A stretch of DNA of 64,000 nt, taken from Coffea arabica. Its lineage: Eukaryota; Streptophyta; Magnoliopsida; Gentianales; Rubiaceae. Position 1 is the stretch's first letter. Every line of letters starts with the position of its first letter. Below the pieces are notes generated by a model. That model saw nothing but the letters and a program-made list of their open reading frames with translations, was not told where the DNA came from and searched no databases. Of this stretch, positions 1 to 64,000 are shown piece after piece. The stretch lies in NCBI RefSeq assembly GCF_036785885.1, contig NC_092329.1, positions 3,968,001-4,032,000 on the forward strand, read 5' to 3'. Both the position numbers and the translations under genes were made by a program.

Positions 1-1444
1 ACTCTCTCTATTAATTTTTTTTTTGTCATCTTTGTCATATCCCTGCTATCCCATTTCTTCTTCTCTCCCTTCTTCGCCGATCTTTGTAACCCACATTTTT
101 TCTTCAATCTTTCTCGCCACTTTTCAAGTCCTCAACATTTTCTTCCCTCTTTCCTCCCCCCATACCCTACCTCTAAATTCATATCCCTGCGACCCAATAT
201 ATTTAACTTTACCTATCACAATGAAAATATAAAATTAAAAATTGATTACAATGGTTGCAATTATTAGTATCTAAAAATGGAAATGAAAAACTGATAATAT
301 CTATAATATCCTCAAGTACTACAATCAATGTATATATATATATATATATATTTAACATAGCAAATACATATTTATATATGAAGACAGCAATAAGAATACA
401 TAAAATAATTAATGATACCAAAAGTTATCCTTAGTGTTTGGGTTTGGCGCTCTTATTCAAATCTAATCAGAGTCAAACTTGGGCCAGATATATACAAATT
501 AAGTAATATTTTAGGGTCGAATGGTCTATATTTTTCTCTTAAACTATAATATTACTTTTTAAAAAATTTTTGATAGAATTGGTGTTGTTGTTATCATTAT
601 TTTTTATCAAAAATGAATATTTCAAAAAAATTTCCACGTTTAAAAGCCAATAGTACTTTGTTTTTTGTTTAGTGATTTCGTAATTTAGATTTCATGAATG
701 GTACCATTCTTGATTTTTTAAATCCACGGCATTATTTCTTTTGTGTTTTCTATTTAATTTTGCTCTTTTACTTAAGATTATTAAGTTAAAAGATAAAATA
801 TTATCATTTACTTTTTTTTACTTTTACTAAATTTGGCAATGTTTTCTCTTTATTTACCTTCCCACTAATAAACTTCAAACCAAATTCCTATATAAGTGGA
901 GCCACTTTTTACTTATTTAAATTAGAAAGGCATGAAAGCCACTTCTTACTTAGGAAAATGTTATTTGCACTGAAATTCCACCATTTATTTTATCATATAG
1001 TCTAATTAATGAAAACTATACGATCAAAATGATTATTGAAGTGTGCATAACAAAAATGCAATGTAAATAATCCTACTTATTTAAATTAATAAGAAAGCAT
1101 GAAAGGATGTTATATTTGTTATCTCTTGTTATAGTCTTATAGAAGTTTTAATTGGAGTAGAATCATAAATAATACAAGGCAATTGGAAAGGGTTGAAGTT
1201 CAAATAGGATAACATGTACATTAACTAACAATTTGAAATAGAATGATTTTAAAAAGTAACCAACAATTTCAAATGTGAAGAGTAGACGTGGAAGAAGAGG
1301 AATATATTTTATAAATTAAATTAAATGTGAAATGTTAGAAAAATGGAATTGATAGTAGGAAGATATATGGAGGTTTGTTGCTAAAAATCTCTTTTCAAAT
1401 TTATATAGATATAGATGCCTTTAATCTACTTTTCTTTATCGTGT
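1..1444. other. AT-rich intergenic DNA, no gene seen
   Basis: The first 200 bases are pyrimidine-rich, with a short (TA)n run near 328-351. The rest is AT-rich and shows no conserved coding pattern in any frame. The short open frames here have low-complexity translations and no recognisable motif. Confidence 0.6.
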
Positions 1445-1765
1445 TTAATTTTCCTTTCTTTTTCTTTTCCCCTGCTTTTCGTGTTTGTACAAGAAGCTTG
1501 AGAAAAGCAGCTTCATAACGTGCGCCTGTACAAGAAGCTTGAGAAAAGCAGCTTCATAACGTGCGCCAGCACTTCCAAACTCCAAAATGCGTATCCAATC
1601 ATGCATACTTGATTGTGGAAACCATGCACCGGTCCTGCAATCAATCTCATCTACGAATGCTTTAATTCTCCTCCATACATAAATGCTACGATACTTAGGA
1701 TGAAACCAATTCGAAATCTTAACTGAGAAACGTCTAAAGCAAAGCTTTGTTCTAATATGATACAT
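1445..1765 (-). other. Unrecognised 106-codon open stretch, doubtful gene
   Basis: An open frame reads on the minus strand downstream of the glucosyltransferase gene. Its middle part (with words such as SIYVWRRIKAFVDEIDCR and MHDWIRILEFG) has a protein-like composition, but I do not recognise a family. The C-terminal third is just the translation of a 41-bp tandem duplication read out of register, which argues against selection there. It may be a remnant of an exon or chance. No promoter or partner exon was identified. Confidence 0.2.
1486..1567. repeat. 41-bp tandem duplication (two copies)
   Basis: Two adjacent identical 41-bp units occupy 1486-1526 and 1527-1567, each containing an AAGCTT site and ending TGCGCC. 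Because 41 is not a multiple of three, the duplication shifts the frame of the open stretch across it. The identity of the copies suggests a recent event. Confidence 0.9.
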
Positions 1766-1953
1766 AGAAAAGCAATCAAATTAAAACACAAAACACCCAA
1801 AGTACTAGATATAGAAGTAAAACTTAGACTACTATTACCATAGAAGTAAAACTTAGACTACATAGAAGTAATTATTTGTCATTAAAAAGGTTCAAGTAGT
1901 ACTTATCACTAATCTGTTTGCTTCCCGAAACCTGCAAAGAACAATAAAACCTA

Positions 1954-3381
1954 CTAAACCAAGGACTTCCAGATATCGGCAACTTGGCAGACTGAATTAT
2001 AGGATGAACCCCCACAACTCAATGCCGTGTCTGCACTTTCTTTCAGCTGTTCGGCTCTACGCCTCATCACCTTACCTTCTTCACCTTCCATTATCAACCT
2101 CACCACTCTCTCAATCTCCTCTCTTCCAACCACCTTCTTCCCCGGCTGCACCACCGGCTTCACGGCAACGCCCACCCCTTCCTCAAGAAGGGTTGCATTC
2201 ATTCTCTGCTCTGCGTAAAGGGGCCAAGCAAGAATAGGCACCCCATGAGACAAACTCTCCAAAGACGAGTTCCAACCGCAGTGCGACAAAAATGCTCCAC
2301 TAGATGAATGTCCAAGAATCGCAGCTTGCGGAACCCAAGAGTGCACAATAAGCCCCACGCCCTGTGTCCTCTCCGCAAATCCTTCAGGCAAGTAGGTTGA
2401 AGGGTCGTTTTGGTCACCTCCCACGTTGAAAAATGCTGCAGAAGCGCTAGCATCTGAAGGATTACGCGCCACAAGAATGAACCTTTGCTCACTCATCTCC
2501 AGGCCCCACGCTAGCTCAGTCAGTTGTTCACTTGTTAGCGTTCCACCGCTACCAAAGGCCACGAACAAAACAGAATCCGGGGGTTGGTTATCGAGCCATG
2601 TAAAAATTCTGGCATCTTTATCCGTGATGAATTCATCTGGTTTGATCAACGGGCCGATTGGATAAACCGGTGGAGCTTGTACGGTTTTGTAATACTCGTG
2701 TTCTCTCACTGCTTTGAGGGATAAAGGTTCAAGATCCTCCCAGCTATTCTCCAGAATACCATCAACAAGAGCCAACCTGCTCATGTGAAACAAAAACCAT
2801 TTATATTCATCAATCTTGCGGTTCCTTACCTGGTCCAGGAGGTCCTCAATCCGTTCTGGCCGAGTACCAGGGACCTTGATGGGCTCTAGAAGGTCCACGT
2901 ACTCGCCTTCGACTTCACGGTCAAGGGTGGGAAGGTACAGTGAAAATGCTAGCAAACCTGCTGATGCAGTGTAAAATGAATACACTGAAATAGAGAGCTC
3001 TCTGGCTACCTCAATAGCTTGGCTAGTAAAGAGGTCGACAATGAGAACCTTTGGTTTTACCTCAACCAAAATGGACCTAAGAAGTTTCAAGGATTCTTGG
3101 ACGGTGAGGCATACGCGGGAGAGGACTAAGGTGTTCTCGTTGATAACGTTTGACATGTCAACCGGAGGAATGTTGACAATGCAGATGCCGGCGGGAATAT
3201 CGGGAGACTGGAAAAGTTGGGTCTGGGCCGCCGAGGCATCGGCGGTGATGACGAGGAAGCTAACTAGAATGCCGTGGTTTGTCACCAGGCGTTTAGCAAA
3301 CTCGAAGAGTGGGGTAATATGTCCCATTCCTGGGCTGGGGAGCAAGGCTATGTGTGGTTTGACTTCCTTGGAGACCACCAT
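1954..3381 (-). CDS. UDP-glycosyltransferase, UGT72 (hydroquinone/monolignol glucosyltransferase) type
   Basis: This intronless gene encodes 475 residues, the normal length for a plant family-1 UGT. The N-terminal acceptor lobe has the catalytic His21 in the motif PSPGMGHI, and the activating Asp is probably Asp116 (KVLIVDLFTS). The C-terminal PSPG box that binds the UDP-sugar runs from Trp350 (WVPQ) to Gln393 (YAEQ), exactly 44 residues, with HCGWNSSLES inside; Gln at the last position fits UDP-glucose use. The overall sequence resembles the UGT72 group, which glucosylates small phenolics such as hydroquinone or monolignols in the cytosol; the true acceptor cannot be read from sequence. The start is the first in-frame ATG, directly before MVVSKEVKPHIALLPSPG, where family members begin. 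A TATA-like box lies about 140 bp upstream. No damage is seen. Confidence 0.93.
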   Translation of the reverse strand: MVVSKEVKPHIALLPSPGMGHITPLFEFAKRLVTNHGILVSFLVITADASAAQTQLFQSPDIPAGICIVNIPPVDMSNVINENTLVLSRVCLTVQESLKLLRSILVEVKPKVLIVDLFTSQAIEVARELSISVYSFYTASAGLLAFSLYLPTLDREVEGEYVDLLEPIKVPGTRPERIEDLLDQVRNRKIDEYKWFLFHMSRLALVDGILENSWEDLEPLSLKAVREHEYYKTVQAPPVYPIGPLIKPDEFITDKDARIFTWLDNQPPDSVLFVAFGSGGTLTSEQLTELAWGLEMSEQRFILVARNPSDASASAAFFNVGGDQNDPSTYLPEGFAERTQGVGLIVHSWVPQAAILGHSSSGAFLSHCGWNSSLESLSHGVPILAWPLYAEQRMNATLLEEGVGVAVKPVVQPGKKVVGREEIERVVRLIMEGEEGKVMRRRAEQLKESADTALSCGGSSYNSVCQVADIWKSLV

Positions 3382-3519
3382 AGTTATTACAAGCTTGTGA
3401 TCAGGTGAACTGAGGTTTGATTGGAGATGGGAAGATGAAGGCTAAGACGAGGCAAAAAGACAAAAAACTTGATGATGTTCAGATGGTTGGTTGATTGGAG
3501 AGCGGAAACTTAATGTCTC

Positions 3520-3526
3520 TATTTAT
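3520..3526 (-). promoter_or_regulatory. TATA-like box of the glucosyltransferase gene
   Basis: The minus strand reads CATAAATAG about 140 bp upstream of the UGT start codon, a sensible distance for a TATA box plus a short leader. This is inferred from sequence and position only. Confidence 0.5.
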
Positions 3527-4065
3527 GGAGGTCGCAATACTCGAAATTCCAGGCTCTTCACTCCTGGGATGAATGTAGTTTTTTAGTGTAAGGTGATAAG
3601 GTTTGAAGTCAAAACCTTTTATTTAAGCTGTCTCTTCTTTCAAACCATTCAACCAATCCTCTCTCCAGGAGATGAGATGAATGTAGTTGATTTTTCTTTG
3701 CCGTGCATCATAATTTGGAATTTTTATTATTACTTAAGAAAGTGATAGATATCAGCAGGAATTTGGGGAAGCTGACCGTGCTTACTTTTTGGCTTATGGG
3801 CAGGTGGACATTTACCTACTTGTTCTTTTACATTAATTAGTTGAGAACTAGACTAATTGAGGGATGATCTACAATTAGCCTTGTTTAAATTGCATTTTTG
3901 GTGGAAAAGTTTTTTTGGATTTTCTTGATGAATATTCCTCGCAACACATTTTCAATTATTTTCTTACATCACGCAGCGTTGGCTTTTTACATAAAATACT
4001 TAAAGATTTCCAAAAAGACAAAAAAAAAAAAGAAATCCAAAAAAGTACTAAGAATGCGTGACAAG
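3527..4065. other. Glucosyltransferase upstream region
   Basis: This is non-coding DNA upstream of the minus-strand UGT gene, up to the next transposon. I see no conserved coding frame and no specific element that I can name. Confidence 0.5.
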
Positions 4066-4510
4066 TAAGGCTGCAAACGAATCGAGTCGCTCGCGAGCAG
4101 AGTTATTAATCGAGCTCGAGTTGGATCGATTCGAAATCGAGCTCGAACTCGAGATCAAAATATTAAGCTCATTAGCTCGCGAGTCGAGTATATATATATA
4201 TATATATATATTATTTTAAGTATATATGTATTTTTTTTAAGTATATATATATTTTATTTTAATAGTAAAATTACATATATATTTTTAATATTTTATTATT
4301 TATTAAGAAAAAAATGTTATTTTATTTATTTTTTGTTTTTTTCGAGTTCAAACTCGAGTTCGACTAAAATCAAGTTGAGCTCGAGCTTGAGTTTTAAATG
4401 TCAGCTCGTCTAGCTTGAGTTTGAGCTCGAATTAAAGTTCAATAAAATTAAGTTAAGTCTCGATTCGATTAGGTCAAAACTCGACTCGACTCGACTCGTT
4501 TGCAGCCCTA
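4066..4510. mobile_element. hAT-like MITE with TCGAG-rich subterminal repeats
   Basis: The ends are inverted repeats: left TAAGGCTGCAAACGA and right TCGTTTGCAGCCCTA. The subterminal regions are dense in TCGAG/GCTCGAG words, and the centre is AT-rich with a (TA)n run. It encodes nothing. The flanking 8 bp (GTGACAAG and ACGTCAAG) match at only 5 of 8 positions, so the target duplication is degraded and the exact borders are uncertain by a few bases. It resembles the element at 47288-47884 in end motif and internal style. Confidence 0.7.
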
Positions 4511-4862
4511 ACGTCAAGTGCATACAATTATCCGACGTCGTTCTGAACACCTATTCAAGATTTAACTTTCCAACTGGGCGGCGATATTACCGTGGAATTA
4601 AGGAGCCTCAACAAGAATCCTCGATTCTCATTGACAATTAGAGTTCAATTTCTTTGGTGTGGCCCCATATTCCATAGAAAATACTTTGCATGGTTTGACA
4701 ATAGCAACTCAACTTGAATAGTTAAAATTTTGTGTCATACAGAAATTGTCCCGAATATTATACCAATGCATCTGATTAAAACTTATTAGCCACAAAAAAA
4801 ATTTATTTTTTTATGAGAAGGTGACGTCATTTCACGAAAAAGTACTAGAGGTGATTTATGAG

Positions 4863-5004
4863 ATCCAAGTCCTGCCGGGCCTCTTCAACTCACTAATCTG
4901 GGGGTGGCAACAATTATTCACCACGTGATTGAACTGCATGATCGTGATTCAAGTCCTGCCGGGCCTCTTCGACTCAATAATCTGGTGGAGGAAACAATTG
5001 CCCC
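4863..5004. repeat. Diverged direct duplication, period 84 bp
   Basis: Two copies of a segment of about 58 bp containing CAAGTCCTGCCGGGCCTCTT start at about 4863 and 4947. They differ at several positions. No coding sense was recognised. Confidence 0.7.
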
Positions 5005-6274
5005 AACTGCATGGTCCATGGATGGCAGCAATAGTTTTAAGGAATAAAATATGAATAGCATAATGTTTTTGGGGATGATATAACTTTTAGGCTACTCCAT
5101 GATTTGATTTGATACCACAAGAAACAGAAGAAATTATATATATATATATATATCTGGACCATATCCAAATTTGTTAATTAGGTTGTCCAAATTTTTTTGC
5201 CTTATCTCATGATCGCATGGCTGGGAAAGAACAGTGGCGTTGGGTGTTTATCAGGACAGCCTCGCAAAAATATATCGACACATATGTGCCTCTCTGTTGT
5301 CTATAATCTCTTTGTTAAAAGGATTTCCGTTTCTTTATTACATGTTGTCTTCTCAACCCGCTCATTCAAGAAGTCCTGGAAGCTGGTTGTAGACTTGTAG
5401 ACGTCAGTCGTCAGTCCAATAGACGGACATACGAAAATGTCAGGTTCCAATAATGTTGATAAAGTTCTTATCTGGTAAAGGAATAATAAAAGTTTGATTT
5501 TGTAAGAGAAGAAGAAAAAATTGTTGTTAAAGTATTTGATTCGTCAAACTCTCTCAGTGGTGGTGGAAGTATTGATCTAATTGATGTGGATCTCACTGGA
5601 GTACTTGAAAAATCATGCGAACGAAAGAAGAACAATTTTATGCTCATGATGGTGGGATTTCAGAGTTATTTGGTTTTCTATTTTTTTGAGAAGCAAGAAA
5701 ATTATGAGCTTTTTGCATTTGAAAAATTATATGTTGGTGATTTTGATGATGAATAAATGACTATATTTGAATAGTTTGATGAAGAAGAGACGATTGAAAA
5801 ATCATTTGCAAACTACAAAATTTGTTCACTATCACGATTGAAGATAAAAGTCAATGGCACATCGTTCCCATTGCCAATTATTGCTCGCACGGCATCAGAA
5901 AAGTATGTTAAGAAAGCATAAGGTTTAAGAGAGGCAAAGTTAGTAAAATAAACCAAGCTAAAAACATCCCTAATTAATTACTAGTTGCCTTATTAGTTCT
6001 TTGGTAGTTTCATTTTGTGGTTATTCGGCATTCTCGGTTTTGTGGTAGTACCATTTAGTACTGTTTACAACACAGACAAATGCAATTTTGCGCTCGTGCA
6101 CTCATTCTAACCACATCTGGTGGGAGTATGAAATCAGCATATTTGATATTCCCATCAACAGCAGGACAACAATACGGCAAACGGCCCAGCTAAGCTTGTG
6201 TCCTCCCATTTATTGTTGACAGTTAAATAGACCATTCTTGCTTGTCATCGACTCTTGCCGCCACTAAATCCATT
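5005..6274. other. Intergenic DNA with a possible decayed coding scrap near 5.5-5.9 kb
   Basis: Between 5500 and 5930 the sequence has a somewhat codon-like texture, including SGGGSIDLIDVDLTGVLEK in one frame. The frame is short, is interrupted by stops, and matches no family I know. The rest is AT-rich spacer with a short (TA)n run near 5137. Confidence 0.35.
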
Positions 6275-6374
6275 AGTTGTCTCCATAACAATTACTCTTT
6301 TTTTTTTTTTATCAACAACGATGTATTTATATAACTTATTCTATCATAATCCAGTTGTCTCCATAACAATTACT
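6275..6374 (-). mobile_element. Short 5'-truncated retroposon with 22-bp target duplication
   Basis: A perfect 22-bp direct repeat (AGTTGTCTCCATAACAATTACT) lies at 6275-6296 and 6353-6374. The 56 bp between them begin with a poly-T run on the plus strand, so on the minus strand the insert ends TTGTTGATAAAA plus a poly-A tail. A long target duplication and a poly-A tail are the marks of LINE-driven target-primed reverse transcription. The insert is the extreme 3' end of a LINE or SINE that I cannot identify. Confidence 0.8.
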
Positions 6375-6578
6375 TGTTGACTGTGATGGTCGTGAATTTA
6401 AGGCAATTCATCAAAAAGCCCGAAAGCTGTGCAAGCAATAGAGGGCTCCAATTGGATTACCCTTGTTTTTTTTCACAAACTGTTTTTACTCGTGGAGTTT
6501 ATTATAACAAACTCTAAAAACACACATATTAAATACGACTTATAAAAGTATTTTAAAAAAATCATATGACCTTTCCAT

Positions 6579-6850
6579 CTCCCACTGACTACTCCTTCCT
6601 GCCTCCTTCTCCACCGACATCATTGCTACTGCCACCACCATTCCTCTCCTCTGCTCTCTACTTCCCCTCATTTCTCCCCTTCCCCTCACCTTCCCTCCCC
6701 TTTCTTCCCCCTCTCTGATCGCAACTCTGAGGAGAAAGAAAGGGAAAGAAGTGGCAGATGAAGAGAGAGAAGAAAGAAGGAGGAGGGGCGGTAGCGATAG
6801 TAGTGATTGCGGTGGAGGTAGAGGTGGAGGGGGAGGAGGGGAGGCATGGT
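6579..6850. repeat. Polypyrimidine-to-polypurine mirrored tract
   Basis: About 140 bp of almost pure C/T with some ACC words switch to about 130 bp of almost pure G/A. The two halves are complementary in character and can form an imperfect hairpin. A similar arrangement occurs at 30996-31370, and AT-rich flanks on both sides look related, so this may be a dispersed foldback repeat family. Confidence 0.6.
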
Positions 6851-7721
6851 GGGTAGTGGTGAGTGGTGAATTTTTTTTATTTTTTAAAAATATTTTAATA
6901 AATTTTAAATTTTAAAAATATCTCAAGAAACAATTACAATGGAAGTTTTTCATATACAATATTAAAGTGTAGTATTTCAAAAATACATCAAAAAACCCTA
7001 ATTTATATGGAGCCGAGATTGGTTGTTGATTTTTTTTTCCCGTCTTTAATGCCAAGTTTGGAAGATGAGATTTGAGTAGAAAAGAAAAGAAGAGTACCTT
7101 TCTCACGTTTGAGAGTCCTAGTTAAATAAAAGGAAGAGAATCCGACTGATTTGGAAGAAGGGAAAGATCCGCTATAGTTAAAAAAAATTTTCCAACCCAA
7201 ATCGGGCAGAAAGCTACGAAAAAATTGCAAATTTTTTTTAAATTATCCATTTTATTTTTGAAAAGCTATTGAATGAAATATTTATTAATCAATGTATCCA
7301 AAATGATTTTTTTTCTTTCATAAACTCCCAAATAATATTAAAATCTCTTATATTCTTTTCTCTTGTAACTTAACATTTCTCTTCTTTTCTTTTCTATAGT
7401 CAACTCACAAACTAGCTATAAGGCATAAGGGAGACACGTACTTTTGCGAGGGTAAAGGATAATGAGAGGTTTTTGAGGTTCGAATAGGAGATCTCACATT
7501 TTCACGCTCATTTGCGTAACCGCAACCATTAAGTTGGGTCTCACATACTAACAAGGATAGTGGTACACTGGTGAATTGTTTCGTGGCCTACGGGTCTTGT
7601 CATGCAGCCCACGAGAAGGCTGGACTACGGAGGGAGGTCCATGAGAAGGAGCCCAGCTCAAGTGTTTCCGTTGCTGGACGACGTCATGTAGCCGTTGCTC
7701 GGGCACTGTCTTTTTTTTTTT
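6851..7721. other. AT-rich intergenic DNA
   Basis: No gene was recognised here. A word resembling a tRNA B box (GGTTCGAATAGG) occurs near 7477, but no A box, tail or target duplication was found, so no SINE is called. Confidence 0.5.
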
Positions 7722-8063
7722 TCGAAACTGAAATAAACTTACACACACTTAATTAGACTAAGCACGAGAGTTAACAGTTAAATCAGCCCGAAAGCAATAC
7801 AAGGAGGAATCCACAAGAAACACATATCCAACCAATTGGTGACAAGACGGTGCTCCTATAGTCCTTATACCCAGAGTAAAGACCCCACGATCAACCGATG
7901 TGGGATGGTGACCCAACCCCCGGTGCATACCCTTACCAGATGATGGTTTGTTTTTTCAGAAACTGAAATAAACTCACACACACTTAATTAGACTAAGCAC
8001 GAGACGAGAGTTAATAGTTAAATCGGCCCGAAAGCAATGCAAGGAGGGACCCGCAAGAAACCC
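7722..8063. repeat. Pair of ~105-bp direct repeats, 235 bp apart
   Basis: Copies start at about 7722 and 7957. Each runs from GAAACTGAAATAAACT through CACACACTTAATTAGACTAA to a CAAGAAAC word. They differ by a 5-bp insertion and scattered substitutions. The spacer contains GATGTGGGATGGTGACCC. This could be a small terminal-repeat element or a local duplication; I found no convincing primer-binding site. Confidence 0.6.
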
Positions 8064-9767
8064 ACTGTCGGGTGTTATCTTTTTTCTTTCTTTTTTTGGT
8101 AGGGTGTTTTTGTTTGTTGGGTGTAGTGGGCTTGGGATACCTTTTCGTAACGGTAAGGAACTTCACAAGCAAACATTCCCTAAAACCGACTAACCAACTG
8201 ATTTTGACGCCCAGCCTAAGCCGACAACGGCCACTAACCGGTATGTTCCTTCCATTTTCATTCCTAACTGTCGCATTTACCCTTCCTATTTTTTCCAATT
8301 GTTGCTTAATTTACTAATTAATACATTTTTTTTTGCAAGCCTGTCAAGTGTTATGAGATGGTTTTTCGAAAAAGGAAAAATGTTATGAGATGGGATCACG
8401 TGCTTATCTATTACCATGCTTCATGCTCTCATCATATTTTTTTAGTACTACTAAGGATTATGTATTCTTTCTCTTTCTTTTTTTTTGTTTTTTAGTTCAA
8501 AATGACACATAACTTGGTTTGATACATTCTAATTTGTACATATAATTATTAAGGAAACATTGACTAATTAAAATTTAGAAGTTTATTATGTCAAAATTTC
8601 ATGCAAATTCACTTTTATCCCAAGTCCATGCTCATAAATGGTAACTAGTTTCATTCTTGCTTTTAACCTAATGCTGAAATTTCTTTGCTTTCATATAATA
8701 TGGAATATTTTGGAAAAAAACCAAAAAATCGGCCTAATTGCCATAAATTAAATTGGTAAATTAATTTATATCCAAAGTCTATTATTGGGTAAAACAATTT
8801 GTGTTTTAATGTTTATAAGATAAATTGAACGAATTTTGCAAAAACAAAAAATAATGTGTCATTTTATTGATTTTAGCTAGTTTTGTGCTTGGCTTTAGCC
8901 TTTTAAGCCTTGAACTACAAACCTTTTGGTTTCATTTTTCGGCTTTTGAAATTAAAACGCTTTCAATGGTACATTTATAGATGAGGGTGGAAGTTGTTTT
9001 AGTTGAAAGAATTTGAATATTTATTGAATCATTAGTCTTTTGGGCAAAATTTAATGATTAATATTTAAATTACTAAATAAAAATTTGGACAACAACCGAA
9101 TGTTAGACTGGTAAGAAAAAATCTAAATTTTCAATTATTGACCAATGAACACCCAGAATATGAAATATATGTTCTAATTATTTTTGCATGCTCATGTACA
9201 ATTCAATAAGACTAGCTTGGAGTGAAGATTATTTCATTTACTTCATCACCACATTGATGAGGGTGAGAAAATTTTTGTCATCGTTTTTTTATTTGATAAG
9301 TAAGTAGAAAATGTGGAAATTCTTGAATAGATGGACCAAAAAAAAAAAAAAACAGAAGAAGAAGAAAAGAAAAACTTTAGCTGATTTGAATTTTAAAACA
9401 GTGGCGTATTTTCCCCATAAAATTCCACTCCCTCACGGATACCCAAAATGGTAATCTTAACTGATACACCAACGCCCTCACCTGCAGTAACCGGTCACCA
9501 TCCCTGAACCCCGAGGCCCCAACATTTTAAAAACCTCCAAACCCGTTCGTTTTGACGCTGGTGTTTCCGCCACTGCTGCGTCTCTGCTATCTTCCCCACG
9601 GAGCCAACCAGCTTAAGTTTCACACATTTCATCCCTCTGTACCTGCATTCCTCCCAGTTCTACCCTACCCCTCAAAGTCTTCTCTAATTAGCTCCCTAAC
9701 CCCAATAGCTCAATTTCAGCGCCTACATTATCACCTAATCCTTAAAGGCTCAAGTGTCTGAAAAACC
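8064..9767. other. Intergenic DNA upstream of the DNA glycosylase gene
   Basis: The stretch is AT-rich to about 9400. After that GC content rises toward the glycosylase start, consistent with a promoter and leader. A short open frame at 9552-9761 just before the gene looks like leader sequence and has no recognisable family. Confidence 0.5.
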
Positions 9768-12185
9768 ATGTCAGTGGCTGCCGAGCTGCACTCACCTGAA
9801 AAACCCGCTTCAGAAACCCGGAAAATTTTGGGTCCTGGAGGCAACCGGGTGCGAGTTCTTGAAGAAGAGAAGGGAAAGAAGGAGGGATTGAAGAAGAAGC
9901 ATTCTACTAATAATAATAATAATAATACTGCCGCTGTTGATGCTAAGAAATTGGTGTCAGAGAGCCCGAAAGCAGCTGTATTGAAAAACAGGGTGGGTGA
10001 CAGCTATTCGGAGACATCTTCATGCAATGGGTCGGTAATGAAAAGCGTGAGTTCAAAGAGGAAAGTGAAGAACTCTAGTGGTGTTATAGCTGCTAAAGTC
10101 GTGCCCCATGGGGGTGAGACTTTGGCAGTGACTCGAGTGGCTCCGGGTCTAGTTAAGCGTTGCGATTGGATCACGCCAAATTCTGGTAACTTTTCACTGT
10201 GAAATTGTTGCTATTGTTTGTTTAATGTTCCATGAGTTCATCTTAAAGAAGTTCACCTAATATAATTTCCATTGTGACCAACAAATTCCCTCCAAATTGC
10301 TTGTCTGATGATTTAGGCGTTAGGACATATCTTATAATCATACACCTGTCCATAAATTAGAGGCCTTAAATCAGTTTTTGATGATGCTCTTTGAATTGAT
10401 CGCGTAATACAAGTATCTCTGTCAATTGTGGTCACATTTTGTCACTTACTACAAGTTTACCGATCATACGCAGATAATTTAACAGGCTACACGGGCAGCA
10501 CTGAACTTCTGTGAAAATTCATATGGCCGGGGAGATATGACTACGATTTACTGATAGCTGAAATCTGGAACCCTTTTGTTCACATGATAGCAAAGTGGAA
10601 TGATAATTCGTTGCAATCAAAATGTACGCTTACGGCAATAGAAAATGAATCAAGGGAAAGGAAATAATTGTCTCAGTCGTAAAAGCAGGCAGATGTGGTC
10701 GAAACAAATGAGTCTAGGAAGTCTTCATTTGGTGTATCTGTTTCTTCTGGAATGTATAGAATTACTTTGCTTAAAATAAGCCATTTATTTCATTCAAACT
10801 TCAAAAGAATAACATAATGTAGCACCACACTTTTTCCCCCGGAATCATCTTCATCTTGTTCGTTCTTTTGGGAAATCATTTATGATTTCATTTAATTAAA
10901 TTTTGAACTGCTCCTTTTTTGGTGTATTTTAGAACCACCTTAGATGGATAAAGTACAGGATTTTTTTATCCATTATTGCAACCACCATAGGATAGTGGAT
11001 AGTGAAATATTATGCTTCACCCCTACCTCCCTACAGATGTAGCAGCGATATATTTGTTTGTTGAAAAAGGTCATCTTCTGCAGCAACAAAAGACCAGCGT
11101 TGATAGTTTTTGGAGAATTACAGCTGAGAAAATCTTGACATTTTGCAGAGACAATTTATGCTTCTTTCCATGATGAAGAGTGGGGAGTTCCAGTAAAGGA
11201 TGAAACAAAGCTGTTTGAACTGCTTGTTTTATCACAGGCATTGGCTGAACTTACCTGGCCAACAATTCTTAGCAAGAGAGATATATTCAGGTATACACAA
11301 TCTTCAACATAGCATCACATTCTTTCTTCTCTCCAGCATAAATGTACTCCGTTTATATAACTAATGTACAATACTAATGGTGATTAGTTGGTGGATCTCA
11401 CTTATACAGGACGATATTCAACAACTTTGACCTATTATCTGTTGCTAGTATAGATGAGAAGAAGTTACTGGCATTGAGTACAAATGGCAATTCATTACTA
11501 TCTGAACAAAAGCTTCGTGCAATTGTGGAAAATGCTAAGCTAGTGCTCAAGGTAATTACTTTCAATTCAATCTTTTCAAGTCCCTTAATCAGAACCAAGT
11601 TTCATGGTTAAGTGCACTGACTCAGCAAAGTTGAAGCCCTTATTCTTCACGACTGAATTTGATACCTCTTCCCAAAACTAACATTGTGATGGTATGCTCA
11701 CTTGAGGAGGAGCTACATCGGGAAAGAAAGGGAGGCAGGGCATTAAGGAGACTAACATGAATATGGTTTTCTACTTGAGACTATATAATTGATTGAATAG
11801 CTCAGGAAATTTTTGGTTAGATTTCCATGATTTTCTCCTTTTGCAGATCCAGCAGGAGTTTGGTTCCTTCAGCGACTACTGTTGGCGATTTGTAAGCCAC
11901 AAACCAATAGGAAATGGCTTCCGATATGCACGTCAAGTTCCTGCAAAAACACCAAAATCAGAACTGATAAGCAGGGATTTGATGCAAAGGGGCTTCCGGT
12001 GCGTGGGGCCTACTGTCGTATATTCATTCATGCAAGTGGCGGGGATGGTTAATGACCACCTCGTATCATGCTTTAGATACAATGAATGTAACAGTAACTT
12101 CAACAAGGATTTGGATGCCGAAGCCAAAAGAGACAGACGTGTGATGCTGGTTGCTTTGGAGACCACATGCGCATCAAACAAGTAA
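9768..12185 (+). CDS. DNA-3-methyladenine glycosylase I (TAG family)
   Basis: There are four coding exons: 9768-10185, 11149-11290, 11410-11551 and 11847-12185, with GT-AG borders and consistent phase, giving 346 residues. Residues 1 to about 130 are a basic, low-complexity N-terminal extension (KKK, poly-Asn) typical of plant members and possibly nuclear-targeting. The glycosylase domain then begins at RCDWITPNSETIYASFHDEEWG and continues through LAELTWPTILSKRDIFR, GFRCVGPTVVYSFMQVAG and NDHLVSCF. Family members excise 3-methyladenine from alkylated DNA as the first step of base-excision repair. The FHDEEWG and MQVAG-ND-H segments hold most of the conserved family residues. The plant gene family has several members, so no specific symbol is given. 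The acceptor at 11149 lies in an ordinary TTTTGCAG context. Confidence 0.93.
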
Positions 12186-13560
12186 TGACCACCTGAAGGT
12201 TCATATTTTAGGACGCGGACTAATTCATTGGTAGTTCCCTAACAAGAAATGAAACTAGTGCTACTACAATTATGATCCAGGAGACTTTTGATTCTGGGAG
12301 GAAGGTCCTTGAGCTTGTACGTTTGTTACTGATGTGATTAGTGATTGTTCATATTCGGACTAATCATTTTCATGTAAAGTTCAGTTCTTTACTGTTGTTG
12401 TGCTTTCATCCTGCTTTCATGTCTGTGAACTGTGAGGTGACAAGATTGATTTCATACCCCAGCAAATTAGCATCTGCTGTGTTAAATCTCTGTCATCATG
12501 GTTTGTACTCCAGTGGCTCTGCTCACTAGCACTAGCACTAGCAGAGAGGTGTCTTGTTTTCTTTGGAGTGATTATTTCGGGTTGAGATTTTGTTGACCAT
12601 GGGTGGATACTTCAACAAGCAATACATGTGCCAGAGGCCGCGTTAGGGGTAAAATGAAAGTGCCTGTTAAGTTGGAATTATGCATGAGGCCAGAGGTTGA
12701 TAGAATATGATGACATTAAATGATGGGCTTCGACAAGCTACCAGCCAGCCTCAAAACTGCCCGTATCACGCCCCACCTCTTGTTTTTTTTTGTAATCCTG
12801 CTTCTACGTGTGCATGAACATGGGATGTCAAGCCATACCATACCATAATGGATAAAAAAAGGACAGCTCCCCCCATGCATGGCCCAGAGACATCAAATAA
12901 TTCTGTTGAAGATTGGTCAAAAAAGCATCAAACTTTAAAGCTCATACCAATTATGCAACGACATTGAACCTCATTTACATGTCATGGAAGAAACTGGACG
13001 CTCCAAAAAGTGTGTTAATGGAGTTTCTATCAAAATCTTCTCTTGAAAAACAGAGTGGGAAATGGATGAGAGCAAGCAATCCCTAATCATCATCCAATAC
13101 ATGCATGTATACAAATGCAAATCCAATATATAGCATGAAATGCCAAGGAAACATACAAAACATGTAGTAACGTTATGCATCAATTGAAGACAAATCCTCA
13201 AAACAGTTCCAAATTTGTGAAACCCTTCCCACTATAGCCTACATCGAAGAAAATAATTCTTGATTGTAACGGATAGATAACAGAGAATTATCTACATGTA
13301 ATGCTTTGGAGACGCCCAAACAAATTATGGAGGGGTCTGCAAGAACTAACAATAGAAGGGAAAAAGAACAAAAGAAAATGAACTGAAAATCAATCCCATC
13401 CTAATAACCAAATTGATCACATATCTCTACACTTGAGCAGCATCAAAGTTTGAGCCAAGTAAAATGAAAGGATCCTCCAACCACGAAGGGAGGCTCTGCT
13501 CGAATGCATTTCCGGATTGCCATTCAAAGATGTCATCCATGGAATCATGCGATAGATCAC
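12186..13560. other. Convergent 3' region between glycosylase and BES1-like genes
   Basis: The two genes converge here, so this interval should hold both 3' UTRs. I recognise no further gene. Small repeats such as CACTAGCACTAGCA near 12530 are present. Confidence 0.5.
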
Positions 13561-15415
<1,855 letters not shown>

Positions 15416-15422
15416 TTATGGC

Positions 15423-15429
15423 CTTTATA
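15423..15429 (-). promoter_or_regulatory. TATA box of the BES1-like gene
   Basis: The minus strand reads GCATATAAAGGCC about 100 bp upstream of the start codon. A CA/GT-rich and CT-rich leader lies between the box and the ATG. Confidence 0.6.
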
Positions 15430-18014
15430 TGCAAAAAAAGGTGGGGGACCCCAGACGGCAGATGGGGCTGCTAGTGCTGGGGGGGAAGGAAGAGGCAAAG
15501 GAAGGGGTGAAAGGAGAATGAATTGGGAGTACTAGGCTATATACTCTATCGTAGTAGTAGTAGTAGCGTATAATTATATTGCGTTGCAGGGCCTGCAGGG
15601 CTCACGAGGAATACGCTTCCCCCTCCTCACTGTCTATGCTTTTCCCCCGACCCAAAGTTCAGACGAATCTCTCTCTGTTTCCCGTCTGTGTGTGTGTGTG
15701 ATTGTGTGTTTATGCGTGCGTTGGGCTGTGTATTTATAATTCTTACCTTACTTACTGATATGTACACAATAATTTGGACAAGAAAAATGATGGAAGGGTT
15801 CGTTCAGAAAAGCTCAGAAAGAGAAAGGTCTGTTTGCCTGGGCACTTGGATGTTTGGATGGGTTTATGTTGACTGTTGACTGGAGTTTTGGCTGCGAGAT
15901 ATGTGGAAAAGTATGAAAGGTGAACGGTCAGGATTCGGGACTGGGTTTCGGTTATGGGGTGTGACTTGCGAGCAGCGTATCGCGCAGGAGAAGATTAAAA
16001 AAAAAAAAAAAAGGGCAAATGGTGATGAGTGTGATAAAACTGATATCGAGGAAAGGAAGCCGCGTGGAAGAGAGCAGTTAACTACTACTACTGCTACTAC
16101 TACAGTGCTACGTACGTTGGAGTGCAGCTTTATTATTGTCTGTATGCTGTAATGAAGCTGATAATTGATCAGAATTCATCATCATCATCGTCAGAAGAAG
16201 CTTTAAGAAGAACCCCCGAATTCTGGAACCGATCGGATGGTGATGAGAGTGGCACACAAAAGCTTGCTCAGTGCTCACGCACAGTGCAGAAAAGCTGGGA
16301 AAAACCCAAAAAAAAAAAAAAAGGGCTAAAAAGAGGAAAATGGAAAGGGGAATTATCAGGTGTTGTTGCTGCTGCTTTGGATCGGAGATGGGTTGGCTTC
16401 AAATAGTTTTGTGCCACATCTGCAACGGGAACCACCTGAACTCATTGGCATTAACCGGGGCCGGGCGGGCCGGCCCAGAGAAGTGAGAACCTGTTGTTGA
16501 GATTAATTAATATTTTATTTTACTAGTTTAATTCTTTGATCATCGAGATCGAAGAGTGGGCTCCAGATTTTCACCCTTTTCTTTTTCTTTTTCCTTTTTT
16601 TCTTTTTTGTTAACCTCCTGCTCTCCTTTTTTCTTTTTCTGGTTAAATAAAGGAAAGCGTTCTTTTACCTTGGGCTTTATGGTCCATTCGTGGCTGCTTT
16701 TTTTTGGGTTGTGAGGGTGAAGCATTGATTCATGAATTTCCTAATGGGCTAAGATTCTATTGGTCTGCGCGAGATGCAATAATCCCCTACCTATATAATG
16801 CATATTTAATGTAAATAACAATTGAGATTGTCCGCAGCCTATATATATATATATATATTAATACGTATCAATAAACCATCAACAAGATTAGCATCCTTAA
16901 TTTGTTGGCACCAAAAAAGAAATAGGTTAATGCAATATTTTGACTTAAAAAGTTTTTCTTCACCCTTGCATAGGCTCTCCATATTCCATCCTTAATTTAA
17001 ACATGGATGATATGCCGCTTTTCAGCACTATATTTTGTTCTACCCCTTTAGACAAAAAAAAAAAAAAAAGAATTACGAAAATTATTGGGTGGTAGTGGTA
17101 CTAAACAAATAGACACCAAAATTGATTCGCTTGTCCACTCAAGAGAGGAAAGCAAAGAATCACGGAGCGTAGAGGTTCAATTTGCAAAAGAGAACGATTA
17201 TCTCCAGGTCAGAAGAAACGAAATTGCCGGAATATTTACAATTAATTGCTTACGAAAATGAGCCTTGGAGGAACGAAAGGAAACTCGGATACCCTATTCA
17301 TATTTCAAGTCAACTATGGTTATAATCTCCTTAATGCCCTCTACCAAGCATCACTTATTCCTTTTTTTTTTTTTTTAATACCCGAAATCAAAGCAACCTT
17401 AACAAGCCTTCTGCCCAACCGGTCAGTATCTGCGCCATCTCCAGAATCATCTCCAACTTGCCTTCGAACCGTTTATAGTAGATGACGCTAGAGCGCTTTT
17501 ACCAAGCCCAAAACCATTTTCGATCCTCACTCTTTTACAAACTCTTGATAAACAGGACCACCGGATTCGGCCCAAAGACGAACAAAAGTTAATGGTCTGC
17601 CCACTAACCCAAACTTTTAAGTAGCTCTACCCCCGGATGATCCACTACTGTAATTCAATCAAATAATGCTTAGCTGCCTGGTTATTAAACTGACACACAG
17701 CTCCCAAACAGGGAACATAACCGACTAAAACAGCAAAGATAGCACCAACAACGTTTATAGGTACCATCTTCCTCCAAATTCAACCATTTATCCATTACAA
17801 ATTATAAATTTGTAAACAACAAGCGAGATGAAGTTACAACAGCTTAACAAACATCATCTGCAAGTTCCAGTTTTGCGAGTACCAAAGAACTGTACCAACG
17901 CACCATGGAGTATGTTGCAGAATTACCAATGACACGTGGTTTCTTCCCCAAATGTACAGACTTCTGACCTGACAGCACCAGCAATTTATCTCAACTAGAT
18001 GTTGCCTTCACATA
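15430..18014. other. BES1-like promoter region and UBC12 3' flank
   Basis: This stretch contains GT-rich and GTA/CTA trinucleotide runs (15550-15720, 16080-16100), several poly-A/T runs and a (TA)n near 16842-16859. No coding region with family support was found. The final few hundred bases should be the UBC12 3' UTR. Confidence 0.5.
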
Positions 18015-20415
18015 CTATACGCAGCGAGGAAAGAACATCTGCCCAACATAGCCACCTGCCATTGCCCTCCTCACATTCGATTCAAACAACTTTGGGTTGT
18101 CCCTCAACACAGCAGCTGCATCAGGGTTAAGAGGATCTTCGTGATTAGGTTCCTGCACAGAAATAAGCCCAGATTAGAGATGCCATCAAAGCAAAAAGCA
18201 TAATTCCTCACAAACAGGGAATAAAGGTTACCGTGAAGAGATGATACAGGCCATAGATAATGGTGTTAATGTTCAGCACAGGTTTCCAGTCTTCTCGAAG
18301 GATGTTCAGGCAGACATTTCCTTCCAGGTCGATATTGGGATGATAAACCTGCAATAAGCTTACCCCACTTTAATTGACTTGACAGTTGCAAGATATTAGT
18401 ACCAAAGATGAAAGTAGAAAGGAAAATTAGGAGCTTGTCTACCTTCGTCCTGCATTTGACCTTTGGAGCTTCATGTGGGTAGATTGGAGAAATTTGGAAA
18501 GAGAAGACAAATGTGCCGCCCCTGGATTGTGTGAACAAGGCAAAACATCACACATTGCAATAATGTCTCATGTCAAGGGCTAAAACCATGTCCTCAGAAA
18601 TCTAATTAATCAGAAAAAATAAAGTTCCTCTTCTTACCAAACTGGCCAGAAAATAAATACTCACAAGTAATATCCTTCATCAGGTCGAATTGTAACTTCA
18701 AAGTTCATGAGGTCATCCTTGCCATTGGGGAATGCTATTGTACATGTTTTTGGCAAATTGAGTTCACTTATATCTACAGGGAGAAAACACCATCAGTATT
18801 ATTATTTCCTAATTTCCACCACTAACACCTCATCCAAGTGAAAGAACTTTTACAGGGATGGGTGCGTGGGAATAGAAATAGAGCATAGCTTGTATTTGAC
18901 TTCATTCTATGGACACAACACCAATACCAATAAAAACAAAATAAACAAAGATCCAATGTGTGCATGTGTACAATCAAAGTAACCATGAGGGTTTTCCTAA
19001 TTTTATCACTAAAACCTAGTAGCTTGATGGCTCCAGTTGGTGGAAGTTGAGGATAGCAAGATAATTCGCATAGTACAGGCATGATAAAATCACTTTGATT
19101 TGGCACTTCCCAATAATGAAATAGCATCACCCACACTGGGTTGCTCTCTTTGTAATTGGAAGACCTACATTAAGGGTTTTTTTTTTTTTTTTTTAAGTCA
19201 TGATGAAGAAGCAATCGACCAAAGCCTTTTTCAGGTGCTTGAAGATTAAGGAAGAAAGATGAATTTCTCTCTTCTTTGAAGATTTTTGGGGTGTTTTTTG
19301 AATGAGAAAAACATTTTTTTGGGAAATGGAAAAAAAAGATACTTGCCGCTAAAGTTCACTCATAAAATTTCATCACCAAAATTAAGTCCTTAGTTCAACA
19401 ATTTTGCCTAAAACAATTGCATCATAGAGGAGATCAAATAGGATCATGCAGATAAATGCCAAGTTCCAATTTCAGATGTAAATAGAGAATTTTGCATTCT
19501 GCAAGTCAAGTTGAAAACCCCCACGTGTATATAAAGCTCAAGCAAACCAAACAATTTTGGAAGCTCCCACTGCATCACTGGCCCAAAATGGTTTATACAG
19601 ATTTGAATCATAAAATCCTACTCATCCAGATCATATCACGCGCCTAATGTGTAAGCTTTCTAATGCCAAGTATCCATTCACATGAATACGACAGAAGTGA
19701 TGATACAGCATCCAATATACTATAATAAAGAATTGCTTTTCAGCATATTAAATGGAAGAGAACGCATAGTAGAATGCTAAACTGGTTGATCAAAAGGATG
19801 AAACATCCATACTGGTTCCAGGCAGACAGAATTGTCAAGAAAATATGCCACTTCATCAGGATTTTACTATTAGAATCTTTTTACTCAAATCAAAAGGATG
19901 AAATTTGAAAACCAGATTTACCGAAATAAGACTAAACTGGTTGTGCATAAGATAGCTTGTAGAATCCTAACAGTCCTCTTATAATCTTTCCAAACCCAAA
20001 ACTCCAATCAAAAAGCTCGGTCAAGAAATAAAATGATAAGAAATCCCTGTCTCAGCTTTAGAAGTGCAACTGTCTGTGGCAATATCCAGATAGGTGACAA
20101 TAGTTTCAATAGTCCACAAACAAAATTTCTTGACTACCAATACTGGCACAAAACCTGAAACTTGAATCATACCAAAGAAGATAGAAATCATTTCCTATTA
20201 AAACAGAAAGCACTAAGCCAACCGTAAGTCATAAGTCATGCAATGCAAGATGGTAAACAAGTTCTAGCAATTATCCACAAGAATCAGGGGTACGGGTGGT
20301 TATGACCTTTGTGAAGACGTAATTCTCCAGCACTTTGCTTCTTCACTGGAGGTTTTCCATTTGCATTTTCAGCAAGTTCCTTCTGCTTTTCCTTCACTTT
20401 GAACAGCTTAATCAT
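18015..20415 (-). CDS. NEDD8-conjugating enzyme E2 UBC12
   Basis: Five coding exons (20307-20415, 18665-18773, 18443-18521, 18232-18348, 18015-18152) join in phase to a 183-residue protein, the size of plant UBC12/RCE1. It begins [20 protein letters not shown], the UBC12-specific N-terminal extension that docks on the NEDD8 E1. The E2 core follows: [20 protein letters not shown], then [10 protein letters not shown], then [19 protein letters not shown], whose Cys forms the thioester with NEDD8/RUB. The C-terminus is [13 protein letters not shown]. The enzyme passes NEDD8 to cullins and so activates SCF-type ubiquitin ligases, which makes it central to auxin and other hormone responses. A TGGGTAG acceptor five bases before the ATG suggests a 5' UTR intron reaching back to a leader exon near 21.26 kb. 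All key residues are present. Confidence 0.96.
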
Positions 20416-22395
20416 TGTTCCTACCCAAAAAAGACAACACATTTTAGCAACAATTACAACAATAAGACAACAAGTTTGAGATGTTGTACAACAGTGGTGA
20501 TATGTTCATCGTCCCTTGATAACAGAAGGCTAAAACAGTGCCTGAATAATACTTGCCAAAAAATCCCAAGAAAAACGTCTCCTTAATTTCCAAAGTAAAA
20601 GGCATTCCTCACATAGAAAACCAGATTTTACTACTCAAATGCAAGAATTTACAGGTCATAAGGGCACTACAGTTGCTAACTTTAAGTAGATAAGAAACTT
20701 CTGAAGTCAGTGAACTAATAATCCTCCTCCGAGCCTTACAGAATCTTTCTTCAATAGATGATGAATAAAATCATCCCAGCAATCATGTTATTGACGTAAT
20801 CAAAGTTTATGTCTTTTACAGGTGATCCTCAGACTCAACCCAAGTACTAGATGATGGTAAAAAGATAACTAGTAAACAAGGCCATAAAAATTACAGTCAG
20901 TGAAAAAGGGTTGACCCCTAATGATGCGTAGCAAATCAAACAACACATATAGAGAATCCCAGATGAGCAGAATTTTAAATCCTAGGAAACAAGATCCCAG
21001 ATCAAATATAGTCTATACAGTACAGAAGAATTAGAAACTCGACTATTCATTAAAACCCAGCTAGGCAAAAGAATCCCAATCATCAAAAAAATAAGATTGA
21101 AGGAAAGGGGGAAAAAAAGAGCATCTCCCATAGGTATTAATGCAAAAAATTAAAATTAAAAAAAAAACCTAGATTTTGTGATCTGACAAAGAATCAACAG
21201 CTAGCTATAGCCAAATCCACAAATAAGCGTCTGTATAGAAGAGGAAGGGCGATAACCTGATTGATAAAAAGGCCCAGAGAAAAGCGAAGCGAAAGCTGAT
21301 TACGAGAATGATGATTGGGGGGTCGGCGATTTTTAGTACGCGGAGCGAAGTGGGAAAGGAAGATTGGGAGGGGGGCCTGCGATTGGAGTGGATAGGGGAA
21401 TGGAATGGGGACTATTTGTATCAAATTGAGGAGAGAGAATCTGAGAGAAAAAGGGCTGAAAGCGAGTCCACTTTGGTGTTTTATTATTCTGTTGGATGCA
21501 TACCGGAGGCTGGATGACATTTGGTTGAATTAATTTCCTCTCTTTTGTTTTTCCTACTAGAAGATTATTCTGTGCCCTTATTATTGCATTTTCTTATTTG
21601 AGCTTCTGTCCTTTAATTGCACTACCTTTTGATATTTGGAACTTTGAAAAGAAAATAATGCTCATATCATATCAGGAGAATAAAGTTGGAAGGAGAAAAG
21701 AACAAAGAATAATAAATATAATTTGGAGAACAAAATACTCTATTGTGTACCAGGAATTTGTACTATATGATAATTTTGTGAGAACAATCTGCTAATATAA
21801 TAGGATTACTATGTCTGTCAGAACTGCATTTCGCGAAAAATTTTTACACTTTTTATGAACATATCTTTTAATCACTTTTTTTATCTCACATGTGTATGTA
21901 TCTGATTGTTACGATATATTTTTTAATAAAAAAAAACCCATAAAAGTAGCAATCCAAACCGAGATTTTCACTTTTTCTTGCTCTCTCGATTTTTCTCCCT
22001 TTAATTTTTGAACTTTTTACCTTACTTTTGGATTTCACTCGGATCTGGACGATAAGGGTAGTATTCACTAAACTCTCCGAGTCCATTTCAGCAAAGGACA
22101 TTTGCCTCACGTACAATTTATAAACCATCTGCAGACACTTTAGGAAGCTCCTTCGAAATAAAAAGGTACTACTACCCACAAATAAAAATCCAAAATGATA
22201 AATAGCTGCTACAACATAATTGGTAAAAAGAGAATTACGCAAGTGTCTGAATTTTTATTATGTATAACTTGGCCAAAACATATTACTAGATTAGGATAAA
22301 TAACAATCACATATTTGTCTTTTACACGATCGTCTCGTGTTCTGAGTAAATTTTCTGGCAACTGTGAAATTGAGAGATTGGAACTCATACATGAT
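20416..22395. other. UBC12 leader intron and upstream DNA, with half of a small MITE
   Basis: About 20421-21258 is probably the 5' UTR intron of UBC12 (donor near 21258, acceptor near 20421), with the leader exon and promoter just beyond. Near 21824-21962 sits an AT-rich segment ending in GCAATCCAAACC. Its end matches the right end of the Tourist-like MITE at 31386-31530 and it may be a decayed copy. No other gene was recognised. Confidence 0.45.
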
Positions 22396-23338
22396 GGGGT
22401 TAATTATACTTTGCCCGTTGAACTTGAGCCCTTGTACTGCTTTGCCCCTCTAAACTCCAAATATATACACTTTATTCCTTATAGCCAACTTTTTGACAGA
22501 ATTAAGATGAAGTTATATTTTTCATGACCAAAATATCATTGGCTAATTCTTAAACACACATAATAATTGTAACATAATAAATACCTATTTCTTTAATAGT
22601 TGCTAAATGCATATAAACATAATTACACAATGCATTTCGATCTTGTAGCCTTAAAATGAATTAGATAATTCACAAAAAAAGAAGTCTAACTAATTCAATG
22701 TATTTATCTTAATGCCGATAACAATAATACTTATTTGAAACGAAACAAAATTAATTAGTGCATTTGGAATGAAAATTACTTGCTTATATTTTTTATTGTT
22801 GCACTTTTGAATGTGTTTTATATGAGATAAAAACATTGTTCAAAATAAAAATGTATTGAAAATGTATTAGAGAATTTTCAATTTTTTAAAAATGTAGAAT
22901 GCAAACAAAATACATAGCAAGGTATGAATGTGATATAAAATTACCAAATAGCATCTTATTGATTCGTGAAAATCTTGTGACAGCTGTAAAGTAAATGAAA
23001 ATTATCAAGACTAATCCGTTTATAATTTAAACGAAGAAAGATAAGCGATGGAAAACTTGTGCATATGTTTTAAGAATTTTTAAATTCTTTTTTCTCCACA
23101 ATACAATTATTCAATTCTTTGGTATTATACCATCTTTTATTTTCTTAATTTTTTAAATCATATGACTTTGTGTTTTTCCTAATAAAATGTGTCATATTCC
23201 GATTAAAAAGTATAGGATTATTCTAAAACTATTATATAAGGGTATTAATGTCATTTTGTTAAAATTTTGGATGGATAATTCATTATTAACGTTTGACTAG
23301 TAAATAAAGGGTGTTCATGGGGCAAACTGTAACTGACC
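22396..23338. mobile_element. MULE-type non-autonomous element
   Basis: The left end reads GGGGTTAATTATACTTTGCCC and the right end, reversed, GGTCAGTTACAGTTTGCCCC, so the termini are imperfect inverted repeats. The flanking 9 bp are ATACATGAT and TTACATGAT (8 of 9 match), as expected for Mutator-like elements. The AT-rich interior has no coding capacity that I can see. Divergent ends suggest an old insertion. Confidence 0.7.
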
Positions 23339-23634
23339 TTACATGATATTGTGAAAACAAAAATTGAACCAGCATCTTAAGAATCAATAGCCTATTCAAT
23401 TTGAAACAAACAAACCCATAATAAGGAAGGCCTTGATAGGGATCGAGATTGAAATAGTAAGCCTTTTTTTTTTTTTTGGAAAAAAATGAGTTAATGTGGT
23501 GTTAATATGAAGGATTTGTCTTGAGAATATCCATTAGACATTAATATTCACTAAGGTGTCGCTGACGAGAAGATTTATAAATGCAAAATGAAATTATAGT
23601 AATTGTTAGTGTACACATTTATATGATAAATTAA

Positions 23635-23929
23635 GGCTATGTTTGATAAATCAATTCAGCACTTAAACTTAATGGATTTAGATTTTTACATATTCAGATG
23701 CGTTTGATAATCAAAAATTGTACATCTGAATTAATTAAGTGGTACTGAATTTTTTAGGTAAAATTTACATCCAAATTAAAGTGATAAGTTATTCACTTAT
23801 CATTGAATGTGATATACACTCAAATATATTAGATTTAATACTTAATAATTCAATAACTTAATATATTCAAATTTTAAATTTAAGAATTTAAACTTCAATT
23901 TTTGAATTTTAATTTTATTAAACGCATCC
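23635..23929. mobile_element. Tourist/Harbinger-like MITE
   Basis: The termini GGCTATGTTTGATAAAT and ATTAAACGCATCC are imperfect inverted repeats. They are flanked by the 3-bp duplication TAA, as in PIF/Harbinger elements. The interior is AT-rich and non-coding. The element lies about 400 bp upstream of the GGPP synthase start. Confidence 0.6.
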
Positions 23930-24309
23930 TAAATGTGATTTAAGTGTCTTTGACAAATCCCCACTACGAAATTAACAATTAACAAAGTGGTAAGCAAAGC
24001 TCCTTTTGGAAAACGGCACGCATCATGGTGACTGGTCTCATGTCAACCATGAGAGTTAGGCTTAGGAGTTGGGCATTTGCCACTCCTGATCCAAAACCCT
24101 ATCTCTTCAGATGGATGATGCCTTTCTTTCTTTTCCATGAAACCTTTGGCCTGTCACTTCTTTATGTGTACCTCCAACTTTACAAAACCTCTTCTTTCTC
24201 TTGTACCTCAATTTTCCTAGAATCCTCGCCCCTCTCCATTGCAAGTTTGCAAGCCGGACCTGGAGCTGTGGAGCATACTACTGAAAAAAAAATATAAAAA
24301 ATATACTAA

Positions 24310-25467
<1,158 letters not shown>

Positions 25468-26315
25468 AGTTTTGGGATTCCAAGCTTTGTATCTGATCTA
25501 TGTTTATAACAACATTACTTAGATTATAGCTAAGGGCAAATGGTATACTTGTCTGAAGATTTTCAGGATCCCAAACTGCAGTTTCGGATCATTGTTGTAA
25601 CTTTTTCCTTTAGCGCTATTCCATGAAAAGTTAGACCATCTTGGCATTTGCATGTTTCTTTATTTCCCACAATGCAGCTGAAAACTGATGTATCTACCAG
25701 TATAAGTATGCAATGCTGCGTTTATCAGTGCAATTTGTATATCTTAGTAGAGTCTTTAGGCTTTGAATAACTGAAAAAATAGTTGCTCTTGCGCATGGCT
25801 AAGGAAGAACTGAAGCTTCACCCCCGGCCAATTTGATTGCTACAAACATCACAAATGCCTATTATAAATGGAAGCAGCAAGATCATGTGTATAAATCGCT
25901 ATCCGTGATTGGGAGAAAACATAAGCAGGAAATTGCAAATTGTCAAGATTAGTCATCCTTCAGCAGTTGCTTGAGCATGGGGAGGTGGTGAAGAAGGACA
26001 ATAAAAAAGTAAGAAAATGGGAACGCGCATTATTTGGAATGTCTGATTGAGCGGGCATTTGATCGAACACTTGAGTTGCATCAAGCAGGAGGACTACGTA
26101 TTACGGACGCCTTCTCACCAGGTCCCTTTCTCACATGATACCTATCATATAAAACGGACGGGTCCCTTTCTCACCAGCGAAGCAAATGCCTTTATCTGCC
26201 TTGTGGGGCTTCGCGAGTTCGCTTAAGCTCAAGACCAATCACTTGTAATCTCCGAAGGGGCGGCAGATTCAGCGCGCAGAAAAAAAGATTAAATGAAGGG
26301 ACGAAAAAGGAGAAA
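25468..26315. other. GGPPS 3' region
   Basis: The first 250 or so bases are probably the 3' UTR. Around 26091-26180 there is a short imperfect duplication around GGTCCCTTTCTCAC. No gene was recognised. Confidence 0.5.
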
Positions 26316-26387
26316 CGCCGTTGCCGGGGATCGAACCCGGGTCACCCGCGTGACAGGCGGGAATACTCACCACTATACTACAACGAC
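26316..26387 (-). tRNA. trnD-GTC: tRNA-Asp (anticodon GTC)
   Basis: The minus strand gives a 72-nt cloverleaf starting GTCGTTGTAGTATAGTGG and ending with the T-arm GGTTCGATCC and CAACGGC plus discriminator G. The acceptor stem GTCGTTG/CAACGGC pairs fully with one G-U. The anticodon loop CTGTCAC carries GTC. There is no intron. The A box (TAGTATAGTGG) and B box (GGTTCGATCC) are intact, and a TTTTT run lies just downstream as a Pol III terminator. The sequence is the nuclear cytosolic type. Confidence 0.97.
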
Positions 26388-27551
26388 TTGTTGGATGCTC
26401 GTCTTCCCTCAAACTTTCTTAACAGTCTGAATAAAACATTTCGTGGCCCTTCCCTTCTCAGGCTTTATTGCTGTGTTTTGGTTCATTTATCCTGGTTCCA
26501 ACTTTGGAACTGTTGTGAGTTCCCAGAATTTAGGGAACTTAAGCAACCAATATTTGAAACAAAATACAGATTTGAGCCCTTCGTGAATCCAATTTCGCTA
26601 AAAACCAGCCTAAATAAATGCACTGCTCCTTTAATGTTCTGCAATTATAGGTAAGTTGAGGATTGACAGTGTTTGAAATTATGAATAGGGTCCCCTAATA
26701 AGCCATCTCTGATATTTGCTTGTCTTTTTCTCTTCTTAAATGCCCAAATTTGTTCATCTGCTTTACCCCCAGGCTGTAGCTACAAGGAATAAAAAGGGGA
26801 AACTTCTAGCCACTAATTGGCAAAAAATTATTCACATATATACAGCTTAAAAGAAGAAGCTGTAGCACTAGGCGAGGGGGTAGTTACCAGTCAGTCGTTA
26901 TGTAGTTTTGGTAGTAGGATATATGAGAATAGAATACAGTACCAAGTAGAAAGAAAATTTTAAGACGTAGTACATTCCCATCTTCTAACGCCCAGAAGCA
27001 GAACTATTCCCCAATTCCATAATTCTAAGAAGAAAACACTGCCGAAAATTACGACTTTCAGAATCTGATATGCAAGGCCTCCATCCGCACCTTGTGGAAA
27101 AACAGGTAAAGACAAGCCGCTATTAGGTTACGATCGATCCAGCTGAAGCCCCAAACTTTTTATCAATGCAAGCACAGACGAGATAAGCTACTCTCACAAG
27201 TTACCCACTTCAATCAAGAATTGCCATCATGTAGCCCTTTTTAGCCAATTCGCCAGGCAAATAATCATGCTCTGGGGCTGCAAATCTTATAGTTTTGCAG
27301 TTTCGGTCCTTTCTACAATTTCTACCACTAGCATCGGCCATCAGCTAGACAAAAAGCAGACAGTTGGAAGGAAACAATTAGTTTTAATAATTAAAGGTAC
27401 ATATTGCTTAAACATGAAGCACCCATCCGAGAACTTGTACAAACAGTTCCAAGTAAAAGCAACTTACAGTAAGCAAATGCCTTCTAGAAAAGGTCAACAA
27501 GTACTGGATTGCAAGAAACATCCTTGATCCGAGCGTACATCATCTCAAGCT
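26388..27551. other. Intergenic DNA between tRNA-Asp and the methyltransferase gene
   Basis: No gene was recognised. Part of this must be the 3' UTR of the minus-strand methyltransferase gene. Confidence 0.5.
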
Positions 27552-30724
<3,173 letters not shown>

Positions 30725-30995
30725 TGCTGGGAAAATAATTGTCGCTGCTCCGAAAATACAAGCTGGGCAGTGGACAGAGGTTCTGTAATTACTCGTTCTA
30801 CCTCCAATTTTTCTGCTTTAGTAATAGCAACAGCTATTAGGTGTTTTTGGGATATTTTCAAAAAATTTTACTATTATAGAAGCCTCTCTAAGTTCGGTAT
30901 TTTTATGGTGTACTTTAAGGTGCTTTTAAAGTTAAAATTTTATTAAAATATTTTATAAAAAATTTCCTACCATGATACCATCAACCACCTCCTTT
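30725..30995. other. Methyltransferase upstream region, AT-rich repeat flank
   Basis: This is the promoter side of the minus-strand methyltransferase gene. From about 30840 the sequence is AT-rich and resembles the flank of the 6.6-kb pyrimidine/purine repeat, so the repeat may begin only about 120 bp from the start codon. Confidence 0.4.
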
Positions 30996-31370
30996 TTACT
31001 CTTTATCCGCCCCGCTCCTTCTTTCCTCCTCTCTCCTCCCTTTCCCTCCTCTTTCCCCTCCTTTCTTCATCCGCCTCCTTCTCTTTCTCCACTCCCTTAT
31101 TTCCTCCTTTCTTCTTCCTTCTTTTCTTTTCCCTGCAACTTCCCTCTCCCTATTTCTGGATCCCATAGCCAGATTTGGTCGCAATCAGGTCGAGAAAGGA
31201 AGAAGGGAGATTGCAGGAAAGGGGGAAGAGAAAGGAAAAGGAGGAAAGAAGAGGAAGGAGAAAGAAGGAAGGTGGGAGGAGAGGGAGGGGTAACAACAGT
31301 GGAGGAGAGAGAGAAGGATGGGGATGGCAGTGGTGGGTGGCGGTTGGTGGTAGTAGGTAATGAGTGGAAA
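30996..31370. repeat. Second polypyrimidine-to-polypurine mirrored tract
   Basis: About 150 bp rich in CCTCCTT and TTCC words is followed, after a short mixed centre, by about 180 bp rich in GGAAGG, GAGG and later GGTGG words. The halves are complementary in type and could fold back. The layout and AT-rich flanks match 6579-6850, suggesting two copies of one family. The long open frames on both strands here are by-products of the low complexity, not genes. Confidence 0.6.
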
Positions 31371-31385
31371 AAGCAAGAAATGTTA

Positions 31386-31530
31386 GGCCTTGCTTGGATT
31401 GCTGTTTCCGTAGAAAAATTTCGTTATTTTTCGTGAACATATTTCTCTATTATCTTTTTTTCTCACATATATCAAATCGCTACAGTAATTTTTTCATGAA
31501 AAATGACGAAAAATACAATCCAAACGGACC
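31386..31530. mobile_element. Tourist/Harbinger-like MITE, 145 bp
   Basis: The termini GGCCTTGCTTGGATTG and CAATCCAAACGGACC are inverted repeats flanked by the 3-bp duplication TTA. The interior is AT-rich with complementary halves (AAAAATTTCG and its partner). It lies directly next to the purine-rich tract at 31370. Confidence 0.75.
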
Positions 31531-33689
31531 TTAGTTTTTTTTTGTTTTAGGTGCAGTTGAGATTATATGTGTATATTTGAAGTGTTTTTTGAGTGGATAA
31601 ATAAAATTTGCAGAGAACTCCACAATCCAATTAGAGCCAACTAAATTAACTTGATATGTCCAACTTCATCTACTAATGAATGAATTTTGCAGGGGCTAAA
31701 CAAGTAACTCAACTAGACCCATTCAATTAGTAATTGATGAACCAACTCACATTTACTCATTTTTGCTCATTAAAAATTGCACATTCAAATTCAACTTTCA
31801 GTAAGTGGCAAGGGGATAAATTTCAATTTCGTATTAACCCAATACTACTAATAAAACGTAGGTAACTCTTGTCAAATAATATTTGAAAAAAAAGAAGACA
31901 AAATAAAGTAAATAAAATTTCAAACAGATCATAATTGAGTAATTGGATATACTTGTACCTATTTATAACGCGTCTATTTTAACTCATCTAATTATGATAT
32001 CTCCGAATCACCTATTTTAACACTTTTACATGTATATTACGAGTAAAACTTGTCTTTGATAGGAGTATTTGTCTTCATCCTTTCACACTTTTAGTCGTTC
32101 ACTCCTCGCTCCATTTTATTTATTTATTTATTTATTTATTTATTTTTGCTATTTCTTCGGCTAATTATTTATCTAACGAAGGTTGGCGTTATAGTTACGG
32201 CGATGTTTTGTGCATTATGCGAATTGCAGTAGCTTTGAATGGGTCATTGGTTGTGACGTAAAATTGGTGTCCGAAAGTTGAAAAGTGAAGATTTAGGAAA
32301 AGGAGAAGAAAACAAACAATAATGTGGTAAAAACTGAGTGACAATTCGTTTTAGTCTTTGAACAGCTGACCACCTTGAACAGTCTTTATTTTTATTTTTA
32401 ATTTTTTTTGGGGTAGATTACACTTAACCGCTTCCCCAAGGAAAAAAAAAATCCATATCCTTTGTCAGCATTCCTGTTTGGATAAGCAATAATTATGGTC
32501 TACGGGAGACTGAAAAAATCAAAAAAGTGGTCGAAGCCAAAAGCTTTTGTGCCATGCAAGACTGCGTACAGAAAAAGCAGAAATGGGAAACAAAATAGAT
32601 AGAGCAGCACTGATCAAGTCAAACTTTTGAAGGTACCGACCGGTAGTGCCACTTGATGTTTGGAAATGAAGGCAGTAGTTACTTTTAGTTTGCTTAGTGA
32701 GTGGTGATTAGCAGCCCACCACACAATGGACATGCAAAATCCCCTTTAGTACACTTACTATTTGGCACTCTATGACCTAGCATTTTCCAATGTGACCTCG
32801 AAAAGAAGCTTGTCAAATTATTGATGTGCGGATCTTCTTCCGTGCTACATTTACTGGCGGCTAGTTGCCTGCAGAACATGTTTATGTTTAAGTGGGCTCG
32901 CAGTTGAAGAAAAATGTGTTGTTGTTCTTACTTCTTGTCAGAAACAATTTATTAGCCAATTCAAGAAAATTGCGGACAAAATGAAAGAAATGGCTTTTTC
33001 GTATGCTTATCAATTGACTTTCACACCAATATCCGTGTGGTGATTAACTACCCTTTTATTTTTGCTTCTTCTGTAACTGTGGATTCACTATACTGGATTA
33101 GCACTTTCCACTTCCTTCCCCTAATAAATATGCGGAGGGAAGGGGGGAAGCTTGGTAGGAGGAGGTTGGGTTGGGTTGTGTGCTTGCATTTTCCAAGTTT
33201 AAGCTCCAAAGAAGTCAGAATTTATGGGTATTCTTGAATTTGTTTGATATTTAATTGGCTCGCTCGCATCAGCAAAGGGAAAGCCTGATTAAGTCATCAA
33301 GCTTTGGCCTTTCCGCAAACTCCAAAAAGTTCTATGATTCTATCCCTCCCGGGACACAACTTTCTTCCAATACGCGGTGGTGAACCGTACGATATGGGGT
33401 CCAGGCCCTATGGTTGCATAACTTAACAAATAGCAGACGGCAACGTGTGCGCACCCAAACGTGTCCGCACCCAAACGCGTCCGCTAGTTAGTGCTTGTAA
33501 TGTAATATTTGTCTTAGTACATCATCACTGCTGCAAGGATTCTACTAGGAATGTGTAAATGGCAAAGTAGTAGACACTGGAAAGAGGAGTGATGCCATCC
33601 AAAAGCCTTTTAACTGTGTAGTAAGGGCAAATTAGTGACCATGGTTAGATTAACACAGCCAGCCACCCAATTCCACTCTTTGACAGAGC
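31531..33689. other. Intergenic DNA upstream of the NAC gene
   Basis: This is AT-rich DNA containing a TTTA microsatellite at about 32114-32146. A few short open frames have no recognisable product. The last few hundred bases are the NAC promoter region. Confidence 0.5.
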
Positions 33690-33698
33690 CTATATAAT
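33690..33698 (+). promoter_or_regulatory. Probable TATA box of the NAC gene
   Basis: CTATATAATACC lies about 1.2 kb before the coding start. A CAG-type acceptor at about 34840, just upstream of the ATG, implies a 5' UTR intron with the leader exon near 33.72-33.81 kb, so the distance fits. This is inferred and not confirmed by a transcript. Confidence 0.5.
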
Positions 33699-34884
33699 AC
33701 CCCTCCAAGTGATGAGCCTGCTCCATTTTGAGTAGTGACTAAGTAAATGAAGTGAAGCATTTTGTTGCTCAGCAAGAGGGTCTCTCTCTAAGGATAATAA
33801 GTAAAAAGGTTCTATCTCTATTTCCTTTTCTTATTATGTCGTTTGCTTTTGCTTTGATTCTTTCATCTCTTTTGTTTTGTAGTATAAGACAATTCTAATT
33901 TGCAATCATGGGATATTTTTCTGCCAAAGACTCTGTTTTGGTTTGATATACATATATATAGGCGTTTTAATGATCAACTGGATTTGAAAAAAATCTTGTA
34001 ATGTATCCGTATATTCATTGGACCAGAGTTTGTGCTGGCTGCCATTTTCGGAATACTGATGCATATTCTGTTAACATGCAGAATCTGTCTGTTTCTGTAC
34101 TTTTATCAGCTGCAACTGGTAAAGGCATTTCTTGATTGTGCCCTTATGCCGGCTTTTTATCCTCTTCTATATCAATTTCATTTCTTGCACCTCTAGGTGC
34201 ATGCTTTAAATTCTTCATATTCTGAATCCCCTTCTCTATACCAACGGCAATCTTCGGAGTAATTGTTTCCGTTTAGATCTTCATATTGATCAACTTTTTA
34301 CTGTTATTCTTTGTAAGTCAAGTCAATGGACCATGCAATCGAAGCATAGCTGCCATGAGAATCAATCAAAACTCAAAAGTTCAAATATTTGATATATCTT
34401 GTAGGTCTTGCTTTCTCTTTAGTATGGGTTGCACGTTCTGGAACACAAGCTCTGGTCCATCCATTCAGTGGATCATGAAGCCCCTCAGTTTCTAATTTCA
34501 ACTTACCAATCTAGGATGATGTACTATTGAAATATATGCTTGGCCATGTTGACTGAATTGGAATTTTGTTCCAAAGACAATAAGGTGATTGATTTGAAAA
34601 CTGAGAAATAGCTTTCCTTCACATCAATCAAGCTGAATTGGATTGAAGGACTGAACTGATTTTGTTTAGTAGGAATAATATGCATCTCCAAGATTGAACT
34701 GAATAAGATGTTGATCTGTATCAATTGTTTTCAGGTCCAATTCTCTTGGAGAATTTTGGTCTACATACATCCAGGGAATAATTTAGGATCATTTTCCTCT
34801 TGATTTTGTTAACATTTTATTATCATTCATCTGACACAGGCGTTGGTCAGGTCACCGTAGTCTTCACTTTTCACTCTTGTTGCG

Positions 34885-37798
34885 ATGTGTCCTCCAGCAC
34901 CTGACCCTCCTGCTGATATGGTTCATGGGGCTGACGATGAAGTCATTATGCATCTGGATAGAATCAGACAGGGAAAGCCTCTTCCAAACAATGTGATTGA
35001 TGATACAAATCCTTTCCAGTTCAATCCGTCAAATTTACCAACTGGTCGGTTTGGTGCTTAATCTTTGAAATTGTTTTTGGCATGACATCAACTACCATAT
35101 AATGTCACTCCCTTCGGAATATCTAGTCATATTTGAGAAACTATTACCTAAACGAGAAAACTTTTAGTTGTGGAATGAGTAGGCTGTCTTCCGGCTCAAA
35201 TGGCCTGGACTTGAGTAGATTTTTTATGACCTTTCGCTAGAGTGAGATGAAAAGTTAAAATGACCACTCTAAAAATCACATCATCCATGTCCACTAAGCA
35301 TTTCCTTCTGAATAAAAGAGCCTTTAAATTTTTGTGTAGCATGACTTTTGAAGGTCATCTGGATGAGAGTTCTTCAGCTTGTGGAAAATTGATTGTAAAC
35401 TGATTTGACCTTCTATACATGCATTCACACTTGCTGAGAATATTAGTGTGGATGAACCACAGAAGCCCTTTTTGTTAGGTCATTTATTTCGCGTTCAGCA
35501 GCCAGGTCTTAATCTAATCATCTATAAAATTGACCAGATTTAGAAAAGACTTAAATACACTGACTGGAATACCACTCTAAAAAGTTTTGAAGATTGAGCA
35601 TGCTTGCTTATTTAGGAAAGGATATGTATTCTTTGAGCAGGTGGAATTTGGTACCTAGTGGGCTCAACTGAGAAGATGGAGAATAAATTTGGCTTCTGGA
35701 GAGAAAAGGGAACCGCCCTTGATATACGGACAGGCTCTGCTATAAGTGGTCGGAGAACTACCCTGGAGTTTATTGAATTCCAAAATGCTCGAGAACAAAA
35801 ATCTAATTGGATAATGCATGAATACAAGATAACAGAAACCAGCAAAGGAAAGGTATCCTGTCGAATCAGTATTCAGTGGATATACTTCTTATCGTGTCCT
35901 TTCTTTCTATCCACCGACCTGCGAGACAATTGCTAGTTTGGTTGGATATGTGCAGGAATCAAGAGTAATGTGCAGAGTTTTGCAGTCAGGTGGACGAAGC
36001 TCAAATATAGATCTTCGCCCCAATTCGAGACAAGCTGTATCGTTTGAACAAGGTTCACGAAGCCCATCCCTGGTTGGTCCTCCTGTATCATTATCTCCGT
36101 TGATCAGAATTAGCTCTTCTTTGTTTCTTCTCTTTCTTTGCGATTATTTTATGAAATCTTATTGCATTCATTCAATTCATACAGTAACATTACCCAACTC
36201 CATCAGCAGATTGTAGATAATTATGATTTGCTCATTTTACAGTTTGTTTCTTGAGTTCCTATGTGTCTGATATCTGGTTTTATTTCCAGTTACATATTAG
36301 GACCAGCTTGGTCTCATTTAAGACCATATAAAAGAATGGAATTTCTGTGGCTGAACTCTCTTTTACCTGGTACTATTACTACTGTCATACTATGATAGTA
36401 GGGCAAATACATGATTCAACTATGTCTCCTGTATTCTAGGACTATAATTTTTCTGTTACTTTTACTTTTGGCTAATATACAACATTTGTAACAAAAAAAC
36501 CTGTGTCTTAAAAATTTTGTGAGTCCTACTTGTCTTTCACAGAAGCATAGTGGAGTTGATGGAAATAAGCTTCTATCTGAGGCTGACAGGCTTTTGGAAC
36601 CACGAACAAGAGAGCCTCCTTATATGTTTGACGGTGACTATTTGGAATTGGATGATCTTGCTGACCCACAATCAAGTTCAACCAGCGCAGATAATTCAAG
36701 CTGCTCAAGCTTTACTTTAGATGAATATTTTGATTCACATGCCCTGTTGCAGGAGTTGGAGGATAAGAATAATCAAGGGCTACGAGAAACAGGTACAAGT
36801 TCAAAATTCAGTGTCACTGCATCTGTTCCACCAAGTGAAGTGGTTATGCTGCCAGCCACTTTAGGTATGTTTATGTCATTCTCCAACGAACATTTTATAT
36901 CCTCAGATGAATACTCTTTCTTGAATTCTTGCAAGTTCTAACAACATGAGTAGAGTACATGAGTAATTAGTAAGGCCAAGCGTAGTTGTATTTTTGGTCT
37001 GGTAATCACCTTGTGTGTCATCATATGGAGACCAGATTACAAGCAAAAATAGAAATGTAAAATGACGCGTGAGAGTTTACCTAAAGTAAGTATAACTTCT
37101 TGAAAGTTACTTAGTTTCCAAGGGAAACATCTTAAATTTGGCTCTTAGGTTATGATGGTGAAATATTAAATTGGGCTATAATTCGATTAGGTTCTACAGA
37201 AGCAGATATTCTGAAAAAGAATTCAAAAGACATAATACACACTCATTGATCAAATGACTTGTTTATTCTTGGAGCTCTTCATCATGGCGTTTTGACTGGT
37301 TTAGGAGTTCATTAGACACTGCTGATTTAGATCAGAAGTGGAATTCGAGGCCATTCAAATAGTTATCTGTAGCATTATCTGGCGTCAAAATCTGCCAAAT
37401 GTGTCTTTTTTGAGTTGAAACCAACAAGACAGGTCACTTGGTTGTGCTTATATTTAGGAACATGCATCTGGTGAACATCTTAATGGTGTCGCTTCCTGAT
37501 TCTTATTTTTGATCATTGGTTAACCCTAGGTTCTCTAGTTTGTACTAGTGGAAGACAACCATCTGTTGGATGCACAGCACCCTCATCAGTCCTCAAGACA
37601 CAGAATGTTGGAGAAAGAATTCCAGATCACACTGCTAAAAAGCCAAGGACCGAGAAAAAGGAAGAAGATTCAGCAGGGTCCCTATGCCCGGCACCCCCTT
37701 TGGGAAATGCTGGCAAATCCACATCAAAAGGAAAAGAGAAGGCTGCTAGTGTCAATACCAAAAGGCTGAAAAAGTACATGTGTTTCATGCCATTCTAG
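34885..37798 (+). CDS. Divergent NAC-domain protein lacking a canonical subdomain A
   Basis: Five exons (34885-35044, 35641-35852, 35956-36072, 36543-36864, 37530-37798) join in phase to 359 residues. Recognisable NAC features are GKPLPNNVID followed by NPFQFNPSNLP (subdomain B), WYLVGSTEKMENKFGFWREKG (C), GRRTTLEFIEFQNAREQKSNWIMHEYKI (D) and ESRVMCRVLQSG (E). The usual N-terminal LPPGFRFHPTDEEL of subdomain A is reduced to a short ADDEVIMHLDRIRQ stretch right after the start. The C-terminal half is Ser/acidic-rich (SSSTSADNSSCSS), followed by a basic KKPRTEKKEE patch and the terminus KRLKKYMCFMPF; no membrane anchor is seen. NAC proteins are plant-specific nuclear transcription factors. Without a full dimerisation subdomain A this one may bind DNA differently, which is inference. 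An upstream missed exon cannot be excluded, though the ATG context and MCPPAPDPPADM start look natural. Confidence 0.85.
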
Positions 37799-38586
37799 GC
37801 TGTAATTGCATACTCTGCGTATAACCTCTGTGTCATTAGGTGACTGCAATCAGTGACTAGCAAAAATACCAACCCATCTAGGCTCTTGACTACGTTCTGT
37901 TATGTAATCTGCATTCTTGATCTGGTGAATGGAAGGAAAAGCTGCTCAGTTGTCGATAGGATTCAAGTACCATATAGGAAATTTTACAGAAAAGAAAAGA
38001 AAAGAAAGCATGGAACAAGAAGCTAGTATTATAAGTGTAGATCAGCTAGGCTGCTGGCGACGTGGTACATCTTTTTTGAGCCAAGACGAAGAGGAAGTAA
38101 TCAGCTTTAGAAAGTGTAGGAGCTGTTAGCCAGGCATCTTGGCTTTTTTATTTTTACTATACAATTGTAATGTGACGATAGACTTCTTTAGCCAAACGTG
38201 TGTTGTAGAGTTTTCCGCGTCTAGTTTAGAGGAAACTTCCGATCTTGTCTGTGGCCACATTATATACATACATAGTTATTATGATGACATATGGGCATAT
38301 CCAGATGACTGGTCTCTCCTGCTGTCCTTTCGTTCTTCTGTCCTTTTATCCTTTTTCTTTAAAAAAAATTTCTAGAAGAACGGAAAATGGTCCATTTTTA
38401 GCATGGGTTCTTAATAAATGTGCTTAGACTGAATATATATAGTTGTGTCTCCTTAGCATAAAATGGCTGTGATAAACAGTTTCAAAGTAAGGAAGATTTT
38501 AGGAAATCTTGATATTATTGTATAACTTATTTATTTATTTATTTTTCTTTGGGTACCAGGGAAATCTTTTGATACCTGTGAAAGAC
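37799..38586. other. NAC 3' region
   Basis: This probably contains the NAC 3' UTR. Small open frames between 37929 and 38427 have no family support. No other element was recognised before the retroposon at 38587. Confidence 0.5.
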
Positions 38587-38716
38587 ATGGTCCTCTGATT
38601 CCCTTTCATAACTCACAGTTTTTTGTATGAGTGTTTCGATAAATGGACTCTGCGAAGACACTTCAAAAGCCGGCAACTTTTGAAGTGCTCCGCAGCACTT
38701 ATGGTCCTCTGATTCC
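38587..38716 (-). mobile_element. Truncated copy of an unrecognised structured-RNA retroposon (with 16-bp target duplications)
   Basis: ATGGTCCTCTGATTCC occurs at 38587-38602 and again at 38701-38716. The 98 bp between (38603-38700), read on the minus strand, start AAGTGCTGCGGAGCACTT and end GTGAGTTATGAAAG. By eye they are identical to part of both units of the element at 42969-43330. A 16-bp target duplication with a 5' truncation is typical of target-primed reverse transcription. There is no poly-A tail and no recognised A/B box. Confidence 0.85.
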
Positions 38717-38929
38717 GTTTGGTTGTCTACTAGTCAAGTGTTTTTTTAGTCTTTCATATTATTTGGCATGTATCCGATTTACAGCTTCCTTAAGGAAAGT
38801 TCCCGGTAAACGATATGCATGGGTGAATGGAAAACTAATAATTAATATGTCTGGTGGATCTTCCATCAGAAATTGACTTGTGTCTTTGTACTCGTGACTT
38901 TTTTCTTTTACTTTTTCTTCTTATTATTA

Positions 38930-39258
38930 TTCCTGCCGTTCCACTTTGATAGTCCTGTTTTCCTTTTTCGTCTGTATCAAATTGTAGTCCACTTTCCAAT
39001 TGAAAAATGTAGTTATATTTTAATTTTTCTAAAATGCCCTTATTCAATGTAAGTTGTTGTTGCTATAAACTTACCTCATTTAATAAGAGTTGATTCTTTT
39101 TTTACCATCAATTCAAGTTCCCATAAAGTTCTAATCTATTTAATGTGAGGATATTTTAGAAAAATAGCAATCTAAATTTACCTTTCCAACAAAGTTAATT
39201 ACTTTTTCTTAAATTGTGTGAAAAAAGAAACGTGACTATTAAAGTGGGACGGAAGGAG
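38930..39258. mobile_element. Stowaway-like (Tc1/mariner) MITE
   Basis: The ends are CTGCCGTTCCACTTTGATAG and CTATTAAAGTGGGACGGAAG, the common plant CTCCCTCCGTCCCA-type terminus, flanked by TA. The interior is AT-rich and non-coding. Divergence between the ends suggests moderate age. Confidence 0.8.
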
Positions 39259-39667
39259 TATTATTTTAGGAGGGGAAGGGCGTGGCTTAAAAGGCACCAA
39301 AAGGGAAGGGGAGGGGAGAGGGGAGGATAAAATAGAGCCTGCTGAGTGAATTTTGGTGATTCTACATTCTAGTTAAATTGGTAGCTCTTCAAAGATTATT
39401 TGTTGGAAGGAGAAAATGGAGCCCAATCACCGGACTAGCAAAAGTTGTTTCATAGCGGTCCGCTGCACAATCAAATTAATGGCATTACAAACTTCCTTTA
39501 CTATTTCTTTATCTGGTGAAGGTTTTTCAATTTCAATTTTCTTGCCCTCACTACGTTCCATTTTTACTTTAATTTGCTCATTTTTAATTTCTTATCAATT
39601 GCCATATTTCCCGAGTCCATCAGCAAATTTCTAAATAATTTCAGTTCGGGAAATGATATTTATACAT

Positions 39668-40298
39668 TTAGATATTGGGAAATAATTGCACTAATCATTT
39701 TTCACATATTACTAATGTGAAATTTTTGTCCCTCAAAATCAAAACAAATAATTTTTGTTCGTAATAAATAAAAAAGACTCACTTTTGATACTCGGTCAAC
39801 TATCCTAAAATAATTTTCGTTGGAATTTTGGTCCCTTGTTTGTGGATTATTGGTTCAAATTTCTCATAGATCTTGATCTTTACAATTGTGGATGTAATTT
39901 CATTGCAACTTTATTTGAGTTATACGGAGAAAATAGCATAGGAAATTTGAAGTTTTGGATTTCTCATTTTATCCTTTGATTTGTATTTACATGATTATTT
40001 TATTTCATTTGAAATCTGAGACGCATTTGAAATAATTTCAGAACTTGATCGATGTCAAAATCAAGTTGTAAAATTTATTGAAATAATTTAGCGATAAGTT
40101 AGGGTGAAAAAATTGCAAAATTCGAAATATGCTAGGATCCGACAGAATCAGATAAAATTCGACGGAAATATTAACCAGGAACAAAAAAAAACGAGAGTTT
40201 TCTATTTGTTAAGAACTAAAATCAAATCTTTTGATTTAGTGGATTAAAATTTCACATCAATAATATATAAAAAGACGACTGGTGTAATTTTTGCTTGG
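39668..40298. mobile_element. Old MULE-type element related to the NEET-carrying MULE
   Basis: The left end (GCACTAATC ... CACATATTACTAATGTGAAA ... GTCCCTCAAAATC) aligns with the terminal repeat at 56891-57122 (GCACAAATA ... CACATATTGCAAATGTGAAA ... GTCCCTCAGATCG). The right end (CTAAAATCAAATC ... GATTAAAATTTCACATC) is its inverted counterpart. Borders are approximate and the target duplication is degraded. The interior shows no gene. Confidence 0.6.
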
Positions 40299-40469
40299 AT
40301 ATTTCTACCCATAGAAATTGCCTGTGTCCAAGGGCAAATTTCTTTTATTCTAAGATCAGGTTTTAGTTCCAAGTTCCAAGTTAGTTCCGGTGAACATTTG
40401 AAAGACCAGATCAGGCCCCATATAAGACCATGGACCTTCACAAAGTCTGACGTTCAATTACCGAACTCA

Positions 40470-40650
40470 GCCCGCACTGGGTTGTTCGGATGGTGGAGGC
40501 GAGGTCTTTATTCCAAGTTCATCTGGGTTCGATTCCAATCGCAATCCAGTTGTTTACGTCCTAGGCATCGACCAGAGCCCGCTCTGTCTGGACGCTGTGG
40601 AATTAGTCGGGTGGTCTCGGATACTCACAGTGTCGAAAAAAAAAAAAAAA
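40470..40650 (+). mobile_element. tRNA-derived SINE, full length
   Basis: A Pol III A box (TGGTGGAGGCGAGG) and B box (GGTTCGATTCC) lie in the first 80 bases at tRNA-like spacing, followed by a tRNA-unrelated body and a poly-A tail (about 15 A). The flanks are a 12-bp target duplication, TTACCGAACTCA and TTCCCGAACTCA, with one mismatch. The element is 181 bp long. Confidence 0.88.
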
Positions 40651-41181
40651 TTCCCGAACTCACTGGCCTTCATACATGGTGCCTATTGCTGGGGTCATGT
40701 TTTCATATTGGGCTGACATTTGTGATTCTACTGTGCCCACTTTATTATGGCTTCAGATTCTCACGAAGCCACTTATTTTCCCTATTTTTTTCTTTCTTTT
40801 TTTAATAAAAAAAATACAAAATTACAACCAAAAACACACTACAATGCGTAAATGTAAATGGACGAAAACAAACTAATCATTATCTGCCCAACATTACAAA
40901 GCAACATACTCAAGTAGTGGAATTACAAAAAGAAAAAAGGTAGTGGAAACAATAACCCGCATATAATGGAGAAATTTCAAGATGCTACATATGGATGTAA
41001 TAACTTCTAAACAATTACTACTATATTTGTTTAAGATTCGCATATGGAGGACATACGCAAGTAAGTGGCTGCATTTGGAGGAATAAGGAACCGGCTAAAG
41101 ATTGCTGCGACCTTCTAATGCTAGCAATTTTGAGGCAAAAAAAAAAAAAAAATGACCCAACACTTTTAGCCCAAGTTGTCC

Positions 41182-41396
41182 TTTTTTTTTTTTTTTTTTT
41201 TTTCTTTGTCGACACAGGGGTGTCCGGATCAATCCTTACGAGGTCCGACTAATCCCCTGTGGTCCGGGAGAGGAGGCCCCACTCCACACCGAACACGTTA
41301 ACAGCGGGACTCGAACTCTGGACAAGTCAGAAAAATCGCCATACCCTAAGGAGGGGGAGCGGACCGCTCGAGTTACCCGCGGGAGCTTTAGTCTAA
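41182..41396 (-). mobile_element. tRNA-derived SINE, minus strand
   Basis: Read on the minus strand, it starts TCCCGCGGGTAACTCGAGCG, contains a B-box-like GAGTTCGAGTCCCGC, and ends in a long poly-A (poly-T at 41182-41203 on plus). The flanks TTTAGCCCAAGTTGTCC and TTTAGTCTAAGTTGTCC are a 17-bp duplication with two mismatches. The body differs from the SINE at 40470-40650, so these are two families or two distant subfamilies. Confidence 0.85.
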
Positions 41397-41735
41397 GTTG
41401 TCCATGTACGAGTCAAAAGGTGACAAAGAAACGAGGATACTATAGCTGAACATGATTGTGAAGACAATTCTAAATGTGGGTTTGGTGGGTTAACCAATTA
41501 TATTTATTAAATAGGGATATTATTAGATAACCTATTTATATCCGTACTCAGATGTTCATGAATGGATATAGGTAAATTTACCTAAATGGATTTGTTTGAC
41601 ACGTGTGTGTGTGTATATATAAATATATATATATTTATTAAATAGGGATATTATTAGGTAACCAATTTATACTCATATTCAGATATTCATGAATTGATAT
41701 GAATAAATTTAACTAAATGAATTTATTTGACATGC

Positions 41736-41771
<36 letters not shown>

Positions 41772-42968
41772 ACGATTAATGCTATTGTTGCAACGAAATG
41801 TTGACCTCTACTTTGGCAGCTTAACTACAGTCCTCCGTTTGTCCCTCCATCTAAGCGTTAATTTTAATATTTTGAGTGATTCATGATTGGAGGTAATAAT
41901 AATAATTAATATCAAATGAGCGGAATTTGGTGCTTAGCTTGTTGCAATGGTCATGACAGTCCAATGCAAATATGACTTGCAAAATGTGACTGAAGCTGAA
42001 TGGTCATTCTTACATCTAGTCACGTTCTAGATTTTGGTTATATTTTGCAAGTACTGTAGCTTTCGATTCCAAGTTTTGAATTGTCATCTTCAAATTTCAC
42101 TTCCATCATTCTCTTCTAAGAGTACACTCGTTTACTCCAATTTGACACACACAAAAAGTTGTATTGAAGTACAGTACTGAGGAAAAAAGGGAAAGAGGAC
42201 ACCATTCCAACTAGAGCTCAATTCAATTAAAAAGTAAAAAATTAGTTTGAGCTTTTGCAAAAAAAAAAAAAAAATGGTAATGGTAAATCAAATTCGAATA
42301 CCATTTTCGCAATTTTGACAGGCTAAATGAAAAAAAAGAAAAAAAAAAGGCTTAAACATCATCATCATTCAGTTAAAGCCCAGGGGTTGATTGATTTGAT
42401 GATGTAGTGGTAAAGTTAATGATGTTGATTAGCAATTAGCAAAGGCACTAATGCCTGAGGAATCCAATATTTTCTCGAGGTATCCGAGACTTTGTCCTCA
42501 TCCCAATAGCAGGCGTTACAAAAAAAAAAAAAAAAAAAAAAAAGCAATCGCCTTTCAAAACCTTTGTGATGATTACACATGTTATACGGAACATGCCCCA
42601 TGACTTCATCGGACCAATCAAATGGCGCCGAATCATTTGGACGGCCAGATTATCCGGGACAGTTGCTGATGGACGGCCGGATTAACGCTCGATTATGGCG
42701 GGAAAACTCCTACTACTATCACTATGTCTGTCGTACTACTGGAGCATGGATGGAGGGAAGAAAGTGACAAAGAAGAAGTGGTCAGATATTTTTCAACGGA
42801 TGAATTATTATTATTGTTTAGTAGTAATAAAGTAGAGTCATTAGTACGGTAGCAGTAGTAGAGACTAGAGAGTAACGAGCAATGAATATATGCATAATGC
42901 ATGGGATGGGGGCAATTAATTAATTATTAATCAATCAATTAATTGATGACTGACATCGGGACATGGAT
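41397..42968. other. Intergenic DNA with microsatellites
   Basis: Two diverged copies of a segment (TATTTATTAAATAGGGATATTATTAG) occur near 41500 and 41630, with GT/TA microsatellites near 41606 and 41735-41770 and a 24-bp poly-A near 42521. No gene was recognised. Confidence 0.5.
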
Positions 42969-43330
42969 CCCTGTGGGGTTAAGTTCCCACATCGCTTGGG
43001 GGGGTTTGGGGGGTTTAGTAGTTAAGTGCTGCGGAGCACTTCAAAAGTTGCCGGCTTTTGAAGTGTCTTCGCAGAGTCCATTTATCGAAACACTCATACA
43101 AAAAACTGTGAGTTATGAAAGGGAAAAACCTGTCTCGGGGAGTCTGGGGGGTCTTTATCTCTTAGCAGCGGGGCACCCTGTGGGGTTAAGTTCCCACATC
43201 GCTTGGGGGGGTTTGGGGGGTTTAGTAGTTAAGTGCTGCGGAGCACTTCAAAAGTTGCCGGCTTTTGAAGTGTCTTCGCAGAGTCCATTTATCGAAACAC
43301 TCATACAAAAAACTGTGAGTTATGAAAGGG
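42969..43330 (+). mobile_element. Head-to-tail dimeric insertion of an unrecognised structured-RNA retroposon
   Basis: Two identical 155-bp copies (42969-43123, 43176-43330) are separated by 52 bp, so the insert is 1.75 repeats of a 207-bp unit. It is flanked exactly by a 17-bp duplication, GACATCGGGACATGGAT, at 42952-42968 and 43331-43347. Each copy begins CCCTGTGGGGTTAAG, contains TTCCCACATCG (close to the plant snRNA promoter element RTCCCACATCG), two long G runs, a strong hairpin and the 3' end GTTATGAAAGGG. No tail, no coding capacity. The borders are not TG...CA, there is no primer-binding site, and the duplication is 17 bp rather than 5, which argues against an LTR/TRIM element. The long open frame across it is only a by-product of the repeat. 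Confidence 0.85.
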
Positions 43331-44978
43331 GACATCGGGACATGGATGCAGATAATTTTGTACGTAGTAGTAATTCGTATTGATACGGAGATGTCGCAGA
43401 ATTCTGCAGAAGTGAAGTGAGAGAAAGGAGAGACAAGTGGCCCATGTCGGATAAGACAACACCGTCGGTAGATAGACTTCCTTGTCCACGTGGGCCCTCC
43501 CCATGACTTTCCGGTTCCCGTTACTTTTGCCCGCTATCAGTCTCCTCTCTCCACCAATTTACACCAACACCCTTGCACAGCAATCTCTCTCCCTCTCTCT
43601 TTTTTCATTCTTCAGATTTTTGTTTCTTCATTTCAATTGTTGCCATCCTTAGGTGTTTTGTTTGGACAGGAAATTATTTGAAATTATATTTTTAAAAAAT
43701 ATTATAGTATTTTTTTGATATATCGTAAAAAAATTAAGGCTCTATTTAATTACAACTTATAGTACTATTTATCTAATATATCTCTATACTATATATATAA
43801 AAGGAGAAATAGGCTTTTTTTCTTTATATAATTTTTATTTTATTTTTATGAAAATCGCATACTATTTTACCACTTAAACATAATAAATTGCTAACATAAC
43901 CAGTTGTAACTATTGTTAACAATAACTATCTGAACACGTTTTGACAAAATAACTGTGTTTAAACATTTGTCGTAACTGGCAAAACAATTATCATTTGTTG
44001 AGAAGAAAGTGTAAAATACTACAATTTGCTTTAGTAATAAAAATTTTAACTTGCAAAAAATTGATTTATGAACTACACACGTGTTGCACATATCTTTGAC
44101 ACTAGTGCTGAAAATGTAACAACGCTCGTCATATATATTATCATTACGTATAGTTTATAGAATAATTGTTTATATATTTTCTTGTACGGGCACAATTTAT
44201 CATTTGTAGAATTTATCTTACTTGCAATCTTTTGTGACATCGTATCTTATGGTAGCAAATCTCAAGTTGATTATAAACTTCGTTTTGATTTGTGTGTGAC
44301 ATGGGAGGACAAAATTGAAGAGACAGCATAGGACTTTAGGAAGAAGGAAAAAGGAAAAAAAAAAGGGGGAAGTTAGAGCCTTAGAGGCGTGAAAATGTAC
44401 CGAAGAAAAGCAACCAAAATCCTAATAAAGGATAAAATTGTGAATTCAGTAATCCCACGACTCCATTCCGCGATGCGCAGCACCAGTCAAAGCGGTCAAT
44501 TCGCCCTCTGTAACTCTCCCACCCTACACCGCGCTAGTTGTCTTGCATCTTGCCGCAGCGCAAGCCTCTATTGCATGAATAATTGACGACCTCCTCTCTC
44601 CTTCCTACGTGGCCTCCTCCTATTGGTTCATTTCAACTCTCCGGGATTCATAGCCTACACAAAAGCATTAAACAAGCCAGAGAAAAACACACACACACAA
44701 AAACACACACCGAAGTCACTCTCACTCTCACCATCTTCTCTCTCCTCTTTCTCTTGCCCCCAAGTCCAGCCTTTCATTTTTTTTTTTTTTTGGTTTGTGT
44801 TTTTTTTTTCACACTCAAAAAATCCCAAAATTCCACTCATTTTCTCGCTCAATTGACCACCAAGATCACGGTTTTGGACTATACAATGCCTGATCTTCCG
44901 ATCAGTTCCGAATTCTTGGGCTGAAACTGGAATTTGACTGAATTTAGGGGACAAAAAGCTGATCTTTTTCTATCAGAA
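43331..44978. other. Intergenic DNA and the CT-rich leader of the SAP30-related exon
   Basis: 43331-44300 is AT-rich with no gene. From about 44450 the GC content rises, and a CT-rich/CA-rich leader with an inverted CCAAT word (ATTGG near 44618) precedes the ATG at 44979, which looks like a genuine plant promoter and 5' UTR. Confidence 0.5.
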
Positions 44979-45176
44979 ATGCTCGAAGCAGTAGAAAGTT
45001 CAGTGAATGGGTTTTCACATTTGCAGAGCTGTGGAGACAGCAGTGAAGAAGAGCTCTCGGTTTTGCCACGTCATACTAAGGTTGTTGTGACTGGTAACAA
45101 CAGGACTAAGTCTGTTCTTGTTGGTCTGCAAGGTGTAGTCAAGAAAGCTGTTGGCCTTGGAGGATGGCACTGGCTG
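44979..45176 (+). pseudogene. First coding exon of a SAP30-related (AFR-type) histone deacetylase complex gene; later exons not found
   Basis: The 66-codon exon reads MLEAVESSVNGFSHLQSCGD, then SSEEELSVLPRHTKVVVTGN, NRTKSVLVGLQGVVKKAVGL and GGWHWL, ending at a GT donor (TGGCTG|GTACAAG). I recall this N-terminus from plant proteins related to SAP30 (Arabidopsis AFR1/AFR2), which belong to an HDAC co-repressor complex. The exon is well conserved with a good leader and donor. The expected continuation (a segment like NGxEVKLQRNALSVLE and a C-terminal SAP30/Sin3-binding part) was not seen in the next 12 kb. Either the gene is truncated here, intron 1 is unusually long, or I missed short exons. 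I call it a probable fragment; the family name rests on memory. Confidence 0.55.
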
Positions 45177-46021
45177 GTACAAGTTTACTCTTTTTTTCTT
45201 TTTCTTACCTTTTTAGGAGTTTTGGAGTAATGGGTTGGTTATGGATAAATGATTTTGCTTGAATTTGAGTTTGGAGTTGTAATGTAGTTTTCTCTGAAAT
45301 TCCTGGTTGTCCTTTACTTGTTATTATTTTGTATGCATTGGGGGACAGTTCTATTCTCTTCTTCTGTGTTTTTATTAGCAATGTGTTATCGTGGTCTAAA
45401 CAATTTTATTGTGCTTTGGCTTTTTTCTGTTTTAAAAAATTTCCCCTTTCTTTGTCCTTATCTTATGTGTCTGATCGACGACAGAAAGTCTTGCAGTGCT
45501 GCTTTTTTTTTTTTCTCCTTTTTCGCTTTTGCAATTATTGGATATCATAGTAATTTTTTTAAATATAGAAATTAATGTGAAGTTTATGTCTTTGAGGTGT
45601 GCTTAAGGTCTAATTTTGAGTTTTGGGAGATTTTCTTGGTTTGCATGTCGCTTATGTTTAATGGATCTGGGACTTTGAGGGGTTTACTATGATCTGGGAA
45701 TGCAAACTAATGTATCGTTTAAGAATCTATCGACATTTGATGTTATTTACTTCTTAAATGTCTCTTAACTGTTGCCTTCCTGTGGTTTTTGTTAAAAAAA
45801 TGCGGATAATCGGATTTTTTTAAATATTTTTCTGACTTTAAAATGACAGTTCAATTATGGATTTTTACTTTCAAGCTGTAAATTTAGTTTCTGGTGCAAT
45901 TAATAGTCTAGTTCTTTGTGTTGTGCTGGAAGATATCAGATTCACTACTGTCTCTGGTGCAATCTATTGTGAAGCTAAAAATTTCGTTGCCTAGAAGCAT
46001 ACGTATGAATGACTATGCTAC
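45177..46021. other. Former or long intron 1 of the SAP30-related gene
   Basis: T-rich, intron-like DNA follows the exon donor. No downstream exon was recognised here. Confidence 0.4.
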
Positions 46022-46204
46022 TCGCAGCCACCGCCTCCGGCTCGGTTTTACTTCTACTCTCCTCCACCTCCTAGTGTGCCTCCGGCTTGGTTTTACTTCT
46101 ACTCTCCTCCACCTCCTAGTCCGCCACACTCGCCTAACCATCCACGAACTGCATACTCGCAGCCACCGCCTCCAACTCCGAAGGGCAGATTGAACAAATA
46201 CTAG
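46022..46204 (+). pseudogene. Extensin/proline-rich protein C-terminal scrap
   Basis: A frame beginning SQPPPPARFYFYSPPPPS and ending TPKGRLNKY with a stop at 46202-46204 contains an in-frame 45-bp (15-residue) duplication around PPPARFYFYSPPPPS and PPAWFYFYSPPPPS. SPPPP is the extensin/hydroxyproline-rich glycoprotein signature. A stop lies four codons upstream and no signal peptide or full repeat array is present, so this is a fragment, unless a preceding AG acceptor (CTCGCAG) makes it a last exon of something upstream. Confidence 0.4.
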
Positions 46205-46847
46205 TATTTCTTTCCTAGTGTCGCTTCAATATTATATAACACCAAATAGATCTAGAAAAAAAAAATTTTTTTGGTACAGGCATGCTACTGATGATTAACG
46301 TTGAGGATGCAATTGATAAAATTTGTTCCCCTTCTTTTATATTTCTTCTTTCCATTGCTTTAGGAGGATTCGAAGGACTAATGCATGCATTGTCAACAAT
46401 GCGTGGAAGGATTAATTTTTCCTGCACAATAAATTTGATTTATTTTCACATGAACTGAGATTGGATGGAGATTAAAATTTTTCTACTGTGCACGAATAAA
46501 GGTCAATAAGAGAAAATTTTACCCCCGCAAGCAGAAAGGTTATTTGGGCGGATGCCTTCCGGGGGCCCAAATTTACGTGGGGGAAGTTTATTAAGAGAAA
46601 ATCAACCGAGACCCGGCCCCCAATGTAACTTATTATCAATGTTCCCAACTCACTAGTAATAAACTCAACATGGCTGACCCAGTTTCAAACCACTGCCCCA
46701 GTTCGTCTGCATTTATTTTTAGCCTTGTCGTGGTTGATAGCCTGAGCTTTCCTAGACAAGATGGTCAGATGCTTTGGCCCAGAGTTGTACGCGGCTTCAA
46801 ATAGTTTTTTTTTTAATTAAAAAATAAAAAGCAAAGAAATCAAGCTA
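46205..46847. other. Spacer with a G/C-run segment
   Basis: Around 46520-46620 there is a GGGGGCCC-containing segment that differs in composition from its AT-rich surroundings. It may be part of another repeat that I cannot identify. Confidence 0.4.
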
Positions 46848-46852
46848 CTAAT

Positions 46853-48204
46853 TGTTAGGTTCATGAGTAAAGGATTATATTCCATATTGGTCTGAAAGAT
46901 AAAGAAAAAATAGTTAATATGTAAGTAAGGGCTTGATACCTAATGGTTTAAACTTTTGGGTCAGGCTTGAGTTCCTGACTTATATATTGGATTCTTTGAT
47001 GAACTCTCTCGAGGTGTTAATCCCTATCAAATTGGTATCAGAATTTCAGAACTACTTATGGGTAATTGGATTCTTTTCAGAATTCCCTATCAAATTGATA
47101 TTAGAATTACAGAACTACTTATGGGTAAGTGAATTCTTCTCGGAGTTGGACCGGTGAAAATTCTCTTCTTAATGGTGAATCGAAGTGTCAAAGTGTTAAG
47201 GAGTTTGACTAGTGTTGGATCAGGTGCACCATGGGTTTGGCAGAGGTCCGGTACAGTTTGGATGTTGAAAAAAAAATGGGTCTATATTAGGGATGTACGC
47301 GAGCCGAGCTACTCGCGAGTAGCTTGCAAGTAGCTCGGTCAACGGCTTGACTCGAACTCAGGTTGACCGAGTTTGAGCCGAGTTTCGAGTAGCTCGATTG
47401 GCGTTCGAGTCGAGTTTCGAGTCTCAAATTTTTGGCTCGAGGCTTGTCGAGTAGCTTGTCGAGCCGGGCTATTTAAATAATATATTTATAATTTAAATAA
47501 TATATGTGTATTATAATTATAAAATGACTATTATGGGTATAGGTTATACGGAATTTACAATATACTCTTCTTTATAATAAAATTTTATAAGGGTAAAAAA
47601 ATAATAACATAATTATAAAAATACCTAAAAAGAAAAAATGTCTAAAAAATGCCTCAGTTTTTTGGTCGAGTCGAGTCAAAAAACTTGATTAGACTCGGCT
47701 TGATAAGGTTTGACTAAGAGTCGAGCCTTATCGAGTCGAGTTTCGAGCTTAGAGCGAGTACATCGAGTCAAGTTTCGAGTATCAATTTTTTTGACTCAAT
47801 CGAGCTCGAGCCAAGGGATATATGAGTTGAGTCGAGCTCGAGTATAGCACTACTCGAGCTTGATTCGACTCGATTACATCCCTAGTCTATATAAGAGTGG
47901 GTCCATATTTGGGAGAAGAGATGACTTTAAATGATAAGGTGGATTTGCGTTGAATATTAAAGTGGGTTTGAATAAGGAATTGTAAATTTGGGTTTAATGT
48001 GAGGGTTATCCATAAATGGGGAGATTTGTTAGATTCATGAGTAAAGATTTATGTTCCACATTAATCCGAGAGATAGAGAAAGAACAATTAATATGTAAAT
48101 AAGGGTCCGAAACCTAATGATTTAAGTTTTTGAGTCAGGATTAGGTTTCTAACTTACATATTGGACTCTTTGATAGACTCTCTCGAGATGTTTAATCCCT
48201 ATCA
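46853..48204 (+). mobile_element. TRIM (terminal-repeat retrotransposon in miniature), fossil
   Basis: Two direct terminal repeats of about 177 bp (46853-47029 and 48027-48204) each begin TGTTAG and end CCTATCA (TG...CA). A CTAAT 5-bp target duplication flanks the whole. Just inside the left repeat, TTGGTATCAGA matches the initiator-tRNA-Met primer-binding site. A purine-rich stretch precedes the right repeat. It has no coding domain. After removing the hAT insertion it carries, the element is only about 750 bp, which fits a TRIM. The terminal repeats differ at about 34 of 178 positions by eye (about 81% identity), so it is an old insertion. Confidence 0.85.
47288..47884. mobile_element. hAT-type MITE nested in the TRIM
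   Basis: The ends TAGGGATG and CATCCCTA are inverted repeats flanked by a perfect 8-bp duplication, GTCTATAT (47280-47287, 47885-47892), diagnostic of hAT elements. The subterminal regions are packed with CGAG/TCGAG/GAGCC words in both orientations, and the centre is AT-rich. The element is 597 bp with no transposase. Confidence 0.9.
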
Positions 48205-48413
48205 CTAATTATATTGGGATGGAAATCGTGTTCAAACTGTGCAAGTCTAATGCTTCTGTCTACTTGAAGCAGTGACAGTCCACGCCTCTGACACATGGAA
48301 ATCGTGTTTTTGTTACCTTGCTGAAATTGCACGGTGTTTTTCTTCCAAAAAGGAAAAAAAGAAGAAAAAATTGCATGTTGCCAAAGATTTTAATAGATGG
48401 ATTCGATTCCTAA

Positions 48414-48563
48414 GGACCTATTTAGATTGCAATTTTGTAGAGTTTTTATAGAAAAATATACTGTAGCAATTCGATATATATAAAGCAAAAAAAAAAATGA
48501 AAAATATATTCACAGAAAATATGAAAATTTTTTTGATGAAAAATGACTTTCCAAACAAGATTT
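48414..48563. mobile_element. Possible decayed Tourist-like MITE
   Basis: The segment from GGACCTATTTAGATTGC to CTTTCCAAACAAGATT is flanked by TAA on both sides. Its internal layout (TGTAGCAATTCGATATAT) resembles the MITE at 31386-31530. The terminal repeats are poorly matched. Confidence 0.4.
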
Positions 48564-51500
48564 TAAGTCTCTTGCCTATGAGGGAACAGGTGTTAACAAA
48601 TTCAAATTCTTAAAATACAAAAAAAAAAAAAAAAGTATTCATTTAAATAAATAAATAAAAGGTAAATGTGACGTATCCTATTGGAATTGGATTCCATTTA
48701 TGGAGTGAGTGCGGAAGATCTTGATAAAGTGTCATCCATTGTCCACTAATGATTTGTTCATTAGTCCAGCCTTTTCTTTTAAGTTTTGTCAGTTTGATAT
48801 TGTTCTGAATTAGCATTATACTGTCTATGACTTTCAAAGCTGTATAAATTAATAGTGCTTTGGCTCTTAATCCTTTAAATGAGCCTTTTGGTTCTGCATT
48901 TTAAGATACGCGCAAATAATTGACATTCAGATTATTGAGTTCTGGCGTTCAGATAAGGTAGAAGATATATAAATTGGTATGGTTAGGAGACGATGTATTC
49001 ATACAAATACGTTTCAGAATTGGCACATAATTTCTTTTTGTACCAAATGAAAAAAGAAAAAAGAAAATGAAGACTCGCAAGTTGCAACTTTCCGGAATTC
49101 GTCCTTTGTCTAGTGCATTTTGTCCAAAGATTCCACAAATGAACATCCATGATGTCTTTTCATGAAGAATACTCCAGAATCTCAGATCTTTTGGTCAATG
49201 ACAGATTCACCAGTCACTAAACATACTTTATAATCACTGTATCACTGATTCATCTTGTTTTCTACTCTAGTTTACCAAACACGGGATGTGGTTGTCCTCT
49301 ATGTACAACTCATTTCTCAAAGCAAGGACGGAACTGGTGAGGGGGAGGGCCTCCATCCCCCAAGCTCTAGATATTTATATTTTTTTCTTTAAAATTTTAA
49401 AAAGTTTTTCTGTATTTTAAACTAATTGCTTCTTCAAAAATTTTATGCTGATTCGGAAGTTTTTACTTACGTATATATATTTTACCCCCTCAAATTAAAA
49501 TTTCTAGTTCCATCCCTATTCTCTTCTCAAGGTCTTTCTTTAAAAAAAAAAAATTCCATCCGATACATTACTTTATCAGCAATCTTCATGAAACCGGCAG
49601 GGAAAATGGAACGACCAGAAGTCACGATCGCTCTGCAATCTTCCAACAGTTCTTTCTAGTCAAGATGATGAAATTTCGTAGAAAAATGAAAGAAAAGAGC
49701 AGTACGAGTTGAAACAACCGTCCATTCAGTCTTGATCAAGTCTTTTCGTCCTTTATCGTTCTTTTTATTAGCTAGGTCTCAGCAGAGATTAAAGTAGTGG
49801 GCTTATTGCTGCAGTCAGGAAGGACAAGATGAGAAGATTATAGTTTAATCATCGATGTAAAACAAAACAGCAGTCATAATAATGCACGAATACCATAAGC
49901 AAATGATCGCCTTTTCATGAACTTTCCTTAACTTTTGGAAAAGCAAACGACTGCCAGTAATAGCTGTCTTAGAAATGATTTGCCAACAGAGTCAAAAAGG
50001 AACCAACCAAAATATACAAAAGAATGAGGGTGATGGGGTATCAGCCGTGAATCTTGGTGTCAAAATGAGCTATAAAGATGGATTCCTCAAAAGCGTGCAT
50101 GTGCCTGGCGATAGATACAAGTTGCGTAACCGTGAAATTAATTAAGTCCTTGGCTCGAAATGCTGGTAGCTATAGTTTGAAGCTGCACGCTAGTAGGAAA
50201 GCAGACGAAGAAGAAGATTGATTGGAAGAATTAAAGAAGTCTGGTATACATCAAACCCATCGGGAACTTTTTAGTCGAAGATGATAACTAGTGACCATAG
50301 CTTGGGGGAAAACGACATTGCGCAAGTTTGCAACCGTTACTGGAAATTGCGTCTGGGAATGGACAACACATTTTCCGGCGCCCAATAAAATGTTGGTTTC
50401 TTGTTTTTGAGGAAAACCCATAAATGGTGATGCAATGAAGTGACATTTCTTTCAGTCAAAACCTTGTTATCACTTTCATCATTAATCATTCGTTCATAAA
50501 CTCAATATTAGAACTTGAAACATCTTAATTAAGCGTGATAGATACATTTGGTAAATCTTGAGAGGAGCCCATTATGTTCTTGGTAAACCCTATATGATAG
50601 GACAGAGAATACAAAACATGTAATGAAGTATTTAGTCCACCCAAAAAAGGCACTAAAAATATATTAAATGTGAAAGGTATAAAAATTGTTCCGAGTACTC
50701 AATATAACTACGTAGTAGATTTAAAAATGGTCTCGAATACTCAATAAACCTAGTAGATAGGAACATTGATCCAATAATCATTAAATCTCTAATTTGACTC
50801 TTAAACCCTTAAATCTTAAAGTCTCTGTTTAAAAAAAAAATTAGAGTAGAGAAATTATACAACATGATGTTACATATCTGAGGATATAGAAGACTATAAA
50901 TTGGATCGATGACCTCAGAATTCTTAGGCAAGAAGCACAAGCACTCACCTAGCCAGTTTGCTAAACTTCTATTCTCCAAACCAAATGCGACTGCAATAAC
51001 CCAAGTGCAGTCCACAATAGTGCAGTCAAGAAAAGAGAAAAGAAAATGAATCTTTTGGTCAAAGATTCACAACTAAATTGCACCTTCGGCATTACTTTCC
51101 AACGAGACCCCTAAACTATAATCTATCTGTTAACCTACGTTATTGTAAGTTAATGACTCAACCATCCCGCGATCATCCCACAAATTAAGAAGGAAATTAT
51201 TCTTAGATGATGCTGTCCTTGGTTAGTGGTAGTTCTTGATAATCAAGTCGTAAGCAGCTTAGACTTGCTTGAATCTATATCACTTTTTGTTAGTGGACCC
51301 TGAAAGTTCCTTGCTTTTCGTTTAAGAACCGCTGGAGATTTGGTACGTAGAGTTCTTGTTGTGTCCAGAAGCAGAGAAGGGGAGGTGGGATTCGACCAAA
51401 AACTCGAAAGGGCTCCAAAGTCTAAACCTGATCGATTCTGTGCTGCACATCAAGCTTATAGTAACTCGTAACGATATACAAAATTCTACCTAAATCGTGA

Positions 51501-51712
51501 TGAATTGCACACACTCAGAAAAGTGATCCTATACTAAGATTGATTCTTCAGGATAAAAAGTTACTCCATTTATGTCAATGGAATGCGTAAGTTTTATTTA
51601 CCTTTGGAACACATAAATATGGGTATGTAACTATATATGCACACCTGTAGTTGTTCTGTAGACATGCATTGCTGTATCTTATCGCCTTCATCAATATAGT
51701 CACCAACAATTC

Positions 51713-51715
<3 letters not shown>

Positions 51716-51749
<34 letters not shown>
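51716..51749. repeat. (AT)17 microsatellite
   Basis: An uninterrupted AT dinucleotide run of 34 bp, the longest simple repeat noted in the window. Confidence 0.95.
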
Positions 51750-51751
<2 letters not shown>

Positions 51752-54700
51752 AGACTGTTGATTCCTACTTTTGCAAATCGTTGTTTATTTCTCTCTGCTT
51801 TACTTTTTATCGTGAACCTCTGGTATTATATAAATGAGGAAGATATTTTATTCCACGGAATTGTTTCTCAAAAGCATTATGATCAGGTCAGGTTATCCAC
51901 ATCATTACACACCATATTGTAGACCAGTAGGATTATCATTTTTATATGCAACTCGATTTCGTTCTACAAGCGGAATATCGCGTCCGTGGTAATGAGAAGT
52001 ATGAGAAGATACACGTACGTCTATATATTATTTATTGATTCAAGCCGATATAAAATTCCCCGCAAGCCCCTTTCAGCAGAATTTCTATCTATTTGCAAGT
52101 GATATTATCATTCTTGGAATCCATTCTCGGATGGAAACCTCATGTCGAAGAGGACATTGCATGCCAAAAAGAAAGAATCTAACGTTGGGGGGCGATTTGG
52201 ATTCTTGAAATCCAAGGTTATCGAAATTTTTTAAGCTCCTAGTTGTCCATTTGCAAGAAGTTTCTGAATTTTATGGCTTTGCATTTTGCAGGCTCTAAAG
52301 AATCTGAATCTTGCCAATTGATTTACGAGCAATGTCAACTCGCATAAGAATATAGCATCCCAATTAAGTTCCTTTCAATCACTAGCACCTTCCGTTGGTC
52401 TCCCATTTGTTCCATTTTACAGGTCGAAAAACTGTAATCCTTTGGCGATCTTTTCTTAAGTATAACGGCCCCAAATTTTCCCACGCAGGTAGCTGCAGCA
52501 TTTTCTGCTCTAACGGGGGAATCAGGAAAATAAGCCTTCATCAGCATCCAATAAGATCTTCCTTAATCCCCCCGTCATCAAAGTGAATGAGAACCGATTC
52601 TAGAGGTATGATATGGACTTAAAACTTCCTTATCCAAATGAAACATATCCTTCTGAAATGGGAATTATTCGTGCCTTCCGCAGCCCCCCCTCAGGTACGT
52701 ACAACACAATATTCTAACCAAATTTAGGTCGTTCTGGAATTAGCCTTAGAATCTTTTGTGTTCAATTCTTTTTTTTTTTTGGCTTTTCCGGCTTAGCATA
52801 ATTTGGCTCCGTTGTTAGTGTAGGATTTTCTTTTGGTATGTCCTGTCTAATTTGGCTCCATTACTTCTGTCTATTGTTTTTTCTTTTTTTTTTTGGTACG
52901 TCCTGTCTAATGCGCAGTAAAATGGTTAATGAAATAAATGAGGGATGCCTATTCATCACTTGGCAATTGATTAGCTCTTGCATCACATCTTTTTTTCACG
53001 TTGAACAAAGGACACATCTTAGGCCATCCTATGATTTACTAGAATACTACTGAACAAGATTGCGCCAGGCCACTAATTTTTTTAATGTGGGAAAAAATAA
53101 AAAATTTGGAGGAGTATAATGAACAGTAGTGTTAGAAGATTCCGAATGCAAGCCTACTGTAATAAAGATCCGGATTTGACTTAAATTAAGTTATCAAATT
53201 CTAAAATCGGGAATTTTGGTAATTATGGGGATTTGTGGGGAATATATTTTTGATTGAGAACCTACGTTGTTTATTATTATTATTATTTACCTTTCTACCC
53301 TTTTTATTTCCGACTGTAAGATTCAAAATTTCTGAACGCCGGTTACTCGCCATTAATCATTGACCACTTGACCAACCCCAGTGATTGCTTGAGTTGTTTA
53401 TGTTGTACTTTAAGGGGACAAAAATATTGCTAAAAATTTTCTCAACCGTGAACATTGTCTTGTCTAAACGTGATCAGTGACAGCATTTTTCTTTTTGGTG
53501 ATCAAGTCCTCTCAAACTATATGGTTTTCACGAGGTTAGAATCGGCCAGGCATATTACATACTGAATTTTTTTCAGGGTTGTCTTAAATATTCGTTCCAT
53601 ATAGTGCAATTGGTGAATCTTTCTTTCCATATTGTTACGATAACCAAAATTTGGCTTTTCTAGAGAGATATTGAAACAGAAAGATGTTTTAGATGTAAGA
53701 AAGACAAAAGCTCGGGGGTAAACTTCACCTATTTGTGTGTCACACCCAACCGCATAGGTGAATAAGGACAATGTGCTAAAGGACAGGCTAAATCGCATCC
53801 ATATGCATCATTATCTCACAAAATTTCATACATAAACAGCTTAACATTCAAAGTCTGTAGAAGGGTGTCCTCAATCTTATTATCCACCGTGAAAGCATCC
53901 CAAACCAGAATTTAGGCCAAACTGGGACGAGAACATTCCTCTTGGGTTTGGCAGCACTAAAGTTTATTGAGATGCCACAAGGATCGCACAACTCCCCCAC
54001 CCACTCATCAGCTAGTGATTCGTCTGCACAAGTCACCATATTGTTGTTGTGCTTACATTAAGAATCTCTCTCTAGCTTTCTATCAAACACGTAATATTCA
54101 TGCAACCAAAGCATTTCAATGACAACAAGATTGCTGATGCAAATGGCAGGATGTTCTGTGTCATCGGATGGGAACCGACTTGAAAGATTAGCCAGAGGAT
54201 AAAGAATGTCAATCTTATGAAAAAGAAAACACAAAGATACTACTAATTGTGGGAATCAGAGTAGGAGGCTCCATTGCACAGAGGATTAATTTAAAGCAGC
54301 CGCATTTCAACTTTTATCATCATCACGGTGGTCTCGCAAGGCCATGTTTGAAATGTCTGCTGGCTAAGTGGACATTGGACAACACTAATTGCGTAAAAGT
54401 TTAATTCTGTCACCAAAATGCCAACAGCATTAGGCTTTAGTCCTGTACATCGCTATTGAACTGCCCCTGGCGAAGTTAAACTTGCAATTTAGCTATAAAT
54501 TTATACAATCAACAGAATCTTAAGAGGGGTTTTGTCAAAGAATTTGTCATTGATTTTGAAAAATCAATGATATAGCTCTTAACGAATATGGGATTTTTTT
54601 ATTTTTTTTTGGGTATGAAATGTCCTTCATGTTGCCTAATGAGTCACACCCACCTTTTAAATACTAATATGCCTTCAAAAATAAGTCATCAGACAACTCA

Positions 54701-56890
54701 AAGAGCTTCTACGCCATAGGATCAAAAAATTTTCGTAGAATTTGCAGACAGACATCAAAAAAAAAAAAAAATTTGTGCTGCTGATTCCAAAATTATTCAC
54801 ATATTGGATCAAGACTAGATGGCAAGTCTCCAGTCTAAATATCATCTAGGTTCAAAATTGCTTATCTCATTTGAGTCCGTCCAATTATTAGTTTCAATTC
54901 AATAATATCTCTGAAGCCCATTATGGCTTGCTAAAGATCTCCATATTCATTTATTCTCTCCTCTTTGTAAAATTACACATTCTTAGAGTTTTTTTTTTCT
55001 CAGTCTACAAAATTAGTAATTTAAGTATCAGAGCTCTTATGTGAGCTAAAGCTCCACTTTTTCTTGTAGGTCATTCCTGGAGGTTTGCTGGCCCCTACTC
55101 ACCTTGAACAGTTGAACCATTTTTTGTCATCAACATGTAATATCGCCCACAAAGAAAACAGGAAGGAAAGATGCATAACCATCTGAGCAGAAAAATTGAT
55201 AATGGTATGTCATACGCATCAACTATTAGCATATCTAACAGATGGAACAGCAACTTTGCCATGCAGGATCCCATTAACAAGTACCCCCTAAATTCTGCAA
55301 GTTCTCATAATTGTGCCTGTAATGACACGCAAATTGCCAAATAATGCCAAGAATTCTTGCATGGGATTCCGTTGGTTATATTGTAGGACATAAGCTCAAA
55401 AGATGGACCGCCATGATATCATTGATATGGCTCCTGAGGGAGATAGTGATAATTTAAACACCAAAAAAAAAAAAAAAAAGAAGCGTTGTTTAAATAAGCT
55501 GATTAGTACAGGACTTGGTTCGTTTCCAGTGAATTCTTTTTCCATTTTTCACAGTGCCAGATTGTTATAAAGCTTTAAATTTTCAAAAGAAACATGAACT
55601 AAAAAATAGGAAACAAGATGAATCCCAAAATAAAATAGCTGAATATCGTAATTCAGGCTTTTCCGAAGTACGCATATGCGAAAATTCGAAGTTGAGAATT
55701 GAAGCTCCACCTTCTTCCTGCTCATTGCCACAATCAAATAAAGGGAGCTTGGTGCTTGTCAATATTGTCGCATTTTTCTTTGAGTTTTATGGAAGATTAA
55801 GGAAAGATGGGAACGAATGCCAGATGGAGTTCTGAACCTTCGGCGGCTAATTAATCCAAACCATTTCCATTTCAGCCACTAGATGCTATGAACTATAGTA
55901 AGTTGCTGAAGTGGAGCATGAATATCACTAAACAGTAAACGTAAGTAAGCACGTCAGGAAATGGGGTAAGTAGACATCCCACTGAAGCCACAGAATCCCT
56001 CTTCACAAATCCATTTGGAATCCATCAGCCTACTTATGATTCCTACTTCCCATTTGGAAGGGATTCTTTAATTCTTATGCACTGATTAAACACTCCTACG
56101 CAACAGATTCTTCAATGGATTATTCTCAATGTTTTGCCAACCATGAATATATCGTATGGTTTCACGATTCATGTCCTATTCCCTGCTATGGTTAGATGTC
56201 TCTACCTTTCCCAAAGCGCTGGAACCTATGCGAATCAGATGGTTATAGTTCTAAATTCCCTAATCCAACTGATGACATCACGTTCTGTGTACCTGGCTAT
56301 CATCTGAAGCCATTTACGATTAATTTGTTTTCTAATTTCCTTCAAGAGGTTTGAAACTAGGACTCCAATTTCTGTCATGAACTTTAGATTCCTCCATGTA
56401 GCTTTATTTATTCTTTTGAGATTATTAGGCATTACCAATAGTTGAGGAAAATGAACAAATTTCAAAACCTTTGACTTTGTCTCATGCCTAGAGGCCTAGT
56501 GACGGAGTTAGGAGCCTAAGGTCAAAGGGTTAAATTTTCCAAACCACATTAAACGTGATAATCGTTGTAAATTTACAACTAAAAAGTGCTTATGTCAAAC
56601 ATAATTTTTCCGTTATGTCAAGTATATTTTGACATAAGTTAAGCTATAACGTAGTGGTAGTTTAGAAAAATCAAAAGAGTTTAATCTTGAATTTATATCA
56701 ATAAATAACCTTAATTAGATCTAACACTTTCATTTTTTTTTTCAGTTTTATAAAGTAGTATAACAAAATTTTGATTTTGCATCCCCGAACCTTATGAAAA
56801 CTTTACTTTCTAATATACACAAGTCATTTCGATTTTTTTTTAATCCTGTTACCGGCCCTAAATTTCCCAATATATCGGTATAATTCGTTA

Positions 56891-58433
56891 GGGAGAACAG
56901 CACAAATAATCCCTCACATATTGCAAATGTGAAAATTTAGTCCCTCAGATCGAAAATGATCAATTTTAGTCCTTATCAAATAAAAAAGGATCAATTTGAG
57001 TCCCTTTTCACTTTTCCGACTGATTTTTGCCCGGAATATCTCACGCGCACACCACGTGGCCAACTTTTCAAGGGTAAAAATGCCAAACCACTTATATGTT
57101 GACCAAAACCAAAATGTAAAGGGCGAATACTTCCTAAAATTCTTGATGCTCAAAGACTTGACTGAGTCCAAGAATCCTCTATTCCGTAGTCCTTCATTAC
57201 CTAAATCCCCGCGCTAAAAGAAGCAAGAGAAGAAGGAAGAGGAAATTCTTTAGGAAACAAGCAAAGGCAACCATCCAAGGACCCTAGATAAGTGGTTTGG
57301 CATTTTGGTAAGGACTAAAATTGAGATAAGGAAGAAGAAGAAAAGCTCTGCGTAGCTATGGCGTCCATGGCTAGTGCAAGCGTAGCTCCTGCTGGATTCT
57401 CATACGGCAGGCCTCCATTTTCTGCTTCAGAGAAGCTGAGGAGAACGGTGGTGGTGAGGGCTGAAGCCATAAACCCAGGTATCAGGAAGACCGAAGACAA
57501 AATGGTGGACTCTGTTGTTATCACCGAACTGAACAAGCCTCTCACTGCTTACTGCAGGTTTTTCATTTACCATCTCTTGCGTACTTGATCACTTCCAACT
57601 TTTCTGTTTACCTTGTTGGATCATGGAAGGGAAACATGTTTTCTTTTTCCCTTGTTTTGGGAATTAATCTGTCTGGAAGCCTTGTAGATTCATTCTTTGC
57701 TCAAAGTAAAATATGAACTTAACAGGCCTTTGTATTCAGACACTACCCTCTAGGTATTAGCGTGAATGCCTAACATTTAATTATGTTAAGTGCGAATTCA
57801 GGCCATAGCCAGGGGTTTTTGATGACACAGTAAAAGTAAACATTCTTTTGAGCGGTGACGGATTGGTTGACTTGTTGGAGCAGGTGTTGGCGGTCTGGGA
57901 CTTTCCCTTTATGCGATGGAAGCCATGTGAAGCACAATAAGGCTACTGGAGACAATGTTGGGCCTCTGCTAGTGAAGAAGCAGTGACTAGTAAATGATAT
58001 AGCACTATTATACATTCTTGAATATTCCAAACTTGGTGCAGCATAGTATATCGTGTTCTGATGGGGAAATCCTTGTATGTTCTTAATGCAATATGATGAT
58101 CTCTATCTGGAGTTGTAATAAAGTGATAGTTTTCTACTCCTGTAGTGGAAATTCCTTCTAATTTCAACTAGTTCAATCAGAACCAGAAAAGTGGTTTTGG
58201 TCCTTTACATTTTGGTTTTTGTCAACAGATAAGTGGTTTGGCATTTTTACCCTTGAAAAGTTAGTCACGTGGTGTGCGCGTGAGATATTCCGGGTAAAAA
58301 TCAGTTGGAAAAGTTAAAAGGGACTCAAATTGATCCTTTTTTATTTGATAAGGGCTAAAATTGATCATTTTCGATCTGAGGGACTAAATTTTCACATTTG
58401 CAATATATGAGGGACTATTTGTGCAGTTCTCCC
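56891..58433 (+). mobile_element. Pack-MULE carrying a complete NEET gene
   Basis: Terminal inverted repeats of 232 bp (56891-57122 and 58202-58433) are about 95% identical by eye; both begin GGGAGAAC from the outside. A perfect 9-bp target duplication, AATTCGTTA, flanks them (56882-56890, 58434-58442). Long terminal repeats with a 9-bp duplication define Mutator-like elements. No transposase is present, so movement would need one in trans. The 1079 bp between the repeats hold both exons and the intron of a NEET gene. A partial copy of the inner terminal repeat also lies at 57285-57324, just before the start codon. The high similarity of the two repeats points to a fairly recent insertion. 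Confidence 0.9.
57358..57986 (+). CDS. NEET: NEET-type CDGSH iron-sulfur protein, inside a MULE
   Basis: Two exons, 57358-57557 and 57884-57986, join across a GT-AG intron (TGCAG|G) to 100 residues. Residues 1 to about 34 are Ser/Ala/Arg-rich and look like an organelle transit peptide. The conserved [17 protein letters not shown] leads into the 2Fe-2S CDGSH motif [16 protein letters not shown], with all three Cys and the His ligand present, then the C-terminal [10 protein letters not shown]. Plants usually have one NEET gene, whose product acts in chloroplast and mitochondria in iron, Fe-S and ROS handling. The coding sequence and splice sites look undamaged, so it could be functional. The start is the first ATG in frame, as in homologues. 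Its 5' leader contains a transposon terminal-repeat fragment. Whether this is the only copy in the genome or a transduplicate is not visible here. Confidence 0.93.
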
Positions 58434-58523
58434 AATTCGTTAATTTTCGAGGTGTATTACTATTTTTGCACGCTCTTCAGAGTAAATTACCTAGACTCCC
58501 AGTCAGCACGTAAATAATTTTAA

Positions 58524-59841
58524 GGGATAATTTCAGAAACTGCCCTTGAGGTTTCTGACAATTTCACTTAGCTCCCCCCAATTTTAGAAAATTACACTAA
58601 CCTCCCTTGCTTCAATAAAATGACTACAATACCCTCTATTTAATAGATAATTTACCACATATGTGGGATACAAAAACCAAACCAAAAGTAAAAAATATAT
58701 ATATAAATTTGCAACAACTCGTCATCATCCCCAACTCTACTTTAATTAATAGCCGTTTTTTTCTACCTTTTATGATTCTCTCCTTCCTACCTATAACCCC
58801 ACAGTCTCTTCCACCCATCAACTACACCACCATGCAAACCTACTCGAAGTGTTTATTTCTTGTCTATTTCTCTCTTTTCGCGGTACTTAACTATCAGCCC
58901 CCTTGTTTATTTCTTCTCGTATTATAATTTGCATATATTAAAGCATTAAAATTTCCAAAATTACAAATTGGGGGGAGCAAATGAAAATTTCATGGTCAAA
59001 TTAGATAGAGATGATGAAAATGGTTGTGATAGAGAGGAAAAAAATGAAATTAATAGGCTATGATTGGAAAAGAAAAAGGGATGACTCTGGGTTATGCTGT
59101 TATATCTATTACGCACTAGAATTTAATATCTTCATTTTTGTTTGATTTACAAGTGTTGGTGGTGGTTTGTCATAAAGATTAGTTTCTCTGTTTCTAACGC
59201 CATTGGAGTATGGGGTTGCTCTTGGCATAGACATCAATAGTTGTCGGTCAGGTCTTCTGTTCAAGAAAGGTAATATGCGATAGGTGTTGAGTTCATAATT
59301 TGAGGTGTGAAATTAGCCAATAGACAAAATATAGTGTTAAATTGGGGCGGGAAGCTTTTGAGGGTACGTTAGTTGGTGGTGTTGGTTATGGTCTATTTGT
59401 AAAGTGATTCGGGTAGAGTTTGGAATTTTGATGATGCCGAAAATGATAGAATTTGGGGATTAAGTTGGAGTGTGATTTTGGTAAAATTTGAGATTTTAAT
59501 GATACCAAAATTGATAGAATTTGGGAATTAAATAGGAATTTACTTGAACGGTTGATGAGGTTTTGAGTTTACAATTATCGTGGAAGCATAACAAATTTGG
59601 ATAAAAGTGTTTGTTACTTTTTTTTTTGGTTAAATTGATCACTAAACCTTTTTTTTCAATTTCTTTTGATGTTATGATATTGTATAAGGGTATTTTAGGA
59701 TACTTAATTATAATTCTAGCCTAATAGGTCTGTAATGTTACTTAAATAGTAAAAGCAAGGGAGGTCAGTGTAATTTTTTAAAATTAGGGGGAGCTAAGTG
59801 AAATTATCAGAAACCTCAAGGAAGGTTTCTGGAATTATCGC
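58524..59841. mobile_element. MULE-type element, GGGATAATTTC family
   Basis: Inverted repeats of about 95 bp (58524-58617 and 59748-59841) begin GGGATAATTTCAGAAAC and GCGATAATTCCAGAAAC and are flanked by a perfect 9-bp duplication, TAATTTTAA (58515-58523, 59842-59850). The 1.1-kb interior is AT-rich and matches nothing I recognise. It lies only 90 bp from the NEET-carrying MULE. Confidence 0.85.
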
Positions 59842-59850
59842 TAATTTTAA

Positions 59851-61578
59851 TCATTAACTTTTGACCTCTCATCTTTTTTTAAATCCCAAATTAACCATTC
59901 TCAATAATAATATATATAAATAAACAAAAAAGTATCAAAATTTGATCATTCAATGCATTTTCACCGTCAAATTCTGCAATTAGATCCATAACTTTAATTG
60001 TGTAAGCAGATACCGAGTCAATCTCAATTCTCTAGGACTTCTTAAAGAAATCATCTCAAAACTCGATATATATATATATAGTTATGCCAGACACCTTGCC
60101 AGGCATCTCGAGCCTCTTCCGGAGTTGGTCGATACAAAACGCAATAGCAACCCTGTATTCTACTTGCTTTCCGTGTACAAAACTGTGGGAAAACTTCAAA
60201 GAATGACGTACTGAATAAAATATTACGTGTCCTAACAAAAGATAATGATTGAAAAGAGATGGGCAGGGAAGCCAAGTCCAATTGTTTCATCATATTTGCC
60301 CGAAAGACACAGGTAAGTTTTACAAACACCCCCAAAACCCAAAATCAAACAGGAAGTGGCAACTGCCGACTTCACGAATCCCATATTATGAATGAATTGT
60401 ACATGCAAGTGCAACACTTTCTAATTCATTAATAGGTGCTTCGAGTGAAGGCTCACATGTTACAAACGTTTAGCATATGCTTGCGGACAACGCATGCAAA
60501 CTCTAGACGAATTTTGGACGCCGCAATGTTCCATGAGAGTGACCTTCCTCCTCTGCATTAAGGACACTCAGGCAATTAATGTGTGTTCTTTCTTAAGCAG
60601 ATCAAGTTTAACTAAGCCCTGCTTCTTCCCCTGTAAAATAGCCCTTCTTCTTGTCGATTTTAGTCAAATTGGACCTTGGTTTATGGAAAAAGAAATTAAC
60701 CTGCGGTGCTTTTTTTTCTTTGGCTTTTCATTTTCTCCCCATGGCAAGGTCTAAATTTTCAAATTGGTGGTATTAAGAATTAAATAGCAAAAAAAGAAAA
60801 GCAAAACAGGATATCCATCGACGTTATGTACTTAGGGTACTTGCTACAAGAAATCTAGAGGCAAATTTGTAGTGTACGAATCACAAAAATGCATTTAGTA
60901 GTTAAGATTGAAATTCCAAAATTCAGAAATTTTAGTTTAAATCCTTCTTTTTTCTCCTGATGTCTTAAATCTCATCCCTGTCTTGTTAGAAAAAAAAAAA
61001 GAGAGAAGAAGAAACCACAAAAAGGCATAGTATAAGGAACGTGCAATTAAAATTTGACCCTCTCCTATGCTTTTCCCGGTGCTTGTAGAGTGTCTTCAGC
61101 TTGTCCAGAAACAGTACCCGTTGAGATCAGAAGTTTATTCGTTTTATATGCTACTCCGCCGTAAAATCAAATAAAATTGCGTGCTTAATAAAACATGAAG
61201 AAGAATATCGAACCATGCACTATTACAGCCTTCTGACTCAAAAATCTTACTGATAAGATTAACCCGTGCGGCCGTGCCTATACTTTCTACCTTTTTATGC
61301 CAATAATTTTAAAAAAAAAAACTATTTAGCAACCAATTTTCATGTTTCACAGTTTTGCAAAGTCCGCGAAAAGAATGTCACATAAACGGATTGCGATATT
61401 TTAAAAAAAAATCTACAATATTCTTTGACATATTTTCTAATTATATTTTTACACCACATCCTTACATTATACCTTTTTTTTATAACAAAAATGTCTAATA
61501 AAACTCTTGTCCGAACAGGCTTACTGTTTTATTGGACTCTACTGGGATTTTGAAATATTAATGAGATTCCACATTTCT
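59851..61578. other. Intergenic DNA between two MULE-type elements
   Basis: AT-rich, with a (TA)n near 60064-60080. A 94-codon open frame on the minus strand (60051-60335) has no recognisable family. No gene was called. Confidence 0.5.
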
Positions 61579-61587
61579 CATTTTCTA

Positions 61588-62393
61588 GGGATAATTTCAA
61601 AAACCTCCCCTGAGGTTTCTGACAATTTCACTAAGCTCCCCTGAAATTTAAAAAATTACGCATACCTCCCTGGTTATTTAAAATGACAATATTATCCGTA
61701 AATATTTTAATGAAATTCCCTTGTTTGGAATACTTATACTTAAAATGACTTTAAAATGACTTTTTCATTCTTTTTCCTTCTTATTCCTTTTTATTTTAAT
61801 TTTTTGCCAATAAAATTGTAAAATTATCACTATTATCTCTAGTTTCTATTGTAATAAAATATCAAACTAATGATTTTTCTGATGAGTTAACTTTATATGT
61901 TATCTGATGTTTTTTGCTAATTTTTGTTTTCCATTTTTTGGTATTAAAATTAACAATAAATTAAAAAATTTACCCAAAATCACTACTAAATTATGATAAT
62001 CCCACTATTCAAAAAATTCATAAACTCTGAATCAATTATTTCAACATTTTATTTTCTATCTTATAAATCTAAATCAATAATAAAATACCATCAAAAGTAT
62101 CATATTATAGTAATAAAATATTATTTTAATGGTTTATCAAATAGTAGGTATGGACATGAAAAATTCAACACCTTTTCCTTATAATTACATTAGATAATCT
62201 TATAATGCTATAGGAAAGTAAATTAAAACTCATTATACAAGGGCATTTTTTATTATTCATTTAAAAATTTAAGCAAATCAATTTCATTTTAAAGTTTAGT
62301 ATCAAATTAAGGGAAGTAAATGTAATTTTTCAAATCTCAAGGGAGCTCAGTGAAATTGTCAGAAACCTCAGGGGAGGTTTCTGAAATTATCCC
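61588..62393. mobile_element. MULE-type MITE in the MCU promoter
   Basis: Inverted repeats of about 85 bp share GGGATAATTTCA and the internal CCTCCCCTGAGGTTTCTGAC with the element at 58524-59841, so both belong to one family. The 9-bp flanks CATTTTCTA and TAGTTTCTA match at 7 of 9 positions. The 806-bp element is AT-rich and non-coding and ends 145 bp before the MCU start codon. Confidence 0.82.
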
Positions 62394-62432
62394 TAGTTTC
62401 TACACTCCCCTCCTCTGACTTAGGATCCTCAA

Positions 62433-62442
62433 CTATATATAC
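62433..62442 (+). promoter_or_regulatory. TATA box of the MCU gene
   Basis: CTATATATAC lies about 100 bp upstream of the MCU ATG and about 40 bp downstream of the MULE right end. A CT-rich leader follows. The core promoter is therefore outside the transposon, but everything further upstream is transposon sequence. Confidence 0.65.
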
Positions 62443-62538
62443 CCCTTCCTTCCTCGAACTTCCCCTTCATCATCGGAGCTCCTCCTCTGCTCTCTCTAAG
62501 GCCACCAGAAGCTAAAGTCTCTCCCCCTTTCCACTTCA

Positions 62539-63975
62539 ATGGCGCTTCGCAGAGCGCTCTCGAAGCGCCTATTACTAAACGACAGTAGTACTAAAACAGG
62601 CTCCACTTTATTTCCGTTCTCGTCCTCCTTAAACTCTGAAAATGCTGCCGTTCCTAAGGCACCGCTACACCGAGAATACCTCACCTCGCCGGAGTTCTCA
62701 AAAACCGGCTTCTTCCGCCGCTTCCTCCAGCAAAAGAGAGGATTTAACCAAGCAGCACCCACTATGCTGCCGGAATTCCTATCCCTCCCCGTGGGTGAAA
62801 AACTCAGGGAGAAATTAAGGTCCATTAATATTCCCGGAGACCGACTCCGTTTTGACCCAATACTACCTCCATCTATGGCGCCCGCAACGGAGACGCAGGT
62901 AGGAGGAATCTCGGTGGCTGATGCTAAGAAGATTCTGAGGTCAGCTCAGCTGGAAAAGCTGAGATTACGACTTCGAGAGATTCCGATGAACTCCATTTCT
63001 TACTCCGAATACGTCAAGATATGCGGCGATGCCTGCGAAAATAGCGAGCAAGGCTTGGAGTTTGCAAAGATGTTGGATGACGCCGGAAATGTCATCGTCG
63101 TCGGCAACGTGGTCTTCCTCCGCCCCGATCAGGTAAATATTATACTTATAAAAATGCAAGTTCGACTCTCATAATTGTCATTTGTCACCGATGCTATCCT
63201 GTGCCCGTTAGTTAATTAATTGATGTATTATCAGTTTTTTTTTTTTTTAAGAAGAAGAAGTGCAATTTAGCAAACTAATGCTAGAGATCAAAATTTCTAA
63301 AATGGCCACGGAGATTAGTGGGATAATTAGACAAAACATAGGATCATGGACCCTTTGTTTTGTCTCATTTTTAGCCCCTAATTTCTCAATCGGTTTGTTA
63401 ATTATGTGGTCACGTCACACGCTATGTGAGAACCGTTAACAAAAAAGCTTCCGTTAACCACATGCATAGCACCTAACGTAACTGATAACGGTTTAGACAA
63501 ACTCTTTACTTAAAAATTTTAATTACAGGTGTCAAAATCAGTGGAGCAACTAATCTCGCAATCAGTAGCCAGACCAAATGATCCAAGAAGGAGAGAATTG
63601 GATCAGATGGAAGAGCAAAAGGCCTTCATTGACCAGAAAGCCGAGTCACTGGTTAGAGCAGAGTTGTACTGCGGGTTGGGAATATTGGTCCTTCAAACAC
63701 TGGGCTTTATGAGGCTAACTTTCTGGGAGCTGAGCTGGGATGTGATGGAGCCCATTTGCTTCTTCGTGACGTCACTCCACTTTGCACTTGCCTACGGTTT
63801 CTTTCTCAGGACGTCAAAAGAGCCTTCTTTTGAAGGCTACTTCCAACGCCGGTTCAGAGGAAAGCAAAGAAAGCTGATGAAGATTCACAATTTTGATATC
63901 GAAAAGTATAATCAGCTCTGCCGGGCTTTTTATCCCAATAATTATGGCGATCAAGCATGTTTTAGAACCTATTAA
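62539..63975 (+). CDS. MCU: Mitochondrial calcium uniporter (MCU) pore protein
   Basis: Two exons, 62539-63132 and 63529-63975, join in phase after [11 protein letters not shown] to 346 residues, typical of plant MCUs. The Arg/Ser-rich start ([13 protein letters not shown]) is a mitochondrial presequence. A soluble N-terminal domain (about 100-215) leads to a coiled coil around [20 protein letters not shown]. The first membrane helix ([21 protein letters not shown]) is followed by the selectivity filter WDVMEP (268-273) in the loop before the second helix ([18 protein letters not shown]). WDVMEP carries the Asp and Glu that bind Ca2+, as in the canonical WDIMEP. The protein is an inner-membrane Ca2+ channel. 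The intron position directly before the coiled coil is usual for plant members. The gene appears whole, with its stop 25 bases from the end of the window. Confidence 0.95.
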
Positions 63976-64000
63976 TCATGCAAGAGGAGCGGTTTTTGGT

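What the first reader, a model, noticed from the sequence alone, without database searches (positions are those of the whole stretch)
56882..58442. A complete, apparently functional NEET gene captured inside a Mutator-like element
Seen: 232-bp inverted repeats, about 95% identical, exactly bordered by a perfect 9-bp direct repeat (AATTCGTTA), with both NEET exons, the intron and the full CDGSH motif between them. Known: Pack-MULEs normally carry gene fragments; a whole gene with intact splice sites and all cluster ligands is rare, and NEET is often single-copy in plants. Inference: an essential organelle Fe-S gene may have been relocated or duplicated by transposition and may depend on transposon DNA for expression.
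Basis: partly seen in the sequence, partly recalled or inferred. Interest (0 to 1): 0.92.

Follow-up and report, generated by a model that had tools for sequence, protein, structure and literature searches.

The report
Whole NEET gene inside plant transposon
In this plant sequence an apparently complete gene for an organelle iron-sulphur protein sits between the matching ends of a mobile DNA element, so the gene was most likely copied or moved here as one piece; whether it works, and whether another copy exists, could not be tested.

Summary
A 1,543-bp element (56891-58433) has 240-bp terminal inverted repeats (TIRs, 226 of 240 identical) flush against a perfect 9-bp target-site duplication, AATTCGTTA. 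Between them lies an intact two-exon NEET gene: 100 aa, GT-AG intron, full CDGSH motif, best PDB match AtNEET (E 1.4e-36). One pair of flush 9-mers points to one insertion of the whole unit, not two elements flanking an old gene. By structure it is a non-autonomous Mutator-like element of Pack-MULE type carrying a whole small gene.

Three additions. A rearranged 39-bp scrap of the same TIR ends 33 bp upstream of the start codon (0 of 300 shuffles reach its score), marking a rearrangement at the gene's 5' side. A diverged relative lies at 39.68-40.29 kb. At 2 of 5 compared differing sites that relative shows the same left/right TIR difference, so TIR divergence cannot simply be read as time since insertion.

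Evidence for selection on the gene is weak (neutral survival probability 0.07-0.27). No genome of this plant is held, so a second NEET copy, an empty site and transcription are untested. Known kind of element, uncommon cargo.

The parts
56882..56890 (.). left target-site duplication AATTCGTTA
   Evidence: spacing test
56891..57130 (+). left terminal inverted repeat (240 bp); G-box CACGTG at 57053, weak TATA-like TATATG at 57093
   Evidence: TIR, CACGTG; TATA
57131..57285 (+). unassigned 155-bp segment between left TIR and scrap: native NEET promoter/leader, or interior of an older element; holds an out-of-frame ATG at 57146
   Evidence: ATG; origin not resolved
57286..57324 (+). third, rearranged TIR scrap in right-TIR orientation: TIR positions 207-187 joined to 90-70 (counted from the outer end) with a 3-nt overlap
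   Evidence: shuffles (0 of 300; second half alone 0 of 500)
57358..57557 (+). NEET exon 1 (N-terminus, transit-peptide-like by eye, up to the first Cys of the CDGSH motif)
57558..57883 (+). NEET intron, GT-AG, 326 bp
57884..57986 (+). NEET exon 2 with the rest of the CDGSH motif, C-terminus and stop
57987..58193 (+). downstream segment, probable NEET 3' UTR (inferred), AATAAA at 58117; no TIR remnant found
58194..58433 (-). right terminal inverted repeat (240 bp)
58434..58442 (.). right target-site duplication AATTCGTTA

Best explanation
A non-autonomous Mutator-like element (Pack-MULE type) carries a complete NEET gene at the DNA level: start codon, intron, all cluster ligands, stop and a probable 3' UTR. 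A transposase supplied in trans inserted the whole 1.5-kb unit here and made the 9-bp duplication. Shown: the element anatomy, the single insertion, the intact gene, and the TIR scrap at the gene's 5' side. Inferred: the gene entered the element by repair with template switching (or, less likely, by fusion of two neighbouring elements) that left the scrap; a parental NEET gene remains elsewhere, so this is a duplicate; and the copy can be transcribed, from its own leader or from the left TIR, to make a normal AtNEET-like 2Fe-2S protein. The confidence given is for the element with its whole-gene cargo as one transposed unit; the inferred steps are less certain (the rivals rate them).
For: Long TIRs and perfect flush 9-bp TSD, within the MULE definition of PMC3310237 (9-11 bp TSD, TIRs typically 100-500 bp; section 3 read). 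Intron retained, so not a retrocopy. CDS intact, 52 of 64 core residues identical to AtNEET, full motif. TIR scrap at the 5' side, score reached by 0 of 300 shuffles, with a 3-nt overlap at its joint; microhomology at breakpoints is reported for 190 (67.6%) animal Pack-TIRs (PMC8277862, passage). A diverged element with a related TIR lies in the window.
Against: No transposase search was made beyond Pfam on 10 chosen window proteins (none matched one). A blastn of the element on the window found no second copy of the cargo. A parental gene could not be sought, so duplication is not shown. No expression data. The 3-nt overlap lies inside the scrap, not at a TIR/gene border, and could come from a later deletion. 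Three of 37 residues shared by AtNEET and human CISD2 are changed here (M49, N59, V97): lineage variation or relaxation. The decay test is weak: 0.07, or 0.27 if half of the TIR divergence predates insertion. The stretch before the ATG holds TIR debris and an out-of-frame ATG.
Confidence: 0.8

Rival explanations
1. Composite mobilisation (a rival for how the gene got in): two copies of the MULE inserted on either side of a native NEET gene, the inner ends decayed, and the two outer ends jumped as one unit. The gene was then physically relocated and the donor locus may be empty.
For: PMC8903248 section 9 (read) describes this model for Pack-TYPE elements, with deletion or mutation of internal TIRs. 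The scrap is in right-TIR orientation upstream of NEET, as the decayed inner end of a left-hand element would be.
Against: The decayed left-type TIR expected between NEET and the right TIR was not found (57987-58193: best score reached by 284 of 300 shuffles); it could be wholly deleted. One scrap is also what template switching could leave.
Confidence: 0.22
2. Ancestral NEET locus with two TIR elements inserted independently on each side; no transposition of the gene.
For: Inverted-repeat elements are dense here: another begins 81 bp beyond the right TSD (58524-59841).
Against: The two TIRs are 94% alike, in inverted orientation and flush with one shared perfect 9-mer; an identical 9-mer pair at this spacing occurs at 1 of 62,300 positions, the TSD itself.
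Confidence: 0.03
3. A rival on function only: the captured NEET copy is already dead or silent, intact by youth, silenced as transposon DNA and on its way to a pseudogene.
For: Neutral decay cannot exclude it (0.07-0.27). Pseudogenisation or loss is the commonest fate of captured genes according to PMC13317346 (passage). [quoted passage not shown] PMC8277862 regards the one characterised case, KI-MULE, as likely not functional (passage).
Against: Open frame, splice sites, motif and 34 of 37 residues shared by AtNEET and CISD2 are intact.
Confidence: 0.4

Closest known systems
Pack-MULEs of rice and other plants
   Same: Non-autonomous, long TIRs, 9-bp TSD, host-derived genic DNA inside
   Different: Cargo is a whole small gene with intact frame and intron, where non-functional fragments are usual (PMC13317346, PMC8277862; passages)
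KI-MULE / KAONASHI (Ulp1-like) elements
   Same: Protein-coding host-derived sequence inside a MULE
   Different: Described as non-TIR MULEs with a transduplicated Ulp1 domain (PMC13317346, passage); this one has long TIRs and an apparently unmodified NEET gene
MULEs with multiple TIRs (tomato, Arabidopsis, rice, maize)
   Same: Extra TIR-derived sequence inside an element; some of those also carry genic DNA
   Different: Paired internal TIRs there share at least 100 bp with the external ones (PMC3310237 section 11, read); here only 39 bp in two rearranged pieces
Pack-TYPE elements formed by fusion of neighbouring insertions
   Same: Internal TIR remnant and acquired genic DNA
   Different: The examples in PMC8903248 section 9 carry gene pieces of 58 to 280 bp; only one internal remnant is seen here
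AtNEET (AT5G51720)
   Same: Same ligand motif; 52 of 64 core residues identical
   Different: Here the gene lies in a transposon; AtNEET's own locus and its intron were not examined

Membership tests
Mutator-like element (MULE) | 9-11 bp target-site duplication | tested here: met
   perfect 9-mer flush with both ends; definition PMC3310237 section 3
Mutator-like element (MULE) | long TIRs, typically 100-500 bp | tested here: met
   240 bp, 94.2%
Mutator-like element (MULE) | mobilised by a MULE transposase; autonomous partner in the genome | not testable with these tools
   no genome held
Mutator-like element (MULE) | other members of the TIR family, each with its own TSD | tested here: inconclusive
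   one diverged relative at 39681-40292: 74.5% over 98 bp and 71.4% over 112 bp; no intact 8-11 bp TSD near its ends, one 7-mer only
Pack-MULE | non-autonomous, carries DNA of a host gene | tested here: met
   1,063-bp interior with the NEET gene; no room for a transposase gene as well (inference from length)
Pack-MULE | parental gene elsewhere in the genome | not testable with these tools
MULE with multiple TIRs | extra TIR with at least 100 bp of similarity | tested here: not met
   scrap of 39 bp. The 100-bp figure is given for paired internal TIRs; the cut-off for solo TIRs was not seen
Class I NEET protein | one CDGSH motif with 3 Cys and 1 His ligands | tested here: met
Class I NEET protein | binds a 2Fe-2S cluster; membrane-anchored homodimer at plastid/mitochondrion | not testable with these tools
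   needs experiment; N-terminus looks like a transit peptide by eye only

The most novel reading that the evidence does not exclude
The element holds the only NEET gene of this plant: a core organelle Fe-S gene was lifted out of its ancestral locus and now runs from transposon DNA, with a G-box in the left TIR (57053) and a TATA-like site that a single base change in the left TIR created (57096) replacing the native promoter, so that iron-responsive bHLH factors regulate it through a transposon sequence.
Probability: 0.12. Interest if true: 0.85.

Novelty: new member of a known kind. Interest (0 to 1): 0.5.

Why it matters
Many plant transposons carry gene pieces, but cases where a whole gene with intron and all functional residues is carried are reported as rare. 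This locus is compact (1.5 kb), bounded on both sides, and its cargo has a well-studied orthologue, so capture, relocation and promoter exchange could each be tested directly. It also shows how repeat masking could hide a gene that may be real.

Tried and rejected
Own-genome search for a second NEET: no genome is held. NEET relatives in viral contigs and genome contigs: 48 and 591 pattern matches, none confirmed by tblastn; these are viral and prokaryote collections, so this says nothing about the plant. Rfam on 55500-64000: 0 matches at gathering scores. Bacterial-type promoter/terminator scan: 2 and 1 sites against 3.0 and 1.6 in shuffles; not informative for a plant.

Dating the insertion from TIR divergence: rejected. 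At TIR positions 19 and 27 the relative at 39.7 kb shows the same left/right difference, so part of the divergence may be older than the insertion.

Retrocopy: rejected, the intron is present. hAT: rejected, since grapevine hATs have 8-bp TSDs and 8-23 bp TIRs (PMC2528002, passage). CACTA: rejected on its 3-bp TSD (recalled). Multi-TIR MULE class: not filed there, scrap too short.

Species: not determined. Neighbouring genes (BES1/BZR1, MCU; GGPP synthase, best PDB match a chloroplastic large subunit) fit a plant. An impression that the GGPP synthase N-terminus looks Gentianales-like is recalled; no call supports it.

Decay simulation: the first run used 37 positions including 3 already changed and gave 0.054 and 0.24 (and 0.003 at twice the rate); repeated with 34 (0.072 and 0.27), which I cite.

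Papers: Hanada 2009, Ferguson 2013 and Zhao 2018 are not held; nothing is cited from them. Searches were seen as listings. In the listed rows of those aimed at captured genes or NEET (10: 15 of 2,872; 14: 20 of 225; 27: 20 of 27; 35: 15 of 31; 44: 20 of 1,075; 47: 8 of 48) I saw no title or abstract start reporting NEET in a MULE; unlisted rows and papers outside the open-licence library were not seen.

Full report
Observation. The element spans 56891-58433. Its TIRs align without gaps over 240 bp with 14 mismatches. A perfect 9-mer, AATTCGTTA, lies flush outside each end. Identical 9-mers at that spacing occur at 1 of 62,300 tested window positions, and the TSD is in the tested range.

Cargo. 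Joining 57358-57557 to 57884-57986 gives a 303-nt frame of 100 residues without an internal stop; the intron is 326 bp, GT-AG. Of 19 PDB sequences matched at E 0.01 or better, the best is AtNEET, 3s2q, E 1.4e-36. Pfam gives zf-CDGSH, E 2e-10 (7 of the 10 window proteins given in that call matched some family). Over a 64-residue core, 52 residues are identical to AtNEET and 37 to human CISD2. Of 37 residues shared by AtNEET and CISD2, 34 are kept; M49, N59 and V97 differ. The full published ligand motif is present (motif from PMC9405330, passage). Exon GC (0.52, 0.51) stands above the intron, TIRs, other interior and flanks (0.32-0.41), and its GC3 (0.54) is close to that of two other genes of the window (0.51 for the UGT frame, 0.53 for the GGPP synthase frame).

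What it is. A 9-bp TSD and long TIRs meet the description of MULEs in PMC3310237 (section 3 read). The interior, 1,063 bp, is taken up by NEET and short flanks, so the element is non-autonomous (inference from length; no transposase search was made beyond Pfam on 10 chosen window proteins). This is Pack-MULE anatomy. The intron rules out a retrocopy. One flush TSD makes two independent insertions very unlikely.

The third TIR piece. 57286-57306 matches the right TIR 21 of 21; 57304-57324 matches the reverse complement of the left TIR 20 of 21 and the right TIR 19 of 21. Counted from the outer end, these are TIR positions 207-187 and 90-70; they overlap by 3 nt at the joint and lie in right-TIR orientation. 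The best score of 57131-57357 in that orientation is reached by 0 of 300 dinucleotide shuffles, and the second half alone by 0 of 500. In the five other segment/orientation tests no remnant stands out (90 to 288 of 300 shuffles reach the best score). The scrap ends 33 bp before the ATG, so the mRNA leader includes transposon-derived sequence if transcription starts upstream of it. At TIR position 80 the scrap has the left state and at 206 the right state, as expected if all three came from one TIR sequence and each then changed; this rests on 2 sites.

How the gene got in. Two published routes fit. Template switching during gap repair uses microhomology (PMC8277862, passages; shown there for animals). 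Fusion of neighbouring elements leaves decayed inner TIRs (PMC8903248 section 9 read). The scrap's orientation fits the second route, but the second inner remnant it predicts is missing. I put the first ahead, about 3 to 1, as a judgement. The first predicts a parental NEET elsewhere, the second need not.

Age and selection. If all TIR divergence followed insertion, each side would have changed at 14/480 = 0.029 per site. But a diverged relative at 39681-40292 shows, at TIR positions 19 and 27, the same left/right difference. Of the 5 differing sites in the first 120 bp compared, these 2 match side by side, 2 (9 and 80) have one derived side (left at 9, right at 80), and one (119) falls in poorly aligned sequence. 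So 0.029 may be too high. Under neutral decay, an open frame with the 34 conserved residues and splice sites survives with probability 0.07 at 0.029 per site and 0.27 at half of it. This mildly favours constraint and does not prove it; indels were not modelled.

Expression. The left TIR holds a G-box, CACGTG, at 57053; the right TIR also holds CACGTG (read). The one TATA in 56891-57357 is at 57093, as TATATG; its A at 57096 is in the left TIR only, the right TIR and scrap having C. MULE TIRs can drive internal sequences (PMC3310237 section 3). PYE represses NEET, and bHLH121 binds G-boxes in iron-response promoters (PMC11644503, passages). That a TIR G-box controls this copy is speculation. 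An AATAAA at 58117 could serve the 3' end.

Literature position. PMC8277862 calls protein-coding Pack-MULEs rare, with one characterised protease that is likely not functional (passage). [quoted passage not shown] PMC13317346 states that captured fragments are usually non-functional (passage). So a whole gene is unusual but within the known kind. NEET copy number is one in plants according to PMC9405330 (passage), while PMC8537376 names three soybean homologues (passage).

Verdict. The element and its intact cargo are real. The claims of relocation, essential function and transposon-driven expression remain open because no genome of this plant is held.

Noticed in passing
58524-59841: A second inverted-repeat element (about 90-bp ends, 90% complementary) begins 81 bp beyond the right TSD, with a 9-bp repeat TAATTTTAA flush at both ends; MULE-like, but the repeat is AT-rich, so weaker evidence.
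   Followed up: partly
61585-62396: An element of the same repeat family as 58524-59841 (87-bp ends, 90%), about 1.1 kb upstream of an exon with an MCU match (63523-63975); no 7-11 bp direct repeat found within 25 bp of the ends tested.
   Followed up: partly
39681-40292: Diverged relative of the NEET element's TIRs, about 0.6 kb, no intact TSD; shares left/right TIR asymmetry at two sites.
   Followed up: partly
38599-38701 and 42969-43330: A 155-bp segment present twice at 207-bp spacing with 100% identity, and a perfectly complementary 103-bp copy 4.3 kb away: a recent rearrangement or young element.
   Followed up: no
56916-57003 and 58314-58375: The TIRs contain their own degenerate 28-31 bp internal repeats, which might favour slippage or template switching.
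   Followed up: no
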